DNA of 64,000 nucleotides from Polyangiaceae bacterium (GTDB taxonomy: Bacteria > Myxococcota_A > Polyangia > Polyangiales > Polyangiaceae). Numbering within the stretch: the stretch's first letter is position 1; each line of letters begins with the position of its first letter. A program made the position numbers and the translations under genes. Where the stretch lies: assembly GCA_015075635.1 (NCBI GenBank), contig JABTUA010000002.1, positions 1,426,001-1,490,000 on the forward strand. Reading direction: 5' to 3'. Shown in pieces: positions 1-64,000 of the stretch. Under the pieces are notes generated by a model. That model made no database searches. It saw only the letters and a list, made by a program, of their open reading frames with translations, and was not told where the DNA came from.

Positions 1-1039
1 CCGCCGTCGTGACGCGGACGCCGCCGGCGTCCCGCGCCATGGCCTTCTGCATCGCGGGGGTGAGCGCGGCGTACAGGCGCTGGCGGCGCGAATCCGGCGC
101 GCTGCCCACGCTCACCGCCACCACCGTGCGGGCGTAGCGCGCGCCGTTCACCAGCTTGCCCTCGAGGAAGTGCACCGCGCCCAGGGTGCGGCGCACGCTG
201 CGGAGCTCGACGGCGGTGTCGTTCATGACGCCCTCCCACACGCCGACGGTGGTCCGGCACTCCACGTGGGGCTTGCCGTCGTCGGAGTCCTCCTCGCAGC
301 GCGTCACCGGCAGGCGCAGGAACGCGAACGGATCGTTCGGGCGCGTGGCGCCGTCCGAGCCGACCGCCGAGAAGCACTTGGTGAGCACGTCCACTCGCAC
401 GTCGAGCGCGCCGTTGCCGAGGTTCGCCCAGACTTGGTTGCCCGTCTTGCCGGCGGCCTTGGCCACGGCGCTGCCGGGACCGAGCCCGAGGCCCTCGACC
501 TTCAGCGCCACGTCACCTTCGGCGTCCACCAGCATCGCCGCCGGCGCGCGCCCCGCCGCTTGCACCTCGGTGCAGCTCGGCGCCCAGGGCGTGAACATCA
601 GCTGCTTGCCCACCAGCTTCCGCGCCTCCTCGAGCCCGGGCGGCACCGGCTGCAGGCAGCCGTGGGACGCGCCTGCGGGCAGCTTCAGCCACTGCTTGCC
701 GCCGTCGGACCCTTTCACTTCGAGCGCCGCGAACGAGTCGCCGCCCGTGCGCACGTAGGCGTCGGTGATCTCGATCACGCTCAGGCTGGTCCCCATGGGG
801 GTGCCGGCGACGGGGCTGCCCTTGCCTTGCTCGAGCTCGCCGAGCGAGGCCGCCGCGGAAACCTGGCAAGAGCCCGCCGGCGCGTAGAGCACGTACTTGT
901 TGCCGGGCTCGAGACCCTTCCAGTTGGCGGATTCGTCGCCGGAGGTCGAGGTGTAGCTGGAGAGCTTCAAGGTCTTGGCGGGGCCGGCGCACGCCGCGAA
1001 GGCGGCGGCGGTGATGAAGAGGGTGATCGTTCGTCGCAT
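1..1039 (-). CDS. Putative lipoprotein, truncated by the left edge
   Basis: Reading leftward from an ATG at 1039, the frame stays open to the window edge, giving about 346 residues of a longer protein. The N-terminus is a short signal peptide (MRRTITLFITAAAFAAC) with a lipobox ending in Cys17, so the product should be lipid-anchored and exported. The rest is a soluble sequence with scattered Cys residues and no motif I recognise. The start lies 15 bp after the stop of the outer-membrane protein gene on the same strand, which suggests co-transcription. The C-terminus is outside the window, so domain content could be incomplete. Exported lipoprotein is well supported; function is unknown. Confidence 0.75.
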   Translation of the reverse strand, partial: MRRTITLFITAAAFAACAGPAKTLKLSSYTSTSGDESANWKGLEPGNKYVLYAPAGSCQVSAAASLGELEQGKGSPVAGTPMGTSLSVIEITDAYVRTGGDSFAALEVKGSDGGKQWLKLPAGASHGCLQPVPPGLEEARKLVGKQLMFTPWAPSCTEVQAAGRAPAAMLVDAEGDVALKVEGLGLGPGSAVAKAAGKTGNQVWANLGNGALDVRVDVLTKCFSAVGSDGATRPNDPFAFLRLPVTRCEEDSDDGKPHVECRTTVGVWEGVMNDTAVELRSVRRTLGAVHFLEGKLVNGARYARTVVAVSVGSAPDSRRQRLYAALTPAMQKAMARDAGGVRVTTA

Positions 1040-1054
1040 GGTTCTCACTCCCGC

Positions 1055-2305
1055 TCAGAAGAAGGCGATCATGAGCCCGCCCCCCAGGCGTTGCTCGATG
1101 GGGGAAGACGCTGCGGTGGCGTTGGCGAAGGACTCGTTGGTGGTGGTGCCGGCGACATCCGACGGTGTGAACTCGCCGGAGGAGCCGAGCCGCGTCTCAT
1201 ACCAGCCGGTGAAGTAGACGACGCCCGCCCGCAGGCCCACCTGGAGCGTGGCGTAGTTGGCGGTCTGGTACTCGCCGGCGCGCCACTCGTAGCGCGCGTC
1301 GGCGAAGAAGGTCGAGGGCGCCTTGGGCTTGGCTTTGGTGCGCAGGCGCGCGTGCAGGCCGTACTGGAGACCGGTGTGGAAGGCCGCCTCGGAGGACTCG
1401 TAGCTCGACTCGGGCTGGAACGACACGGAGTAGAGCTCCATGCGGTAGCCCACGAAGGGACCCGCCGAGACGAAGTCTGCCAGACCGAAGTCGATGCCGA
1501 AGAGGCCGCTCACTCGGTTGGAGAAGACCTTGAAGATACGGCCCGTCTCTTGACCGTTGATCTCTTCTTTGCGGCTGCCGTTCAGGATCCCGATGTCGAT
1601 GTCGAACCAAGGAATCAAGAGTTGCCCCACGTTGCGGAACTCCGCGCCCACGCCCATCCCGGCGTCGATCATGCCGAAGGCGGTGTCGTCGTCGGTGCGG
1701 TCGTCGTTGATGGGGTTGAAGGTCGCCTTGCTGGCGCCGAAGCGCATCCAGACCAGGGAGAGGCTGTCGAGGTTCGCTACGCCGGGAACCTTGACACCGC
1801 TCGAACCCGCGGCACCAGCATCGGCCCCGGCCTCACCGGGTTGCACGAAGCCGACCCCGGTCCAGCGCGCCGCGCCCACACTCTCCACCGGCGTCGCGGC
1901 GGGCCGCACCGCGGGCGGCGGAGGCGGTGGAGGTGGCGGTGGCGTCGGCTCGGCGGGCGGAGGCGGAGGGGGAGGGGGCGGCTCCTCCGGGGGTTTGCCC
2001 TCCTTCTTCTGGCGCTCTTCCTCCTTCTTCTTCTCGCGCTCCGCCTTCTTGGCAGCGGCCTCTTCGTCCTTCTTCTTCTTGGCGAGGTCGGCCTTCTCCT
2101 TGGCCTCGGCCTTCTTCCTGTCCTCCTCGGCCTTCTTGCGGATCTTCTCCAGCGCCTTCTTCTTCTCGGCGGCCGCCTTCTTCTCGATCTCTTCGAGGGC
2201 TTTTTTCTCCTCGTCGGTCTGCTGGGCGAGCGACGCGGAGGTGAGGGTCAGCCCGAGGGCGACCCCGAGCGAAGTGATGAACCTGCGGGGGAAGGAGATC
2301 TCCAA
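1055..2305 (-). CDS. Coiled-coil/Pro-rich outer-membrane beta-barrel-like protein
   Basis: An exported protein of about 416 residues. After a signal peptide ending in SASLAQQ comes a highly charged Lys/Glu/Ala coiled coil of about 75 residues, then a Pro-rich linker with long Pro runs, then about 280 residues of alternating polar and hydrophobic strands rich in Tyr and Gly that end in GGGLMIAFF. A terminal Phe is typical of outer-membrane barrels. The coiled coil plus Pro linker could span the periplasm or contact peptidoglycan. The frame also allows a TTG at 2356, but the TTG at 2305 places a normal signal peptide at the N-terminus, so I chose it. The barrel assignment is inferred from composition, not from a recognised family. 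Confidence 0.65.
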   Translation of the reverse strand: MEISFPRRFITSLGVALGLTLTSASLAQQTDEEKKALEEIEKKAAAEKKKALEKIRKKAEEDRKKAEAKEKADLAKKKKDEEAAAKKAEREKKKEEERQKKEGKPPEEPPPPPPPPPAEPTPPPPPPPPPPAVRPAATPVESVGAARWTGVGFVQPGEAGADAGAAGSSGVKVPGVANLDSLSLVWMRFGASKATFNPINDDRTDDDTAFGMIDAGMGVGAEFRNVGQLLIPWFDIDIGILNGSRKEEINGQETGRIFKVFSNRVSGLFGIDFGLADFVSAGPFVGYRMELYSVSFQPESSYESSEAAFHTGLQYGLHARLRTKAKPKAPSTFFADARYEWRAGEYQTANYATLQVGLRAGVVYFTGWYETRLGSSGEFTPSDVAGTTTNESFANATAASSPIEQRLGGGLMIAFF

Positions 2306-2363
2306 AACGTGGCACTGTACCCGCCAGGGCCAGGCCTTGCCTAGTCGGGAGATCAACGGAGGT

Positions 2364-3887
2364 TCAGGTCGGGTGTCCTGAAAAGTGGGCCTCGAGGGCG
2401 TCGAGCAGCCCGGCGACCGTGTACTTCCGAGCCGTCACGTCCTGAGCGACGCCGCGCTCTTCGAGCGCGCGGCTCGTGACCGGGCCGATGCTGCCGACCG
2501 TGACCTTGGCGAGCAGCGCCGCGGCGTCCGGCCCGAGGAGCTCGCACAACGAGCTGACCGTGGAGCCCGAGGTGAATAGGACCACGTCCACGCCGCCGCT
2601 CGTGAGCAGCGCGCGCAGCTTCTCGGCGCGCTCTGCCGACACCGGACGGGTCTCGTAAGCGGCGACCACGTCCACCTCGGCGCCGGCCCTGCGCAACATC
2701 TCCGGCAGCGCGTCCCGGGCCACCAACGCCCGGGGGATCAGCACGCGGCGAACCGGGCCCTGGCCGAGGAGCGCCTGACCCACCGCCTCGCCGACGTACT
2801 CCTCCGCCATCAGGTCGGCCACGATGCCACGGGCCTCGAGCGAGGCCTTGGTCTTCGGCCCGATCACCGCGACCTTCGCCGAGCCGAAGGCCCGGGCGTC
2901 CCGGCCGCCGGCGCGGAGCGCGGTAAGGAACCGCTCGACCCCGTTCGCGCTGGTAAAGACCACCCAGTCGTAGCTCGAGGCCTCGACCGCCGCGCGGGCG
3001 AGCCGGGCGGGATCCGGCGGATCGCAGATCTCGATCACCGGAAACACCACCGGCTCCGCGGCGCGCTCGCGGATGGCGTGAGCCGTGCTCTCGGCCTGGT
3101 GCGGGGCCCGGGGGACGAGCACGCGCTTGCCGAACAGCGGCCGGTTGTCGAACCAGCGCAGCTCGCTGCGCAGGCTCACTATCTCGCCGACGATGATCAC
3201 GGCGGGGTTGGTCAAGCCGGCGCCGCGCGCTCGGCTCGCGATGTCGGAGAGCGTGCCCGTGACCACGCGCTGCTCTGGACGCGCGCCCCACTGCACGACC
3301 GCGGCGGGGGTCGAGGCAGGGCGCCCGCCCTCGACGATGGCGGCGGCGATCTCTGCGATGCGGCGCATGCCCATCAGCACGCAGATGGTGTCGGTGGCCG
3401 TCGCCAGCTTCTTCCAGGCGTCCGGCGACCACTCCTTGCCCAGCTTGTCGCTGCCGGTGATGATGGTGACGCTCGACGAGAGATCGCGATGGGTCAGCGA
3501 CATCCCTGCGTAAGCGCTCGCCCCGACCGCCGATGGGATCCCGGGCACCACCTCGAACGGAACGCCGGCGCGGGCCAGCGCGCTCGCCTCTTCGGAGCCG
3601 CGCGCGAACAGGAACGGATCACCACCCTTCAGGCGCACCACGCGCTTGCCGGCGCGAGCGTGCTCGATGATCTGCTGGTTGATGCTGTCCTGCGACGGGC
3701 TCTCGACGCCGTAGCGCTTGCCGACGTTGACCTTCTCCGCGTTCGGGCAGGCTTCGAGCAGCGAGGGGTGCGCGAGCGCGTCGTAGAGCACCACGTCTGC
3801 GTGGCCGAGCGCTTCGAGCCCACGCACGGTGATCAGGCCGGGGTCGCCCGGACCCGCACCCACGAGCCACGCCTTGCCTGAGGTCAT
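2364..3887 (-). CDS. cobA-hemD: Fused uroporphyrinogen-III C-methyltransferase / uroporphyrinogen-III synthase
   Basis: A bifunctional 507-residue tetrapyrrole enzyme. Residues 1-250 are a SAM-dependent uroporphyrinogen-III methyltransferase (SUMT), with the N-terminal VGAGPGDPGLITVRG loop and the GDPFLFARGSEE motif; this makes precorrin-2 for siroheme and cobalamin. Residues 260-507 match HemD, which cyclises hydroxymethylbilane to uroporphyrinogen III. The fusion couples formation of uroporphyrinogen III to its methylation, an arrangement known in several bacterial lineages. The open frame extends upstream to 3959, but the ATG at 3887 sits just before the first conserved strand and is the sensible start. 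Possible users of B12 or siroheme in the window include the radical SAM enzyme at 47445. Confidence 0.92.
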   Translation of the reverse strand: MTSGKAWLVGAGPGDPGLITVRGLEALGHADVVLYDALAHPSLLEACPNAEKVNVGKRYGVESPSQDSINQQIIEHARAGKRVVRLKGGDPFLFARGSEEASALARAGVPFEVVPGIPSAVGASAYAGMSLTHRDLSSSVTIITGSDKLGKEWSPDAWKKLATATDTICVLMGMRRIAEIAAAIVEGGRPASTPAAVVQWGARPEQRVVTGTLSDIASRARGAGLTNPAVIIVGEIVSLRSELRWFDNRPLFGKRVLVPRAPHQAESTAHAIRERAAEPVVFPVIEICDPPDPARLARAAVEASSYDWVVFTSANGVERFLTALRAGGRDARAFGSAKVAVIGPKTKASLEARGIVADLMAEEYVGEAVGQALLGQGPVRRVLIPRALVARDALPEMLRRAGAEVDVVAAYETRPVSAERAEKLRALLTSGGVDVVLFTSGSTVSSLCELLGPDAAALLAKVTVGSIGPVTSRALEERGVAQDVTARKYTVAGLLDALEAHFSGHPT

Positions 3888-4130
3888 CGCGCCGCAGAGC
3901 GTAGTCCGAGGCCTGCCGGACGGGAGGACCTTGGGGCCCAACCCGACGAATTCACGCATTTGGCACGCCGCGTCGAACGGGGGCCCCTTGACACACGCGC
4001 AGGGCTTTGCGAAACGCGGCCCTCCAACGAGCGCCGCGTGCTCCGTGAGCGCTACCTCGCCAGGCCGTCTTCTCGGTCCGGCACCACCCGAGCGAGGGGC
4101 TCGGGAGGAGTTGCCGTTGGGGGAAAGCTC

Positions 4131-5066
4131 ATGCAGTTGTCATCGGAAGTTCGAGTGACCACCAAGTCCAGCAGCCCGCCGGCGCCGGAGAAGACGGATC
4201 CTTGCGCCGCACCCGAGCCGGAGTCCGAGCCCGCGCCGGCGCCGGAGCCGGTCATCGGCCTGCAGATCTCGAGCATGGATCGCTGGTTCGTGACCAACGG
4301 CGTCACCGCCGTCGGCCCCGTCAGCTACGAGCTACTGCGCCGTGGCGTCGAGTCGGGACGCATCCCAGCCGGCGCGTTCGTGCGCCACGACAGTTGGAAG
4401 GTGTGGCGCCGCCTCGACGATCTGGAGCAGCTCTCCGCGGCGAAGCGCGAGGAGGCCGTGCAGCACCTGGCCGCGGTGAGCGCTGCCGCCGAGGAGCGCG
4501 CGAGCAACCCTCACAACGAGCCCCCGCCCCCGCCCACGGCGGAGGAGCTCAGCGCGCACAGCGAGCCCGCCAAGGTTCCGTCGATGCGCCCAGTGGCCGT
4601 CGATCCGGCGGGCGTGCTCGAGAGCGCGACGGATCCGGAGCAGGCGATGCTCCTGGCCCTGTCCACCGCGGTGACGGCGTCCGGCGCCCACGTCGGCTTC
4701 CTGCACATCCCGCGGGTCGATCTCGGCGCCACGGTAACCAGCTTCGCGCACGGGCCCGACGCCGAGGTGCTGCTCGGCGAGCGCCTGGCCGCCAACGATC
4801 CGGCGCTGCTCGCGGCGCAGGCGGGGCACACCGTGATGGGCGAGCCGCGGCTGGGTGAAGCCGGCCGCTACATCGCGGGGCGCATGACCCGTTGCCTTCC
4901 GGGCCCGCGCGGCGTGGCGATGGTCCCCGTGATGGTGGAGGGCCGCCTGAGCGCGATGATCGAGGTGGGCCGCGCCTCGCGCCCGTTCCGGGCCACGGAG
5001 CTGGCGCGCATCGAAGAGGTGGCGGAGGCGCTCGCGAAGCGCATCGTTGCCCTGGGCTGGAACTGA
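4131..5066 (+). CDS. GYF_2-like and GAF-like domain protein
   Basis: A 311-residue soluble protein. After an acidic Pro/Glu-rich N-terminus there is a GYF_2-type module (MDRWFVTNGVTAVGPVSYEL, with a later SWKVWRRLDDLEQL), a fold usually used for protein-protein contact. A Pro/Glu linker leads to a C-terminal GAF-like region (from about DPEQAMLLALSTAV to AKRIVALGWN), a small-ligand sensor fold. No catalytic output domain is attached, so it probably acts as a regulator or scaffold. The frame opens at 3960, but the ATG at 4131 is the first good start and removes an implausible basic leader. Domain calls rest on pattern resemblance. Confidence 0.72.
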   Translation: MQLSSEVRVTTKSSSPPAPEKTDPCAAPEPESEPAPAPEPVIGLQISSMDRWFVTNGVTAVGPVSYELLRRGVESGRIPAGAFVRHDSWKVWRRLDDLEQLSAAKREEAVQHLAAVSAAAEERASNPHNEPPPPPTAEELSAHSEPAKVPSMRPVAVDPAGVLESATDPEQAMLLALSTAVTASGAHVGFLHIPRVDLGATVTSFAHGPDAEVLLGERLAANDPALLAAQAGHTVMGEPRLGEAGRYIAGRMTRCLPGPRGVAMVPVMVEGRLSAMIEVGRASRPFRATELARIEEVAEALAKRIVALGWN

Positions 5067-5110
5067 CTCCGGGCTGGAACCGCCGCGGGTGGGCGCGTAG
5101 AGTCCGCGCG

Positions 5111-5533
5111 ATGGCGAAGACGCCGCTCGCCTGCGTGCTCGGGCTGCTGGTCGGCTCCGGCTGCAGCCCGCCCTGCAACACCACGGACTCGGATCCGGTT
5201 CGCTACGGCGCCGGCAGCGTCAGCGCAGACGGGACCACCTTCACCACGTCGCCGTGGGAGGGGCCCTACCTCGACTTCCCGCCGGGGCGACGCTTCCAGC
5301 TCGAGCACCACTTGGGTGTGGCGCCCCCCATCGTCGTCACCTACCTCGCCTTCGACGAATACCCGCTGTCCGGCGGCAACACCTCGGAGAGCGCGGGCAA
5401 CCAGGCGGTGATCGAGCGCGTGGACGACGAGATCATCCAGATCCGCAACGACACCTGCGCCGAGTTCTGGCTGCGCGTCGCCGCGATGACCGGCCCCAGC
5501 GGCGCGCCGGTCGGGGACGCGGGCGCGGACTAA
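5111..5533 (+). CDS. Small lipoprotein of unknown function
   Basis: A 140-residue protein with a clear lipoprotein signal (MAKTPLACVLGLLVGSGC; lipobox VGSGC). The mature part contains three further Cys residues and an Asp/Glu-rich stretch, without a family I recognise. The ATG at 5111 follows the preceding gene by 44 bp. Its TAA stop occupies 5531-5533 and the convergent kinase gene ends at 5534, so the two coding regions abut with no intervening base. Likely a surface or periplasmic anchored protein. Confidence 0.7.
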   Translation: MAKTPLACVLGLLVGSGCSPPCNTTDSDPVRYGAGSVSADGTTFTTSPWEGPYLDFPPGRRFQLEHHLGVAPPIVVTYLAFDEYPLSGGNTSESAGNQAVIERVDDEIIQIRNDTCAEFWLRVAAMTGPSGAPVGDAGAD

Positions 5534-7582
<2,049 letters not shown>

Positions 7583-7620
7583 TTGACGCCGCGTGCCGCC
7601 GGCCCGACGACACCGCGGTC

Positions 7621-7929
7621 ATGAACAAGCGGCTGGAGATGCTCGAGAAGATGCTAGCGAGCGGCAGTGCCGATTCGTTCGCGCGCTACGCGCTCGCGCT
7701 GGAGTACAAGCGCGAGGGGCGCACGGAGGACGCGCTCGCGACGTTCACGGCGCTGCGCGAGGTGGACCCGGACTACCTGCCGATGTACCTGATGGCGGGT
7801 CAGCTCCTGATCGACACCCGCCGGGGCGAGGAGGCCAAGGACTGGCTCCTCCGTGGCATCGAGCTGGCGAAGAAGAAGGGCGAAGGCAAGGCCCAGGCGG
7901 AGCTCGAGGCAGCGCTGGCGGTGACCTGA
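7621..7929 (+). CDS. Small TPR protein
   Basis: A 102-residue all-helical protein containing about two tetratricopeptide repeats (for example ARYALALEYKREGRTEDALA and YLMAGQLLIDTRRGEEAKDW). No signal peptide or membrane helix, so it is cytoplasmic and probably a protein-protein adaptor. It starts with ATG at 7621, divergent from the membrane kinase, and its stop is 4 bp from the stop of the convergent patatin gene. A role with the neighbouring kinase is plausible from position only. Confidence 0.78.
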   Translation: MNKRLEMLEKMLASGSADSFARYALALEYKREGRTEDALATFTALREVDPDYLPMYLMAGQLLIDTRRGEEAKDWLLRGIELAKKKGEGKAQAELEAALAVT

Positions 7930-7933
7930 GGGC

Positions 7934-9196
7934 TCAGCCCACGGCGGGCGGCGGCAGCGTCCAGCTGCCCCCCTCGCCACCGCCCTCGATGGGCGCGTCA
8001 TCCTCGGCGGCGCCGAGGAAATCCAGGATCTCCGCGCGCCGCGCGTGGGCGTCGCTGCGCCCCAGGTCGATCAGGCGCCGGGCGAAGCCGCCGTCGAAGA
8101 GCAGGTAGCTCGCTAGATCCGCGTCGTCGATGCCGCCCACGTCGAGCAGCTTCAGGACCTGCTTGGTCACCACGGGGCCCGCGCGCAGCTTGCCCAGGCG
8201 CATGTACTCGCCGGCCAGCGCGCCGATGCCCTCGGTGGGTCGCACCACCAAGGTCTCGATGGGGCGGAAGTTGTGGCCGCCGCGCATCACCGCCGCCTCG
8301 TTGAGCTTGTCCACGAAGTCGGTGCCGAAGCCGGCCTCGCCGCTCTCCATCAGGTCGTTCAGGAGGTTCACGAAGCCCAGGTCGTTGTCCAGGTGATCCA
8401 ACAAGAGGGCGTTCATGATCTTGCCGAGCAGCACCGTGGCGCTCGGGTAGGACTGCTTGCCCGGCGTGGTGTGGGCCACGCCGCGCACCAGCCGCGACGT
8501 CCCGACCACGAAGACGTGCGTCGCGCCGAGGCGGATTGCCGGAGCGATGGGCGTGTTCTGGCGCACGCCACCGTCCACGTAGAGCTGATTGCCGATCTGG
8601 ACCGGCGGGAACAGGAGCGGGATGGCCGCCGAGGCCAGCGCGTGCTGCGGCCCGATGCGGTCGGCGCGGATCAGCGTGCGCGGCGGCGCGCGCGTCGGCA
8701 GCGAGGTGTTCGGCCCGGTCTGCATGAAGATCACCGTCCGGCCGGTGGCCACCTCCGTCGCGGACACGCTGAGCGCCTTGAGCAGCCCGCTCTTCAGAGT
8801 GCGCGTCACGGCCCGCCAGGGCACCTCGCGCTGGACCAACCGCGCCATCGGCGAGACGTCGAAGACTCCGGCCCCGGCGCCGCCGCCCATCAATACGCGC
8901 GGCAAGCCCACCGCCTGGCGCCAGCCGAAGCCGAGCACGTCGTCGAGCTCGAGCGTGGACCACACGTCCACGAGGCGGCGCATGCCCAGCACCGGATCGG
9001 CGAGGTGCGCCGCGAGGTACGCGCAGTTGATGGCGCCGACGCTGGTACCGCAGATCACGTCCACGCGCGGCGGCGCGCCGCGCATGCGCGTGAGCTCGTC
9101 GAACAGGTACCAGAGCACCCCGACCTCGTAGGCGCCTCGGGCTCCACCTCCGGAGAGGATGACCGCGAGGCGTCGGTGCTGGCGCTTCCCTTCCAC
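7934..9196 (-). CDS. Patatin-like phospholipase
   Basis: A 420-residue cytoplasmic-type patatin. The oxyanion loop SGGGARGAYEVG is at residues 15-26, the nucleophile elbow GTSVG places Ser52, and the dyad Asp208 lies in LYVDGGVRQNTPI, all in the canonical order. The family hydrolyses acyl esters of membrane phospholipids. There is no obvious signal peptide. The C-terminal 150 residues extend beyond the minimal patatin fold, with a charged helix and a Pro/Gly tail. The gene lies 12 bp downstream of the 1512-residue kinase-ATPase gene on the same strand, so the two are probably one transcript, linking a lipase to a signalling protein. Confidence 0.9.
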   Translation of the reverse strand: MEGKRQHRRLAVILSGGGARGAYEVGVLWYLFDELTRMRGAPPRVDVICGTSVGAINCAYLAAHLADPVLGMRRLVDVWSTLELDDVLGFGWRQAVGLPRVLMGGGAGAGVFDVSPMARLVQREVPWRAVTRTLKSGLLKALSVSATEVATGRTVIFMQTGPNTSLPTRAPPRTLIRADRIGPQHALASAAIPLLFPPVQIGNQLYVDGGVRQNTPIAPAIRLGATHVFVVGTSRLVRGVAHTTPGKQSYPSATVLLGKIMNALLLDHLDNDLGFVNLLNDLMESGEAGFGTDFVDKLNEAAVMRGGHNFRPIETLVVRPTEGIGALAGEYMRLGKLRAGPVVTKQVLKLLDVGGIDDADLASYLLFDGGFARRLIDLGRSDAHARRAEILDFLGAAEDDAPIEGGGEGGSWTLPPPAVG

Positions 9197-9208
9197 GGAA
9201 GGCGCACG

Positions 9209-12200
9209 CTACCCCATCTCTTCGTCCGACTGAACGTCTTCTCGGGGCGCGGCGGGCGGCGGCTCGCTCGAAGGAGGGAAGTCCGAGGGCAGAGGTGGCG
9301 GCTCGGCCTTGATCGGCGCGCCGGCGATCTCCGGCAGCACGGGCGGCTCGCTGCCGAACAACTTCGCGACGGCGCCGCGCTTCACGAACATGTGCTTGAG
9401 CTCCGGATCGCGGATCGAGTCGTACAGCTCCAGGGCGTACTTGCGCGCCCGCCTGCGCATCTCGGTGACCTGCGGCGAGCCCGAGCGCTCGAGCGCCTCC
9501 AGGCACAGCGCGCGGGTCTCCAGGCCGTATTCGGAGCCTTGGATGGTCTCGATGGCGCCCATCGCGGTCGTGGCCAGCAAGATGCCGGTGTGCGACTCGC
9601 CGATGTCCGCCCGCGCCGCCGCTTCCACGGCCATGGCGTAGAAGTGATAGGCCACGTAGGCCTGCGCCTCCGCTGCCTGGCGCGCGTCGAACGCGAACAT
9701 CACCGCGCTGCCGGAGTCGTCTGTCACGCGGGCGAGCAGCGCCCGCATGATCTTCTCGTGCACCGAGTCGTAGGCGCTGCCGGTGACGGCGGTGAGCGCC
9801 CCCGCGTCGCCGACGAAGGTGTCGGCCGCAGCCACGTCACCCAGTTCGAGCAACACCTCCGCGGTACACAAGAGCGTGTCGGCGCGCGCGTCCTGATCGC
9901 CGTAGCGCTCGTGCGCTTCCCGGGCGCGCTTCAGGTAGGCGAGGCCACGCTGCACGTCCCCCAGGCGGGCGTAGCACTGGCCGATGTTCGAGAGCGTCTT
10001 CGCGATTTGAAAGCGGCCGCCGATGGCCAGGTCGATGCGGATGGCGTCCAGGGCCAAGGCGATGGCGTCCTCGAAGCGGCCGAGCACGAACAGGGCGTAG
10101 GCGAGCGAGTTCTTCGCGCGCGCCTCCTGGCGGCGCGCGCCTGCCTGCCGGAACACCGCGATGGCCTCGGCGTGGGCGTCCACGGCCTCGTCGGTGCGGC
10201 CCACGCGCCGGAGCAGCGTGCCGCGCGTGCGCAGCACCTCCGCGCGAAAGCGCGGCGGCACGTCGGGGTGGTTGGCGGTGCGGAGCGCGCGGTCGCAAGC
10301 GGCGAGCGCGCCTTGCATGTCGCCCAGATCGCGCAGCATCTCGCTCATCAGCGCCTGCGTCTGCGCTTCCAGCACCGGCATCTGCGCCTGGTTGGCCACC
10401 TGCTCGGCGCGCCGGGCGCTGGTCAACCCCCGGGCCAGGTGCCCTTCGTCCTGCTCGAAGCGCGCCGTCCGGAACAGCGCCGTAGCCGCCCAGCTCGGCG
10501 AGCCGGCCTTGCGCGCCAGCTGGCGCAGCGCGGTGAGGTGGCGGCGGCGCTCGCGCCAGCGGCCCTGGAAGCGCGTGATGTTCTCCAGGGCCTCGTGGGC
10601 CTCCAGCCGCTTGAGATCGTCCTCCGGCAACAGCGCGAGCGCGCGCCGGTAGTAGCGAGTCGCCAGCTGGACCTGGTAGCTGGCGCGCGCCACACCGGCG
10701 GCGGCCAGATAGAGAGCCGCGGCCTCGGCGCCCGCCTTGCCGCGCGAGAGGTGCCGCGCCACGATCGCCGCCGTGAGCCCCTGCGCCAGCGGCGTCGCCG
10801 CCAGGTGCTGGCCCAGGCGCCGGTGCATGCTCTCGCGCGTCGTCTTCTCGAGCCCGCGGTAGGCCACGTCGCGCGTGAGCGGGTGCCGCACGTCCACGCT
10901 GTCGCCCTTGGTGTCGCACAGGCCGCGCGCGCACAAGCGGATGACCGGCTCCTCGGCGCTCACACCCTTCAGCGCGTCCAGATCGACCATGTCGAGAGGC
11001 CCGCCGGCCACGGCCAGCCACTCGACGATCTCCTGCTCCTCGACCGGCAGCTCGCCCAGACGATCGGCGATCAGCTGCTCCAGTGTGGACGGCAGCGCGG
11101 GTCCGGCTTCTCCAGGGCGCTCGACGCGCACCAGCTCTTGGCTGCCGTCCGGGCGCTCGTGCAGCTCGAGCGTCCCGCGTTCGAGCAAGGCGTCCACCAT
11201 CTCGATCAGGAAGAACGGGTTGCCCGCGGCGCGGGGCAACAGATCCGCGCAGACCTGCGCCACGCCCTCGCGCGCGCCCAGGCGGGCCTGCAGCAGGCGG
11301 ATCTGGTTCTCCGCCGAGAGCCCCTTGAGCTCGATGCGCACCAGGCCGTCGATGTACGAGGCCGTGCCCTCGTCGGGCCGCGTCACCAGCACGGCCAGGA
11401 GCGGGATGGGATCGCCGCGCTTGAGCAGCTCGGCCACCAGCTCCAGACTGGGTCGGTCACTCCACTGAATCCCTTCGATCATCACCACCAGCGGCGAGCT
11501 GGAGGCGGCGCGGGCGAAGAAGCGACGGATGCCGGAGGCGATCAGCTTCTTGTAGTGCGCGACGTCCCCTTCGTCCGAAGCGGCGGCGACGCGTCCGACC
11601 ACCAGCTCGGCCAGACGCGTCACGATCTCCGGGCCCGTGGGCCCGCTCACGAAGTCGCCGAGCACGTCGGTGATGGCCTGCGCTACCTCTTCGATGGGTT
11701 GATCGATCTTGGTGTTGGTGAGCTGTCGAACCCACTCCGCGACGTTCGCGAACGGGACCTCGGTGCGCGACGGCGAGCACTCCACCCTCAGGATGCGCGC
11801 GTCCGGCGGCAGCTCCGAGAGGAAGGTCCCCACCAGCGCCGTCTTGCCGATGCCCATCTCGCCGTACACGACGCGCGCGGTGACCTGACCGGCACCGCCG
11901 TTCGGGCCGGGTGTCAGCGCCTGGTGGTACGCGGCCTGGAGATCTGCCAGCTCCGAGTCACGGCCGATCAGATCGCTCGGCGCGTGCGCGGTCTCGTGCA
12001 GGCGCTCGTCGCGGGTCAGCGGGCGCACCAGCGAGTAGATCCGCATGTTCTGCGGTAGCCCGCGCGCCACCGCGTCGTCGAGCACGATGGTCGGAGCGTC
12101 GCCCCAGACGAAGTCGCGTCGCACCAGGCGGTACAGCCCGCCCGCGACCCAGGTCACGCCCTCCGGCGCGCGCTCGCCGAGCAGACCGGACAGGTAGTCG

Positions 12201-13747
12201 GCTGCCTCTTGCAGCGCGTGCTCGACCAAGTGCCCGCCCTTGTCGCGGCGCCCGGTGGCCACGCCGCGCACGATGCCCACGCTGGCCAGGAGCGGCACGG
12301 GCAGATCGTCGGTGGCGCCGTGGATGGCCTCGTGGACGTCCACGGCGAGCCAGGCCGCGTCGAACGGAGCGCGCGCCGGGTTGGCGGTGAGCCCGACCAC
12401 CGCGCGGGCGGACGTGGAGAGCGACGGAGCGCCGCCGCCAGCCGGAGCCTGGCGGGCCTCCCAGGTCCAGCGCGCCGCGCGCTTGAAGGCGATCTCGTCG
12501 AGCGTGCCGCGCAGCTGCTCCAGGAACCGAGTGGCGCCTCCCGGTCCGATGGCCTTCTCCAGCTCGTCGAGCCCGTGCAGGCGCAAGGTCACGATGGCGA
12601 CGTGGCGCACCTCGCGCCCCGCCTCGCGCGTCCGCTTGGGTCGAATCGGCCGGCCCGGACCCGTCGGCTCGTCGGTGGGCAGCACGACCGGCACCGCCGA
12701 GCCCGTGCCGGTGCTGCTCTGCGCGGAGCGCCCGCCGTCGCTCTCGTCGTCGCCGAACTGGCTCTCGGCCTGGCTCTGCATCTCGCCGTCCACGCCCGGC
12801 GAGGTGTGCTCGCGGCTGACCAGCTGCGACAGCACGCCCTCCACCACGTGCCCGTCGATCATCTCCTGCTTCTGGAACAGGACTCGGGTGATGGCGGCGG
12901 CCATCTCGCGGGCGTTCTGGAAGCGGTCGTCGGCGCCCTTGGCCAGCGCGCGCATCACGATGGCCTCGAGCTCCGGCGGCACGTCCCGGGCGAAGGTGCT
13001 GGGCGGCTCCACCGCGCCGGCGCGCACCGCCTCGAGCAGCTCCTGGCCTTCGGCGGCGCCGTGCAGCGGCCGCCCGGTCAGGAGCTCGTGGAACACCACG
13101 CCCAGCGAGTAGATGTCCGTGCGGCGATCCGCCTTCTCGCCCCGCGCCTGCTCCGGCGACATGTAGGCGGTCTTGCCCTTGAGCACGCCGGGCTCTTCGC
13201 GGAACAGGTTCGCGCTCGCGATGCCGAAGTCCGCGACCTTGATCGCGCCTTCGAACGAGAGCAGCACGTTCTGCGGCGACACGTCGCGGTGCACGATCTC
13301 GAGCGGCGCCCCGCCTTCGTCCCGGCGCTCGTGGGCGTAGTGCAGGCCCTTGGCGACCTCCGCGATGACGTACGCCGCGACATAAGGCGGAACCTTCTTC
13401 TGGTTGCCGCGGGCGGCGCGCATCACCTTGCGCAGATCCGGGCCCTCGACGTATTCCATGCTGAGGAGCTGCCCCTCCTCGCCGTAGTCTTGGAAGTCGT
13501 AGACCTGGACGATGTTCGGATGGTTGAGGCGAGTCGCGAGCTGCGCTTCCTCGGCGAACATGGAGCGGAAGCGCCGCGACGAGCCGAACTGCGGCAGGAT
13601 GCGTTTCACGACGAGGAGCTTGTACGTGCCCTCCGCCCCGCGGCGCTTGGCCAGGAACACCTCGGCCATTCCGCCAGCGCCCAGGCGGCGGATCACCTCG
13701 AAGTCCGCCAAGCGCTCGGGGACCGGGTGAGAGGGCTCGTCAGTCAT
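9209..13747 (-). CDS. Giant Ser/Thr kinase with cyclase-like region, AAA ATPase and TPRs
   Basis: A 1512-residue multidomain signalling protein. The N-terminal kinase (about 10-290) has GAGGMAEVFLA, HRDVSPQNVLL, DFGIA and YMSPEQARGE, so the catalytic set is complete. Next comes a region with nucleotide-cyclase-like spacing (from about HVAIVTLRLHGLDELEKAIG) that appears to lack the metal-binding residues. A STAND/AAA-type ATPase follows, with Walker A GEMGIGKTALVG, and then about 700 residues of TPR-like helices. The layout resembles myxobacterial kinases in which ligand binding to the TPR/ATPase gates the kinase. The frame is open to 14020, but that would overlap the divergent lipoprotein gene; ATG 13747 begins right before the kinase fold. 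The patatin gene follows by 12 bp. Confidence 0.92.
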   Translation of the reverse strand: MTDEPSHPVPERLADFEVIRRLGAGGMAEVFLAKRRGAEGTYKLLVVKRILPQFGSSRRFRSMFAEEAQLATRLNHPNIVQVYDFQDYGEEGQLLSMEYVEGPDLRKVMRAARGNQKKVPPYVAAYVIAEVAKGLHYAHERRDEGGAPLEIVHRDVSPQNVLLSFEGAIKVADFGIASANLFREEPGVLKGKTAYMSPEQARGEKADRRTDIYSLGVVFHELLTGRPLHGAAEGQELLEAVRAGAVEPPSTFARDVPPELEAIVMRALAKGADDRFQNAREMAAAITRVLFQKQEMIDGHVVEGVLSQLVSREHTSPGVDGEMQSQAESQFGDDESDGGRSAQSSTGTGSAVPVVLPTDEPTGPGRPIRPKRTREAGREVRHVAIVTLRLHGLDELEKAIGPGGATRFLEQLRGTLDEIAFKRAARWTWEARQAPAGGGAPSLSTSARAVVGLTANPARAPFDAAWLAVDVHEAIHGATDDLPVPLLASVGIVRGVATGRRDKGGHLVEHALQEAADYLSGLLGERAPEGVTWVAGGLYRLVRRDFVWGDAPTIVLDDAVARGLPQNMRIYSLVRPLTRDERLHETAHAPSDLIGRDSELADLQAAYHQALTPGPNGGAGQVTARVVYGEMGIGKTALVGTFLSELPPDARILRVECSPSRTEVPFANVAEWVRQLTNTKIDQPIEEVAQAITDVLGDFVSGPTGPEIVTRLAELVVGRVAAASDEGDVAHYKKLIASGIRRFFARAASSSPLVVMIEGIQWSDRPSLELVAELLKRGDPIPLLAVLVTRPDEGTASYIDGLVRIELKGLSAENQIRLLQARLGAREGVAQVCADLLPRAAGNPFFLIEMVDALLERGTLELHERPDGSQELVRVERPGEAGPALPSTLEQLIADRLGELPVEEQEIVEWLAVAGGPLDMVDLDALKGVSAEEPVIRLCARGLCDTKGDSVDVRHPLTRDVAYRGLEKTTRESMHRRLGQHLAATPLAQGLTAAIVARHLSRGKAGAEAAALYLAAAGVARASYQVQLATRYYRRALALLPEDDLKRLEAHEALENITRFQGRWRERRRHLTALRQLARKAGSPSWAATALFRTARFEQDEGHLARGLTSARRAEQVANQAQMPVLEAQTQALMSEMLRDLGDMQGALAACDRALRTANHPDVPPRFRAEVLRTRGTLLRRVGRTDEAVDAHAEAIAVFRQAGARRQEARAKNSLAYALFVLGRFEDAIALALDAIRIDLAIGGRFQIAKTLSNIGQCYARLGDVQRGLAYLKRAREAHERYGDQDARADTLLCTAEVLLELGDVAAADTFVGDAGALTAVTGSAYDSVHEKIMRALLARVTDDSGSAVMFAFDARQAAEAQAYVAYHFYAMAVEAAARADIGESHTGILLATTAMGAIETIQGSEYGLETRALCLEALERSGSPQVTEMRRRARKYALELYDSIRDPELKHMFVKRGAVAKLFGSEPPVLPEIAGAPIKAEPPPLPSDFPPSSEPPPAAPREDVQSDEEMG

Positions 13748-13871
13748 CGGAAAACCGGGCCGGGATCCTACCCCATGGGGCGCCGAGCGGTGGCCGGCTT
13801 TCGCCGGGGGTTTTTCGCCGCAAGAGCGAAATCGTGCACCGAACGGGGCGCCGAGTAGACTGCCGGTCACG
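13748..13871. promoter_or_regulatory. Divergent intergenic region between giant kinase and TPR lipoprotein
   Basis: These 124 bp separate two genes read away from each other, so promoters for both must lie here or overlap the gene ends. I could not identify convincing -35/-10 or -24/-12 elements by eye. The call rests only on gene orientation. Confidence 0.35.
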
Positions 13872-16082
13872 ATGCGTCTGCTCTCCATCGCGCTCGGCGC
13901 GGCCCTCGCGCTCCAGGCCGCGGCTTGCGGCACGGGATCGCACGCCGGACCCAAGGTTCCCGGCGGAGTGAACGGACCCGTGGACGCGGCGCCAGTGAGC
14001 GACGAGCAGTTCGCCGCCACGACCTACCAGGTGCTGCTCACGGACGAGCAGACGCCGGAGCGCATGGGCCTCTTGGCGGGTGTCGTCCGCCGCCAGCTCG
14101 CTCGCGCAGGCAGCCGCTTCGCCGGCGACAGGCGCGAGGCGGGACTGTCCGCGCTCACCGGCGCGCTCTACCTGACGCGCGTCGGCGAGCTCCGGAGCGA
14201 GATGCTCCAGGGTGGTGTCCCCGCGCTCCGGGCCGGCGCGGCGGAGGTCTCTCGGGTCGGCAACGAAGGTCGCGCGCTGGCGCTCTACGGCATGCTGCGC
14301 AGCGTGCTGCCCGCCGGGAACGAGAAGAACGACGTGGACGCCCACCTCGAGGCGCTCAAGCGCTGGAGCAGCGCGCTGCGCTCGGCGGGGCAGATGCAGT
14401 CCGCGGGCAGCTTCCAACGCTCCGCGACGGATCGCGCGATGTTCGAGCCCAGCAAAGAAGCGCTGGACACGGCCCGGGACGGCACCATCTCCTGGATCAA
14501 GAAGGCGCTCGAGTTCAACACCAGCGAGGCGGTGCAGTCGGCGAATTTCGAACGCGAAGAGGCCATCGAGGCCTACCGCGCGATGCGCGCCGGCGGCGCG
14601 ACGCTGGTCGCCATCTACCTGCGTTACGGCGACGCGAAGGGCGCGCTCGCGGCGCTGGACAAAGGCGACTTGTTGCGCGTCGTGCCCCCGGGTCTGGTCG
14701 AGCGCCTGGAGCGCGCCGCGGAGGACGACGACCCTTCGGCCTGGGCCGATCTGTACCGCCTCTACGGCTCTGCGGAGGACGCGGATCGGCCGGAGACTTC
14801 CATGGATCAGGCGCTGGGCAAGGCCGCGGCCTTTGGCGTGGCCGTCGAGCTGTTCCGCGCCGAGCCGCGCTCGCTCCGCGGCGCGGGCCCGCTGGCGGTG
14901 GAGCTGGTGGACCACGGCATGGCGGAGGTCGCTCCCGCGGTGCTCGCGCCCGCGCTCGGCAACGCCCCTTCGGCGCAGGACCTGAGCTGGACGCTCTCGC
15001 TCACGCTGCGCGCGCTGCTGGGAGAGGCCGAGATCGGCGAGCACGCCGCCGCGCGCCGCACCTTCAAGTCCGCCGAGCCCATCCTGGCCCTGGCCGATGC
15101 GCAGAAGCTCGTGGGCAAGGTGCGCCCCACGCCGGCTCGCCTGCGCTACGTGATGGGCGTGCTCGAGACGCGCGCCGGCGATCTGGGCCGCGCGCGCCCG
15201 CTGATCGAAGCAGCCACGAAGGCGGAGCCCACGCTGGAGGCGCTCAACATGCTGGCGGCCATCGATCGCCAGCGCGGCGACGCCAAGGCGGCGCTCGCGT
15301 CACTGGACCGTGTCGCCGGTCTGGCGCGCAAGTACGGCGATCCAACCTCGGAGGCCGAGGCGCTGGTCGCGAGCTTCGAGGTGCACCGCGACAAGGGCGC
15401 GGTCGCGGAGGCCAAGACCGCCCTCGACTCGGCGCTCCGGGCCGCGCTCAAGGCCCGGGAGAGCAGCCGGGCCGGCGCCGAGCAGGCTCGATCCGAGCGC
15501 GTCCTGGCCCGCGTGCTCGAGCACTTCGGCGCCACGCAGGGCGCGAAGCGCGCCACCGACCGCGCCTACGAGGCCTCCCGCACCGACACGCGGCAGCTCA
15601 CCGCGACGGTTCTCGACGCCTCGCGCCGCGCGCTCACCTCCGGCGATCTCCAGACCGCGCGCCAGGCGCTGCGCCAGGCGCTGGAGGCGGGCCTGGCCGA
15701 CGAAGATCTGGTGTACGCGGCGCTCTGGCTCAAGCTCCTGGAGCAACAGAGCGGCGTCGCGAGCGACGGCTCCGTGGGCGAGGCCCTGGCCCGGATCGAC
15801 GACGACAGCGGCTGGCCGGCGAAGCTCGCGGCCTGGGCCCGCGGCAAGACCACGGACGAGCAGCTGTTCAAGGCGGCGCGCACCCCCGTGCAGAAGACCG
15901 AGGCCAAGTTCTACACGGCCATGCTCCGGCGCGCGAAGGGCTCGACCGAGACCAAGAAGGAGCTGGCCGAGGTCGCTTCCAGCGAGGCCATCGAGCTGGT
16001 CGAGGTGATGATCGCCCGGGATCTGTTGGCGCGCGAGGCGCCGCTGCCGATGAAGCTGCCGGACGGCGTCGCGCTGCCGTGA
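13872..16082 (+). CDS. TPR-rich lipoprotein
   Basis: A 736-residue exported protein. The signal peptide MRLLSIALGAALALQAAAC ends in a lipobox Cys19, and the mature chain is almost entirely helical with repeated Ala/Leu-rich pairs typical of tetratricopeptide or Sel1-type solenoids. No catalytic motif is visible. It likely serves as an envelope scaffold. It is transcribed divergently from the giant kinase-TPR gene across 124 bp, and a functional link is possible but unproven. The ATG at 13872 gives a perfect signal sequence, so the start is secure. Confidence 0.8.
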   Translation: MRLLSIALGAALALQAAACGTGSHAGPKVPGGVNGPVDAAPVSDEQFAATTYQVLLTDEQTPERMGLLAGVVRRQLARAGSRFAGDRREAGLSALTGALYLTRVGELRSEMLQGGVPALRAGAAEVSRVGNEGRALALYGMLRSVLPAGNEKNDVDAHLEALKRWSSALRSAGQMQSAGSFQRSATDRAMFEPSKEALDTARDGTISWIKKALEFNTSEAVQSANFEREEAIEAYRAMRAGGATLVAIYLRYGDAKGALAALDKGDLLRVVPPGLVERLERAAEDDDPSAWADLYRLYGSAEDADRPETSMDQALGKAAAFGVAVELFRAEPRSLRGAGPLAVELVDHGMAEVAPAVLAPALGNAPSAQDLSWTLSLTLRALLGEAEIGEHAAARRTFKSAEPILALADAQKLVGKVRPTPARLRYVMGVLETRAGDLGRARPLIEAATKAEPTLEALNMLAAIDRQRGDAKAALASLDRVAGLARKYGDPTSEAEALVASFEVHRDKGAVAEAKTALDSALRAALKARESSRAGAEQARSERVLARVLEHFGATQGAKRATDRAYEASRTDTRQLTATVLDASRRALTSGDLQTARQALRQALEAGLADEDLVYAALWLKLLEQQSGVASDGSVGEALARIDDDSGWPAKLAAWARGKTTDEQLFKAARTPVQKTEAKFYTAMLRRAKGSTETKKELAEVASSEAIELVEVMIARDLLAREAPLPMKLPDGVALP

Positions 16083-16119
16083 GGGCTTCCGAGGGCGGAG
16101 CGTCAACCCGCGCCGCGCC

Positions 16120-16512
16120 TCAGCACTCCACCAGCCGGACCTTCGGGTCGATGCGCCTCAAATCCTCGGCATCACTCGTCACGACCGTGGCCGCGTGGCG
16201 CCGGGCAAGTAGCGCGACACTGGCGTCGATCACGTCGCTGGTCCCGGTCTGACCGCACAGCACGCCAGCCGCCTGTGCTTCTTCGCGATCGAGCGCCTTC
16301 ACCTCGAGGAGGCCTGACCCCACCAGCCGAGCCAGACGCGCCTGCCGCTTCCCATCCCGCCACACCTGGCCCACGACCCCTGCCGGCGCGTGCAGCGCCA
16401 CACCATTGGCCAGGGCGAGCTCGACGAGCGTCCGGACTTTCCTGTCGTTGCGCTCGAAAGCGATCAGGGCTCCAGCGTCGAGCACTACAGGCCGAGGACG
16501 TCCCTTGCCCAC
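16120..16512 (-). CDS. vapC: PIN-domain ribonuclease toxin (VapC-like)
   Basis: A 130-residue PIN-fold protein. Acidic active-site residues are visible in order: Asp in VVLDAGALIAFE near the N-terminus, Asp in SDVIDASVALLA, and Asp in VVTSDAEDL. VapC toxins cleave tRNA or rRNA using these metal ligands. The frame is open to 16617, but a GTG at 16512 is preceded by a strong AAGGAGGA ribosome-binding site and gives the standard length. That start overlaps the end of the antitoxin gene by 28 bp, the usual antitoxin-first, translation-coupled layout. The Shine-Dalgarno sequence therefore lies inside the antitoxin coding region. Confidence 0.85.
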   Translation of the reverse strand: MGKGRPRPVVLDAGALIAFERNDRKVRTLVELALANGVALHAPAGVVGQVWRDGKRQARLARLVGSGLLEVKALDREEAQAAGVLCGQTGTSDVIDASVALLARRHAATVVTSDAEDLRRIDPKVRLVEC

Positions 16513-16712
16513 TGCTCCTCCTTCTTCGTGGCTGGACCATTCTCGGCCTTCATCTCCGCGAGAAGGGCCGCGAGGTCGTCGCGACGCGCCTTTTCCTCCA
16601 TCGCCGAATCGACCCACGCGCTGACCGACTTCGCCCGCCCCCGCTTCACCTGTCGCTCGGCCTTCGCCAGGAGCTGTCGTCGCACGGTTACCGTGACTCG
16701 TGCTTTCTGCAT
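16485..16712 (-). CDS. vapB: Antitoxin of the first VapBC-like module
   Basis: A 75-residue protein, MQKARVTVTVRRQLLAKAER at the N-terminus, resembling a ribbon-helix-helix DNA-binding antitoxin: one basic beta-strand followed by two helices, then a charged C-terminal tail (KKEEQWARDVLGL) that would wrap the toxin. It precedes and overlaps the PIN toxin gene by 28 bp. Such antitoxins neutralise the nuclease and repress their own promoter as a complex. Two operator-like repeats lie 53-128 bp upstream of its ATG. Confident as a TA antitoxin from context; the fold is inferred. Confidence 0.82.
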   Translation of the reverse strand: MQKARVTVTVRRQLLAKAERQVKRGRAKSVSAWVDSAMEEKARRDDLAALLAEMKAENGPATKKEEQWARDVLGL

Positions 16713-16764
16713 ACGAAGATCATACTTGGTCGGATGCCCCGCGCAAGCTCGCCTCGGTCACGCG

Positions 16765-16840
16765 GGCGGGTACAGCCGACCTGTTCCCAGCTCGCTGACC
16801 ACAACCCGGTCTCGCCGGCGGGTACAGCCGCCCCGTTCCC
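16765..16840. repeat. Two 24-bp operator-like repeats upstream of vapBC
   Basis: Near-identical units occupy 16765-16788 and 16817-16840, matching at 22 of 24 bases and offset by 52 bp, close to five helical turns. Unit 1 contains an imperfect palindrome, GGGTACAG, five bases, CTGTTCCC (7 of 8 pairs); unit 2 keeps the left half exactly and a weaker right half. They lie just upstream of the first antitoxin gene, where autoregulatory operators of toxin-antitoxin modules are normally found. Confidence 0.55.
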
Positions 16841-16861
16841 GGTCCTCGAGCGCGAGGTGAC

Positions 16862-17269
16862 TCAGTCCTCCATCTTCTTGCCGAGCAGCTTCTCCGCGAT
16901 GTGCTCGCCGAGCTGATCGACCAGGAGCTTCTCCACGGTGCGCTCGCTCTCGCGACGCTCGGCCGCGTCCGCGAACTGGAACTCGATGCCCATGCCCGCG
17001 GGATTCGCCTTGGTCGCCTCTTCGACCGGCGTGATCCAGCACACGCGGCCCTTGAGGCGCAGCGGCTCCTCCATCGTGGGAATGCCCAGCGCGAACACGA
17101 ACTCCGTCCCCTCCGGCAGCGGGCGCTCCGTGGCGATGAAGGTCCCGCCCCGAGAGATGTTCTTGGTGTAGTCCGCGAAGAAGGTGTTCACCCGGCGGTA
17201 CTCGACCTTGAGCTCGATGGGCAGGCGGTCGCCCTGGCGCCGATCATCGGGCGGTTCCGACGTGCTCAT
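16862..17269 (-). CDS. PilZ-domain protein
   Basis: A 135-residue single-domain protein. An N-terminal arginine motif (DRRQGDRLP) and the downstream NISRGGTFI match the two parts of the cyclic-di-GMP-binding PilZ signature (RxxxR and D/NxSxxG). The C-terminus adds about 30 residues of charged helix (ERTVEKLLVDQLGEHIAEKL). In myxobacteria stand-alone PilZ proteins of this size act as c-di-GMP receptors affecting motility or envelope functions. Cytoplasmic, no signal. The gene ends 149 bp from the vapB start and is divergent from dnaJ. Confidence 0.85.
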   Translation of the reverse strand: MSTSEPPDDRRQGDRLPIELKVEYRRVNTFFADYTKNISRGGTFIATERPLPEGTEFVFALGIPTMEEPLRLKGRVCWITPVEEATKANPAGMGIEFQFADAAERRESERTVEKLLVDQLGEHIAEKLLGKKMED

Positions 17270-17376
17270 CGCGGAGAAGATTAGAGCCCTCCCCGCGGCG
17301 GGGCCAAGCGGGCTAACGTCCGGCCGGCGGTTCGAGGCGGCTCTCTGCGGCTCCCCCGCCGTGGTATGGGCCGGCC

Positions 17377-18471
17377 GTGCGGGATCCTCACGAGGTGCTC
17401 GGCGTCGGGCGGGGGGCGAGCGAGGCGGAGCTCAAGAGCGCCTTTCGCCGCCTGGCGGTCAAGCACCACCCGGATCGCAACCCGGGTGACCCGGACGCCC
17501 AGAGCCGCTTCACGGAGATCAACCAGGCGTATCAAATCCTGAGCGACCCCCAGAAGCGAGCCGCGTGGGAGCGCTACGGCGAGGCCGCCTTCCGACCGGG
17601 TGGCGCGGGACCTGGCGGCGTGCCGTTCGTGGACCTGGGAGGCTTCGACGGGATCTTCGGCGACATCCTGGACGCCTTCGGCATCCGCGGTGAGGGCCGC
17701 GGCAACGTGCGGGTGAAGCTCGAGCTCTCCTTCGAGGAAGCGGCTCACGGCTGCGAGAAGCAGGTGCGCTACGACGTCGTGGATCGGTGCGAGGGCTGCG
17801 GCGGCAGCGGCGCGGAGCCGGGCGCCAGCGTCTCGACTTGCGTCGCCTGCAACGGCAAGGGACGGGTGCGCTTCCAGCAGGCCATCTTCCCCATCGCCGT
17901 CGAGCGCGCCTGCTCGCGCTGCCACGGCACCGGCCAGTTGCCGAGCACGCCTTGCAAGCGCTGCTCGGGCGCTCGGCTCACCAAGCGGAGCAAGACCGCC
18001 GAGGTGACGATCCCCGCCGGCGTCGCTTCGGGCTCGAGCCGAGTCATCGACGGCGCCGGCAGTCGTACGGGGCCGGAGCGCGCGCCCGGCAACCTGGAGA
18101 TCCTGATCGAGGTCGCGGCTCACCCGTTCTTCCAGCGCGAAGGGGACGACGTCCTGTGCAGCGTGCCGATCAGCTTCGTGCAGGCGGCGGTCGGCGGCGA
18201 GATCGACGTGCCCACGCTCGAGGGCAAGGTGAAGCTGCGCGTCCCACCCGCGACGCAACCGGGCAGCGTGCTGCGCATCCGCGGCAAGGGCTTGCCCCAC
18301 CGCGTGCGCGGCGGTCGCGGCGACCAACTGGTGGAGATCAGCGTCGAGGTCCCGACCGAGCTCACGCCGCGGGCGCGAGAGCTGCTGGAGCAGCTGGGCC
18401 ACGAGCTGGGCGAGGACGTTCAGCCCAAGCAGAAGACCTTCGTGGAGAAGCTGAAGAGCCTGTTCGGATGA
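17377..18471 (+). CDS. dnaJ: DnaJ-type Hsp40 co-chaperone
   Basis: A 364-residue type I J protein. The J domain (1-70) carries HPD at 31-33, which stimulates DnaK ATPase. A Gly-rich stretch contains GGAGPGG. Four zinc-binding repeats follow: [24 protein letters not shown] and CKRCSGAR. The C-terminal substrate-binding domains end at [10 protein letters not shown]. The fourth zinc motif lacks the usual final Gly. The start is a GTG at 17377, immediately preceding the conserved DPHEVLGV. The stop overlaps the start of the HAD gene (ATGA), so both proteins are made from one message. No dnaK or grpE is nearby, so this could be an extra J protein and not the housekeeping copy. Confidence 0.92.
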
Positions 18472-19157
18472 CCGCCATCACCTTCGACTTCGGGCAGACC
18501 CTGGCGGAGCTCGACCTCGACATGCTGGTGCGCCGGCTCGCCGAGCAGGGGGCGCGCCTGGACGCGGCGCGGGCGGCGCGCGAGACCGACGCGGCCTGGG
18601 CGGCCTACGGTGACGCCAAGCGCGCCGGCCTGGTGGCCCACGACGCCTGGTGTACCTTCATGCGCACGCTGCTCGAGCGCTCCGGGGTCGAGGGCCGCCC
18701 TGTCGGCGAGCTGGCCGAGTGGCTCTGGGAACAGCAGCCGATCCAGAACCTGTGGCGAAAACCCATCGCGGGCATGTTCGAGCTGGTCGAGGAGCTGTCC
18801 GAGCTGGGAGTTCCGCTGGGCGTCGTCTCGAACAGCGAGGGCAAGCTGAGCGAGCTCTGCGTCGAGCTCGGCATTCGCTCCCGCTTCCGGGCCTTCGCGG
18901 ACTCCGGCGTGCTCGGCGTCGAGAAGCCGGACAAACGCATCTTCGAGTGGACCGCCGCCGAGCTCGGTGTCTCGACTTCGAACATCGTACACGTCGGCGA
19001 CGCCTGGGAGGCCGACGTGGTCGGCGCACTGAACGCCGGCGCCCGTGCGATCTGGTTCGCCCCGGTGGATGCCCGCCCGCTCCCGGAAGGCGTGCGCGCG
19101 GCGAGAAACGCCCCTGAGGTGAGGAGCGCCCTCGGAGATTTCGGCGCGCTGCCCTAG
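18468..19157 (+). CDS. HAD-superfamily hydrolase
   Basis: A 229-residue haloacid-dehalogenase-type enzyme. Motif I is [12 protein letters not shown], motif II VVSNS, motif III Lys in [11 protein letters not shown], and motif [14 protein letters not shown]. The nucleophilic Asp is present, but the usual second Asp of DxDxT is Gly, which could change or weaken phosphatase chemistry. Cytoplasmic, with a helical cap between motifs I and II. The ATG at 18468 overlaps the dnaJ stop by 4 bp, so translation is coupled. Substrate unknown. Confidence 0.86.
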
Positions 19158-19210
19158 CGGTCCGACCGGTTTCCATTGCCCGGGCCCGCGTCTTGCCGGA
19201 AACTTCGTCG

Positions 19211-20524
19211 ATGACCAGGAGAACGCTCGCGCTCGGGTTGTGCCTGCTCCCGCTGACCTACGCCGTGGCCTGCGGCGGTGGCTCGGAGGGCGAATCGAAG
19301 GGCACCGGCGGCACCGGTAAAGGCGGCAGCGGCAACGCGGGCAGCGGCGGCGCGAGCGGAAGCGCCGGAGCCGCGGGCGGCGGAGCAACGGCCGGTGCCG
19401 GCGGCGGCAGCGCGGGCTCCGGCACGGGCGGCGGCGGTGGCTCGGGCACCGGCGGCGCGGGCACCGGCGGCTTCGGCGCCGACGCCGGGCTCCCCGACGT
19501 CTCGTTCACCTACGACGGCGGCACCGAGGACGACGGCGGCGGTGTCGGCGACGCGTGCGCAGCCATCACCGCGAAGGCCGAGCCGAAGCCCCTCGACATG
19601 TACATCATGCTCGACAAGTCCGGCAGCATGGGCACGGACTGCAACATCGGCGCGACCACCGCGTCGAAGTGGTGCTACGCGGTCAACGCGCTGAACGGCT
19701 TCTTCACCTCGCCCTCGGCGCCGGGGATGGGCGTCGCGCTCCAGTACTTCCCCATCACGGGGTACGCCTGCACCGGCGCCGGCGGCACCGAGGCCACGCC
19801 CGCGGTCGCGCTGGGGCAGCTCCCGGGCAACCTGGGCGCTCTCCAGGGCTCGCTCAACTCCGCCGTGCCCAACGGCTCCAACACGCCCATCGAGGCGGGG
19901 CTGCGCGGGCTCATCGACTACACCGGCAAGAACAAGCAGCCGAACCGCGTGATGATCGCCATCCTGATCACCGACGGCGCGCCGAACGCCTGCAACACCA
20001 GCGGCACGTACATGGCGGGGCTCGCCAGCGCGCACTTCACCGCGACCGGCGTCCGCACCTTCGTGATCGGCATGACCGGCGCCAACTTCACCACGCTCGA
20101 GCAGATCGCGGCGGGCGGCGGCACCACCACGCACCCGGACAACGTCCCCGGGGTCACCGACTCCTGCGGCAACGGGGCCGGGCCCTGCTACCACTGGAAC
20201 GTCGGCGCCGGAAACCCGCAGGCGTTCGTGGCGGCGCTCCAGGCCATCCAGCAGTCCGCGGTCGGCTGCCAATACGGCATGCCGACGAGCGACGCGGGCA
20301 TCATCGATCCCGACAAGATCGAGGTCCAATACACGCCGGGCGGCGGCTCGCCCCAGAAGCTGCCGCGGGTCAACAACGCGGCCGCCTGCGGCACCGCCGA
20401 CGGCTGGTACTACGACAACAACACCAGCCCGACGACCATCCTCTTGTGTCCGGCCTCGTGCACCAAGGTCACGGGCGACCCGAACGCCAAGATCGACATC
20501 GTGCTCGGCTGCCTCGGGTCCTGA
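19211..20524 (+). CDS. vWA-domain lipoprotein with Gly-rich linker
   Basis: A 437-residue surface lipoprotein. Signal peptide MTRRTLALGLCLLPLTYAVAC ends at the lipid Cys; about 75 residues of Gly/Ser/Thr linker follow. The von Willebrand A domain begins near PLDMYIMLDKSGSMG, whose DxSxS MIDAS motif binds a metal ion and ligand. The C-terminal part is Cys-rich, suggesting disulfides. Such proteins mediate adhesion or assembly at the cell surface. A start 18 bp upstream is possible, but the ATG at 19211 gives a clean n-region. Another vWA lipoprotein with the same design lies at 35826. Confidence 0.85.
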   Translation: MTRRTLALGLCLLPLTYAVACGGGSEGESKGTGGTGKGGSGNAGSGGASGSAGAAGGGATAGAGGGSAGSGTGGGGGSGTGGAGTGGFGADAGLPDVSFTYDGGTEDDGGGVGDACAAITAKAEPKPLDMYIMLDKSGSMGTDCNIGATTASKWCYAVNALNGFFTSPSAPGMGVALQYFPITGYACTGAGGTEATPAVALGQLPGNLGALQGSLNSAVPNGSNTPIEAGLRGLIDYTGKNKQPNRVMIAILITDGAPNACNTSGTYMAGLASAHFTATGVRTFVIGMTGANFTTLEQIAAGGGTTTHPDNVPGVTDSCGNGAGPCYHWNVGAGNPQAFVAALQAIQQSAVGCQYGMPTSDAGIIDPDKIEVQYTPGGGSPQKLPRVNNAAACGTADGWYYDNNTSPTTILLCPASCTKVTGDPNAKIDIVLGCLGS

Positions 20525-20614
20525 GCCGAGTCAGGCCGCCTCCACCGCGCGGCGCAGCCCCTTCACCTCGTCAGCCCCTTGCCCGGGGCGCGCACCTCGA
20601 CAATCCTACGCGCC

Positions 20615-21451
20615 GTGAAGACGAAGCAGGTCGGGTTGATCGGCGCCGGGAACATGGCCGGGGCGCTCGTGCGCGGCCTGCTCGCCTCGGGCACGCTGAC
20701 CAAGGAGCAGCTGCGCGTCAGCGACGTGCGCAAGGAGCGGCTGGAGGAGCTGGCCAAGGCCCACGGCATCGTCACCACCCTGGACAACCGCGAGCTCGTG
20801 GCGTGGGCCAACCTGATCGTGCTCTCGGTGAAGCCGCAGGTGATGGATCGCGTGCTCGACGACGTGGGCGCCAGCATCCGACCCGACACGCTGGTGGTGT
20901 CCATCGCCGCCGGCGTGCCCATCAAGTCCATCGAGTCGCGGCTGCACACCGGGGTGCGCGTGGTGCGCGCCATGCCGAACACCGCGTCCATCGTGCTGGC
21001 CGGCGCGACCGGCATCGCGCCGGGCATCCACGCCACGGAGGAGGACGTGACGGTGGCCAAGACCTTGTTCGACGCGACCGGTCGCAGCGTGGTGCTCGAC
21101 GAGTCGCTGATCGACGCGGTCACCGGCCTCTCCGGCAGCGGCCCGGCCTACGTCATGCTGATGATCGAGGCGCTGGCCGACGGCGGGGTGAAGGTCGGCC
21201 TGCACCGCGACACCGCGATGCTCCTGGCGGCGCAGACCGTGTACGGCTCCGCCAAGCTCTTGCTCGAGACCGGCGAGCACCCGGGGAGGCTCAAGGACAT
21301 GGTCACGAGCCCCGGCGGCACCGCCATCGCCGGCCTGCACACGCTGGAGGCCGGCGGCCTCCGCCGCACGCTGATGGACGCGGTCGAGAACGCCACCCAG
21401 AGGGCCACCCAGCTCGGCGAGCAGATGGCGAAGAAGCTCGAGCGGGAGTGA
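20615..21451 (+). CDS. proC: Pyrroline-5-carboxylate reductase
   Basis: A 278-residue ProC, catalysing NAD(P)H-dependent reduction of 1-pyrroline-5-carboxylate to proline. The Rossmann motif VGLIGAGNMAGALVRG is at the N-terminus, followed by VRAMPNTAS and the family signature near SGSGPAYVMLMIEALADGG. Length fits the family (about 270). An upstream TTG in frame (20579) would add 12 residues before the first strand; the GTG at 20615 is preferred. The stop overlaps the start of the next gene by one base (TGATG), implying translational coupling. Confidence 0.94.
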   Translation: MKTKQVGLIGAGNMAGALVRGLLASGTLTKEQLRVSDVRKERLEELAKAHGIVTTLDNRELVAWANLIVLSVKPQVMDRVLDDVGASIRPDTLVVSIAAGVPIKSIESRLHTGVRVVRAMPNTASIVLAGATGIAPGIHATEEDVTVAKTLFDATGRSVVLDESLIDAVTGLSGSGPAYVMLMIEALADGGVKVGLHRDTAMLLAAQTVYGSAKLLLETGEHPGRLKDMVTSPGGTAIAGLHTLEAGGLRRTLMDAVENATQRATQLGEQMAKKLERE

Positions 21452-21876
21452 TGCAGCCGCCGCCTGGCCCGCCCTACTCGCCGCCCGGCGCACCACCCGG
21501 GGTGCCGCCGGGCGTACCGCCAGGAGGCCCGCCGCCCGGCGGACCCGCGGGTTTCGTGCCGCCCCCGGCGGGCAGCTTCGGAGCGCCCCTGGGGCCGCCG
21601 CCGAAACCGACGAACACCGACGCCGTCATCTCGCTGGTGCTGGCGGTGGCGACGATGTCCACCACCTGTTTTCCCATGGGCTTCGCCGCGCTCTACTTCG
21701 GTAACCGCGCCCGGCAGAAGGCCAAGGAAGAGAACGACACCGGCGTCAACGCCACGCTCTCGCTGGTCGGCATGATCATGGGCGGCATCTTCGGCGGCAT
21801 CTGGCTGCTGTTCTGGCTGCTGGAGGCGGGGCTCCTGATCTTCGGCGTGGGCATGGCCGTGTTCGCGCGGCCCTGA
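21451..21876 (+). CDS. Pro/Gly-rich small membrane protein (DUF4190-like)
   Basis: A 141-residue membrane protein. The first 55 residues are a Pro/Gly repeat (PPGVPPGVPPGGPPPGG) on the cytoplasmic side, followed by two hydrophobic segments: one near AVISLVLAVATMSTTCFPMG and one near LVGMIMGGIFGGIWLLFWLL. A conserved-looking NRARQKAKEEN loop lies between them. It resembles DUF4190-type proteins of unknown function. Coupled to proC by a one-base overlap. Confidence 0.72.
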   Translation: MQPPPGPPYSPPGAPPGVPPGVPPGGPPPGGPAGFVPPPAGSFGAPLGPPPKPTNTDAVISLVLAVATMSTTCFPMGFAALYFGNRARQKAKEENDTGVNATLSLVGMIMGGIFGGIWLLFWLLEAGLLIFGVGMAVFARP

Positions 21877-21927
21877 CTCCGAAATTTCGCGCTTCTCCCC
21901 GGGACCGGGGACAATTGCCCGACGCTC

Positions 21928-22740
21928 GTGCGAAAGGCGCCGGTCTTGGCAGTGCTCGCGGGGCTCGCGCTGTCGAGCTGGGCGCTCGGTCGCGCCCTCG
22001 GCCCGACTTCCCCGCCCGCCTGGCCCGACGCGCGCGCCTCGCTCAGCCAGGTCCCCGCAGCCATCCCGCCGGGGTTCGGCACGCGCCGCGTCTACCTGGA
22101 CGCGGGACATGGTGCGCCGGGCAACAGCGGCAACAAGAGCGCGTTCTGTCGCGACGAGCAGACGTTCACGCTGAGCCTGGCGGAGGAGCTCGGGGCGGCG
22201 CTGGCGCGCACCGGACACTTCGAGGTGAAGCTGAGCCGCGGGCGCGATCAGCTGGTGCCCTACGCCGATCGCGTCCGTGAGGCGGAGGCGTGGCCCGCCG
22301 ACGTGCTCTTGAGCCTGCACTCCGACGTGCGGGGCAAGCGCGAGCTCTGGCAGCCGGAGCCCGACACCAGCTGCTCCCGAAGCCGGACGGCGCCCGGGTT
22401 CTCGCTGCTCTGGTCGGATCACGGCGAAGCGAGCCTCGGCGCCCGCCGAGTGGCGCTCGCTCGCGCGCTGGCGCGCTCGATGGAGTCCGCTGGATTCCTC
22501 GCCTACGACGGCGCGGACTACGTGAACACCTACGCGCCGGATGCGCAGCAGCCCGGCGTGTTCGTGGATCGCCACCCGACGAGCGAGCGCGTCTTCGTGC
22601 TCTGGCGCCCGAGCCTGCCCTCGGTCATCGTCGAGACCCACAACGCGCTCGACGATCGCGAGGCCGCGCGTTGGGAAGAGCCCGAGACGCGCGCGGCGTT
22701 CGCGGCCAGCGTGGTCACGGCGCTCGCAGCGCTGCGCTGA
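21928..22740 (+). CDS. N-acetylmuramoyl-L-alanine amidase (Amidase_3)
   Basis: A 270-residue exported cell-wall hydrolase that would cleave the bond between N-acetylmuramate and L-alanine in peptidoglycan. After a signal anchor (VLAVLAGLALSSWALG) the zinc-site motifs appear in order: LDAGHG, Glu in FCRDEQTFTLSLAEEL, His in LLSLHSDV, and a C-terminal Glu in VIVETHNALD. The start is a GTG at 21928. It is followed after 42 bp by the cysteine-repeat lipoprotein, so the two may be co-transcribed. Confidence 0.88.
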   Translation: MRKAPVLAVLAGLALSSWALGRALGPTSPPAWPDARASLSQVPAAIPPGFGTRRVYLDAGHGAPGNSGNKSAFCRDEQTFTLSLAEELGAALARTGHFEVKLSRGRDQLVPYADRVREAEAWPADVLLSLHSDVRGKRELWQPEPDTSCSRSRTAPGFSLLWSDHGEASLGARRVALARALARSMESAGFLAYDGADYVNTYAPDAQQPGVFVDRHPTSERVFVLWRPSLPSVIVETHNALDDREAARWEEPETRAAFAASVVTALAALR

Positions 22741-22782
22741 CCCGCGATGACCTCCCGGGCAATTCGTGCGACACTCGGGAGC

Positions 22783-24420
22783 ATGCGGTGGGGTCGGGTC
22801 TTCGCTGTCGCGCTCTTTTTCGGGTCGAGCTTGGCGGTGCCGAGCTGCGTGGAGGTGACGACGCCCAAGGGCGCGGTCCCGGCCAACTGTCCCTCCGGGA
22901 CGACCAACTGCAACGGCCGCTGCGTGGACATCGGCACGGACGTGAAGCACTGCGGCGCCTGCGGCACGGCGTGCCCCGGCGGGCTCGTCTGCTCGGAAGG
23001 CGTGTGCGAGATCTCGTGCGCCAAGGGCACGACCGACTGCGGTGGAAGCTGCCTGAACCTCGACTGGACCAACCAGAGCTGCGGCGAGTGCGGCAACGCC
23101 TGCCCGCCCGGTGAGCTCTGCGCGGAGGGCGTCTGCGCCAAGACCTGCCCCGAGCCCTACACCAAGTGCGACGGCAAGTGCGTGGACCTCCAGACCGACG
23201 AGGGCAACTGCGGCGCCTGCCAAGCGGCCTGCGGAACCGGAGAAGAGTGCAAGGCGGGCGACTGCGCGCTCGCCTGCCCGTCGGGCTCCACGAAGTGCGG
23301 CGGTTCGTGCGTGAAGCTCCAGGCCGACGCCCAGCACTGCGGCGCCTGCAACAAGGCGTGCAAGGCCCCGGCGGTCTGCGCGAAGGGAAGCTGCGTCGGC
23401 GCTTGCCCCTCGGATCTCTTGCCGTGCGACGGCGCCTGCATCGACCCGCGCGACAACCCGCAGCACTGCGGCGCCTGCGGCAACGTCTGCGCCGCGACGG
23501 AGGAGTGCAAGAGCGGGAGCTGCCAGTGCAAGACTCTGTGCGGCACAGCGTGCGTGGACCCTCAGAGCGATCCGAAGCACTGCGGCGGCTGCGGGAAGTC
23601 CTGCGCGGCCACGCAGACGTGCGAGTTCGGCAGCTGCAAGTGCAAGGCCGACGCGGTCAAGTGCGGCAGCAGCATTTGCCCCGATCTGAGCACGAACGCC
23701 GATCACTGCGGCAGCTGCGGCAACGAGTGCGCCTCGGGCGCCATCTGCAGCGACGGCAAGTGCGGGTGTCCCATCGGCTTGACCCAGTGTGGGAACACCT
23801 GCGTGAACCTCCTGACCAACAAGAGCCACTGCGGCGCCTGCGGGGCGGCCTGCCCGGGCTCCTACTACTACGGGAACCCCCTCGTGTGCAGCGGCGGGCA
23901 GTGCGTGTGCCCGACGGGGCAGACCCAGTGCGACACCGGATGCGTGTACCTGGAGTCGGACGCGAGCCACTGCGGCGCCTGCGGCCAGGCCTGCACCGGC
24001 GGCAAGATCTGTGACGGCGGCAAGTGCGTCTGCAAGGCCGGCTTCACGGAGTGCTCGACGGGCTGCAAGAACCTCCAGACCGACGCCAAGAGCTGCGGCG
24101 CCTGCGGCCAGAGCTGCGCGGCGAACGAGGTGTGCATCGCCGGCGCCTGCACCTGCGCCGCCGGGGCGCTCTCGTGCGGCGGAGCCTGCGTCAACCCGTA
24201 CAACGACACGTCCAACTGCGGCGCCTGCGGCGTGGTCTGCCCGGAGTACGCCCCCGACGCCGGCACCGGCTACTGCATGAGCGGGACGTGCTACTGCGGC
24301 GGCTTCGCTCAGCTCTGCGGCAACGCTTGCGTGAACGTCTCGTCGAACGCCGCGCACTGCGGCAAGTGCGACAACGCCTGCCCGGCGGGCCAGCTGTGCT
24401 CGGGCGGGAAGTGCGGCTGA
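22783..24420 (+). CDS. Cysteine-rich lipoprotein with 12 CG-CG repeats (MXAN_6577-like)
   Basis: A 545-residue secreted lipoprotein. The signal peptide MRWGRVFAVALFFGSSLAVP precedes the lipid Cys. The mature protein consists of 12 tandem units of about 40-48 residues, each holding a motif such as HCGACGTAC, with about 6 Cys per unit and conserved Gly turns. Each unit should fold as a small disulfide-bonded domain, producing a long stiff rod. The design matches the family called MXAN_6577-like cysteine-rich protein in myxobacteria, of unknown function. The frame opens at 22747; the ATG at 22783 gives the best signal peptide. Base repeats follow the amino-acid repeats. Confidence 0.82.
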   Translation: MRWGRVFAVALFFGSSLAVPSCVEVTTPKGAVPANCPSGTTNCNGRCVDIGTDVKHCGACGTACPGGLVCSEGVCEISCAKGTTDCGGSCLNLDWTNQSCGECGNACPPGELCAEGVCAKTCPEPYTKCDGKCVDLQTDEGNCGACQAACGTGEECKAGDCALACPSGSTKCGGSCVKLQADAQHCGACNKACKAPAVCAKGSCVGACPSDLLPCDGACIDPRDNPQHCGACGNVCAATEECKSGSCQCKTLCGTACVDPQSDPKHCGGCGKSCAATQTCEFGSCKCKADAVKCGSSICPDLSTNADHCGSCGNECASGAICSDGKCGCPIGLTQCGNTCVNLLTNKSHCGACGAACPGSYYYGNPLVCSGGQCVCPTGQTQCDTGCVYLESDASHCGACGQACTGGKICDGGKCVCKAGFTECSTGCKNLQTDAKSCGACGQSCAANEVCIAGACTCAAGALSCGGACVNPYNDTSNCGACGVVCPEYAPDAGTGYCMSGTCYCGGFAQLCGNACVNVSSNAAHCGKCDNACPAGQLCSGGKCG

Positions 24421-24451
24421 CGGCGCCTCCTGGTGGGCACGACGGGCGGAC

Positions 24452-24808
24452 GTGACGTATCGACAAGCCCTCGTGTGCGCGTACTGCGGCGGCAGCGAGA
24501 GCACGCTGTGCTCGCGCTGTGGTTGCCGGCTCTGCGAGTCTCATCGCTCCACCAGAGAGGACGGGTGGTGTTGGGCTTGCGGCAAAGAGCTCGAGGACGA
24601 GCTCGACCTGGTGCAGTTCCGAGCGCTCATCAACACGCCGATGGAGAACCAGCCCGACGGCGGTGAGGCGCCGATGGAGTCGTGGATGACCCTGGCGCGA
24701 TGGGTGGCGCGCTTTCGGCAGAAGCGCATGCGCCGGCGGATCGAGGGGCGCAGCCGCGACGAGATCGACGCTTGGCGCCGGCAGGCGGGGATCGTCACGC
24801 GCTGGTGA
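24452..24808 (+). CDS. Zinc-ribbon-like small protein
   Basis: A 118-residue cytoplasmic protein. The first 50 residues hold CAYCGG, CSRCGCRLCESH and CWACG pairs, spaced for two or more zinc sites, resembling a B-box or treble-clef module. The C-terminal half is basic and helical (ARFRQKRMRRRIEGRSRDEI), suggesting nucleic-acid or protein contact. The GTG at 24452 is the first start in the frame. Function unknown. Confidence 0.7.
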   Translation: MTYRQALVCAYCGGSESTLCSRCGCRLCESHRSTREDGWCWACGKELEDELDLVQFRALINTPMENQPDGGEAPMESWMTLARWVARFRQKRMRRRIEGRSRDEIDAWRRQAGIVTRW

Positions 24809-24854
24809 GACCAGCGCGGATGGGCCTCGGACCGCGCGGAGCGTCCAGGCGTCC

Positions 24855-25247
24855 TCAGTCCGCCAGCCAGTCCTCCACTCTGAGGCCGGGGACGCGCTTG
24901 AATTCCCGCGTGTTGTGGGTCGCGAGCGCTCGTCCGAGCGAGAGCGCGTGGGCCGCGATGAGGGTGTCGAGGGGTCCGATGGGTGTGCCACGCTTCTCGA
25001 GCAGGGCCCGGAGCTCTCCGTACCGCTCCGTAGCCTCTTCGTCGAAGGGTGATACCGCCACCTTGGATCGGAGCACGCGCAGGTTGGACTGAGCCCGCTT
25101 GGGCTGCGCGCTCTTGGCCACCCCGAAGCGAAGCTCTGCGAGCGTGATGGCGCTCATGCGGAGCTCCGAGGGCGAGTGGCGCTCGAGGTGCGGCTGGATG
25201 CGCTCGTCGCGGTTCAGGATGGCGATGCAGACGTCGGTGTCGAGCAG
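24855..25247 (-). CDS. vapC: VapC-type PIN toxin without a canonical start codon
   Basis: About 130 residues with a complete VapC sequence: LLDTDVCIAILN at the N-terminus (active-site Asp), SAITLAELRFGV (Glu), and GPLDTLIAAHALSL with THNTREF (Asp/Asn). Toxins of this type cleave tRNA. The frame runs from a TGA about 60 bp upstream without ATG, GTG or TTG before the catalytic Asp; the only near-cognate is CTG at 25247, 4 bp past the antitoxin stop. The ATG at 25157 would drop the first active-site Asp. Either a CTG or re-initiated start is used, or the toxin is silenced. The antitoxin gene precedes it. Confidence 0.72.
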   Translation of the reverse strand: MLDTDVCIAILNRDERIQPHLERHSPSELRMSAITLAELRFGVAKSAQPKRAQSNLRVLRSKVAVSPFDEEATERYGELRALLEKRGTPIGPLDTLIAAHALSLGRALATHNTREFKRVPGLRVEDWLAD

Positions 25248-25251
25248 GAGT

Positions 25252-25491
25252 TCACAAAGGGCGGCGCTTCTCGTGGCTCCGCGTCGGGTGGCGCCTCACC
25301 GGGTGCTTCAGCGGCTTCAGCCGGTCCCAGAAGTCGGCCCAACCGGCCGGCTCTTCGATGGGGGTGAGCACCAGCGTCTTGCCGCGGCGTCGGACCAGAA
25401 CCTCGCCGCTCTCGAGGCGCATCTGCTTCGGCAGGCGCACGGCCTGGCTGCCGCCCGACCAGAAGACCTTCGCGTGGGCTTCGTTCGACAT
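25252..25491 (-). CDS. vapB: VapB-type AbrB/MazE-fold antitoxin
   Basis: A 79-residue protein with a swapped-hairpin DNA-binding fold: AKVFWSGGSQAVRLPKQMRL matches the SpoVT/AbrB core of VapB antitoxins. The C-terminal half is basic, with a Trp-containing toxin-binding segment (EPAGWADFWDRLKPLK). The TGA ends at 25252, just upstream of the toxin's near-cognate start. ATG 25491 was chosen because it immediately precedes the fold. A longer frame runs upstream but is antisense noise in the esterase gene. Confidence 0.85.
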   Translation of the reverse strand: MSNEAHAKVFWSGGSQAVRLPKQMRLESGEVLVRRRGKTLVLTPIEEPAGWADFWDRLKPLKHPVRRHPTRSHEKRRPL

Positions 25492-25556
25492 CCATACATT
25501 CCGCATGTCTGGCTTCGGCAGAGGTGCACGCCGGCTCGGCGCCGGCTGCTCGAACT

Positions 25557-28433
25557 TCACTCCACCCAGTCGATCTCGCTGGGCGCCATGGTGCGGTAGC
25601 GCTTGTCCACCTCGTCCATCAGCTCCAGGAACCAGCTCTCGATCTTGGGCCCGGCGTCGCGCACGCTGTCCGTGTAGAAGGTGCCGCGGATGCACTCCGC
25701 CTCGTCCTTGCCGGGCCGGCAGCGCCCGTCCACGTAGACCATGATGGCCTTCGGCAGGCGCGTGGCCGTCGAGTCGCCGGGGAAGTTCATCCAGTTCGTC
25801 AGGAAGATGATCGCCGCCTTCAGGTCTTCCGGCGTCTGGCCGTAGCCGTGGAGCAGGTAGATGACCGGGAAGCGCTTGGTCTGGAGATCCTCGTGGGCGT
25901 AACCCGGCGGCAGGTTGACGCTGACGGGCCCTTTGCGCCCCCGCGAGTCGGTGAACTCCCAGTCGCAGCCGCCGTTGACCTCGCAGGCGGTGGCGTCCGG
26001 CGCGGGAGCGACGTTGCTGTCCTCGTGGTGCTTGCGGGGCGCGTCCGGCCAGCGGCTGCCGATGAAGTACAGCGCCGACTGCAAGCGGCGGGCGATCTCG
26101 TCCACGGTGCCCACGTGCTGGCCCGAGCCGAGATCGATGTCCTTCTGCGCCGGATCGATCTTGCCGTAGCGCAGCATCACGCCGCCGGGGATCGAGCTCC
26201 AGTCCAGGTCGCTGCCGGTGAAGATCTTCGGATCCTTGGGGTTCTGACCCGGGATGTTGTGCGTCTCGGTGTAGTAGTGGGTGATTCGGTTGCGCGAGAA
26301 CCACGCCCCGGAGAGCGCCTGCGCGTCCACCGCGAAGTTGAACAGGTCGCGCGTGCCGCCGTCGGTCCATAGATCCAGGCGCGCGAGCGCCGCGTCGTCG
26401 AGAGGCTTCGGCTGCGTCCCCATCGGGTGCTGCTCGATGACGGTGCGGGAGTCGCGCTCCAGGAAGGTGCGGTAGCCCGGCGCGTAGTCGAGCTTGCCGT
26501 TGCCTTCCCCGAAGTCGTAGGGGCTGCTCTTGGTGTTCGGCACGCCGTCGAGGCCGTCGTCCTTGAACGGCTCGCCTTCGTCCCAGCGGTAGTTGCCCTC
26601 GAGGCCGCTCGGGTTGTACTGCGGGTGCCAGTCGTCGCCGGCCGGGTCCTCGTTCACCCCGGCCTGGTAGCCCGGCTCCTGCTCGCTCGGCAGGCCGTCC
26701 TTGCCGAAGTCGTCGAAGGGCTCGTGGCCCGCGCGGATCAGCGGCTCGTCCAGATCGCGCTTGCCGTCACCGTTGTAGTCCACGGCCAGGGCCAGCTCGA
26801 GGGGCTTGTCGTTTCCGGTGGGCTTCCAGGTGTTGGCCCAGGGCGACAGCGTCGAGTCCTGCGGCGAGCCGTCGCACACGGTGATGACCGGGAAGGTGCC
26901 CTTCGGGTTGAACTCGTCGTCGTAGTAGTTCTGGAGCGTGGTGGTGTACTTGCAGCGCTCCTTCGGACAGTTCTGGTCGAGCTCCTGCTGCTTCTCCTTG
27001 TCCGGGCCGTCGAGGGGATCGACCCAGACCGCGCACTCCCTCCCCGGGTGATCGCCGACGACGGTCTTGTCCATGGGCGAGATCCCGGCGGGCAGGTTCT
27101 CGCCGCCCTGCTCTGCGTTGTAGCCGTTCGGGTTGCCGAACATCAGCGCCAGGTCGCGGAAGATCTGCACGTACTCGGCGCGCGGGAAGCTGCCACCGTT
27201 GCCGATCTTCGGGTACTCGTACCACCACTGGTTGAAGGTGCTCGGGTGCTCGTAGGGCAGCGTGGGCGTGGGCATGGGCCCGAGCGCGGTCGGCGGAGTG
27301 GTGCCGTCGTTCGGCAGCCAGCCGCCCAGGTGATTCCGATAGATGTGCCCGAGCATCCAGGTCCAGTCCACCGGGCCGCCGAGCGGCGCGAGCACGTCGA
27401 ACTTGTCGTGGTTGCGCAGGCCGAACATGGCGGTGCCGCCGCCGCCCATGGAGATGCCGATCAAGGCGCGGTGGGTGAGCTTGCGCGTGCGCTTCTTCTC
27501 GCCACCGTCGCTCTGCACGACGGCCTGATAGGTGCCGAGCCAGGGCGCCAGGAACTCTAGGCTGTAGCCGGCGTCGGTGCGCACGATGCGCGGGTTGGCG
27601 ATGGGGATCGCCCGGGGCTTCTGCGCCCGCGGGCCGGTGTAGCTCACCGTGACGTGGCGCAGCTGCGCCGCGTCCGGCATCACCGCGGGGTTCATCGGGA
27701 CGGCGAAGGGGATCTCGCGCTGCAAGCGCTTGTCGCCGGGGCCGAAGCTGACCGCTGGTCCGAGCGCGGTGTACCCCGCAGGAACCTGGTCCTTGCCGCA
27801 GCCGATGGTCACGTCGAAGGGCTCGACGCCCCACAAGTAGCTGCCGCTGTTCGGCTTGGTGCCGCCCACCTGAAGCCCGATGCTGGCGCCGGCGAGTCCG
27901 CCGCTGCCCTTCACCGTCTTGCCGTCGTCGAGCTTGCCCGCGCCGCTGCCGCTGCACGCCGGGATGTCCGCCGTCATCACCTCGACCGGCAGCTCCGTGG
28001 TCGCGTCGGTGCCGTCCCCCTTGGGGAATCTCGCCGTGAGCGTCGCCGTCCCCACGCCCTTGCCGGTCACCTTGACGCGCACCTTCGCCTTGGTCAGGTA
28101 GAGCTCCTCCGCAGGCGGTGCCGCGACGATGCTCGCGTCGCTGCTCTCGAACGTGAGCTTGGTGGGCAGACACACGTCGGGATTCACGATCACGTCGAGC
28201 TCGCGGGTCTGACCCGGCGCGAGCACGCTGGTCGGCGGCTGGAACTGGATCTTCACGAAGCCGGGGTTGGGCGGCCACTCGCAGATCTCCCCGGGCTCGG
28301 GCTTCGGATACTGCGGCTTGGTCGTACCCGTGCCGCCCTCCTCGCTGTCCGAGCAGCTGGCGACGAGCACTGCGGCGGACGCCGCCAAGACGGGAAACGA
28401 AACCGCGAGCGAACGAGCGACGAAGCGACGCAA
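25557..28433 (-). CDS. Very large esterase-like lipoprotein with catalytic halves in reversed order
   Basis: A 958-residue exported lipoprotein (signal peptide, lipid Cys27). Residues 60-150 resemble a bacterial Ig-like domain. At 320-360 lies the nucleophile half of an esterase-D type alpha/beta hydrolase: ALIGISMGGGGT (Ser328). About 500 residues later, near 850-958, appears the half that normally comes first: RFPVIYLLHGYGQTPEDL (oxyanion HG), MVYVDGR, and a last helix ending at YRTMAPSEIDW, exactly where GxSMGG would usually follow. Between them are Asp-rich EF-hand-like loops (DYNGDGKRDLDEP). The order suggests a circularly permuted hydrolase with a large calcium-binding insertion. Substrate unknown. 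Confidence 0.75.
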   Translation of the reverse strand: MRRFVARSLAVSFPVLAASAAVLVASCSDSEEGGTGTTKPQYPKPEPGEICEWPPNPGFVKIQFQPPTSVLAPGQTRELDVIVNPDVCLPTKLTFESSDASIVAAPPAEELYLTKAKVRVKVTGKGVGTATLTARFPKGDGTDATTELPVEVMTADIPACSGSGAGKLDDGKTVKGSGGLAGASIGLQVGGTKPNSGSYLWGVEPFDVTIGCGKDQVPAGYTALGPAVSFGPGDKRLQREIPFAVPMNPAVMPDAAQLRHVTVSYTGPRAQKPRAIPIANPRIVRTDAGYSLEFLAPWLGTYQAVVQSDGGEKKRTRKLTHRALIGISMGGGGTAMFGLRNHDKFDVLAPLGGPVDWTWMLGHIYRNHLGGWLPNDGTTPPTALGPMPTPTLPYEHPSTFNQWWYEYPKIGNGGSFPRAEYVQIFRDLALMFGNPNGYNAEQGGENLPAGISPMDKTVVGDHPGRECAVWVDPLDGPDKEKQQELDQNCPKERCKYTTTLQNYYDDEFNPKGTFPVITVCDGSPQDSTLSPWANTWKPTGNDKPLELALAVDYNGDGKRDLDEPLIRAGHEPFDDFGKDGLPSEQEPGYQAGVNEDPAGDDWHPQYNPSGLEGNYRWDEGEPFKDDGLDGVPNTKSSPYDFGEGNGKLDYAPGYRTFLERDSRTVIEQHPMGTQPKPLDDAALARLDLWTDGGTRDLFNFAVDAQALSGAWFSRNRITHYYTETHNIPGQNPKDPKIFTGSDLDWSSIPGGVMLRYGKIDPAQKDIDLGSGQHVGTVDEIARRLQSALYFIGSRWPDAPRKHHEDSNVAPAPDATACEVNGGCDWEFTDSRGRKGPVSVNLPPGYAHEDLQTKRFPVIYLLHGYGQTPEDLKAAIIFLTNWMNFPGDSTATRLPKAIMVYVDGRCRPGKDEAECIRGTFYTDSVRDAGPKIESWFLELMDEVDKRYRTMAPSEIDWVE

Positions 28434-28559
28434 GGTAGGCCTCCGAAAGCCGAAGGTTAGCGGCCCTTTCGCGCTTTGTCGGAGAACTTACTCCGGCGCC
28501 GGGAAAAACCCGCTGAAACTCCCACCCAGGTCAGTCGAGCCCGCGCCGACAACAAGAAG

Positions 28560-28608
28560 CGTCCGCGTGAAGGGGCCGGGGGGGGGACAGCCTCGCTCCA
28601 CGCGGACG
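28560..28608 (-). terminator. Candidate intrinsic terminator
   Basis: A perfect 10-bp stem pairs CGTCCGCGTG (28560-28569) with CACGCGGACG (28599-28608) around a 29-base loop. It is about 120 bp beyond the stop of the leftward BNR lipoprotein, and on that strand the stem is followed by CTTCTTGTTGT, a T-rich tract for this genome. The rest of the roughly 290-bp gap between the two lipoprotein genes shows no coding sequence. Confidence 0.5.
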
Positions 28609-28726
28609 AGCATCAGGTAGCAGTCCGCGTCGGAAATTGCAAATACCGAGAAGCGCTCGGTTATGTCGGGTTGCGCCGCTGCGCGCGTCGTCTTTCAGGT
28701 TTGCAAGACGAGCGTGCGCAACTCCG

Positions 28727-31700
28727 CTAACGCACACAGCGGAAACCCCAACGCCGACCTGCGCGCCCGCGCTCGTCGAGCACCATCGGGATCGATTCGC
28801 GCCCGCTCGCGAACGAAGCGTCGGCGCGCGCGATGCGCGCCGGAACGTCGGTGTCCGCCTCGGCGCTCAGTACTTCTACGCAGAGCCCTTCGGGTTGTAC
28901 GAGCATCTTCGCCTGCATGTTCCGAGACCGGACGCCGTCCGCGCTCTGCACGTAGTCCACGTAGGGCTCGACTGGCGGATCGCCGACGAGCAGCCAACCG
29001 TCCGCGCCCTGCGCGCACGCGGGCGGCAGCCGCGCGAGATCCGCCGGATCGATCGTGAGCATGTCGAGCGCATCACCCGTCTCGGGATCGATCGAGTAGA
29101 CGAACCACTGCGTCGCCGCGCCACGGGTGCGGCGGGCCTCGACCCAGATGCCGAGCGCGTCGCCGCGAGCGTTGCGGACCAGGTTCACCACCAGCGTGGT
29201 GTTCGGGCGCCAGCCACCGGTCATCGGGTAGTCCCGGAGCTGCACCACGCGACCCGCGTCCACCTTGAACAGACGGAACGAGCTGCCGGAGACGTACGAG
29301 CCGAGGTACCAGGTGCTGCCGACCTTCACCGCGCCCGAGAGCTGATACAGGCCCCACTTCGCCGCGTCCTGCACGTTGACGGCGCCGCGGCCTTCCTCCA
29401 GGAGCAGCAGCTCCGTGGTCCCGCGGGCGTTCACCAGCATCGCCGCCGCGCGGCCCGAGGGCTCGAGCACCGGGAACCAGGCGCTCGGTTGGTTGTAGTC
29501 GCGACCGAAGACCTGCGACGCGGCGATGGCGTCGTTCCAAGGTGCGCGCGCGGTGGCCGTGGACCAGACAGCACGGTTCAGGGAGAACGAGTCGTACGCG
29601 CGCAGCACGAAGCTCCCGACGCGATCCCAGCTGGCGCCGCGCGCACCCCAGGCGTACCCCCGTACCTGCGCGCCCAGGTGCTCGGTGCCCATGTCGAAGC
29701 CGAGCTCGGCGGCCTTCTTCGGCGGCGGGGCCACGCCCTTGAACGCCAGCCACTCGCTGCTCTTCAGCTCGTCCGCCGTGGGCGCCGCCGGCGGCGGCAT
29801 GCCCCAGCGGTGCCGCCCCCAGACGCCGCCGATGCCGACCACGCCCGCTTCGTCGTCGCGCTCGGGAACCTTGCGCTCGGGCTTCGGCGCCGGCCCCACC
29901 ACCTCGCCGGTCGGCGCGCAGCTGATGTTCCAGCGCCCGCCGCGGCTCGCCGGCATGGGCGAGTACTTCGGCGCGTCCACCACCTCGATGTCGTTCGTCT
30001 CCGTCTTGCCGCGCCAGCCGACGCGCATCCACGAGCTCGACACGCAGCCGACGCGCGAGCAGCCGCGCTCCGCGCTCTCCCCGCTCCTGGCGCGCGCCAC
30101 CGGATCTGCCGTCTCCGCGGGCAGGTCCACCTCGCGCCAGGTGAAGCCGCCGTCGATGCTCTCGTTGGCGCTGCCGCCACGCCCGAGCACCAGCGCCAGA
30201 TCCGTCGAGATCAGCGCGCGATCGATGTCGCTCTCGATGCGCCCGACGTGCACCGCTCCGTCCAGATCGACGCGCACGCCCACGAACGGTCCCGCCGCGA
30301 CTACCCAGCCGGCGAGCTGCTTCTTCCACTTGGGCTTCGGGGCCTTCGCCGTCTTGTCGCTGCCAGGGGCGTTCTTGCCCTTCTTGCGCAGCACCTTCTC
30401 GACCAGGGGCGAGGCCTTCGGCTTGTCGTCGCCGCCCGCCGACTCGCGCTCGATGAAGCCCTCGAGCCAGAGGCCCTTCTTCAGCATCGCGACGCTCTGC
30501 ACGTCGTCCTTCGGCAGCTTCAGCTTCACCGTCTTGGCGCTGCCGTCCGCGGCCACGATGGTCAGCGTGCCCGGCGCGCCCAGGCGGGGCGGGACCAGCA
30601 CCGCGGTCCCGCCGTCCGACAGCGCCACCAGGCGCTCGACGCCCAGATCACCGCGCACGCGCATCTCGCTCTGTCGCCCGTCGCGGGTGCGGATGCAGTA
30701 CGCCCCGACGGCGCCCGCCTGCTTGCCCACGCAAGGCCCGCGCACCACCAGCGCGCCGTTGCCGCTCGGCGCGACGAAGCGCGGTTCGTCGAAGCGCATC
30801 ACCGGCTCGAGCGACAACGGCTTCTTGTACGCGTAGACCACCGTCCCACCGCGCTCTTGCCCGCACACGAAGCCGAAGCCGTCGCCCAGCGGCACGCCGT
30901 GACAGCTGGAGCCCGGGGGGAAGGCGCGCTCCGCCACGTCGAGCAGTCGCCCGTCGCGCAGCCTCACGCGGGCGAGCACGCCGTCCTTCGCCACCAGCGC
31001 CGAGTCCGGCGCGTCCGGCATGCCGTGCAAGATGGCCTCGCGGAGCGGCAGCTTGCCCAGAGGGCCCACGGCCGGCGGCGGCGGCGGCTCGGGCGGGGCC
31101 GGCGCGGTCACGGTCGGAGCGACGGCCACGCCCTTCTTGCCCGCGCCCACGAAGGTCGCGTCGTCGTCGGTGACTTGAGCGCGCTGGCGCAGCCGGCCCG
31201 AGGCGTCGAGCACGAAGCGCCCCAGGCTCGAGTTGATGGCGATCTCGCCCTTGTCCAGGTAGACGCCGTAGCTCTGCGAGAGACCCAGCGGGCGCCAGCT
31301 CGCGCCGGCGTCGAAGGTCGCGAGCACGCCTCGGAACGGCACCTCCACCACGCCCAGCCAGGCGTCGGCGAAGGCCATGCTCGAGTACGCCGGCGAAGCA
31401 GGCAGCGGACCGAGATCGGTGGCCTTGCCGGTCTGCGGATCGAGCGCGACCACGTCGAACGAGCGCTGGTCCTGGAGGTAGATGCGGTCGAAGCCGTCCA
31501 CGATGCGCTCGGCGTCGAAGTCCACGTTGGCGAACGGGACGACGTCGTCCGTCCAGCCCTCCGCCTTCCACAGGTGGGTCGAGCCGGAACCCGAGGCGTG
31601 GAACAGGAAGCCGCCGCCGAGGCGCGCCGGCAGCTTCAGCGCGCGGACCACCCGCCCGGTCGGGAAGGTCTGACGGCTGCGCTCGAGGGAGCCGTCCGGA

Positions 31701-31930
31701 CGCGCGAGCACGCGCATGCCCCGCGAGATGAAGCGCGTCGAGCCGTCCGGATCCTTCTCGACAAGCGAGGCCGAGGCGTCCGGCAGCGCCACGATGCGCG
31801 CCGGCGTGACCACCTTGAGCGGCGGCGCCACCGAGCCCTTGCCGAGCGGCGCGTCCGAGCCGCCGCCGCTCGCGTGGGCGCAGGCGCCTCCCGCCAGAGC
31901 GAGCACGGGGAGAACGCGGCGGCGGAGCAT
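28727..31930 (-). CDS. Large lipoprotein with BNR-like repeats
   Basis: A 1067-residue exported protein. The ATG at 31930 begins MLRRRVLPVLALAGGAC, a lipoprotein signal. The mature chain contains at least two Asp-box/BNR-like signatures (FDAGASWRPL, SIDGGFTWREV), which occur in sialidase-type and photosystem-stability-factor beta-propellers, plus many short beta strands typical of propeller blades. A Lys/Ala-rich low-complexity segment interrupts it near the middle. No catalytic residues of a sialidase are recognised. The gene ends 293 bp from the start of the esterase-like lipoprotein on the same strand. Confidence 0.72.
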   Translation of the reverse strand: MLRRRVLPVLALAGGACAHASGGGSDAPLGKGSVAPPLKVVTPARIVALPDASASLVEKDPDGSTRFISRGMRVLARPDGSLERSRQTFPTGRVVRALKLPARLGGGFLFHASGSGSTHLWKAEGWTDDVVPFANVDFDAERIVDGFDRIYLQDQRSFDVVALDPQTGKATDLGPLPASPAYSSMAFADAWLGVVEVPFRGVLATFDAGASWRPLGLSQSYGVYLDKGEIAINSSLGRFVLDASGRLRQRAQVTDDDATFVGAGKKGVAVAPTVTAPAPPEPPPPPAVGPLGKLPLREAILHGMPDAPDSALVAKDGVLARVRLRDGRLLDVAERAFPPGSSCHGVPLGDGFGFVCGQERGGTVVYAYKKPLSLEPVMRFDEPRFVAPSGNGALVVRGPCVGKQAGAVGAYCIRTRDGRQSEMRVRGDLGVERLVALSDGGTAVLVPPRLGAPGTLTIVAADGSAKTVKLKLPKDDVQSVAMLKKGLWLEGFIERESAGGDDKPKASPLVEKVLRKKGKNAPGSDKTAKAPKPKWKKQLAGWVVAAGPFVGVRVDLDGAVHVGRIESDIDRALISTDLALVLGRGGSANESIDGGFTWREVDLPAETADPVARARSGESAERGCSRVGCVSSSWMRVGWRGKTETNDIEVVDAPKYSPMPASRGGRWNISCAPTGEVVGPAPKPERKVPERDDEAGVVGIGGVWGRHRWGMPPPAAPTADELKSSEWLAFKGVAPPPKKAAELGFDMGTEHLGAQVRGYAWGARGASWDRVGSFVLRAYDSFSLNRAVWSTATARAPWNDAIAASQVFGRDYNQPSAWFPVLEPSGRAAAMLVNARGTTELLLLEEGRGAVNVQDAAKWGLYQLSGAVKVGSTWYLGSYVSGSSFRLFKVDAGRVVQLRDYPMTGGWRPNTTLVVNLVRNARGDALGIWVEARRTRGAATQWFVYSIDPETGDALDMLTIDPADLARLPPACAQGADGWLLVGDPPVEPYVDYVQSADGVRSRNMQAKMLVQPEGLCVEVLSAEADTDVPARIARADASFASGRESIPMVLDERGRAGRRWGFRCVR

Positions 31931-32020
31931 CGCGGCCGGAGCGTAGCAGATCGCCGAATGGTCGCGGAGCGGCTCGCTCTGCGCTACTCTCCGCTGCCTT
32001 TCGGGCCCGGAGAAGCGAAG

Positions 32021-33022
32021 ATGAACCTGGTGGTGGCAGTGGTCGGTGCGACCGGCGCGGTCGGTCGCGAAATGCTCCGTACCTTGGAGCGGCGAGAGTT
32101 CCCGGCGGAGCGCGTGATCGCGCTCGCCTCCGCCAGGAGCGCCGGCAAGAAGCTGCCGTTCCGCGGCGAGGAGCTCACGGTCGAGACCCTTGGGCCGAAG
32201 TCGTTCGAGGGCGTGAAGATCGCGCTCTTCAGCGCCGGCGCCGCCGTCTCCCGCGAGTACGGTCCCATCGCCGCCGCGGCCGGCGCCGTGGTCATCGACA
32301 ACTCGAGCGCCTGGCGCATGGACGACGAGGTCCCGCTCGTGGTGCCGGAGGTGAACCCGCAGGCGGTGATGCACCGCAAGAAGGGCATCATCGCCAACCC
32401 CAACTGCAGCACCATCCAGATGGTGGTGGCGCTCAAGCCGCTGCACGACGAGGCGCGCATCCGGCACATCGTGGTCAGCACCTACCAGGCCACGAGCGGC
32501 AAGGGTCACGCGGCCGTCGAGGAGCTGGAGACGCAGATCGCCGCCATCGCCAGCGGCAAGCAGCCCGAGCCGAAGATCTTCCCGGGCCAGATGGCGATGA
32601 ACGTGCTCTCCGACTGGAAGCCGGGCAAGGACGGCTACAGCGAGGAAGAGCTGAAGATGGTCAACGAGACCCGCAAGATCATGGGCGACGCGGAGATCGG
32701 CGTGACCCCGACCTGCGTGCGCGTGCCCGTCGTGACCGGTCACAGCGAGAGCGTTCACGTGCGCTTCGAGCGTCCGCTCAGCGCGGCCCGCGCCCGCGAG
32801 CTCCTTGCCAAGGCGCCCGGCATCGTGCTGGTGGACGACGGCAACTACGCACCGGGCAAGGAGCCGCAGCCGCTCCAGGCCGCCGACACCGATCCGGTCT
32901 ACGTCGGTCGCGTGCGCGACGACCTGGCGGTGCCCGGCGCGCTCAACCTGTGGGTGGTGGCGGACAACCTGCGCAAAGGCGCCGCGCTGAACGCCGTGCA
33001 GATCGCCGAGCTCATCGCATGA
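32021..33022 (+). CDS. asd: Aspartate-semialdehyde dehydrogenase
   Basis: A 333-residue NADPH-dependent enzyme that reduces aspartyl phosphate to aspartate semialdehyde, for lysine/DAP, threonine and methionine. The Rossmann loop VGATGAVGREML is at the N-terminus, the active-site Cys lies in NPNCSTIQMV, and substrate binding is near STYQATSGKGHAAVEELE. Length fits bacterial Asd. Its stop overlaps the thyX start (ATGA), so both are on one message. The ATG at 32021 precedes the first Rossmann strand. Confidence 0.95.
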   Translation: MNLVVAVVGATGAVGREMLRTLERREFPAERVIALASARSAGKKLPFRGEELTVETLGPKSFEGVKIALFSAGAAVSREYGPIAAAAGAVVIDNSSAWRMDDEVPLVVPEVNPQAVMHRKKGIIANPNCSTIQMVVALKPLHDEARIRHIVVSTYQATSGKGHAAVEELETQIAAIASGKQPEPKIFPGQMAMNVLSDWKPGKDGYSEEELKMVNETRKIMGDAEIGVTPTCVRVPVVTGHSESVHVRFERPLSAARARELLAKAPGIVLVDDGNYAPGKEPQPLQAADTDPVYVGRVRDDLAVPGALNLWVVADNLRKGAALNAVQIAELIA

Positions 33023-34614
33023 CCGAGACGAGCCGCCCCGTCTCCCCCGGCGCCGAGCAGATCCTCGGCCTCTACTTCCCGGTGCTCGACCACGGCTTCG
33101 TGTCGCTGGTCGATTACATGGGCACCGACGAGTGCATCGAGCGCGCCGCCCGCGTGAGCTACGGTTACGGCACACGCAAGGCGCAGATGACCCGCGGCCT
33201 GCTCCGCTACCTGCGCCGCCACCTGCACACCACGCCCACGGAGATGGTGGAGCTGAAGTTCCACTGCTGTATGCCGATGTTCGTGGCAAGGCAGTGGATT
33301 CGTCACAGGACGGCGTGCCTGGCGGGAGACGCGCTCCTCCACTTCGACCTCCCAGGTGCCGAGAAGCGCGGCAGACGGCAGCGCCACAACGTGACTATCG
33401 CCGACTTCCACCGCATGTGGACGCAGGGGACGGCGCACCGAGACTCCCTCTCGCGCATGCGCCTCCGCAGCTGCGATGAGGAGACCGGCGAGGTCATCCA
33501 CACGAGCGTCGTGGACGTGTGGGAGAGCGGGGTGAAGCCCGTCTTCCGGGTCACGCTGGAGAACGGCTACACCCTGAAGATGTCGAAGGACCACCGCTGC
33601 CTCACCGAGCGCGGTTGGCTGACGCTGGAGCAGGCGACGGGGGTTCGCCTGACCTCGGGGAACGCCGTGACTTGGAACGGCGACGCGCCGGCCTTCGCGG
33701 TGAACGGTACGCCGGCCTACCGAGATCGAGACTGGCTCCGCGCGCGGCGCGCCGAGGGGCTCAGCGTCGATGAAATCACCTCGCGGGCGGCCCTGACTCT
33801 GGTGCGAACGTTCTCCAGAGTCGCCCGCATCGACTACGTCGGCGAGGAGATGACCTACGACCTGGAGGTCGCGGGGCCATATCACAACTTCGTCGCAGAC
33901 GGCTTCATCGTGCACAACAGCGTGAACGAGTACTCGGGGCGCTACTCCCTCATGCCCATGCTCTTCTACACCCCGAGCGAAGAGCAGCTCCAGACCCAGA
34001 GCGCGAAGAACAACCAGGGGCGCAGCGGCCAGAGCGTGCCGGCGGAGCAGTACCAGGAGGCCGTCGCGCGCTGGAACGAGATCCGAAGGCTCTCCCAGTC
34101 CGCCTACGAGTGGATGACGAACCAGGAGATGGCGCGGGAGCTCGCGCGCATCGACCTGCCGCTGTCCACGTACACGCAGTGGTACTGGAAGATCGACCTG
34201 CACAACCTGCAACACTTCCTCAAGCTCCGGGTGGACAGCCACGCGCAGTGGGAGATCCAGGAGTACGGGCGCGTGATGGCGGGCATGCTGAAGAAGCTGG
34301 CGCCGCACTCCTACGAGGCCTGGATCGACTACGACGTGTGCGGCTCGCGTTTGAGCCGCATGGAGCTCGAGGCGCTCCGCAAGCTGGTCAGCGCCAAGGC
34401 CGATGGCCTGAGCGCCACCGGCGCGAGCCTCGACACGCCGGCGCTGGAGGCCTTGGGCCTGTCGAAGCGCGAGCAGGCCGAGCTGATCGAGAAGCTCTCG
34501 CCGATGGAGCGCCCCGACTTCGAGCTCGACCTGAGCCAGGCGAAGCCGCCGGAGCACTTCGCCGAGCGCATGAACGCCGCGGTGCCGAAGGGGGACGGGG
34601 CGCCGGTGGAGTGA
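33019..34614 (+). CDS. thyX: Flavin-dependent thymidylate synthase ThyX with an intein
   Basis: The 531-residue precursor contains a 330-residue ThyX and a 201-residue intein. ThyX methylates dUMP to dTMP using methylenetetrahydrofolate and FAD/NADPH. N-extein residues 1-99 end in ARQWIRHRTA; the C-extein resumes SVNEYSGRYS, together forming the RHRxxSxNExSxRY signature. The intein thus interrupts the catalytic motif, so without splicing no active enzyme would form. After the ThyX core there are about 70 extra C-terminal residues (near LSATGASLDTPALEALGLSK). Translation is coupled to asd by a 4-bp overlap. No thyA is seen in the window. Confidence 0.94.
   Translation: MTETSRPVSPGAEQILGLYFPVLDHGFVSLVDYMGTDECIERAARVSYGYGTRKAQMTRGLLRYLRRHLHTTPTEMVELKFHCCMPMFVARQWIRHRTACLAGDALLHFDLPGAEKRGRRQRHNVTIADFHRMWTQGTAHRDSLSRMRLRSCDEETGEVIHTSVVDVWESGVKPVFRVTLENGYTLKMSKDHRCLTERGWLTLEQATGVRLTSGNAVTWNGDAPAFAVNGTPAYRDRDWLRARRAEGLSVDEITSRAALTLVRTFSRVARIDYVGEEMTYDLEVAGPYHNFVADGFIVHNSVNEYSGRYSLMPMLFYTPSEEQLQTQSAKNNQGRSGQSVPAEQYQEAVARWNEIRRLSQSAYEWMTNQEMARELARIDLPLSTYTQWYWKIDLHNLQHFLKLRVDSHAQWEIQEYGRVMAGMLKKLAPHSYEAWIDYDVCGSRLSRMELEALRKLVSAKADGLSATGASLDTPALEALGLSKREQAELIEKLSPMERPDFELDLSQAKPPEHFAERMNAAVPKGDGAPVE
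33316..33918 (+). other. 201-residue intein inside ThyX
   Basis: The intein starts with Cys1 (CLAGDALLHFDL, block A) and ends with block G FIVHN before Ser+1, giving the residues needed for standard splicing: Cys1, penultimate His, C-terminal Asn and Ser+1. Block B is SKDHRCLTERGWLTLEQ and block F is near MTYDLEVAGPYHNFVADG. There is no LAGLIDADG endonuclease; the space instead holds a short helical stretch near PAYRDRDWLRARRAEGLSVD that resembles the helix-turn-helix found in some inteins and may be a remnant. At 201 residues it is somewhat above the minimum for a mini-intein. It lies exactly at the ThyX motif, a site that resists loss. Confidence 0.93.
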
Positions 34615-34694
34615 GGTCGCCGGCGATCACCGGACGAGCCTCCGCGCCGCCAGCGCCTCGCCGAGCGCGCTGAGACCGACCGCCGAAAGTCTTG

Positions 34695-34739
34695 TTCCAC
34701 GAAATTCTGCCATCTGGTGGTGGAATTTCTGCGAGCTCC
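34695..34739. terminator. AT-rich inverted repeat between convergent genes
   Basis: Nested inverted repeats lie midway between thyX and the convergent CAP lipoprotein: TTCCAC (34695) pairs with GTGGAA (34730), and GAAATTC (34701) pairs with GAATTTC (34733). The two pairings are mutually exclusive. The stretch is clearly more AT-rich than its surroundings. It could act as a bidirectional terminator; no poly-T tract is seen. Confidence 0.4.
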
Positions 34740-34756
34740 GTTGTCGGCAGAACCAG

Positions 34757-35788
34757 TCAAGGAAAGATCGGCGTCGCGCCGCAATCCACCATCTGAACCT
34801 CGTAGACGATGGGCAGCTGGGCGATCCCATCGAGCTTCACGCCCTCGATGCGGACGCTCCACCTGTCGCCCATCGCCGGTATCGGCGCGGGCAGCCAGCC
34901 AGCCGCGTCGGCGCCGACGTAGGCCTGAAGCGGGTGCAGGTCGAGCTCCAGCGGCACCGGCTGCCCCGTCTTCTCGTCGACCAGCTTCAGCGTCGCGCCG
35001 GAGAAGTCCGCTCCCTGCCAGCTCAGCGACCAGGGTACGCGATAGGGTGTGGCGAGGTTGGTGATGGCCGCGAGCGCGTGCGGGAACGCGCCTGCGGGCG
35101 GGTACGCGACCGGCGCCGGCGTGCGCGCCAGGTCGAGGTCCATGGATCCCTTGAAGGTCACCACGCAGCTGGCGCTCAGTCGCCCGTACTTCCCGCCGGG
35201 ACCGGCATCGAACCAGCCGTAACCCAGCCCCGCGAACTGCGGATAGAGCAACCAGCGCCGGTGCCCAGGGTCGTCCTCGTTGCCGAAGTCGAACATGAAC
35301 ACGTCGATGCTCTGGGCCGGAGATGCGTAGGCGTAGCCCAGGTTGGCGTCGCCGGCGGTCTCCGCACCGGCGGCGGTGTAGCACGGCCAGTCGGTGCTCG
35401 GATTGTGGCTGAGCTTCTCCGCTACTCCCATCATCATGGCGCAGTCCTGCGCGGGCTCCGTCAGCGACGGATCCGGCTCGTCCGTCTTCGTGAGCCCGAG
35501 CCACTCACGGTAGAAGTCGATGCGCTGCCGGTACTGGGCGACGCCCTCGGCCGTGATCGTGCCGGCAACGCAAGACAGATCGGAGCCCGTAACGGCGGGC
35601 GCCGACGACACGGGGTAGCGCTGCGCGTAGTAGGTGCAGAGCTCGGTCTCGCTCTTCCCCGAGAGCCGCAGCACCGCTTCGCTCCCGGCGCCGCCCCCGC
35701 TCCCCCCGGAGCCGCCAGCCCCGGAGTCCGAGCCCGAGCAACCCCAGAGACCGCTCGCCGCGAGGCCGAGCGCGAACAGCAGCCGCAT
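34757..35788 (-). CDS. CAP-domain lipoprotein with Gly-rich linker
   Basis: A 343-residue surface lipoprotein (MRLLFALGLAASGLWGC, lipid Cys17), followed by a short Gly/Ser linker (GAGGSGGSGGGAGS). The remainder resembles a CAP/SCP-type fold: a helix with RQRIDFYREWLGL, a QDCAMMMGVAEKLSHN stretch, and DPGHRRWLLYPQFAG, with several Cys for disulfides. These proteins bind small ligands or act on the envelope. It is the first of three consecutive leftward Gly-linker lipoproteins. Assignment is from pattern, not from search. Confidence 0.7.
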   Translation of the reverse strand: MRLLFALGLAASGLWGCSGSDSGAGGSGGSGGGAGSEAVLRLSGKSETELCTYYAQRYPVSSAPAVTGSDLSCVAGTITAEGVAQYRQRIDFYREWLGLTKTDEPDPSLTEPAQDCAMMMGVAEKLSHNPSTDWPCYTAAGAETAGDANLGYAYASPAQSIDVFMFDFGNEDDPGHRRWLLYPQFAGLGYGWFDAGPGGKYGRLSASCVVTFKGSMDLDLARTPAPVAYPPAGAFPHALAAITNLATPYRVPWSLSWQGADFSGATLKLVDEKTGQPVPLELDLHPLQAYVGADAAGWLPAPIPAMGDRWSVRIEGVKLDGIAQLPIVYEVQMVDCGATPIFP

Positions 35789-35825
35789 GCCCGTGCTACG
35801 GCGCGGCCCCGAGCGCCCTTCCTCC

Positions 35826-37004
35826 TCAAGACGGCGTCGGCTTGTCGCAAGCGTAGATGACGTCGATGTCCTTCACCTTGCCCTGCTGGATGAGCCCACA
35901 GGCCGAGCCGTGGAACGTCAGCGTGTTCGTCTGCGCGTCGTAGGCGAAGCCGTTGTTCGGATCGTTGGGCACGCCGGTCGGATCCTTGTCGAAGAACACC
36001 CAGAGCGACCCGGAGGGCGGGACCTGATCGAGCTTGAAGGTGCAGGTCGCGACGTTGGTGGCGATCTGGGAGAGCGCCGACTGGAGCTGACCCGCGTTCT
36101 CGGCCTGGAAGTAGGGCGCGGTGCCCGCAGCCTTGGCGATGGAGGTGAGCTCCGAGGCGTTCACGTCGCCGGAGAAGCCGACCACGTAGGTCTTCACGGA
36201 GACCGGCTGAGCGAGCAGCTGCGTCGCCGCCTTGGCGCCCCCGCCGCCGCAGTTGTCGGCGCCATCGGTGACCAGCACGATGACGTTGGGGCGGTCCGCG
36301 ACCTGCAAGCTCACCTCGCCGAGCAGCCCGTTCAGCGTCCCGCCGATCACCGTCTCGTTCTTCCCGCTGTTGCAGAGTTGCGTGGCGGCGATCGTCTTCT
36401 GGATGTCGCTGGTGTACGAGCCGATGGGGTTCGAGATCTTGCCCGGCGCGCAGCCGGCGCCGTTGCAGGCGGAGAACATCACCAGCCCGAAGCCGATGGT
36501 GTCCTTGTAGCTCGCGAAGAGCTGCGCCAGGGCCTCCTGCGCCACCTGCCAGCGGCTCTTCCCCGCGCCGGGCACGCTCTTGCCCATGCTCCCCGAGCGG
36601 TCGAGCACGATCATGACGTTGGGCTTGAGCGCGGTGATCGTGAAGGGCTTCGCCCCGCAGCCGCCGCCCGGGGCGCACTTGCCCGCGGTCGAGTCGCAGG
36701 CGAGCCCCCCGGCGCAGTCCGCGTCGGCCTTGCAGGTGCCGTCCGGGATGCACGCGCCCGACGCGCTGCAGAACGAGCCGCTCGCGCAAGGCCCGCCGCA
36801 CCCGACGCTGGGGCCGCTGCCGCCACCCCAAGCTCCACCGCCACCCGAGGCCCCGCCCAGTGAGAGCCCTCCGTCTTGCCCGGAGCCTCCGCTTCCGGGC
36901 AAGGCGCCCGGCTCCTCCCCCTCGCCGTCGGCCGCCGCGGCTCCGCAGCCGACCGCGAACAAGAGGACTCCTGCACCGATACCCAGGCGAAGCGTCGCGG
37001 ACAC
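35826..37004 (-). CDS. vWA-domain lipoprotein with Cys-rich stalk
   Basis: A 392-residue protein: signal peptide MSATLRLGIGAGVLLFAVGC, a Gly/Ser linker, a Cys-rich module (GGPCASGSFCSASGACI and a second unit), and a vWA domain starting PNVMIVLDRSGSMGK, whose DxSxS forms the MIDAS metal site. The second conserved Asp may be the one in VLVTDGADN. The C-terminus has two further Cys and a Thr-rich end. A surface adhesin or ligand-binding role is typical. Layout matches the lipoprotein at 19211 but with a different stalk. Confidence 0.86.
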   Translation of the reverse strand: MSATLRLGIGAGVLLFAVGCGAAAADGEGEEPGALPGSGGSGQDGGLSLGGASGGGGAWGGGSGPSVGCGGPCASGSFCSASGACIPDGTCKADADCAGGLACDSTAGKCAPGGGCGAKPFTITALKPNVMIVLDRSGSMGKSVPGAGKSRWQVAQEALAQLFASYKDTIGFGLVMFSACNGAGCAPGKISNPIGSYTSDIQKTIAATQLCNSGKNETVIGGTLNGLLGEVSLQVADRPNVIVLVTDGADNCGGGGAKAATQLLAQPVSVKTYVVGFSGDVNASELTSIAKAAGTAPYFQAENAGQLQSALSQIATNVATCTFKLDQVPPSGSLWVFFDKDPTGVPNDPNNGFAYDAQTNTLTFHGSACGLIQQGKVKDIDVIYACDKPTPS

Positions 37005-37064
37005 GTGGACCTCGTACCGAAGACACGCCCGGAAGGCGGGCCTTGCACCGCCCGACTGCCCCGC

Positions 37065-37823
37065 TCACTGAAACGTGATCACCACCAGCGACGCGCTCGG
37101 GAAGTCGAAGCTCGCCTTCGCGGCGACGGTCGGGCCGTCCAGGTAGGCTCCGTACGAGATCTGACACGAGCCCTGCGGGCCCGGCGCGCAGCCGCAGATG
37201 CCGACGTCGAGGCAGGTGATCGACATGGCCGCCTCCGCCATCGCGGCGTAGCTGCCCGGGAGCGCGACCACGCGGCGATCGCAGGTGGGCGGCGCGTACT
37301 GGGGCTCGAAGTAGCAGGCGTTCGGCATGCTCACGTTCTGGAACGTCGTGCCGTTCCAGCTCTCGTCCCAGTAGCCGCCCGGGTTGATCATCACCACCGG
37401 CGGGATCATGCAGGCGTCGGTGCACCAGTCGCCGTGCTGCTGGAGCGCCTCGCAGGTGTGGCCGCAACCGCCGGGGAACATTTGCACCAGGCCGTTCGGC
37501 CCCGTGAGGTCGAACAGCGGCTCGGGGCCGCAGGTGTTGCCGCCGCCCAGGTAGATGGGCACGGAGAGCGCGTTCTTGAAGCGCACGGTGACGCTCTGCG
37601 CCGGGTCCTCGTCGGCGAAGTCGGCGCAGCTGAGGCCGCCGCCCACGCCTCCGCCGCCGCTGCCCGAGACCGCACCAGAGCCGCCGGAGCCGCCGCCCCC
37701 GGTGGAGCCGCCACCTCCGGTGGAGCCGGCGCTGCCGCCGGTGCCAGCGTCTTGGCTGGTGGAGCCGCCGCAGGCGAGAGCGGTCGCGGCGATGAGCAAG
37801 GCGAAGAGGAGTCGAGCCGACAT
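37065..37823 (-). CDS. Gly-linker lipoprotein, unknown function
   Basis: A 252-residue lipoprotein: MSARLLFALLIAATALAC with the lipid Cys at residue 18, about 45 residues of Gly/Ser linker, then a compact 185-residue domain with about 13 Cys. The strand SVTVRFKNALSVPIYLGG resembles the first strands of an Ig-like or immunoglobulin/cupin-like sandwich, but I do not recognise a family. Third in a row of leftward lipoproteins with the same linker design (34757, 35826), perhaps a set of surface proteins. Confidence 0.72.
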   Translation of the reverse strand: MSARLLFALLIAATALACGGSTSQDAGTGGSAGSTGGGGSTGGGGSGGSGAVSGSGGGGVGGGLSCADFADEDPAQSVTVRFKNALSVPIYLGGGNTCGPEPLFDLTGPNGLVQMFPGGCGHTCEALQQHGDWCTDACMIPPVVMINPGGYWDESWNGTTFQNVSMPNACYFEPQYAPPTCDRRVVALPGSYAAMAEAAMSITCLDVGICGCAPGPQGSCQISYGAYLDGPTVAAKASFDFPSASLVVITFQ

Positions 37824-37842
37824 GCCGCTCCCCTCAGCAACG

Positions 37843-37926
37843 CCCGTGCCGCGGACGGCACGGGCCTTCGACCGGGAAAACCCGGCCTCGTGTGCCAGCC
37901 CCGTGCCACTTGGGCGGACGGGGCTG
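37843..37926 (-). terminator. Three hairpins in series after the helicase gene
   Basis: Stem 1 pairs CCCGTGCCG (37843) with CGGCACGGG (37856) around CGGA, a perfect 9-bp hairpin. Stem 2 pairs CCGGG (37872) with CCCGG (37881) around AAAA. Stem 3 pairs CAGCCCCGT (37896) with ACGGGGCTG (37918), 9 bp. They follow the stop of the leftward helicase and precede the next leftward start. Terminator or mRNA-processing element; no T-tract. Confidence 0.45.
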
Positions 37927-37942
37927 TCATGCCGTCAGCGAT

Positions 37943-39295
<1,353 letters not shown>

Positions 39296-39456
39296 CTAGG
39301 AAACAACACACTTTCTGGCGGCGGATTTGCCGCGTTCGTCACGTTCTCGGAGCGTCGGGGTTGCCCAGACACCTGCAGGCCGATTTGGCCACACGATTCG
39401 TGAGCGCCGAGACAATTAGCGCGGATCGGGCCTTCTGGCAAGATGCGGAGCCGAAG

Positions 39457-40413
39457 ATGGCGTTTCGGAGCGCGGAAGAGACCCTGCGCGCGCGCGTTCT
39501 CGAGCTCGAGCGCGAGAACGCCGAGCTTCGCGCCGAGCTCGCCCGCGCGACGGGCAAGGTCCCGCTGGAAGACGCCGGCCCCGACGCGACGCCCATCGGA
39601 GAGCCGATCTGGTCGCCGGGCAGCTCGTGGCTCCTGGGCTGGCATCCGCCCGAGGCGTTGCTCGCCTACACCGGCGAGGCAGATGACCAAGACGTGCTGC
39701 GCTTCTTGCGTGTTGGCGGTGGCGTCGTCGCCGACTTCGCGCTCGCGAAGGACGGCGCCAAGCACACGCTGCGTTTGCCCGGCGCGGTGGTCGCGCCGCT
39801 CGCCGACGGCTCCCTGGCGCGTTTCGTCTGGCCCGGGCACGCGGTCACGACGCGCATCCAGCTGCCGTCGCCGCTGATCGCGCAGCCGCTGCTCGGCGCG
39901 CAGGGCCTGCTCGCGGTCACGGCGGCCCGCGAGCTCCTGACGCTCGACACCGAGCGCCTGTTGGTGATCGAGCGCCGGGCGGTGGACGCGCCGGAGCTCG
40001 ATCGGCTGGGGTTTCGCGACGTGGATCCGCGCCAGCGCCACAACGGCTGGGAGCTCGCGCTCGACACGCAGGACGGCTGGGACCTCAAGGCCTTCCGCCC
40101 GGTTCAGGGTCGCCACTTGTGCGCGCTCGCGCGCAGCTTCGCTGGCAACGCTCAGCTCGCCGCTGGCGTCGCCGCCAGCGGGCAGCGGCGCTTGGCGTGG
40201 TTCCGCGAGGTGGGTGCCGGGGACTTCATCTACCTCTACGACATCGACGCCATGCTGGTCCTGCACAACGTGAGCTTCCTGGTCGAGCCGATGTGCTGGG
40301 CCCTCTGGCAGGAGAACGGCGCGCCCGTCCTGACCGTGCGCGGGCGTGCGCCCAGGGCCACGCTCGACGTTCACGACGGGCACGGCGCGGTGCTCGCGCG
40401 CTGCCAGGTGTGA
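39457..40413 (+). CDS. Conserved-looking protein with N-terminal coiled coil
   Basis: A 318-residue soluble protein. Residues 1-30 form a coiled coil (SAEETLRARVLELERENAEL), followed by mostly beta-rich sequence with aromatic residues and no recognised motif. The frame is open from 39361, but ATG 39457 has a GGAG eight bases upstream and begins cleanly before the coiled coil. No signal peptide. It is separated by only 44 bp from the cytochrome-rhodanese gene and may be co-transcribed. Function unknown. Confidence 0.65.
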   Translation: MAFRSAEETLRARVLELERENAELRAELARATGKVPLEDAGPDATPIGEPIWSPGSSWLLGWHPPEALLAYTGEADDQDVLRFLRVGGGVVADFALAKDGAKHTLRLPGAVVAPLADGSLARFVWPGHAVTTRIQLPSPLIAQPLLGAQGLLAVTAARELLTLDTERLLVIERRAVDAPELDRLGFRDVDPRQRHNGWELALDTQDGWDLKAFRPVQGRHLCALARSFAGNAQLAAGVAASGQRRLAWFREVGAGDFIYLYDIDAMLVLHNVSFLVEPMCWALWQENGAPVLTVRGRAPRATLDVHDGHGAVLARCQV

Positions 40414-40457
40414 CGAGCCAGGTGACGTCCACCGAGCGGTGAACTACGTCCTTCGCC

Positions 40458-41537
40458 ATGCGCTTCCACGCCTTGCTCGCTGCATGCCTCGTCGCCGTCG
40501 CGTGCGGAGGCGCGCAGCAGAGACCAGCGAGCTCGACGGCGAGCCCGGAGGAGGTCGATCGGGGAAAGGCGCTCTACGATCGCTACTGCGCGCTCTGCCA
40601 CGGCGCCGGGGCGGTCGGATACGCCGCGGACAACGCCAATCAGCTCCGCAACTCGACGTTCCTCGAGACGGCCACGGACGAGTTCCTGACGCTGGCCGTC
40701 GAGCGCGGGCGACCGGGAACCCCGATGTCGGCGTTCGGCAAGGCGCACGGCGGCCCGCTCGACCGCGAGGAGATCGCTCGCGTGATCGCCTACCTGCGCT
40801 CGTTCGATCGCGGACCGCTCGTGGACGTACACCTGCGCCAAGTCGAGGGTGATGCGGAGCGCGGCGCCGCCCTCTTCCGGCAGCGCTGCGCCGATTGCCA
40901 CGGCGAGCGCGGCGGCGGCAAGACGGCGCTCAGCCTGAACAACCCCACCTTCCTCGCCACGGCCAGCAACGGCTTCATTCGTCACGCCATCGAGCACGGC
41001 CGGCCCGGCACCCGCATGCCCGCGTTCGGCAAGCTGCTCGATGCCCGGCAGATCGACGATCTGACCGTCGCCATCCGCAGCTGGGCGCGCGCCGTCGAGC
41101 CGGGATCGCCGGCGTCCCACGCCTTGCCCACCCTCGCGGAGCTGGTGCAGAACCCGTCGGGTCCGCGCGCCGAGCTCCCGCTGCGCGACGGTCGCTACGT
41201 CGCGGCGGACGCGTTGGCAGCGGCGCTCCGCGCCGGGTCGCGGCTGGTGATCCTCGACGCGCGTCCGCTCAGCGACTGGCACCGAGGACACATCCCGGGC
41301 GCGTTCCCCATGCCCTTCTACGACGCCGTGGACTCCATCATCGACGCCATCCCCCGGGACGGCACGCTGGTCGTGGCCTACTGCGCTTGCCCCCACGCCG
41401 CGTCGGGCAGAGTCGTGGACGCGCTGCGCGCTCGCGGTATCACCAGCTCCGCGGTGCTCGACGAGGGCATCCTGGTCTGGGCCGAGCGGGGCTACCCGAT
41501 GGTCGCGACCAGCGCGGAGCCGGCGAAGCCGCGTTGA
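40458..41537 (+). CDS. Lipoprotein with two cytochrome c domains and a rhodanese domain
   Basis: A 359-residue envelope protein (signal peptide, lipobox VAVAC). Two c-type heme domains have CALCH (Cys44, Cys47, His48) and CADCH (Cys144, Cys147, His148), each followed by a Met-containing loop (TPM near 90, TRM near 187) that can provide the second heme ligand. The last 120 residues form a rhodanese domain (LVILDARPLSDWHRGHIPG) with the catalytic Cys309 in YCACPHAAS. The fusion suggests an electron-transfer and sulfane-sulfur redox role outside the cytoplasmic membrane. The stop lies one base from the convergent ketosynthase stop. Confidence 0.88.
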   Translation: MRFHALLAACLVAVACGGAQQRPASSTASPEEVDRGKALYDRYCALCHGAGAVGYAADNANQLRNSTFLETATDEFLTLAVERGRPGTPMSAFGKAHGGPLDREEIARVIAYLRSFDRGPLVDVHLRQVEGDAERGAALFRQRCADCHGERGGGKTALSLNNPTFLATASNGFIRHAIEHGRPGTRMPAFGKLLDARQIDDLTVAIRSWARAVEPGSPASHALPTLAELVQNPSGPRAELPLRDGRYVAADALAAALRAGSRLVILDARPLSDWHRGHIPGAFPMPFYDAVDSIIDAIPRDGTLVVAYCACPHAASGRVVDALRARGITSSAVLDEGILVWAERGYPMVATSAEPAKPR

Positions 41538-41538
41538 C

Positions 41539-42765
41539 TCACGCCCGCTCGAACAAGAGCGCAGAGTTGTGCCCGCCGAAGCCCGCGCTGGTCTTGAGCG
41601 CGTAGCGCACGTCGGTGGGGCGCGCCTCGCGCACCAGGTCGATGGCGAACACCGGGTCGAGCTCGTCCACGTTGATGCTCGGGTGCAGCTTCTGATCGCG
41701 GAGCGAGCACACGCAGGCGATGGCCTCGGCGGCGCCGGCGCCGCCGAGCAGGTGGCCGATCATGCTCTTCGTGGCCGAGATCGGGATCTGCGCGAGCCCG
41801 TCGCCGAACACCGCCAGGAGCGCTTTGTATTCGGCCACGTCGCCGGCCGGGGTCGAGGTCGCGTGCGGGTTCAGGTAGCCGACCTCCGCCGGCTGGATCG
41901 CCGCGCGCCGGAGCGCGGCCTCGATCGCGAGCTTCAGGCCCAGGCCCTCCGGGTGCGGGCGCGTCACGTGCTCGGCGTCGCTCGACATGCCCCAGCCAAC
42001 GAGCCACGCGATGGGGCGCGCGCCGCGCCGCGCGGCGTGGGCCTCGCTCTCGAGCACCAGCGCGCCCGCGCCCTCGCCGATCACGAAGCCGCTGCGGTCC
42101 TTGTCGTAGGGCCGCGAGGCGCGCTTCGGATCACCCTTGAACGACTTGGCGAGCGCGCGGGCGTTGCCGAAGCCGGCGATGGTGCTGGGGCAGGTGGCTG
42201 CCTCGCCGCCACCGGCGATGACCACGTCGGCGTCGCCGCTCTGGATCAAGAGTGCGCCGAGCGCGATGGAGTGCGCGCTGGTCGCGCACGCGCTCGCCAC
42301 GTTGAAGCTCGGGCCCATGAAACCGAACTTGGTGGCGATCAGCCCCGCCAGCGCGTTCGGCATCGACGCCGGGATGAAATACGGGCTCACCGCACGCGGA
42401 CCGCGGGTCGCGACCCGCTGCACTTGCTCGACGAAGATCTCGACCGCGCCCTGCCCCGAGGACACCAGCGCCGCCACCCGCGTCTTGTCCACGTCCTCGA
42501 GCCGCGCCTGCCGGATGGCCTCGGTCGCCGCCGCGAGCCCGAGCTGCACGACGCGGCCGGTGTAGTCGATCTCGCGGGACTCGAGCACCGAGAGCGGGTC
42601 GAAGCCGCGCACGCTCGCCGCGATGTCGGTGCGGAGCTTGTCGGTCGAGAACTCGGTGATGAAGTCCACCCCGGAGCGCCCGGCGCACAGGCCCTGCCAG
42701 TAGGTCTCCACGTCGAGTCCCAGGGGGCTCAGGATCCCGAGTCCGGTGACGGCGACCTTCGGCAC
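41539..42765 (-). CDS. Beta-ketoacyl-ACP synthase (KAS II/FabF-type)
   Basis: A 408-residue condensing enzyme. The catalytic triad is complete: Cys160 in VASACATSAHS, His in LNPHATSTPAGD, and His in KSMIGHLLGG. KAS enzymes extend an acyl chain with malonyl-ACP. It is read away from the FAAL operon across 128 bp, so it may be the condensing enzyme of that pathway instead of the housekeeping fatty-acid copy. No FabG, FabZ or ACP is next to it on its own strand. The N-terminal VAVTGLGILSPLG is typical. Length matches FabF. Confidence 0.93.
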   Translation of the reverse strand: MPKVAVTGLGILSPLGLDVETYWQGLCAGRSGVDFITEFSTDKLRTDIAASVRGFDPLSVLESREIDYTGRVVQLGLAAATEAIRQARLEDVDKTRVAALVSSGQGAVEIFVEQVQRVATRGPRAVSPYFIPASMPNALAGLIATKFGFMGPSFNVASACATSAHSIALGALLIQSGDADVVIAGGGEAATCPSTIAGFGNARALAKSFKGDPKRASRPYDKDRSGFVIGEGAGALVLESEAHAARRGARPIAWLVGWGMSSDAEHVTRPHPEGLGLKLAIEAALRRAAIQPAEVGYLNPHATSTPAGDVAEYKALLAVFGDGLAQIPISATKSMIGHLLGGAGAAEAIACVCSLRDQKLHPSINVDELDPVFAIDLVREARPTDVRYALKTSAGFGGHNSALLFERA

Positions 42766-42893
42766 CCGAGGCTTCTAGCCCAGATCGGCGGAGCGAACGG
42801 CGCAGTTCTTTCCACCTCGCCGAGCCCGAGCGGGGTCCCCAGTTGATCCAAATCATTTCCGCCCGGCGCCGAGAGTGTTCCGACTCGGTGCAC
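42766..42893. promoter_or_regulatory. Divergent regulatory region between ketosynthase and FAAL operon
   Basis: These 128 bp separate the ketoacyl synthase from the five-gene operon and must hold promoters for both. No obvious -35/-10 or sigma-54 element is visible. If the two sides are one pathway, they may be co-regulated here. Confidence 0.35.
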
Positions 42894-44603
42894 ATGGCCG
42901 AATCGGACCTTGGGCCGGCGCTGCTCGAGAGCGCGGACCCCAACTCCCCACCCCACGAGACCCTGCTCGGCGCGCTCGACGCCGCGGTGGACAGCGGGGC
43001 ACCTTTCCTCACCCTGCACCAGGGGCGGCAGCGCACGGAGCTGACGTATCGTCAGGCTCGGGAGGGCGCCTGGCGCGTCGCCGCCGCGCTGCGCTCCCGC
43101 GGGATCCGGCGCGGGGACCGCGTGGCGCTCCTGGTACCGACCTCGGCCCTGTTCGTCGAGGCGCTGCTCGGCTCGATGTTGGCCGGGGCCATCCCGGTGC
43201 CGCTCGCCTCGCCGATGACCTTCGGCGGCGTCGAGCGCTACCTGAAGAACCTCACGGTCATCTTGAAGGACGCGGGGGCCGAGTGGCTCGTGACCTACCC
43301 GCGCATCAAGGAGGCCGTCGCCGGCGACGACACGCTTCGCGCGCTGCTCGGCAACGTGATCACGGAGGCCGATCTGGACGGCGCGGCGCCCATCGATCCT
43401 CGGAGCGCGTCGCTGTCCGGCTCGGACATCGCCTTCCTGCAATACACCTCGGGCACCACGGGCAAGCCCAAGGGCGTGATGATCTCGCACCGCGCTCTGG
43501 TCTCGAACACCTACGCCATCGCCCGCGGCATGTCGCAGACCGCCGACGACGTCGGCGTCAGCTGGCTGCCGCTCTTCCACGACATGGGCCTGATCGGCGC
43601 GCTGCTCCGGTCCATCTGCCACCCGGGCCCGCTGCACGTGATGCCGCCGGAGCGCTTCATCGTGAAGCCCATCGGCTGGCTCAAGCTGATGAGCGAGGTC
43701 GGCGCCACGCTCTCGCCGGCGCCGAACTTCGCCTACGATCTCTGCACCGCGCGCATCGCCGAGCTCGAGGACCTGCGCCTCGACCGCTGGCGCGTCGCGC
43801 TGAACGGCTCCGAGCCCGTACACGGCCCCACTCTCTCGCGTTTCTTCGAGAAATTCGGCCCGGTGGGCTTCGCCCCGAGCGCGATGATGCCGGTCTACGG
43901 CATGGCCGAGGCCACGCTCGCCGTGACCTTTTCTCCCGTGGGACGCGGCTCCGCCACGCTGGGCGTGGACCGCCGCACGCTCGAGGAGCAAGGCCGCGTG
44001 CTGCGCTCGAACGCGCCCGATGCACGGGCCGCCGTGTCGGTCGGCAAGCCGCTGGCCGGCACCCGCGTGTCGATCGTGGACGAGCACGGCAAGCAGGTCG
44101 AGGCCGGCGTGGTCGGCGAGGTGCGCGTGGCCGGGCCTTCGCTCATGGACGGCTACTTCAGGAACGACGAGGCCAGCGCAGCGGTGCTGAAGGACGGCTG
44201 GCTCTCCACCGGCGACCTCGGCTTCATCGCCGACGGCACGCTGTTCATCGCCGGCCGGGCCAAGGAGATGGTGATCAAGGCCGGCCGCAACCTCTACCCG
44301 TACGACGTCGAGCGCGTGGTCGGCGAGCTCGCCGGCGTGCGCTTGGGCGGAGTCGCCGCCTTCGGTCGCGAGAACGAGAGCACCGGCACCGACGACCTGG
44401 TCGTGGTGGCCGAGACCAGCGAGACGGATCCGACGGGCCGCGAGGCGCTCACCCGTGCCATTCGCGGTGAGGTCCTCGCCGTGCTCGGCATCGGCGTGGA
44501 CGACGTGCGCCTCTGGCCGGTCGGGGCGGTGCCGCGCACCTCCAGCGGCAAGATCCGTCGCAAGGAGTGCGCGCGCCTGGTCACGGAGGCGGGGCCCGCT
44601 TGA
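42894..44603 (+). CDS. Fatty-acyl-AMP ligase (FAAL-like)
   Basis: A 569-residue ANL-superfamily enzyme. The P-loop is YTSGTTGKPKGVMISH and the gate region SWLPLFHDMGLIGALLR is characteristic of FAALs; near the C-terminus the KEMVIKAGRNLYPYDVE (adenylation core) and the catalytic Lys in GKIRR are present. FAALs activate a fatty acid as the acyl-adenylate and transfer it to an ACP, not to CoA. The frame extends upstream to a TTG at 42843; ATG 42894 is the likely start. The stop overlaps the next start by 4 bp (TTGA), so the two genes are translationally coupled. It probably loads the ACP encoded two genes downstream. Confidence 0.9.
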   Translation: MAESDLGPALLESADPNSPPHETLLGALDAAVDSGAPFLTLHQGRQRTELTYRQAREGAWRVAAALRSRGIRRGDRVALLVPTSALFVEALLGSMLAGAIPVPLASPMTFGGVERYLKNLTVILKDAGAEWLVTYPRIKEAVAGDDTLRALLGNVITEADLDGAAPIDPRSASLSGSDIAFLQYTSGTTGKPKGVMISHRALVSNTYAIARGMSQTADDVGVSWLPLFHDMGLIGALLRSICHPGPLHVMPPERFIVKPIGWLKLMSEVGATLSPAPNFAYDLCTARIAELEDLRLDRWRVALNGSEPVHGPTLSRFFEKFGPVGFAPSAMMPVYGMAEATLAVTFSPVGRGSATLGVDRRTLEEQGRVLRSNAPDARAAVSVGKPLAGTRVSIVDEHGKQVEAGVVGEVRVAGPSLMDGYFRNDEASAAVLKDGWLSTGDLGFIADGTLFIAGRAKEMVIKAGRNLYPYDVERVVGELAGVRLGGVAAFGRENESTGTDDLVVVAETSETDPTGREALTRAIRGEVLAVLGIGVDDVRLWPVGAVPRTSSGKIRRKECARLVTEAGPA

Positions 44604-45616
44604 AGCGCGCGCTGGTCATCGGTGGCACCGGGTTCATCGGCGTGAACCTGGTGGACGCGTTGCTCGCGGAGGGCGTCGCCGTGCGCGTGACGACCCGCCC
44701 GGGCAGCGCGACTCTGCTCCTGCGCAAGCGCGCGGTCGAGCGCGCGCCGGCGTCGCTGGAGGAGCCGGAGGCCCTCTGCCGCGCCATGGACGGCTGTGAC
44801 ACGGTGTTCCTCACCGGCGCGTATTACCCCCGCTACTCGCTGGATCTCGACGCCGCCCTCGCCGAAGGCGTACCGGGCGTGAAGAACGCTTGTGACGCCG
44901 CCCTGGCCGCTGGCGTCGAGCGCTTCGTCTACACCTCCACCATCGCCACCCTCGCGGCTGCGCCCGCGGGCCGCCTCGCCGACGAGCGCGACGTGATGGC
45001 CGAGATGCCCACGGGCAGCGTGTACCGCGCGGTGAAGTGGGCCATGGAGCAGGAGGTCGAGGCGGCGCGCGCGCGCGGACTGCCGGTGGTGACGCTCCTG
45101 CCGGGCGGCTGCGTCGGACCGAACGACGTCCGCGTCGGCACCGGCGCCTTCATCGTCGGCGTGGTGCGCGGTCTCTTGCCCTGGCTCGTGGACGGCACCG
45201 TGAACATGGTGGACGTCGCCGACGTCGCGAAGGCTCACGTGCGCGCGGCCCGCGCCGAGAGCGGCGCGCGCTTCTGCCTGGGCGGCCACGACATGCAGAT
45301 CCGCGCGCTGCTCGAGCGCGTGCAGAGGCGCTACGGTGGCCGCGTCCCGACGCTCGAGCTCGACCCCGAGGAGGCCCGCGCCCGCGCCGAGGCCGACGAG
45401 CGCGCCGCCGCACCCAAGCGCGAGCGCGTGCCGGTCCCGCGCGAGATGGTCGATCTCATCACCACGGGGCAGCCCGTGTCGAACGCCCGCGCCGAGCGAG
45501 AGCTCGGCATCGAGTTCACCCCCTTGGACGAAGCCTTGGACCGCGCGCACGCCTGGTTCGCGAAGCTCAAGCTCGTCCCAGCCGTCGAATCCCGGAGGAA
45601 TCATGAGCACGCCTAA
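44600..45616 (+). CDS. NAD-dependent epimerase/dehydratase-family reductase
   Basis: A 338-residue extended short-chain dehydrogenase. The cofactor loop is VIGGTGFIGVNL and the active site is YRAVKWAMEQE with an upstream Ser/Thr in YTSTIATLA. It resembles the dihydroflavonol-4-reductase/3-beta-hydroxysteroid-dehydrogenase branch, and in a lipid pathway would reduce a beta-keto or aldehyde group (compare OleD). A TTG at 44600 overlaps the FAAL stop; this start places the motif at residue 8, as expected. The next gene overlaps by 14 bp. Confidence 0.87.
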   Translation: MKRALVIGGTGFIGVNLVDALLAEGVAVRVTTRPGSATLLLRKRAVERAPASLEEPEALCRAMDGCDTVFLTGAYYPRYSLDLDAALAEGVPGVKNACDAALAAGVERFVYTSTIATLAAAPAGRLADERDVMAEMPTGSVYRAVKWAMEQEVEAARARGLPVVTLLPGGCVGPNDVRVGTGAFIVGVVRGLLPWLVDGTVNMVDVADVAKAHVRAARAESGARFCLGGHDMQIRALLERVQRRYGGRVPTLELDPEEARARAEADERAAAPKRERVPVPREMVDLITTGQPVSNARAERELGIEFTPLDEALDRAHAWFAKLKLVPAVESRRNHEHA

Positions 45617-45878
45617 CGCCCCGAGCCGCGACCGTGTGGTCGCCATGGTCGCCAAAATCCTGAAGCTGGACGCCGCCAAGATCAGCGGCAGCGATCGACT
45701 GCGCGAGGATCTGGGCATGGACTCCCTGGCGAGCCTCGAGCTCCTGTCCTGCATCAGCGACGAGCTGGACGTGGACATCGAGCTCGACGAGGCCATGGAG
45801 CTCGTCACCATCGACGACGCGTGCTCCTTCGTGGACCGCGTCACCCTGGAGCAACGTGGCGCAAGCGCCGCCTCCTGA
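45603..45878 (+). CDS. Acyl carrier protein
   Basis: A 91-residue ACP. The 4'-phosphopantetheine site is Ser41 in LREDLGMDSLASLELL, and the fold is acidic and helical (SDELDVDIELDEAM). The ATG lies inside the reductase gene (14-bp overlap) and the downstream acyl-CoA dehydrogenase overlaps it by 23 bp, so expression is strictly coupled. It is probably the carrier loaded by the FAAL two genes upstream. No phosphopantetheinyl transferase is in the window. Confidence 0.92.
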   Translation: MSTPNAPSRDRVVAMVAKILKLDAAKISGSDRLREDLGMDSLASLELLSCISDELDVDIELDEAMELVTIDDACSFVDRVTLEQRGASAAS

Positions 45879-47448
45879 GCCCGTCGCGATCGGGCTCGGC
45901 GATCCGGCGGCGCTCGGCGCCGGCCTGGCGGTCGCGCACGCCACCGCGGCGGAGGCCGAGGCGCTGCCGATGGTGCTCGGCGAGAGCAAGCGCCTGCTCG
46001 CGAGCCTGTGCGACGCCGCTCGCATCGATCGCGAGGGCGTCATTCCCCTGGAGGTCCGCCGCGCGCTCGGCGAAGCCGGGCTCTTCGGGCTCACGGTTCC
46101 GGACGCGCACGGCGGCGCGGGTTTCTCCCTCAAGGCTGCCTGCGCGGTGATCGCCGGAATGGCGGAGATCGAGCGCTCCACCGCCATCATGGTCGGCCTG
46201 CACTCGGGCCTGGGAACGCGCCCGCTGGTCGAGCTCGGCAGCCAGGAGCTGAAGGCCCAGATGCTGCCCGAGATCGCGGCCGGCGAGCGCATCGCGGCCT
46301 TCGGCGCCACCGAGGCCGAGGCGGGCTCGGATCTCACCGGCATCCGCACCACCGGCACGGAGGTGGACGGCGGCCTGCGCCTGGACGGCGAGAAGGTGTA
46401 CGTGACCAACGGCGGCTTCGCCGGCTGCTTCACGGTGCTCGCCCGCACTCCGGGCCTGGGCGGGGCGCGCGCTCACTCGCTGGTGTTCGTGCCCCGCGAC
46501 ACGACCGGCGTGAGCATCGGGCCCGAGGAGGAAAAGCTCGGCATCCGCGGCTCCTCCACCGTGACGGTCACGTTCGAGAACGCGGTCGTGCCCCGCTCGA
46601 TGATCCTGGGCGAGCCCGGCAAGGGCATCGAGCAGGCGCACGCGGCCCTCTCCTGGGGTCGCACGCTGATGGCGGCGGGCTGCGTCGGCACCGCGCGCGC
46701 CGCTCTCGAGCTCACGCTCTCCCACGTCACCTCGCGCCGGCAGTCCAATCGCCCCATCGGCGACTTCGGCGCTTCGCGTGCCCACGTCGCGCGCATGGCC
46801 TCGCGGCTCTACGCCAGCGAGACCCTGGTGCGCTGGGTGGGACACGCGCTCGCGAGCGGGCAACCCGTGGACGAGCTCTCGCTCGCGGCCAAGGTGCTGT
46901 GCAGCGAGGCGAGCTTCGAGATCTGCGATCGGGCCATCCAGCTCCACGGCGCGCTGGGCTTCATCGAGCCGACGGGCGTGGCGCGCCTGCTCCGCGACTG
47001 CCGCATCACCCGCATCTTCGAGGGCGCGAACGACGTGCTCCTGGTGCGGGGCGGGGCCGCGGTGCTGGGGCGCAAGCAGCTCGAGTCAGCGCGCTTTGCG
47101 CTGCCCGGACCGCTGGACCGCGAAGCCAAGGCCTGGGACGCGCTCCGCGCCCGCTTCGTGGACGCCTGCCTGAGCGTGCGCGCCGAGCACGGCGTGGGTG
47201 TGGTGCGGCACCAGCTGGTGCTCCAGGCCGTGGCCCGCGCGAACCTGGCGCTCACCGCGGCCCTCGCGTCGCTCCTGCGCGCGCACGCGCGACCCGACGA
47301 GGCCGCGCTGGCCAAGCACGCCGTCGAAGATCTGATGCTCGAAGCCGAAGAGCACCTGAACGACCTCGCGCGCGCGGTGCGCGACGAGTCCCGAGCCCAC
47401 GCGCTGAGCGAAGAGCTCTACGCATCGAAGAAAGAACCGTCGCCATGA
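45856..47448 (+). CDS. Acyl-CoA dehydrogenase-family flavoenzyme
   Basis: A 530-residue member of the acyl-CoA dehydrogenase superfamily, which introduces an alpha,beta double bond using FAD. Signature segments include the FATEAEAGSDLTGIR-like FGATEAEAGSDLTGIR, the LGIRGSSTVTVTFEN loop, and ASFEICDRAIQLHGALGFI with IFEGANDVLL near the C-terminus; the last 120 residues form an additional helical extension typical of longer members. In this operon the substrate may be the acyl-ACP. A GTG at 45856 starts inside the ACP gene, and the stop overlaps the radical SAM start (ATGA). Confidence 0.9.
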   Translation: MAQAPPPEPVAIGLGDPAALGAGLAVAHATAAEAEALPMVLGESKRLLASLCDAARIDREGVIPLEVRRALGEAGLFGLTVPDAHGGAGFSLKAACAVIAGMAEIERSTAIMVGLHSGLGTRPLVELGSQELKAQMLPEIAAGERIAAFGATEAEAGSDLTGIRTTGTEVDGGLRLDGEKVYVTNGGFAGCFTVLARTPGLGGARAHSLVFVPRDTTGVSIGPEEEKLGIRGSSTVTVTFENAVVPRSMILGEPGKGIEQAHAALSWGRTLMAAGCVGTARAALELTLSHVTSRRQSNRPIGDFGASRAHVARMASRLYASETLVRWVGHALASGQPVDELSLAAKVLCSEASFEICDRAIQLHGALGFIEPTGVARLLRDCRITRIFEGANDVLLVRGGAAVLGRKQLESARFALPGPLDREAKAWDALRARFVDACLSVRAEHGVGVVRHQLVLQAVARANLALTAALASLLRAHARPDEAALAKHAVEDLMLEAEEHLNDLARAVRDESRAHALSEELYASKKEPSP

Positions 47449-48737
47449 AGCTCCGCTTCGTCTACCCCAAGTTCTCCCGCCACGCCGAGCACCACCCGGA
47501 GCTGCGCGAGGCCGTACCCTGCAACGAGTACTTCGGCCCGCCGTCGCTCGGCATCGCCTGCCTGGCCGCGGTGACGCCCGAGAGCTGGGACTACGACTTC
47601 CGCGACGACCGCGTCGAAGACATCGGCCTCGACGACGACGTGGACCTGGTCGCGCTCTCGTTCTTCACGCCCGCCGCCACCCGCGGCCTCGAGCTGGCCG
47701 ACGAGTTCCGCGCGCGCGGCAAGAAGGTGGTGATGGGCGGCATCTTCCCCACCATGATGCCCGACGTGGCCGCGGCCCACGCCGACGCCATCGTCGTCGG
47801 CGAAGGTGAGGGCGTCTGGGGCGACGTGCTCGCCGACGCCAAGGCCGGCACGCTCGAGCCCCGCTACGGCGGCTCCGCGGTCGATCCCTCGACCTTGCCC
47901 CTGCCCAAGGTCGGCCTCTACATCGACAAGGAGAACGACGTCTACCGGCCCGACGACTACCCGGTGCAGATCGCCCGCGGCTGCCCGCTCAAGTGCTTCG
48001 CCTGCGTCTTGCCGACCAGCATGGGGCCGAAGCTCCGCCACTTCGGCACCGAGCACACGCTGGCGCAGATCGATCAGCTCGCCGAGCGCGGCAAGCTCGG
48101 CTCGCTCACCGAGGACACCAGCCTGTTCTTCGGCTCGGGAACCCAGCGCCGCTTCGGCTGGCTGCTCGACGCGCTGACCGAGCGCGACGGCCCGGCGCCC
48201 ATCAGCTACCTGGGCACCAGCATGCCGATGATCCGCGCCACCTCGAGCGAGTTCCTGACCCGCATGCGCAAGGCCGGCATCAACATGTTCTACCTGGTGG
48301 GCGGCTTCGATCCGTTCACGATGAAGGCCTTCACCGGCAAGCACCCCGACGCCCTTCAGAACGCCCACGACGCGGTGAAGAAGGCCTTCGATCACGGCAT
48401 CGAGCCGTACACCTCGTTCCTGGTCGGCAACGACGACGACGACGAGGGCACCTTCGATCGCATGCTCGAGTTCGCCGACAAAGCCGGCATCCGCAAGGCC
48501 GAGTTCGCCATCCTCACGCCCTACCCGGGCACCGCCATCTGGCAGCGCTTCGTGGCCGAGGAGCGCATCATCGACCGCACCTGGGCGCGCTACAACGACG
48601 CCAACGTGGTCTTCCGCCCCAAGCACATGAGCCCCGAGCGCCTGCTCGCGGGTTACCTGTACCTGTGGAAGGAGTTCTACCGCTCGCGGCAGGAGCTGCG
48701 GAGCCTGGGGCGGGAAGAGCGGACGATCCAGTTCTGA
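47445..48737 (+). CDS. Cobalamin-binding-type radical SAM enzyme
   Basis: A 430-residue enzyme. The N-terminal 150 residues look like a B12-binding Rossmann domain (VALSFFTPAATRGLELADEF, VMGGIFPTMMPD, VVGEGEG), without the DxHxxG motif, as in many BchE-like enzymes. The [4Fe-4S] motif is Cys180, Cys184 and Cys187 in RGCPLKCFAC. Such enzymes methylate or rearrange unactivated carbon. Last gene of the operon, ATGA-coupled to the dehydrogenase. The final 74 bp are copied at 50010, beyond a broken transposase, and the transposase frame runs antisense into this gene. Confidence 0.9.
   Translation: MKLRFVYPKFSRHAEHHPELREAVPCNEYFGPPSLGIACLAAVTPESWDYDFRDDRVEDIGLDDDVDLVALSFFTPAATRGLELADEFRARGKKVVMGGIFPTMMPDVAAAHADAIVVGEGEGVWGDVLADAKAGTLEPRYGGSAVDPSTLPLPKVGLYIDKENDVYRPDDYPVQIARGCPLKCFACVLPTSMGPKLRHFGTEHTLAQIDQLAERGKLGSLTEDTSLFFGSGTQRRFGWLLDALTERDGPAPISYLGTSMPMIRATSSEFLTRMRKAGINMFYLVGGFDPFTMKAFTGKHPDALQNAHDAVKKAFDHGIEPYTSFLVGNDDDDEGTFDRMLEFADKAGIRKAEFAILTPYPGTAIWQRFVAEERIIDRTWARYNDANVVFRPKHMSPERLLAGYLYLWKEFYRSRQELRSLGREERTIQF
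48664..48737 (+). repeat. 74-bp direct repeat, copy 1 (3' end of radical SAM gene)
   Basis: This copy is the final 23 codons and stop of the radical SAM gene. Copy 2 is at 50010-50083. 71 of 74 bases agree. The three differences are CGG to CGC, CTG to CTC and CGG to CGC; all are synonymous in the radical SAM frame. Confidence 0.92.
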
Positions 48738-49624
48738 CGCGCAGCCCTCCGGCGCTCGTGCGCTCGCCCACCTGCGATCGCTCTGGCTCGCCGCCTGCTA
48801 CGCCGCGGCGGCCCAGGGCGTGTCGGTGAGCGGTGAGCATGCTCGTCGAGGGCGAGCTCGGGCGGCATGTCGTCGCCGAGCTCGGGGTCGAGGCTCCGCC
48901 CGTGCGCTCGGAGGATCTTCTCGACTCGCGCCGCCGTGCGCGCCGCGACCTCGGCGATGTCGGCGTGTGTGGGTGTGTCGAGCACGCGGAACTCGAGCGG
49001 CGCCTGCGGGTCGTCGCCTTCGTGCACGTAGACGCCGTCGAGCACCAGCGAGTGGAAGTGGACGTTCAGGCGCAGCGCGCTGTCCGTCCTCTGCACCGCC
49101 ACCACGCCGCCCGTGTGCGCGTCTGCGACGCTCGCCAGCTCAAGCTCGCGCTTCGCTCGCCAGCGCAGCGAGCGGTCCACCTCCGCCATGAACGCGCTCA
49201 CCACCTCGGCGCAGAGCTTCCGGTCGTAGCCGAGCAGGGCGCGCAGTCCCCAGGGCAACGAGCAGATCCAGTGGCGGATGGGCACGCGGGGCAGAACACG
49301 CTCCTCGAGGTGCACCGCCGTGTCGGCCATGCGGCGCCCCACGCAGGACGGACAGAATCCGCGCTTCTTGCACGAAAACGCCACGAGCTCCGAGTACCCG
49401 CATTCACGGCAGACAAGATGCAGACAGCCGTGCTCGAGTCGCCCGCAGCGAAGGTATTCCTCGAACTCCTTCACCACGAAGCGCGGCAGTCCGCCGTGCT
49501 CCTCCGCGCGCTCGAGGAACGCCGGCCAGTGCTCCGCCACCGTCTGGTAGAGCACGGTGCTCTCCGGCCGGTGGCGAAGACGCGAGCGCTCGGGCTGTGC
49601 GAGCGCATGTGCAGGGTGGCCCAC
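48677..49624 (-). pseudogene. Truncated IS91-family (HUH/Y2) transposase
   Basis: The frame encodes a zinc-binding region (CRECGYSELVAFSCKKRGFC and CPSC) and the HUH nuclease motif LNVHFHSLVLDGVYV. IS91-type elements move by rolling-circle transposition. Homology stops near ELALDEH; the expected Tyr-containing C-terminal region is absent, and the frame then runs antisense into the radical SAM gene, ending at 48677. So this is a broken remnant. Reading the other strand at about 48770-48849 gives LAACYAAAAQGVSVSGEHA, which resembles the missing part of such transposases and suggests a small inversion at the palindrome GAGCATGCTC (48835-48844). Starts at ATG 49624. Confidence 0.78.
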
Positions 49625-50009
49625 GCCACGGCCGCCTCAGCGAGCGGCGTGCCAGCCAGGTGAGCCCAAAACCCCGCTGTTTCGCCAGCTCGCAAGGTGG
49701 CGAAGTGGCGAAGTCAGGTGGCGACCGCCACCTCACCCTCGCTGCCGAGCGCCGCGGCCGCGGGGCAGGCAGGAGCAAGCGGCGCGAAAGGTCACGACGC
49801 CGTCATCGAAGCGAGCGGACACCAACGCCGCGCAACGCTCGCTGTCTCCTTGCGACAGTCCCACAGCTCCGGTGCGACGTGTCTCCCCCACGCGCAGCGC
49901 GCGCCACCAGCAAGGCGCCGGTGGTCTTGGCACGACGTCAACCGGCGCGCGCTGCCGCGTAAGGGGGAGACCGGCGCCGCGAAGCGGCGACGAGTGGGGG
50001 CAGCACCAT
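49625..50009. other. Non-coding tail of the IS91-type remnant
   Basis: A 385-bp stretch between the transposase start and the second copy of the repeat. It contains a large hairpin (49881-49971) and a small perfect one, CGCCGC-GAA-GCGGCG (49975-49989). I see no supported gene; the open frames here are chance. It is probably one end of the mobile element. Confidence 0.5.
49881..49971. repeat. Long imperfect inverted repeat
   Basis: GTCTCCCCCACGCGCAGCGC (starting 49881) pairs with a right arm at about 49944-49971 (ending CGTAAGGGGGAGAC), with small bulges. The inner loop contains a second short stem, CCACC with GGTGG. Such strong hairpins often mark the termini of rolling-circle elements. Confidence 0.6.
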
Positions 50010-50083
50010 TGTGGAAGGAGTTCTACCGCTCGCGCCAGGAGCTCCGGAGCCTGGGGCGGGAAGAGCGCACGATCCAGTTCTGA
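50010..50083 (+). pseudogene. 74-bp direct repeat, copy 2: orphan 3' end of a radical SAM gene
   Basis: This sequence encodes the same last 23 residues and stop (WKEFYRSRQELRSLGREERT and on) as the radical SAM gene, with only three synonymous differences. It has no attached gene body: upstream is transposon-like sequence. It is either the fossil tail of a second radical SAM gene or a duplicated target. Confidence 0.75.
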
Positions 50084-50084
50084 G

Positions 50085-50603
50085 CTAGTTCTCCCGCACG
50101 TACACCGACTGCACCACGCCGCTCGGGTGCGCTTCGCTCGACTCGAGCTTCCACTTGCGCGCCGGCACGCCGTCCAGAAACAGCGACGGCCCCGTGCCGA
50201 GCACCAGCGGGATGACCGCGAGCTCCATGCGATCGACCAGGTCGGCGTCCAGAAAGAGCTTGACCACACCGCCCCCGCCGCACAGGTAGACGTGCTCGCG
50301 CTGGCCGCGCTCGCGCCAGACCTCGGCGTCGAACGTCGCGAAGGTCTCGTTCTTGACCGGGACGAGATCGGTGCGGCGCGTGATCACGACGCACTCGCGG
50401 TCCGAGTAAGGCCACGGATCGAAGCCCTTGCACACCTGCCAGGTGCCGCTCCCCATCACCGTCACGTCCACGGTCCCGTAGAACGCGGTGTAGCCGTAGT
50501 CGCCGCCGCGGCCGCCGCTGCCGGCCAGCTCCAGCCACGAGAGGTCGTCGTTCTCGCCGGCCACTCGGCCGTCGATGGAGGTGGCGATGTAGAGCGTGAT
50601 CAT
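50085..50603 (-). CDS. RibD/DHFR-fold reductase family protein
   Basis: A 172-residue protein of the RibD C-terminal/dihydrofolate-reductase superfamily. The N-terminal MITLYIATSIDGRVAGE strand and loop, VMGSGTWQV near the cofactor site, and LCGGGGVVKLFLDADLVDRM plus VIPLVLGTGPSLF match the pattern. It would reduce a pterin or similar substrate using NADPH, but the family is broad. Start ATG 50603 is preferred because it gives the usual N-terminus; longer frames upstream are not supported. The stop is one base from the repeat copy. Confidence 0.85.
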   Translation of the reverse strand: MITLYIATSIDGRVAGENDDLSWLELAGSGGRGGDYGYTAFYGTVDVTVMGSGTWQVCKGFDPWPYSDRECVVITRRTDLVPVKNETFATFDAEVWRERGQREHVYLCGGGGVVKLFLDADLVDRMELAVIPLVLGTGPSLFLDGVPARKWKLESSEAHPSGVVQSVYVREN

Positions 50604-50631
50604 CGGGGCGCATTGTATGATGCCCCCGCCC

Positions 50632-53049
50632 ATGGCGGATCCCGGGCTCTCGAAGCCGAAGCTCGCGCTCGGCGTCCTGCTCTGGCTGGCGTCCCTCGCC
50701 GCAGCGACCCTGCCGGCGATCGTGGTGAGCCTGCTCGACACGCCAGGAGGGCCCCTCGCCACGCACACCGTTGCCTTTGGCGTGCTGACCGTCGTCGCCG
50801 GCGTCGGGCAACTCTGGTCGGGCGTGCTCGCGCTCCGGGGACGGCGCTTACCAGGGGTTCTGCTGTGGGGACCCGCGCTCCTGCCGTGGGCGTACGTGAG
50901 CGCGCTAGCGGCCTGGCACTCCCGGGTCGTCATCCCGACCACCAACGTCGCGACCTTGCTCTCGCGTGGCGCCTACGCGAGCGGCGGGCTGCTCTTCGGC
51001 GTGACCGTGGTCGCGGGCCTGGCGCTCTCGCGGGAGCCGCCGGGCGCAGCGCGCACGCCCGCACGCGTGAGCCTCGCGCTCGGCCTCGGGGTCGTCGTCG
51101 GGAGCGCACCTGCGGTCGAGCTGGTGTGGCGCCTGCTGTCGCGCTTCTCGATCCGCGAGCACGACTCCTTCGTGTTTTTCCTGCCGGCCTGGCTGATCAC
51201 GGCCATCCTGGTGCTGTCCCTGCGGCGGCGCGCTGCGCAGGCTGCGCCGGGCGCCGCTGGGCTGGTGTCTGCGTTTCTGCTCGCACTCTGGGCCCCGCTC
51301 CTGTGGGGGTTCGCGTCTTGTCTGGGTGCGCTCGGAGACACGAGCTACGCCCTGGAACCGTATGGCACACCGCTGCCGGAGGTGATCGGCGCGCTGCGCG
51401 CGCGGTGCGTCGCGCTCCTTTGTCACACATTCGCGGCCGCGCTGTTCTTCGCTGTTGCGTTCGGCGCGCTGCCCGCGCCGCGGTCCAGGTGGCTCGGCAA
51501 GAGCGCCGTGTCGCGCGCGAGCTTCGGCCTCGTGCTCGCGCTGCTTTCGCTCGCGAGCGGGGCCTTCGCACGGGGCTTGAACAGCCGTCTGGCCATGAGC
51601 CCTCATTTCAAGGGACTCCCCCACTCGCCGACGCCCATCGGCATGGCCCTCTCGCGCACGCCGCCGCCGACCCTGTCCCTCGAGAAGGAAGCGCCTGCTG
51701 CGCCGCAATATCCCTACGCCTTTCCGCTCGAGCCCGAGAACGTGCGGCCGACGGTGCCCACGGACGCCGACCGCCTCATGGCGGAGGCACGCGAGCCGCC
51801 CCCGGAGGTCCCCGAGCTGCCGCAAAAACTCCCCGAGCCGCTGCCGCGCTTCGATCGCGAGTGCCAGGCGGGCAACGGTCAGAGCTGCGCGAGCCTCGCC
51901 TGGCTCGTGAGTGAAGTGAGCCTCACCCGCGCGCCGCTGGTCTTGGCGGCCTCGCTGCTCGACCGCGGCTGCCGCGCGGGCTCGCACACGGCCTGCGGGC
52001 GTCTGGGCGTCGCGCTGCTTCGGAGCTGGGGCGTCCTCGAAGACACGGCGCGGGGCCTCGGCCTGCTCGAGACGGCATGCGCCGAGGGGAGCTTCGATGC
52101 TTGCGGCCGGCTCGGCACCGAGCTCGCGTGGGGCAAGTACGTGGCCCCTGACTGGGAGCGCGGCCGGCGCTTGCTGAACCAGGCGTGCAGCGAGCGGGTC
52201 TGGCACGCCTGCGCGGTGCTCGCGCGAACGACTCCGTCGCACTTCCTGTCGGAGCTCGAGCGCGGCACGCTCGACCGGAAGTCGAACCAGGCTGCCGCGA
52301 GCGCCTGCGCGGCGGGCGACGTGGAGAGCTGCGCCTTCCTCGACTACCGAACCCCCGGGAACATCCCGGGAGGCGTCTCGGTGTACGACCTCGCCAGGCG
52401 GAGGTGGGCGGGCTGGCCCGAGTGCCAGAAGGAGCTGCCGCTCACCTGTGAGCTCGCGCGCATGAGCGAGCGGATGAATGCTTCGCCGCTCTCGACGGCG
52501 TGTCGTACCGGCTCCCTGGTTGCCTGCACCACCTGGGTCCAGGAGAGCAAGCCCGGCACGGCCGAGCGCAGGCGACGCGCGAGCGCGGCTTGCGAGCTGG
52601 GGCACCCCCTGCATTGCGCCGAGCTCGCCAGCCCAACCACGCCCGAGGGCGTGCGGACGCTGGAGACTGCCTGCCCCAGCGTCGCCCTCAGCCTCGAGCG
52701 AAGCGAGCTCGATCTGACTGCCTGCGAGGGCGCGGCCCGCGCGTACCACGAGGGCAAGCTGGTGCCGAAGAGCATCGGGCGCGCGCTCGAGCTGTACCGC
52801 AGGGGGTGCTGGGACGCCCCGCGCTACCCGAACCACGCGGCCTGCGTGGCCATGGCCGACATCTTCATGAACGGCGACGGGGTGACGCGCGACCTCGGGC
52901 GCGCGCTGCAGATCCTGGCGTCGGACTGCGCGGTGGACGGCAGGAAGAGCTGCGCGCGAGTGGCCGAGCACCTGGAGCGCACGGCACCGGACGACGAGAG
53001 CGAGGAGCGGAAGAAGTGGCGCGGATACTACCGGAGGCGAGCGGAATGA
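50632..53049 (+). CDS. Membrane protein with a Cys-rich Sel1-like domain
   Basis: An 805-residue protein. The first 320 residues contain about seven hydrophobic segments, from LALGVLLWLASLAAATLPA onwards. A Pro-rich linker leads to a 400-residue C-terminal region with repeated Cys/Gly units such as DRGCRAGSHTACGRLGVALL and LLETACAEGSFDACGRLGTE, a Sel1/TPR-like solenoid with paired Cys. ATG 50632 is preferred over 50617. Its end overlaps the next small gene (ATGA), so the two are coupled. Function unknown; an envelope scaffold is plausible. Confidence 0.75.
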   Translation: MADPGLSKPKLALGVLLWLASLAAATLPAIVVSLLDTPGGPLATHTVAFGVLTVVAGVGQLWSGVLALRGRRLPGVLLWGPALLPWAYVSALAAWHSRVVIPTTNVATLLSRGAYASGGLLFGVTVVAGLALSREPPGAARTPARVSLALGLGVVVGSAPAVELVWRLLSRFSIREHDSFVFFLPAWLITAILVLSLRRRAAQAAPGAAGLVSAFLLALWAPLLWGFASCLGALGDTSYALEPYGTPLPEVIGALRARCVALLCHTFAAALFFAVAFGALPAPRSRWLGKSAVSRASFGLVLALLSLASGAFARGLNSRLAMSPHFKGLPHSPTPIGMALSRTPPPTLSLEKEAPAAPQYPYAFPLEPENVRPTVPTDADRLMAEAREPPPEVPELPQKLPEPLPRFDRECQAGNGQSCASLAWLVSEVSLTRAPLVLAASLLDRGCRAGSHTACGRLGVALLRSWGVLEDTARGLGLLETACAEGSFDACGRLGTELAWGKYVAPDWERGRRLLNQACSERVWHACAVLARTTPSHFLSELERGTLDRKSNQAAASACAAGDVESCAFLDYRTPGNIPGGVSVYDLARRRWAGWPECQKELPLTCELARMSERMNASPLSTACRTGSLVACTTWVQESKPGTAERRRRASAACELGHPLHCAELASPTTPEGVRTLETACPSVALSLERSELDLTACEGAARAYHEGKLVPKSIGRALELYRRGCWDAPRYPNHAACVAMADIFMNGDGVTRDLGRALQILASDCAVDGRKSCARVAEHLERTAPDDESEERKKWRGYYRRRAE

Positions 53050-53402
53050 GAGCTCGCGTGGTGATCGGGCTCGTGCTCTGCACGGGGTTCGCGCGGGCCG
53101 ACATCGGGCCTCCGCCCCGGAACGACTGCGCCTTGCTCGCGCCCGGTACGCCCTGCTGGGCGGAGGGCAAGCGAGCGGGGGCGTGCGTGGTGGCGTTCGA
53201 CGGCGGCCCCATCGTGTGCGCAGCAGGAGTCGCGCCGACGCGCGCCATCGCCAGCGCGAAGCCCGTGGCGTCGGCTCCGGCGCCACCGGCAACCGAAACC
53301 CGCAGCGGCTGTTCGCTCCGGGGACTCGCTCGTGGCGCGACGCTCCCGTGGCTCGTCGCGCTGCTCGCGCTCACCCTGGCGCGACGGCGGGCACGCGGAT
53401 AG
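53046..53402 (+). CDS. Small secreted protein with MYXO-CTERM-like signal
   Basis: A 118-residue secreted protein: signal peptide MRARVVIGLVLCTGFARA, a short Cys-containing domain, an Ala/Pro/Ser linker and a C-terminal signal: GCSLRG, a hydrophobic helix (LPWLVALLALTLA) and RRRARG. This Gly-Cys, hydrophobic stretch, Arg-cluster layout matches the MYXO-CTERM sorting signal for surface anchoring in myxobacteria. Translationally coupled to the upstream Sel1-like gene by ATGA overlap, so the two probably work together. Strong taxonomic hint for this window. Confidence 0.82.
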   Translation: MRARVVIGLVLCTGFARADIGPPPRNDCALLAPGTPCWAEGKRAGACVVAFDGGPIVCAAGVAPTRAIASAKPVASAPAPPATETRSGCSLRGLARGATLPWLVALLALTLARRRARG

Positions 53403-53502
53403 ACGCCCGCCGACCTCGCACGGAGTCAGCTTCGAGGAGGTTGGGGATGGGGTGCTGGGCTCGCGGCTTTCGGCCGCGCTTGGGCAGCGGGCGAATCTTT
53501 CT

Positions 53503-53907
53503 TCAGAACTTTGCGCGGAGGTGCAGACCGTATTGGCCGTCGACGCGGGCGCGCACCACGATCGGGGTGCTCGCCTGCTCGCCTCCGAGAGAATTGGTGG
53601 TCGGGATCACGCGGACCGAGACCTGCTCGGTCGCCTGAATGTCCTTGGCGATGGCGATGCCGCCGAGCAGCGCCTTGTAACCGCAACCGTTCTGGTTGCA
53701 GTCCGGACGGTTGCGCTTGGGCTTCTTGCGCGGCGGCCCCTGGTCCTGGTCAGCGCCGACCTGCGCCAGCACACTCGCCGGCACGCGCAGGCCCGCGGGC
53801 AGCTCGGCCTTCGGGGCCAAGTCGAAGCGGCGCGGGGTCTCCTCCGCGAGAGCGGGGCTGCTCACCGCGAGAACCAAAAACGCTGCGGCTAGGCGAAGAT
53901 GGGCCAC
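53503..53907 (-). CDS. Small exported protein, unknown function
   Basis: A 134-residue protein with a signal peptide (HLRLAAAFLVLAVSSPALAEE) starting from the GTG at 53907. The mature part has a basic patch (RKKPKRNRPDCNQNGCG, two Cys) and strands (QVSVRVIPTTNSLGGEQAST) ending in GLHLRAKF. The terminal Phe could hint at outer-membrane insertion but the length is short for a barrel. A frame extending to 54018 lacks a sensible leader. Function unknown. Confidence 0.62.
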   Translation of the reverse strand: MAHLRLAAAFLVLAVSSPALAEETPRRFDLAPKAELPAGLRVPASVLAQVGADQDQGPPRKKPKRNRPDCNQNGCGYKALLGGIAIAKDIQATEQVSVRVIPTTNSLGGEQASTPIVVRARVDGQYGLHLRAKF

Positions 53908-54086
53908 TTCTACGAAACAGAATGCCCGGCCGCAAACCGCCGGGCAAGGATCCCGGCGAGCGCTCGCAAAATTGAGTGCGCCCCGCGCCGACCTCGAAGC
54001 ACTCGAGAGCACTCCCACGTACTCGGTCGGGACATGTAGGCGAGCCGGCGCAAGGGCGGAAATACGGGCGTATCGTCCATGGCGCC

Positions 54087-54848
54087 ATGGTTGCGGCCCC
54101 CCACCTGCTCCACTTCCGCGTCTCCCACTACAACGAGAAGGTGCGCTGGGCCCTCGACCTGAAGGGCGTCGCGCACACGCGCGAGGCGCTGGTACCGGGG
54201 CTGCACATCCCGCGCGTGCGCTTCCTGACCGGACAGAACAAGGTACCTGTGCTGATCCTGGACGGCGAGGCGCTCGCCGGCTCCGCCCAGATCATCGACG
54301 AGCTCGAGCGACGCTGGCCAGAGCCGGTGCTCTACCCGAGCGACGCGAAGCTCCGCGAGCGCGCGCTCGCGCTTCAGTCTCACTTCGACGACGAGGTCGC
54401 GCCGGATCTGCGCAAGCTGTTCTGGTCCTGCTACTTCGATCGTCCGGCGGACTGCGCGCGCATGGCGACGGACGGCTTCGGCGGCGCGCTGCGCGTGCTC
54501 TGGCGCGGAATGTACCCGGTGTTCAAGCCGGCGTTCCGGCGCAACATGCGCGCCGACCGCGCGAGCGTGGAGCGCGCACGAGCGAGGCTTGGTGAGCACT
54601 TCGATCGGCTGGAGCAGGAGATCGGCCAGAGCAGCTACCTGGTGGGCGATGTGTTCAGCGTCGCGGATCTGACCGCCGCGGCGGTGTTCACCGCCATCAT
54701 CCGACCAAAGGGTTTCCCGTACCCGCTCCCCGAGCCCTGGCCCAAAGAGCTCTCGGAGATGAAGGCGAGCATCGCGGGCCGCTCGGGCTGCAAGTGGGTC
54801 GAGGAGATCTACGCGAAGCACCGCGGCCAGTCTGCGGAGATCCTGTGA
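54087..54848 (+). CDS. Glutathione S-transferase-like protein
   Basis: A 253-residue GST-fold protein. The thioredoxin-like N-domain begins HLLHFRVSHYNEKVRWALDL and has VPVLILDGEALAGSAQIIDE with the conserved cis-Pro and Ser; the helical C-domain contains SYLVGDVFSVADLTAAAVFT. The first motif has Ser in place of the more usual catalytic Tyr/Cys, which is found in several bacterial classes. Cytoplasmic. It probably uses glutathione or a related thiol on an electrophile; the substrate is unknown. ATG 54087 is the first start after the divergent gene. Confidence 0.85.
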   Translation: MVAAPHLLHFRVSHYNEKVRWALDLKGVAHTREALVPGLHIPRVRFLTGQNKVPVLILDGEALAGSAQIIDELERRWPEPVLYPSDAKLRERALALQSHFDDEVAPDLRKLFWSCYFDRPADCARMATDGFGGALRVLWRGMYPVFKPAFRRNMRADRASVERARARLGEHFDRLEQEIGQSSYLVGDVFSVADLTAAAVFTAIIRPKGFPYPLPEPWPKELSEMKASIAGRSGCKWVEEIYAKHRGQSAEIL

Positions 54849-54903
54849 GCACGTGCGCCGCAGGTGCGCGGAGATTTTCGGCAACTAGAGCGCGCCGTGA
54901 CCG

Positions 54904-55218
54904 ATGGGGCTGAGCATGGCAAACTCCGACCAGCCCGAGATGCACAAGCGACTGAAGCGAGTCGAGACCGACGTGGGTGAGATCAAAGGCGCCTTGGTGC
55001 ACATCAGCCACATCCTGGTGGACCACGGCGACCGGCTCGACAACGTGACGAATCGGCTCGACACCCTGACCGAGCGGGTGGACTCGTTTCAAGAGGCGGT
55101 CACGCAGCGCCTCGATCGTCTGATCGACGTCACGCTCCGCGCACGCACTGCCGACACCGAGCGCTTCGCCGACGTGGAGCGGCGCCTGGCCCGGCTGGAA
55201 GAGCGCGTCGGGATCTGA
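54904..55218 (+). CDS. Small coiled-coil protein
   Basis: A 104-residue almost wholly helical protein with heptad repeats (KRVETDVGEIKGALVHISHI, RLDNVTNRLDTLTERVDSFQ). No signal peptide. The true start could be ATG 54904 or ATG 54916. Its stop codon and that of the convergent gene are adjacent, with no base between the coding regions (55218/55219). Function unknown. Confidence 0.7.
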   Translation: MGLSMANSDQPEMHKRLKRVETDVGEIKGALVHISHILVDHGDRLDNVTNRLDTLTERVDSFQEAVTQRLDRLIDVTLRARTADTERFADVERRLARLEERVGI

Positions 55219-55791
55219 TTACTTCGCGAGCTCGACCCAGGCCACGCCGCGCAGATCGCCCTCCGCGAAGCCGGTAGCTTGGTCCTTCGGGTAGCGCTCG
55301 CCGAGCTTCTGCTTGACCTCGGCGGGGATGCCCTCCGGGGCGCCGTGGCAGCTGACGCAGAGGGCCTGAGTCGGCAGGGGCTCGACCACGCCGAGCTTGT
55401 CGCCCAGATCGTACACTGCCGGCTTCACGTCCTTGGCCGGCTTGCCGGCGACCTCGCTCAGGTACGCCTTCACCCAGGGCCGCGGCGCGTTCTGCTCGTT
55501 GCGCAGCTTGTGGCTGGAGCGGCCAATCTCGACGCCGTTCTTGGCGGCGAGGTCGGCGGTGAGCTTGCCCGCCTCCGTGGCGCAGACCTCGATGCCGCTC
55601 GCGTGGCCGCCGCTCTTGATGGCCTCCTGGAGCCGGCCGCTCAGCGTCTTCTTCAGCTCGCCGATGGCGCCCTGGGCCTTGGTGACGCGGGCCTCGTGCT
55701 CCTTGGGTACTGGGTCGAGGCGCTTGGGGCCGCTCTGACAGCCGAGGACGAGAGGCAGAACCAGCGCGACCTGAGGGACACGGATCCACAT
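55219..55791 (-). CDS. c-type heme lipoprotein with Tll0287-like domain (DUF3365)
   Basis: A 190-residue lipoprotein (MWIRVPQVALVLPLVLGC, lipid Cys18). It matches the DUF3365/Tll0287-like layout: a helix with IEVCATEAGKL, a WVKAYLSEV stretch and heme-binding CVSCH followed by HGAPEGIPAEVKQK. Such proteins are single-heme sensors or electron carriers in the periplasm. The gene lies 36 bp from the stop of nadA (55828) on the same strand. Confidence 0.85.
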   Translation of the reverse strand: MWIRVPQVALVLPLVLGCQSGPKRLDPVPKEHEARVTKAQGAIGELKKTLSGRLQEAIKSGGHASGIEVCATEAGKLTADLAAKNGVEIGRSSHKLRNEQNAPRPWVKAYLSEVAGKPAKDVKPAVYDLGDKLGVVEPLPTQALCVSCHGAPEGIPAEVKQKLGERYPKDQATGFAEGDLRGVAWVELAK

Positions 55792-55827
55792 GACGAAAGG
55801 TTGGAGCCACCAGAGGCGCAGAGCGGT

Positions 55828-57264
55828 TCAACGCGGATGACGCGAGGTGACATCCGTCACCAGCGCGTCCGGCAGCCGCCCCAGCTTGCCGAATTCCCGC
55901 ATGTGCAGGATGGGCACGCCACCGAGCTCGGCCATGGTCTTACCCGCGATCTGGTCCGTGTAGTGCTTGGGCTCGAAGGCGGCGAGGTGCGCCTTCGGCT
56001 CCGCGTCCACCCGCCGCAGCACGCTGAGCAGGGCGTCGAGGCTGTTCATCTTCATGTACGGGCAGGTCGCGCAGCCACCCTCGGTGCTGCAGCCCTCGCC
56101 GCCGGACACCCCGGGCACGACGGCGAGATCGCTCTCCCCGGTCTGGGCGATGGCCTCGCTCGCGACCGGGAAGATGATCTCGACGTCCACCTTCGGGGCA
56201 GCTGCGAGCGTCTGGCGCACGCGCCGCACGATGCTGGTGATCATGCCAGCCTCGGTGCCGAGCACGAAGCGGAGGTGCGCCGGCGCCCCCGTCGCGGCAG
56301 CGGCGTCCACCTTCTTGCCGATGAAGGCCAGGATGTCCGAGGTGGAGCCGACCACGCCGGCGTCGCGACGCTGGGCGGAGAGCGCGACCGTGAACATCTC
56401 GCCGGGCACCTCCAGGTGCGCAGTGATGAAGGCGTGCTCGTACTCCTTGCGCACGCGCTCCGCCACCTCGGCACCGAACAGGTGGTGCACGATGCAGCTT
56501 CCCTGCTCGAAGTAGTGGAAGCGCGGCAAGAGCGCCGCAATGCTCTGCCGATCGTGCGCGGGGTGGAGCGCGCGGATTCGCTCCTCGGGCAGCTCGGACA
56601 GCGAGCCGAAGAGCTGGGCCAGGTTGTGGCCCATGTACGTGTCCGGACCGAACCAGACGTGGACGCCCGGGATCTGCGCGAAGGCCTGGAGCACCGTCTT
56701 GACGACGTTCGACGAGGTGCAGGTGATGGTCGGCACCAGCGACTGGGCGTACGCCTTCGTGCGCAGGCTGGTGTTGATGTAGACCACGTGGAGCGAGATC
56801 GGGGTCTGGCTGGCGCGAGTCAGATACGCGCCGTAGGCGGGCGCCTCGGCGTTCTCGGCCAGCGAGCAGCCGATGGCCTTGTCCGCCACGCGATACACCG
56901 GCACGTCGGCGAAGCCGCTGGCGTCCAGCATGGCGCGCACGTTCTCGCTCATGAAGTCCACGCCGAGCACGACGATGGTCTTGGCCCCGGCCCTGGCCAT
57001 CTCGACCGCGCGATCCGCCATCACCAGCGAGTCCGAAATGTGGATGAAGGGCCAGTCCGTGGCCGCGAGCACGCCCTGGAGCTCCGGGTCCATGTAGAAA
57101 TGCGCGACGATGCCCGCGTTCTTCTCGCGCAGGAGCGCGCCGAGCTCGGCGACCTCGGCCGGATCGGGATCCAGGTACGAGGCCTGCGCCTCGGCGAAGG
57201 CGCCCTGGGCGCTGATGCCGGAGGCGCGGATCAACAGCGACGGAAACGGCTCGCGGGCGGTCAT
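55828..57264 (-). CDS. nadA: Quinolinate synthase NadA
   Basis: A 478-residue [4Fe-4S] enzyme that condenses iminoaspartate and dihydroxyacetone phosphate to quinolinate for NAD. Cluster Cys are visible at 133 (IGCSLAENAE), 182 (ITCTSSNVVK) and in the C-terminal GGCATCPYMKMN. The N-terminal HFYMDPELQGVLAATDWPFI is characteristic. Longer than E. coli NadA (347), it belongs to the longer bacterial/plant type. Its ATG overlaps the stop of the upstream membrane transferase by one base (TGATG). No nadB or nadC is in the window. Confidence 0.95.
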   Translation of the reverse strand: MTAREPFPSLLIRASGISAQGAFAEAQASYLDPDPAEVAELGALLREKNAGIVAHFYMDPELQGVLAATDWPFIHISDSLVMADRAVEMARAGAKTIVVLGVDFMSENVRAMLDASGFADVPVYRVADKAIGCSLAENAEAPAYGAYLTRASQTPISLHVVYINTSLRTKAYAQSLVPTITCTSSNVVKTVLQAFAQIPGVHVWFGPDTYMGHNLAQLFGSLSELPEERIRALHPAHDRQSIAALLPRFHYFEQGSCIVHHLFGAEVAERVRKEYEHAFITAHLEVPGEMFTVALSAQRRDAGVVGSTSDILAFIGKKVDAAAATGAPAHLRFVLGTEAGMITSIVRRVRQTLAAAPKVDVEIIFPVASEAIAQTGESDLAVVPGVSGGEGCSTEGGCATCPYMKMNSLDALLSVLRRVDAEPKAHLAAFEPKHYTDQIAGKTMAELGGVPILHMREFGKLGRLPDALVTDVTSRHPR

Positions 57265-59234
57265 CAGTCCTTCTTCTTCCCCGGCAGGCGGCCGAAGGTC
57301 TTCATGGCGCGCTCCTGCAGATCGCCGCAGCGCTCGAGGGGCAGCGGGTCTTTCTCCTCCGGATCGGCGGCGACGTCGTAGCAGTGCCAGCCCGTGTCCC
57401 AGGCGCGGGCCTCGAGCTTCATGTTCTCGCGCATGTAGCCCCAGTTCTCGAAGGCGCAGCTCCAGACCCCGGCGCAGTTGGTCATGGCCAGAGCCTCACG
57501 GGTCAGCTCGGGGCGGAGCAGGCTGTGACCGGGCATCTTGGTCTTGTACTTGGCGATGCTCGGCTCGTCCCACAAGCCCATCAGGTCGAGGATGGTGGGC
57601 GCGACGTCCACCTGGAACACGTAGGCGTCCTTCTTGGCCGCGAGGTTCTTCGCCTGCTCCTCCGTCAAGACACCTGGCGGCGCGTCGATCCAGGCGGGCA
57701 CGTGGATCTCCTCGTCGAACACGCTGAAGGTGTGCCCCATCTGGCCGTGCTCGCGGAACGCCTCCCCGTGATCGCTCAGGTACACGACGGCGGTGCGCTG
57801 CCCCGCCTCCGTGGAGCGCAGGTGCTTCAGCATGTTCGCGACGTGCAGGTCCTGCTGGTAGACGGAGTTCTGGTAGTAGTTGAAGAAGTAGGGGTTGTCG
57901 TCGGGGGCCTTGCTGGTGGTCCAAGGCTGGAACGGCAGCGGGCCGTTGCGATCGATGTGATACGGGTAGTGCACGTTCGACAGGTGAACGACGGCGAAGA
58001 ACGGCTCTCTGAGCTCGCCGATCTCCGCGTTCACGCGCTCGGCCAGCAGGTTCTCCGGCGCGCCCATGTCCAGATCCGCGGTGGGGTCGAGATCGGTGGC
58101 GGCGACGAACTTGCTGACCCCGAGGTTCTTCACCCAGAGCCGCGCGTTGCCGAACATCATGTTCTGGCTGGTCCAGTAGGCCGTGTCCCAGCCCGCGGCC
58201 CGCGCGTAGTCGAAGAGCAGCGGCCAGGTGTGGAGCGTCTCCCGGTCCTCGGTGGGCAAGATCCCGGCCCAGAGCACCGCCAGCGAGATGGCGGTGGACG
58301 AGTCGAGCGAGCGCATCTGGTTCAGCCCGAAGCGCTTGGGCAAGAGCTGGTTGGTGGCGCCGGTGCGCATACACTCCGGATCGTATTCGATGCAGGCCGC
58401 GTCGGCGCGCACGCTCTCCAAGATGAGCAGCACCACGTTGCGGGGCGAGTGCGGCTTGGCGGTGAGCTGCTCCACGGGCAGCGAGTCGCGCTGGCGCGGG
58501 CGCAGCTGGTTCGACTGATCCGTGAGCCCGAGCTGCGTGCGGATGAGACCGCCGACGGCGTGCAGGTACAGGACGTCCGGCGTCGCCGCCTGGATGTGAC
58601 GGTGCTGCGTCGGAATGAAGAACGACGCGATCACCAGCACCGGCGCCACGTAGCAGGCCACGATGCTGGGCACGCGGCGCGGTCGGATCACGCGCCGCGC
58701 CAACACCAGCACGGCTACTGCCGCGACCAGCGGCGGCGCCTTCGCCTTCAGGTAGTTGCCGATGTCGGCGAAGAGCTGGTTCATCACGCTGTCCATGAAG
58801 TTCGACGCGAACACGGACACGTCGACGTTCAGGTAGGCGTGGTACTGCGAGTAGAAGTAGGCCTGGCCGCCGAAGGAAAAGGTGATCCCCACGACGAACA
58901 GGGCCGCCGCCAGCCAACGCGCCCAGCCGCTGCGGCGCGAGGCCGCGTAGAGCAGGGTGCCCCAGAGCACCAGGCTCTCGACGACCGCTCCGAAGTAGGT
59001 CCAGCGGTAGTAACCCTGGAAGGTCCCGAGCAGCTCGGCTCGCCGCGAGGCGTCCACGGCCACCACGGCCACGACCGGCGTGAGCAGCAGGAACAGCCCG
59101 ATGGCCTTGCGCGCCCGCCGCATGCGCCGCCGGCGCGCGCGCCATGCGGGCTCCGGCTCGCCCACGACCACGGGAGGCACGCGCCCCACCTGGGCGCGCG
59201 GCTCCTGTTCGACGCTGGCGTCCAGATCCGACAC
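57264..59234 (-). CDS. Membrane phosphotransferase/sulfatase-family enzyme (LtaS/Ept-like)
   Basis: A 656-residue alkaline-phosphatase-superfamily protein. Five membrane helices occupy about residues 44-210, followed by a periplasmic catalytic domain. Metal ligands appear as Glu273 in LLILESVRAD and Asp488/His489 in YLSDHGEAF; the nucleophile position is Thr314 in DSSTAISLAVLW, not a Cys or Ser sulfatase motif, so phosphoglycerol or phosphoethanolamine transfer fits better than sulfate removal. The likely substrate is a lipid or envelope polymer. Coupled to nadA by a one-base overlap. Confidence 0.88.
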   Translation of the reverse strand: MSDLDASVEQEPRAQVGRVPPVVVGEPEPAWRARRRRMRRARKAIGLFLLLTPVVAVVAVDASRRAELLGTFQGYYRWTYFGAVVESLVLWGTLLYAASRRSGWARWLAAALFVVGITFSFGGQAYFYSQYHAYLNVDVSVFASNFMDSVMNQLFADIGNYLKAKAPPLVAAVAVLVLARRVIRPRRVPSIVACYVAPVLVIASFFIPTQHRHIQAATPDVLYLHAVGGLIRTQLGLTDQSNQLRPRQRDSLPVEQLTAKPHSPRNVVLLILESVRADAACIEYDPECMRTGATNQLLPKRFGLNQMRSLDSSTAISLAVLWAGILPTEDRETLHTWPLLFDYARAAGWDTAYWTSQNMMFGNARLWVKNLGVSKFVAATDLDPTADLDMGAPENLLAERVNAEIGELREPFFAVVHLSNVHYPYHIDRNGPLPFQPWTTSKAPDDNPYFFNYYQNSVYQQDLHVANMLKHLRSTEAGQRTAVVYLSDHGEAFREHGQMGHTFSVFDEEIHVPAWIDAPPGVLTEEQAKNLAAKKDAYVFQVDVAPTILDLMGLWDEPSIAKYKTKMPGHSLLRPELTREALAMTNCAGVWSCAFENWGYMRENMKLEARAWDTGWHCYDVAADPEEKDPLPLERCGDLQERAMKTFGRLPGKKKD

Positions 59235-59271
59235 GGCCGCGCATCCTAGCGCAACCGGCGAAAGCGGCGAG

Positions 59272-59290
59272 TCCCGGGGTTTGTCCGGGA
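59272..59290 (-). terminator. Small candidate terminator hairpin
   Basis: TCCCGG (59272) pairs with CCGGGA (59285) around GGTTTGT, immediately beyond the stop of the leftward lipoprotein at 59296. Only 6 bp and no T-tract, so weak. Confidence 0.35.
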
Positions 59291-59295
59291 AATTC

Positions 59296-60048
59296 TCAGG
59301 GCAGCGTCGTCACCACCGCCTCGGCGCAGGAGAGGCCCTCGGCGCACTCGATACGGTAGCCCTCGAGCATCCCGCGCAAGCAGTCGTTGAAGGCCACGAG
59401 CGCCAGCGGCGGCACCGCGGCGGTGAACCCGATGGCGCAGCCGTCCTGGAGCCAGACGGTCACCATTCCTTCCGACCCCAGCCCGCAGCACTTGGCCGCG
59501 TGGCGCAGTCGTCCGTCGAGGAGCTCCTGCATCGTCACCAGCGGCGACACCCCGCAAGGGACCACCCCGGACTCGCCGCAGGTCTTCTGGGTCAACAGCA
59601 CCTTGGCTCCACCGTCGAGCGGGCCGCAGCTCCGCACGCAGAGGTGCGCACGCGCCTGCCAGGTCCCCTCGCAGCGCGCGACGACCACTCCGTCGTCGAA
59701 GGATGCATACTTGCAGTCGAGCCCGAGGTCGGTGCACGGGCTGCCCGCCTTGGGCTCGGTCGCCGGGCAAGCCGACGGATTGACGAGCCCAGCGTCGCAC
59801 CACTGCTCGGCTCCGGCGACGCTCGCGTCCGGCGCCTCGGGCTCGAGCCAGCCACAGAACGGCGGGAAAGGGGCGTCTGGCGTGCCGGCCTCGGGCAGAA
59901 TGAGCCCGCCTCCTGACCCACCGCCGAGCGAGGCGTCGGGGGCCGTGCCCGCGGCGCCGCCCGTCGCCTGTGGGCGCGTCGCTTCCTCCGCCGAACACCC
60001 GCCCGAGAGGACCAGCGCGAGGACTGCGGCGCGCGTGCGAGACGTCAC
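59296..60048 (-). CDS. Cys-rich lipoprotein, unknown function
   Basis: A 250-residue lipoprotein: MTSRTRAAVLALVLSGGC, then a Thr/Ala/Gly linker containing GGGSGGG, then about 170 residues with 15 Cys, for example KAGSPCTDLGLDCKYASF and HAAKCCGLGSEG. The Cys spacing suggests a disulfide-rich globular fold. I recognise no family. It is divergent from the hydrolase gene at 60101 across 52 bp, so the promoters overlap. Confidence 0.68.
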   Translation of the reverse strand: MTSRTRAAVLALVLSGGCSAEEATRPQATGGAAGTAPDASLGGGSGGGLILPEAGTPDAPFPPFCGWLEPEAPDASVAGAEQWCDAGLVNPSACPATEPKAGSPCTDLGLDCKYASFDDGVVVARCEGTWQARAHLCVRSCGPLDGGAKVLLTQKTCGESGVVPCGVSPLVTMQELLDGRLRHAAKCCGLGSEGMVTVWLQDGCAIGFTAAVPPLALVAFNDCLRGMLEGYRIECAEGLSCAEAVVTTLP

Positions 60049-60100
60049 TCAGGAAGCTTACCGCACTCCCCGACGGCCGGCCGGCTGGTATGCTCGCGCC

Positions 60101-62212
60101 ATGAGCTTGCTTCGTTCTCGCGTTCTGGCAGTCGCGCTGTGTCTGTTCGCCTTCGGCTGCGACGACGGCGAGGAGGGGACCGTCGCGATCCCGACCCAGC
60201 CGGAGAGCGCCGTGCCGCTGCTCGGCGCCGACTGCGACCCGATGGTGCCCACGCACTGCGGGCTGCCGTTCCCGTCGAACGTGTACCTGCAAGACGATCC
60301 GAGCGGGACGGGCAAACGCGTGGAGTTCGGTCCCACCACGCTGCCGCCGCGCGCGGACGGCACGCACGCGCCGCCGGAGCTGTTCCACGACCACGACGGC
60401 TTCTCGCCTTCGCAAGCGCCCATGACCCACCTGCCCCGGGCGAAGTGCGCGGCCTGCGCCACGCCCTACAGCATCGAGAAGTCGCTCGAGGCCGATCACC
60501 CCACGGTGCTGCTCGAGGTGCCGACCGGCCGCAAGGTGCCGCACTGGGTCGATCTGGACATGAGCACGGCGAACGATGGCACGGACGACTACCCGGACCA
60601 GCGGCTGACGCTGATCCGGCCGGCCGAGCGCTTGAAGGACGGCACGCGCTACATCGTCGCCATCCGCAACGTCGAGAACCAGGAGGGAGAGCTCATCCCG
60701 CCGAGCAAGGTGTTCGCGGCCATCCGCGACGGCAAGCTCCTGTCGAGCGGAACTCCGGCCGAGAAGTGGAGCGTGTACGCGCGGCGGGATCTCTACAAGG
60801 ACATCTTCTCCGAGCTGGGCAAGGCCGGCGTGGAGAAGCAGGACCTGCAAATCGCCTGGGACTTCACCACGGCGAGCAAGGACAACATCACGCGCCACAT
60901 CGTCTCGATGCGCGACAAGGCGCTGGCCGTGGTCGGCGAGGACGGCCCGACCTTCAAGGTGAAGCAGGTCGAGGAGCTGGCTTCGAGCGAAGATCTGATC
61001 CGACGCATCCACCTGGTGATGACCGTGCCGCTCTACCTGACCAGCGCGGCGGTGAAGTACGACAAGAAGAAGCCGATGGATCGGCTGAACCTGAACGCCC
61101 AAGGCGAGCTCGAGCAGAACGGCACCATGGACTGGGACGTGCTGGTGCTGGTGCCGAAGAGCGTCACCAGCGGCAAGAAGCACGGCCTGCTCCAGAACGG
61201 TCACGGCCTGTTCGGCAGCCGCTTCGAGGGCCAGGGCGGCTACCTGGCGCGCGCCGCGAACCGCAACTCCTGGATCGCCTTCTCGACCAACCTGTTCGGC
61301 TTCGACGGGGACAGCGTACCGCTCGCCTTGGACCTCTTGCTCGGCAACTTCAACGGCATCAAGGGCTTCCCCGAGCGGCAGATCCAGGGGATGGTGAACC
61401 AGCTCCTGGCGATGCGCATGATGATGGGTCGCGTCGCCAAGGAGGGCATCAAAGACGAGGGCGGCACGCTGATCTTGGATCCGGCCTGGATCGACCCGAG
61501 CGTCCGCGGCTACCGCGGCGACAGCCAGGGCGGCATCATGGGTGCCGCCTACATGGCGGTGAGCACCGACGTGACCCGCGGCCTCTTGGGCGAGACCGGT
61601 ATGCCGTACAACCTCCTGCTCAACCGCAGCCTCGACTGGCCCGCCTACGAGATCATGCTGGAGTCGGGCTTCTCCTTCAACGGCGCGTACGCGCAGCTCA
61701 TGCTGGGCGCGGTGCAGATGGTCTGGGATCGAGTGGAGCCCGGCGGCCTCGCGCCGTACATGAGCGACGACCTCCTGCCCGGCACGCCCGCGCACCACGT
61801 GCTCTTGCACATCGCTCGCGGCGACCACCAGGTGACTCCGTTCGGCGCGCACCTGATGGCGCGCGCCATCGGCGCCGTGCAACTCGCGTCCGACGACCCG
61901 GCCGAGCCGGTGTTCGACGACTACTACGGCATCGAGCAGAAGAAGGCCCCGCTGAAGGACCAGTCCGCGCTGATCGAGTACGACTTCGGCCTGAAGCCGC
62001 TGCCGGCCAGCAACGTTCCCGCCAAAGACGGCTGCGATCCCCACGACCGCGTGCGCGACCTCACCCCTTCGTTCGATCAGCAGGACGAGTTCTTCCGCAC
62101 CGGGACCATCGGCTGGTACTGCAAGGGCGCCTGCAACTGCAACGACGCCCTGAGCGCCGACCCCAAGGAAGAGGAGCGTTGCGACGAAACCTACGAGAGC
62201 CAGTGCAAGTGA
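60101..62212 (+). CDS. Large alpha/beta-hydrolase-type lipoprotein
   Basis: A 703-residue exported protein: MSLLRSRVLAVALCLFAFGC gives a lipid anchor. The nucleophile elbow GDSQGGIMGAAYM places the catalytic Ser at about residue 474, and a His in HVLLHIARGDHQVTPFGAH is a candidate for the triad. The N-terminal 350 residues are an extra domain with CAACATP and Asp-rich segments. It resembles large secreted esterases or lipases of myxobacteria. A second hydrolase-like lipoprotein at 25557 has a different fold order. Start ATG 60101 is well placed. Confidence 0.8.
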   Translation: MSLLRSRVLAVALCLFAFGCDDGEEGTVAIPTQPESAVPLLGADCDPMVPTHCGLPFPSNVYLQDDPSGTGKRVEFGPTTLPPRADGTHAPPELFHDHDGFSPSQAPMTHLPRAKCAACATPYSIEKSLEADHPTVLLEVPTGRKVPHWVDLDMSTANDGTDDYPDQRLTLIRPAERLKDGTRYIVAIRNVENQEGELIPPSKVFAAIRDGKLLSSGTPAEKWSVYARRDLYKDIFSELGKAGVEKQDLQIAWDFTTASKDNITRHIVSMRDKALAVVGEDGPTFKVKQVEELASSEDLIRRIHLVMTVPLYLTSAAVKYDKKKPMDRLNLNAQGELEQNGTMDWDVLVLVPKSVTSGKKHGLLQNGHGLFGSRFEGQGGYLARAANRNSWIAFSTNLFGFDGDSVPLALDLLLGNFNGIKGFPERQIQGMVNQLLAMRMMMGRVAKEGIKDEGGTLILDPAWIDPSVRGYRGDSQGGIMGAAYMAVSTDVTRGLLGETGMPYNLLLNRSLDWPAYEIMLESGFSFNGAYAQLMLGAVQMVWDRVEPGGLAPYMSDDLLPGTPAHHVLLHIARGDHQVTPFGAHLMARAIGAVQLASDDPAEPVFDDYYGIEQKKAPLKDQSALIEYDFGLKPLPASNVPAKDGCDPHDRVRDLTPSFDQQDEFFRTGTIGWYCKGACNCNDALSADPKEEERCDETYESQCK

Positions 62213-62297
62213 GCTGAGCCGGCTCTCCGCGCCGAGCATCATTCTCTGGCTCGCGGCGCTCGGCGCCTACGCTCTGTACCTCTCGTACACGGGCCCG

Positions 62298-63479
62298 ATG
62301 CAGCGCAACCCGGACGCGGGCTCGCACCTGGCGTACGTGCGCTTCCTGGCGGAGAAGCAGGCGCTGCCCGGCCCCGGCGACTGCTCCGTGTGCCACCACC
62401 CGCCGCTCTACTACGCGGCGGCCGCGCTGGTGTCTCTCGCCTTCGGCTCCGGGCGCGCGCTGCAGCTCTTGTCGCTGGTCGCGCTGGGCGGTTTCGGCCT
62501 CTTGGCGGCGCGCTGTTTCGCCCGCCTGTTCGCGCGGCCGGCCCAGCAGGCGCTGGCCACGGCGTTGGTGGTGCTCTGGCCGCTCGGCGTGATCGCCTCC
62601 GCCCGCGTCAACAACGACGTGGCGTTCTACCTGGTCGCCGCCGCCTGCTTCTACTTTCTGCTCCGCTGGTGGCAAACGCCCGAGACGCGCTGGCTCGGCC
62701 TCGCCGCGGGCGCGGCCGCGCTCGGCCTGTTCGTGAAAGCGAACGCGCTGGTCTTGGTGCTCTTGGTGCTGGCGGTGGTCCTGCTCCGGACCGCGCGTCG
62801 CGGTGGATCGGGGCGCAGCCAGTGGCTGCTCGCGGGCGCGCTGGTCATGGTGGCCGCGCTCCACGGCTTCTTCCGCGCGGGCGCCGGGGGAGCGCTCTCG
62901 CACCGCGTGCTCGGCACCGCCTACAAGACCGCGCCCGGCGAGCTCGACCCGCGCGGCGCGGGCTACTACACGCGCTTCGAGCCGCGCTCCTTCGTCCGGG
63001 TGCCGTACGCCGAGGCCGCGATCCCCAGAGGCTTGGAGCCCACGTTCTGGAACCACTGGCTCAAGTCCAGCCTGCACGGCACGCGCACCCGGGTGTTCGC
63101 GTTCCTCGCCGCGCCCGAGCCACCCGCGGCGCGCCGCGTCGCCCAGACGCTGAACGCGCTGCTCCTCGCGCTGCTCGCGTTCGGCATCGCAGGCGCTTGG
63201 CTGTCGCGGCGCTTCGCCGGGCCATATCGGGAGCTCCTGGCGGTGTCCGCCGGTGTCTGGGTCGCGGCGGCCGTCGCGTTCCATGCCTTGGTCCCCACGG
63301 GGCACCACGCCGACTTCCGCTTCGTCTTTCCGGTGCTGATCCCGGCGAGCGCGCTCTACGTGGACATCACCTACGGCCTGCGCCGTCGCGGGCTCTGGCT
63401 CTGGCACGCCGGCTATCTGCTGGTCGAGCTGTTCGTCGCGTTCTCGCTGGCGTACGTCTTGGCGTTGCGGGTGAGCTGA
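62298..63479 (+). CDS. GT39-like membrane glycosyltransferase
   Basis: A 393-residue multi-pass membrane protein resembling the ArnT/PMT family, which moves a sugar from a lipid carrier. Near the N-terminus NPDAGSHLAYVRFLAEKQAL and HHPPLYYAAAAL match the first outer loop, and VNNDVAFYLVAAACFYFLLR the second. About eight helices follow. An in-frame segment upstream of the ATG (from 62214) encodes another hydrophobic helix (IILWLAALGAYALYLSYTGP) and lacks ATG, GTG or TTG; the true start is perhaps CTG 62214, right after the hydrolase stop. Without that helix the first membrane pass would be lost. Confidence 0.75.
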   Translation: MQRNPDAGSHLAYVRFLAEKQALPGPGDCSVCHHPPLYYAAAALVSLAFGSGRALQLLSLVALGGFGLLAARCFARLFARPAQQALATALVVLWPLGVIASARVNNDVAFYLVAAACFYFLLRWWQTPETRWLGLAAGAAALGLFVKANALVLVLLVLAVVLLRTARRGGSGRSQWLLAGALVMVAALHGFFRAGAGGALSHRVLGTAYKTAPGELDPRGAGYYTRFEPRSFVRVPYAEAAIPRGLEPTFWNHWLKSSLHGTRTRVFAFLAAPEPPAARRVAQTLNALLLALLAFGIAGAWLSRRFAGPYRELLAVSAGVWVAAAVAFHALVPTGHHADFRFVFPVLIPASALYVDITYGLRRRGLWLWHAGYLLVELFVAFSLAYVLALRVS

Positions 63480-63486
63480 GCCGCCG

Positions 63487-64000
63487 TCACGCAGCTCGGA
63501 GGTCCACGAACGCCGGGTGGCGCTCCAACCCTTGAACGGCGTCGGCGACCCATGGCGGAAGCGCCCCGTAGATCTTTCTCAGCTTCCCGTCCTCGGTGCG
63601 CGCACACAGGCGCGCATCGACGCCGTCCACGGAGTTGTCGTAGATGTACACGCGGTCGGCCAGGCGAATTGCTGCCGAGAGGTTCGCCATCGACTTCCCG
63701 TAGCGGCTGATGATCTTCTCGATGGGGACGGTGTGCCCACCCTGCATCACCCGGCCCGCAACCCGCGCGGCATTGATGCGCGGATCCTCCGTGCCGATGA
63801 AGAACACCCGCACGAAGTAGCCGCTGGACTTGGCTCGCTGCAAGAAGTCGACCTTCTCGGGCGTCGAGAACACCGTCTCGAACGCGATGCCGGACTGTTT
63901 CCTCAGGAGCTCCTCCCGCCGCGCGGTCGTCCATTCAGCGGCCTCGAGCGTTGCGCGGGGAGAATTCCAGTCCCCGAAGCGCGTTTGGGCGATGTCGTCG
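63487..64000 (-). CDS. Zeta-toxin-like ATPase, truncated by the right edge
   Basis: At least 170 residues of a P-loop kinase-like protein. The visible part fits the zeta toxin/UDP-GlcNAc-kinase pattern: EAAEWTTARREELLRKQSGI, FETVFS, AKSSGYFVRVFFIGTEDP, GRVMQGGHTVPIEKIISRYG and VYIYDNS. The Walker A lies beyond 64000. Zeta toxins phosphorylate the peptidoglycan precursor UDP-GlcNAc; free-standing relatives may have other roles. No epsilon-type antitoxin is visible downstream; it may be outside the window. Confidence 0.72.
   Translation of the reverse strand, partial: DDIAQTRFGDWNSPRATLEAAEWTTARREELLRKQSGIAFETVFSTPEKVDFLQRAKSSGYFVRVFFIGTEDPRINAARVAGRVMQGGHTVPIEKIISRYGKSMANLSAAIRLADRVYIYDNSVDGVDARLCARTEDGKLRKIYGALPPWVADAVQGLERHPAFVDLRAA

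Follow-up and report, generated by a model that had tools for sequence, protein, structure and literature searches.

The window, the whole 64-kb stretch of DNA analysed (G000:C2:1426001-1490000, where G000 is the source genome), holds at 42894-48737 on the forward strand a compact operon of five genes, encoding a FAAL, an extended SDR, an ACP, an acyl-CoA dehydrogenase-family flavoprotein (ACAD) and a radical SAM enzyme with a B12-binding domain (rSAM), with a gene for a β-ketoacyl-ACP synthase (KS) diverging from it (Table 1). The families of all six genes were confirmed with Pfam and NCBIfam, and both the gene content and the overlaps of 4, 14, 23 and 4 bp proposed in a first-pass annotation of this DNA proved correct. 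By eye, the catalytic signatures are apparently intact, including the Cys-His-His of KS, the DSL of ACP, the FEGxND glutamate of ACAD, the YxxxK of SDR and the CX3CX2C of rSAM. At its 3' end, the rSAM gene shares 61 bp with the end of a transposase remnant.

Table 1. Features of the cassette locus and of its surroundings in the window.
Feature	Positions	Strand	Start codon; overlap with preceding gene	Supporting matches
ThyX-type thymidylate synthase	32950-34614	+		Intein-splicing domain within the coding region
KS, FabF-like β-ketoacyl-ACP synthase, divergent neighbour	41539-42765	-		TIGR03150 477 bits (cut-off 494)
FAAL, AasR-like	42894-44603	+	ATG 42894 or TTG 42843	PF00501 233 bits; NCBIfam PRK09192 460 bits, under cut-off; nearest solved structure 3pbk
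Extended SDR, NAD-dependent epimerase-family reductase	44600-45616	+	TTG 44600; 4 bp (FAAL stop 44603)	PF01370 85 bits; HpnA-like 215 bits (cut-off 367); nearest solved structure 3wj7
ACP, DSL motif	45603-45878	+	ATG 45603; 14 bp (SDR stop 45616)	PF00550 49.5 bits
ACAD, acyl-CoA dehydrogenase-family flavoprotein	45856-47448	+	GTG 45856; 23 bp (ACP stop 45878)	PF00441, PF02770, PF02771; solved ACADs, including ACAD9
rSAM, B12-binding-domain radical SAM enzyme	47445-48737	+	ATG 47445; 4 bp (ACAD stop 47448)	PF02310, PF04055; CX3CX2C; structure model with pLDDT 93
IS91/ISCR-type transposase remnant	48677-49624	-		Family model matched over roughly its first half only

Of 379 Myxococcota genomes, 29 have the rSAM gene at an identity of at least 51%, and a scan of 84,980 species genomes with two short peptide patterns, which may miss distant relatives elsewhere, yielded 75 rSAM loci, about 71 of them belonging to this rSAM family. 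By record title, nearly all of these loci come from metagenome-assembled genomes labelled Myxococcota or Deltaproteobacteria; all named cassette hosts are metagenome-assembled genomes, nearly all from Myxococcota. Isolates could be behind two genomes, G000 with 5 contigs and G355 with 2. In a gene-order count that covers the database loci, G355 and the window, the exact order FAAL-SDR-ACP-ACAD-rSAM is found in 30 of 75 loci, and in about 34 further loci the set is reordered, truncated by a contig end or short of a member. Among the variants are SDR-ACP-rSAM-ACAD, with the FAAL gene before it (5 loci), after it (2) or not seen (5), and FAAL-ACP-rSAM-ACAD without SDR (5 loci); rSAM alone is found in 11 loci, some of them at contig ends. 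Since the same five genes recur in the same order in so many loci, with the partial and reordered sets besides, they are a real unit, linked far beyond chance. The pairwise correlations of the five protein distance matrices over 38 complete sets (0.78-0.91) are as expected for co-inheritance of the five genes, although they are not independent tests because the sequences share one tree. The genes are thus not unlinked in relatives: their linkage spans the phylum Myxococcota, which supports the earlier suggestion of a modified fatty acid or lipid built on a dedicated carrier.

Within G000, the rSAM of the window is present in a single copy at the threshold used, and there is no second FAAL of the class found in the cassette. 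Two sister genomes, G278 and G072, carry a second rSAM copy (L061 and L062, 77-79% identity) that has no counterpart in G000 and to which the other four genes are not adjacent in the DNA examined. In plasmid records we found only distant rSAM relatives, the best-ranked ten being at most 33% identical.

The KS gene stands apart from this unit. It does diverge from the operon, 77-128 bp from the FAAL start depending on the start chosen, and this proximity, together with six or seven further loci, from a second lineage, that have a KS gene near the cassette, would be in keeping with an integral KS that elongates the chain, in the six-gene pathway that had first been drawn. However, of the two sister genomes only G072 has a KS gene near its cassette, with one gene in between; there is none within 4.4 kb of the cassette in G278 and none near most cassettes, and in a small tree KS genes from the surroundings of other cassettes fall into a clade of their own, of a different lineage from the window KS, a FabF-like paralogue that shares 42% identity with its nearest relative among the other KSs of G000. 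On linkage and tree we rejected the KS as part of the conserved unit, we consider an elongating six-gene pathway very unlikely, and we treat the KS as an optional neighbour of the five-gene cassette.

The rSAM, too, can be separated from the other members. G090, G357 and G037, which belong to the same family, carry FAAL-SDR-ACP-ACAD, with FAALs 57-60% identical, and no B12-binding rSAM at the locus; the four-gene part can therefore stand alone, with rSAM as a separable step. Near the G090 locus a different radical SAM protein is encoded, and G037 has its homologue by sequence. As the rSAM gene moreover precedes the ACAD gene in one lineage, a radical SAM "finish" to the pathway is only a possibility.

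As to its family, rSAM has the features of a cobalamin-dependent radical SAM methyltransferase, with B12-binding and radical SAM domains and CX3CX2C. Every one of the 35 aligned members keeps the motif and has the B12-binding domain by Pfam, and the enzyme would presumably need B12. In fold, motif and B12-binding-type domain it is like TIGR04013, TIGR04072, MgmA, AprD4 and HpnR, but it falls far under the cut-off of every curated family compared, with 61 bits for TIGR04013 (cut-off 251), 37 for TIGR04072 (360), 36 for MgmA (360) and 32 for AprD4 (500). The best fold match of its predicted structure is AprD4 (Z 30.3), followed by MgmA (25.9), CysS, OxsB and TsrM, and the fold search retrieved no family closer than AprD4 and MgmA. 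Direct sequence comparison favours MgmA (55 bits) over AprD4 (42 bits), and methylation and dehydration are therefore both candidate reactions. AprD4 works together with a separate reductase, a part that SDR could play here, so that rSAM might be an AprD4-like radical dehydratase that acts without cobalamin and the cassette might strip a hydroxyl from the chain rather than add a methyl. While the fold ranking speaks for such a dehydratase, the higher sequence score of MgmA, a B12-dependent methylase, the B12-binding domain in every aligned member and the low AprD4 family score speak against it, and we consider it unlikely. Our first guess for the reaction is C-methylation at an unactivated carbon.

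Several observations touch on radical SAM enzymes more widely. In the near-complete genome G355, the rSAM (L066:9368-10657) reads RGCMLTRSAC, with the second Cys of CX3CX2C replaced by Arg, and is either a degenerate enzyme or the product of a sequence error. Sister rSAM families with 36-43% identity (L049-L055) lie in different gene contexts; in two of these loci (L054:9107-15366 and L055:7333-13669), four KS domains come after the sister rSAM (38-39% identity), with an ACP-like gene as well in L055, making these loci a putative different lipid cluster. Another radical SAM family, which lacks a B12-binding domain and is claimed by no curated family, occurs near the cassette in 9 loci (L118, e.g., L118:10303-11526, L066, L097, L099, L101, L108, L113, L119 and L129) and beside a FAAL gene in L214. 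On a Citrobacter portucalensis plasmid (L226, NZ_CP134684.1, 53665-63512), five radical SAM genes are clustered together with genes for a GH3-family protein, an N-acetyltransferase, a PAP2 phosphatase and a fatty acid desaturase.

Other neighbours of the cassettes include Cys-rich CRP/FNR-like regulators, small LuxR-type proteins with conserved cysteines and hemerythrin-like proteins, one or another of which is encoded nearby in 19 of 46 loci of at least 12 kb, in several lineages. The window has no gene of these three kinds, and redox control of the cassettes is a suggestion only. A tryptophanase-like β-eliminating lyase is encoded near the cassette, or near its rSAM-free version, in four loci (L110:14161-15675, L118:13165-14589, L139:10326-11711 and L212:6573-7946).

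The front of the operon recalls bacterial ceramide synthesis, a resemblance on which the first-pass annotation did not remark. In Caulobacter, the ceramide operon aasR-cerR-acpR-spt comprises CC_1165-1162, with an N-acyltransferase gene (CC_1154) nearby, and the roles of its genes have been described (PMC11324152). In E. coli BL21, a FAAL, an NAD-dependent epimerase-family protein, an ACP and a serine palmitoyltransferase (SPT) are encoded in this order, with yghO divergent beside them, and correspond to aasR, cerR, acpR and spt; AasR of Caulobacter and of E. coli B acylates AcpR only, and SPT prefers acyl-AcpR (PMC9386255). The overlap between the FAAL and SDR genes in E. coli BL21 is also 4 bp. 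The window FAAL is of the AasR type, with 36% identity (303 bits) to the E. coli BL21 protein. The window SDR matches CerR at only 27% identity (47 bits) and lies closer to HpnA-type proteins, itself under the cut-off for these, so that a clear CerR orthologue is not supported; between the window ACP and AcpR there is no local alignment, ACPs being short and divergent. With a FAAL match accompanied by a weak SDR match and none for ACP, we liken the FAAL-SDR-ACP module to the front of the ceramide operon, which it may resemble in its working, and do not class it as a member.

There is no SPT gene in the 64 kb of the window, and the SPT-like gene of G000 (C2:720146) lies about 750 kb from the cassette. 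Variant loci give stronger support for a tie to ceramide synthesis: in four of them (L123, L126, L127 and L128), a gene for an SPT-like PLP enzyme directly follows that of ACAD; the closest solved structures of these enzymes are serine palmitoyltransferases, and they score under the NCBIfam cut-offs. L126 has a GNAT-like, YghO-like gene downstream, as does L128, where it lies at the edge of the locus; the L126 protein belongs to the same family as E. coli YghO and is 47% identical to a protein encoded next to the SPT-like one in G000. From synteny, the YghO-like proteins would be ceramide N-acyltransferases. As the four SPT-linked loci form one clade, they possibly reflect one event. In G365, FAAL, ACP and YghO-like genes form a trio. 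YghO-like genes are found in 23 of 29 cassette genomes compared with 135 of 350 others (Fisher p 2e-5, in a test that ignores phylogeny and assembly gaps), and G062, which is 99% complete, has the rSAM and no YghO-like match. Elsewhere, a weak association is seen in L221, where an rSAM relative with 27% identity is encoded near a YghO-like gene; the other genomic YghO-like copies show no further link.

We conclude with high confidence that the cassette is a dedicated acyl-ACP tailoring operon, whose modified chain is probably, with moderate confidence, fed into sphingolipid-type synthesis. The reactions and their order, as we infer them, would begin with FAAL, which would activate a free long-chain fatty acid to acyl-AMP and load it on the ACP of the operon. 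ACAD, for which acyl-ACP is the presumed substrate, may then dehydrogenate the bound chain beside the thioester, or run in reverse; rSAM may introduce an oxygen-independent radical change, by chemistry that is itself oxygen-sensitive, with the methylation named above as first guess; and SDR may reduce a keto group. The finished chain would be condensed by another enzyme, in one lineage the SPT-like protein encoded next door and in G000 presumably SPT-like and YghO-like proteins acting from another locus. Because an SPT-like protein is encoded next to the cassette in one lineage, the product most likely ends up as the long-chain base in a membrane lipid of the sphingolipid type, a reading to which we give just under an even chance. 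The cassette may instead make a modified acyl chain, e.g., methyl-branched or unsaturated, that goes into ordinary membrane lipids or into a secreted small molecule, its ceramide-like order reflecting a reused acyl-ACP loading module. Around most cassettes, the DNA examined contains no SPT-like gene, sets of FAAL, ACP and ACAD are known from the mycobactin and lipopeptide pathways, and the SDR and ACP comparisons above point the same way; the SPT-like and YghO-like genes that adjoin the cassette in one clade, and the co-occurrence of the cassette with YghO-like genes, argue against it, and we regard a product outside the sphingolipids as a real possibility well short of even. The sphingolipid reading can be taken further, to a redox-regulated sphingolipid-type lipid made by uncultured Myxococcota, with a long-chain base that is radical-SAM-modified while the acyl chain is on its dedicated ACP; in this full form we find it doubtful.

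If tailoring for sphingolipid-type synthesis is indeed what the cassette does, it would represent an undescribed route, spread across much of the phylum, by which fatty chains are edited with oxygen-independent chemistry before they enter membrane lipids. Radical SAM tailoring would be added to what is known of bacterial ceramide synthesis, and an uncharacterised family of B12-binding rSAM enzymes would gain a defined substrate class, acyl-ACP. In groundwater, lakes and sediments, the product of the route might be used as a biomarker of uncultured Myxococcota.

The view of the first-pass annotation that the set matches no named cluster is borne out by the comparison with known systems, in which the ladderane, ole and mycobactin families all scored under their cut-offs; nor did we find a description of the five-gene set, or of a cluster equivalent to it, in the open-licence literature. 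We rejected a ladderane-type lipid rSAM on the TIGR04072 score given above, although this ladderane-associated family also belongs to a lipid pathway, and membership in the olefin (Ole) clusters on that of the OleD-equivalent reductase (59 bits, cut-off 580). Mycobactin MbtM-MbtL-MbtN shares FAAL, ACP and acyl-ACP dehydrogenase types with the cassette and provides a precedent for an ACAD-type enzyme acting on an ACP-bound chain, but it has neither rSAM nor SDR, and membership was rejected for scores of 305 bits for MbtM (cut-off 621) and 53 bits for MbtN (cut-off 700). With the ceramide operon, the cassette has in common the FAAL-SDR-ACP order, the 4-bp overlap between the first two genes and a homologous FAAL and, in one clade, the SPT-like and YghO-like genes, and it differs in carrying ACAD and rSAM where the ceramide operon has SPT.
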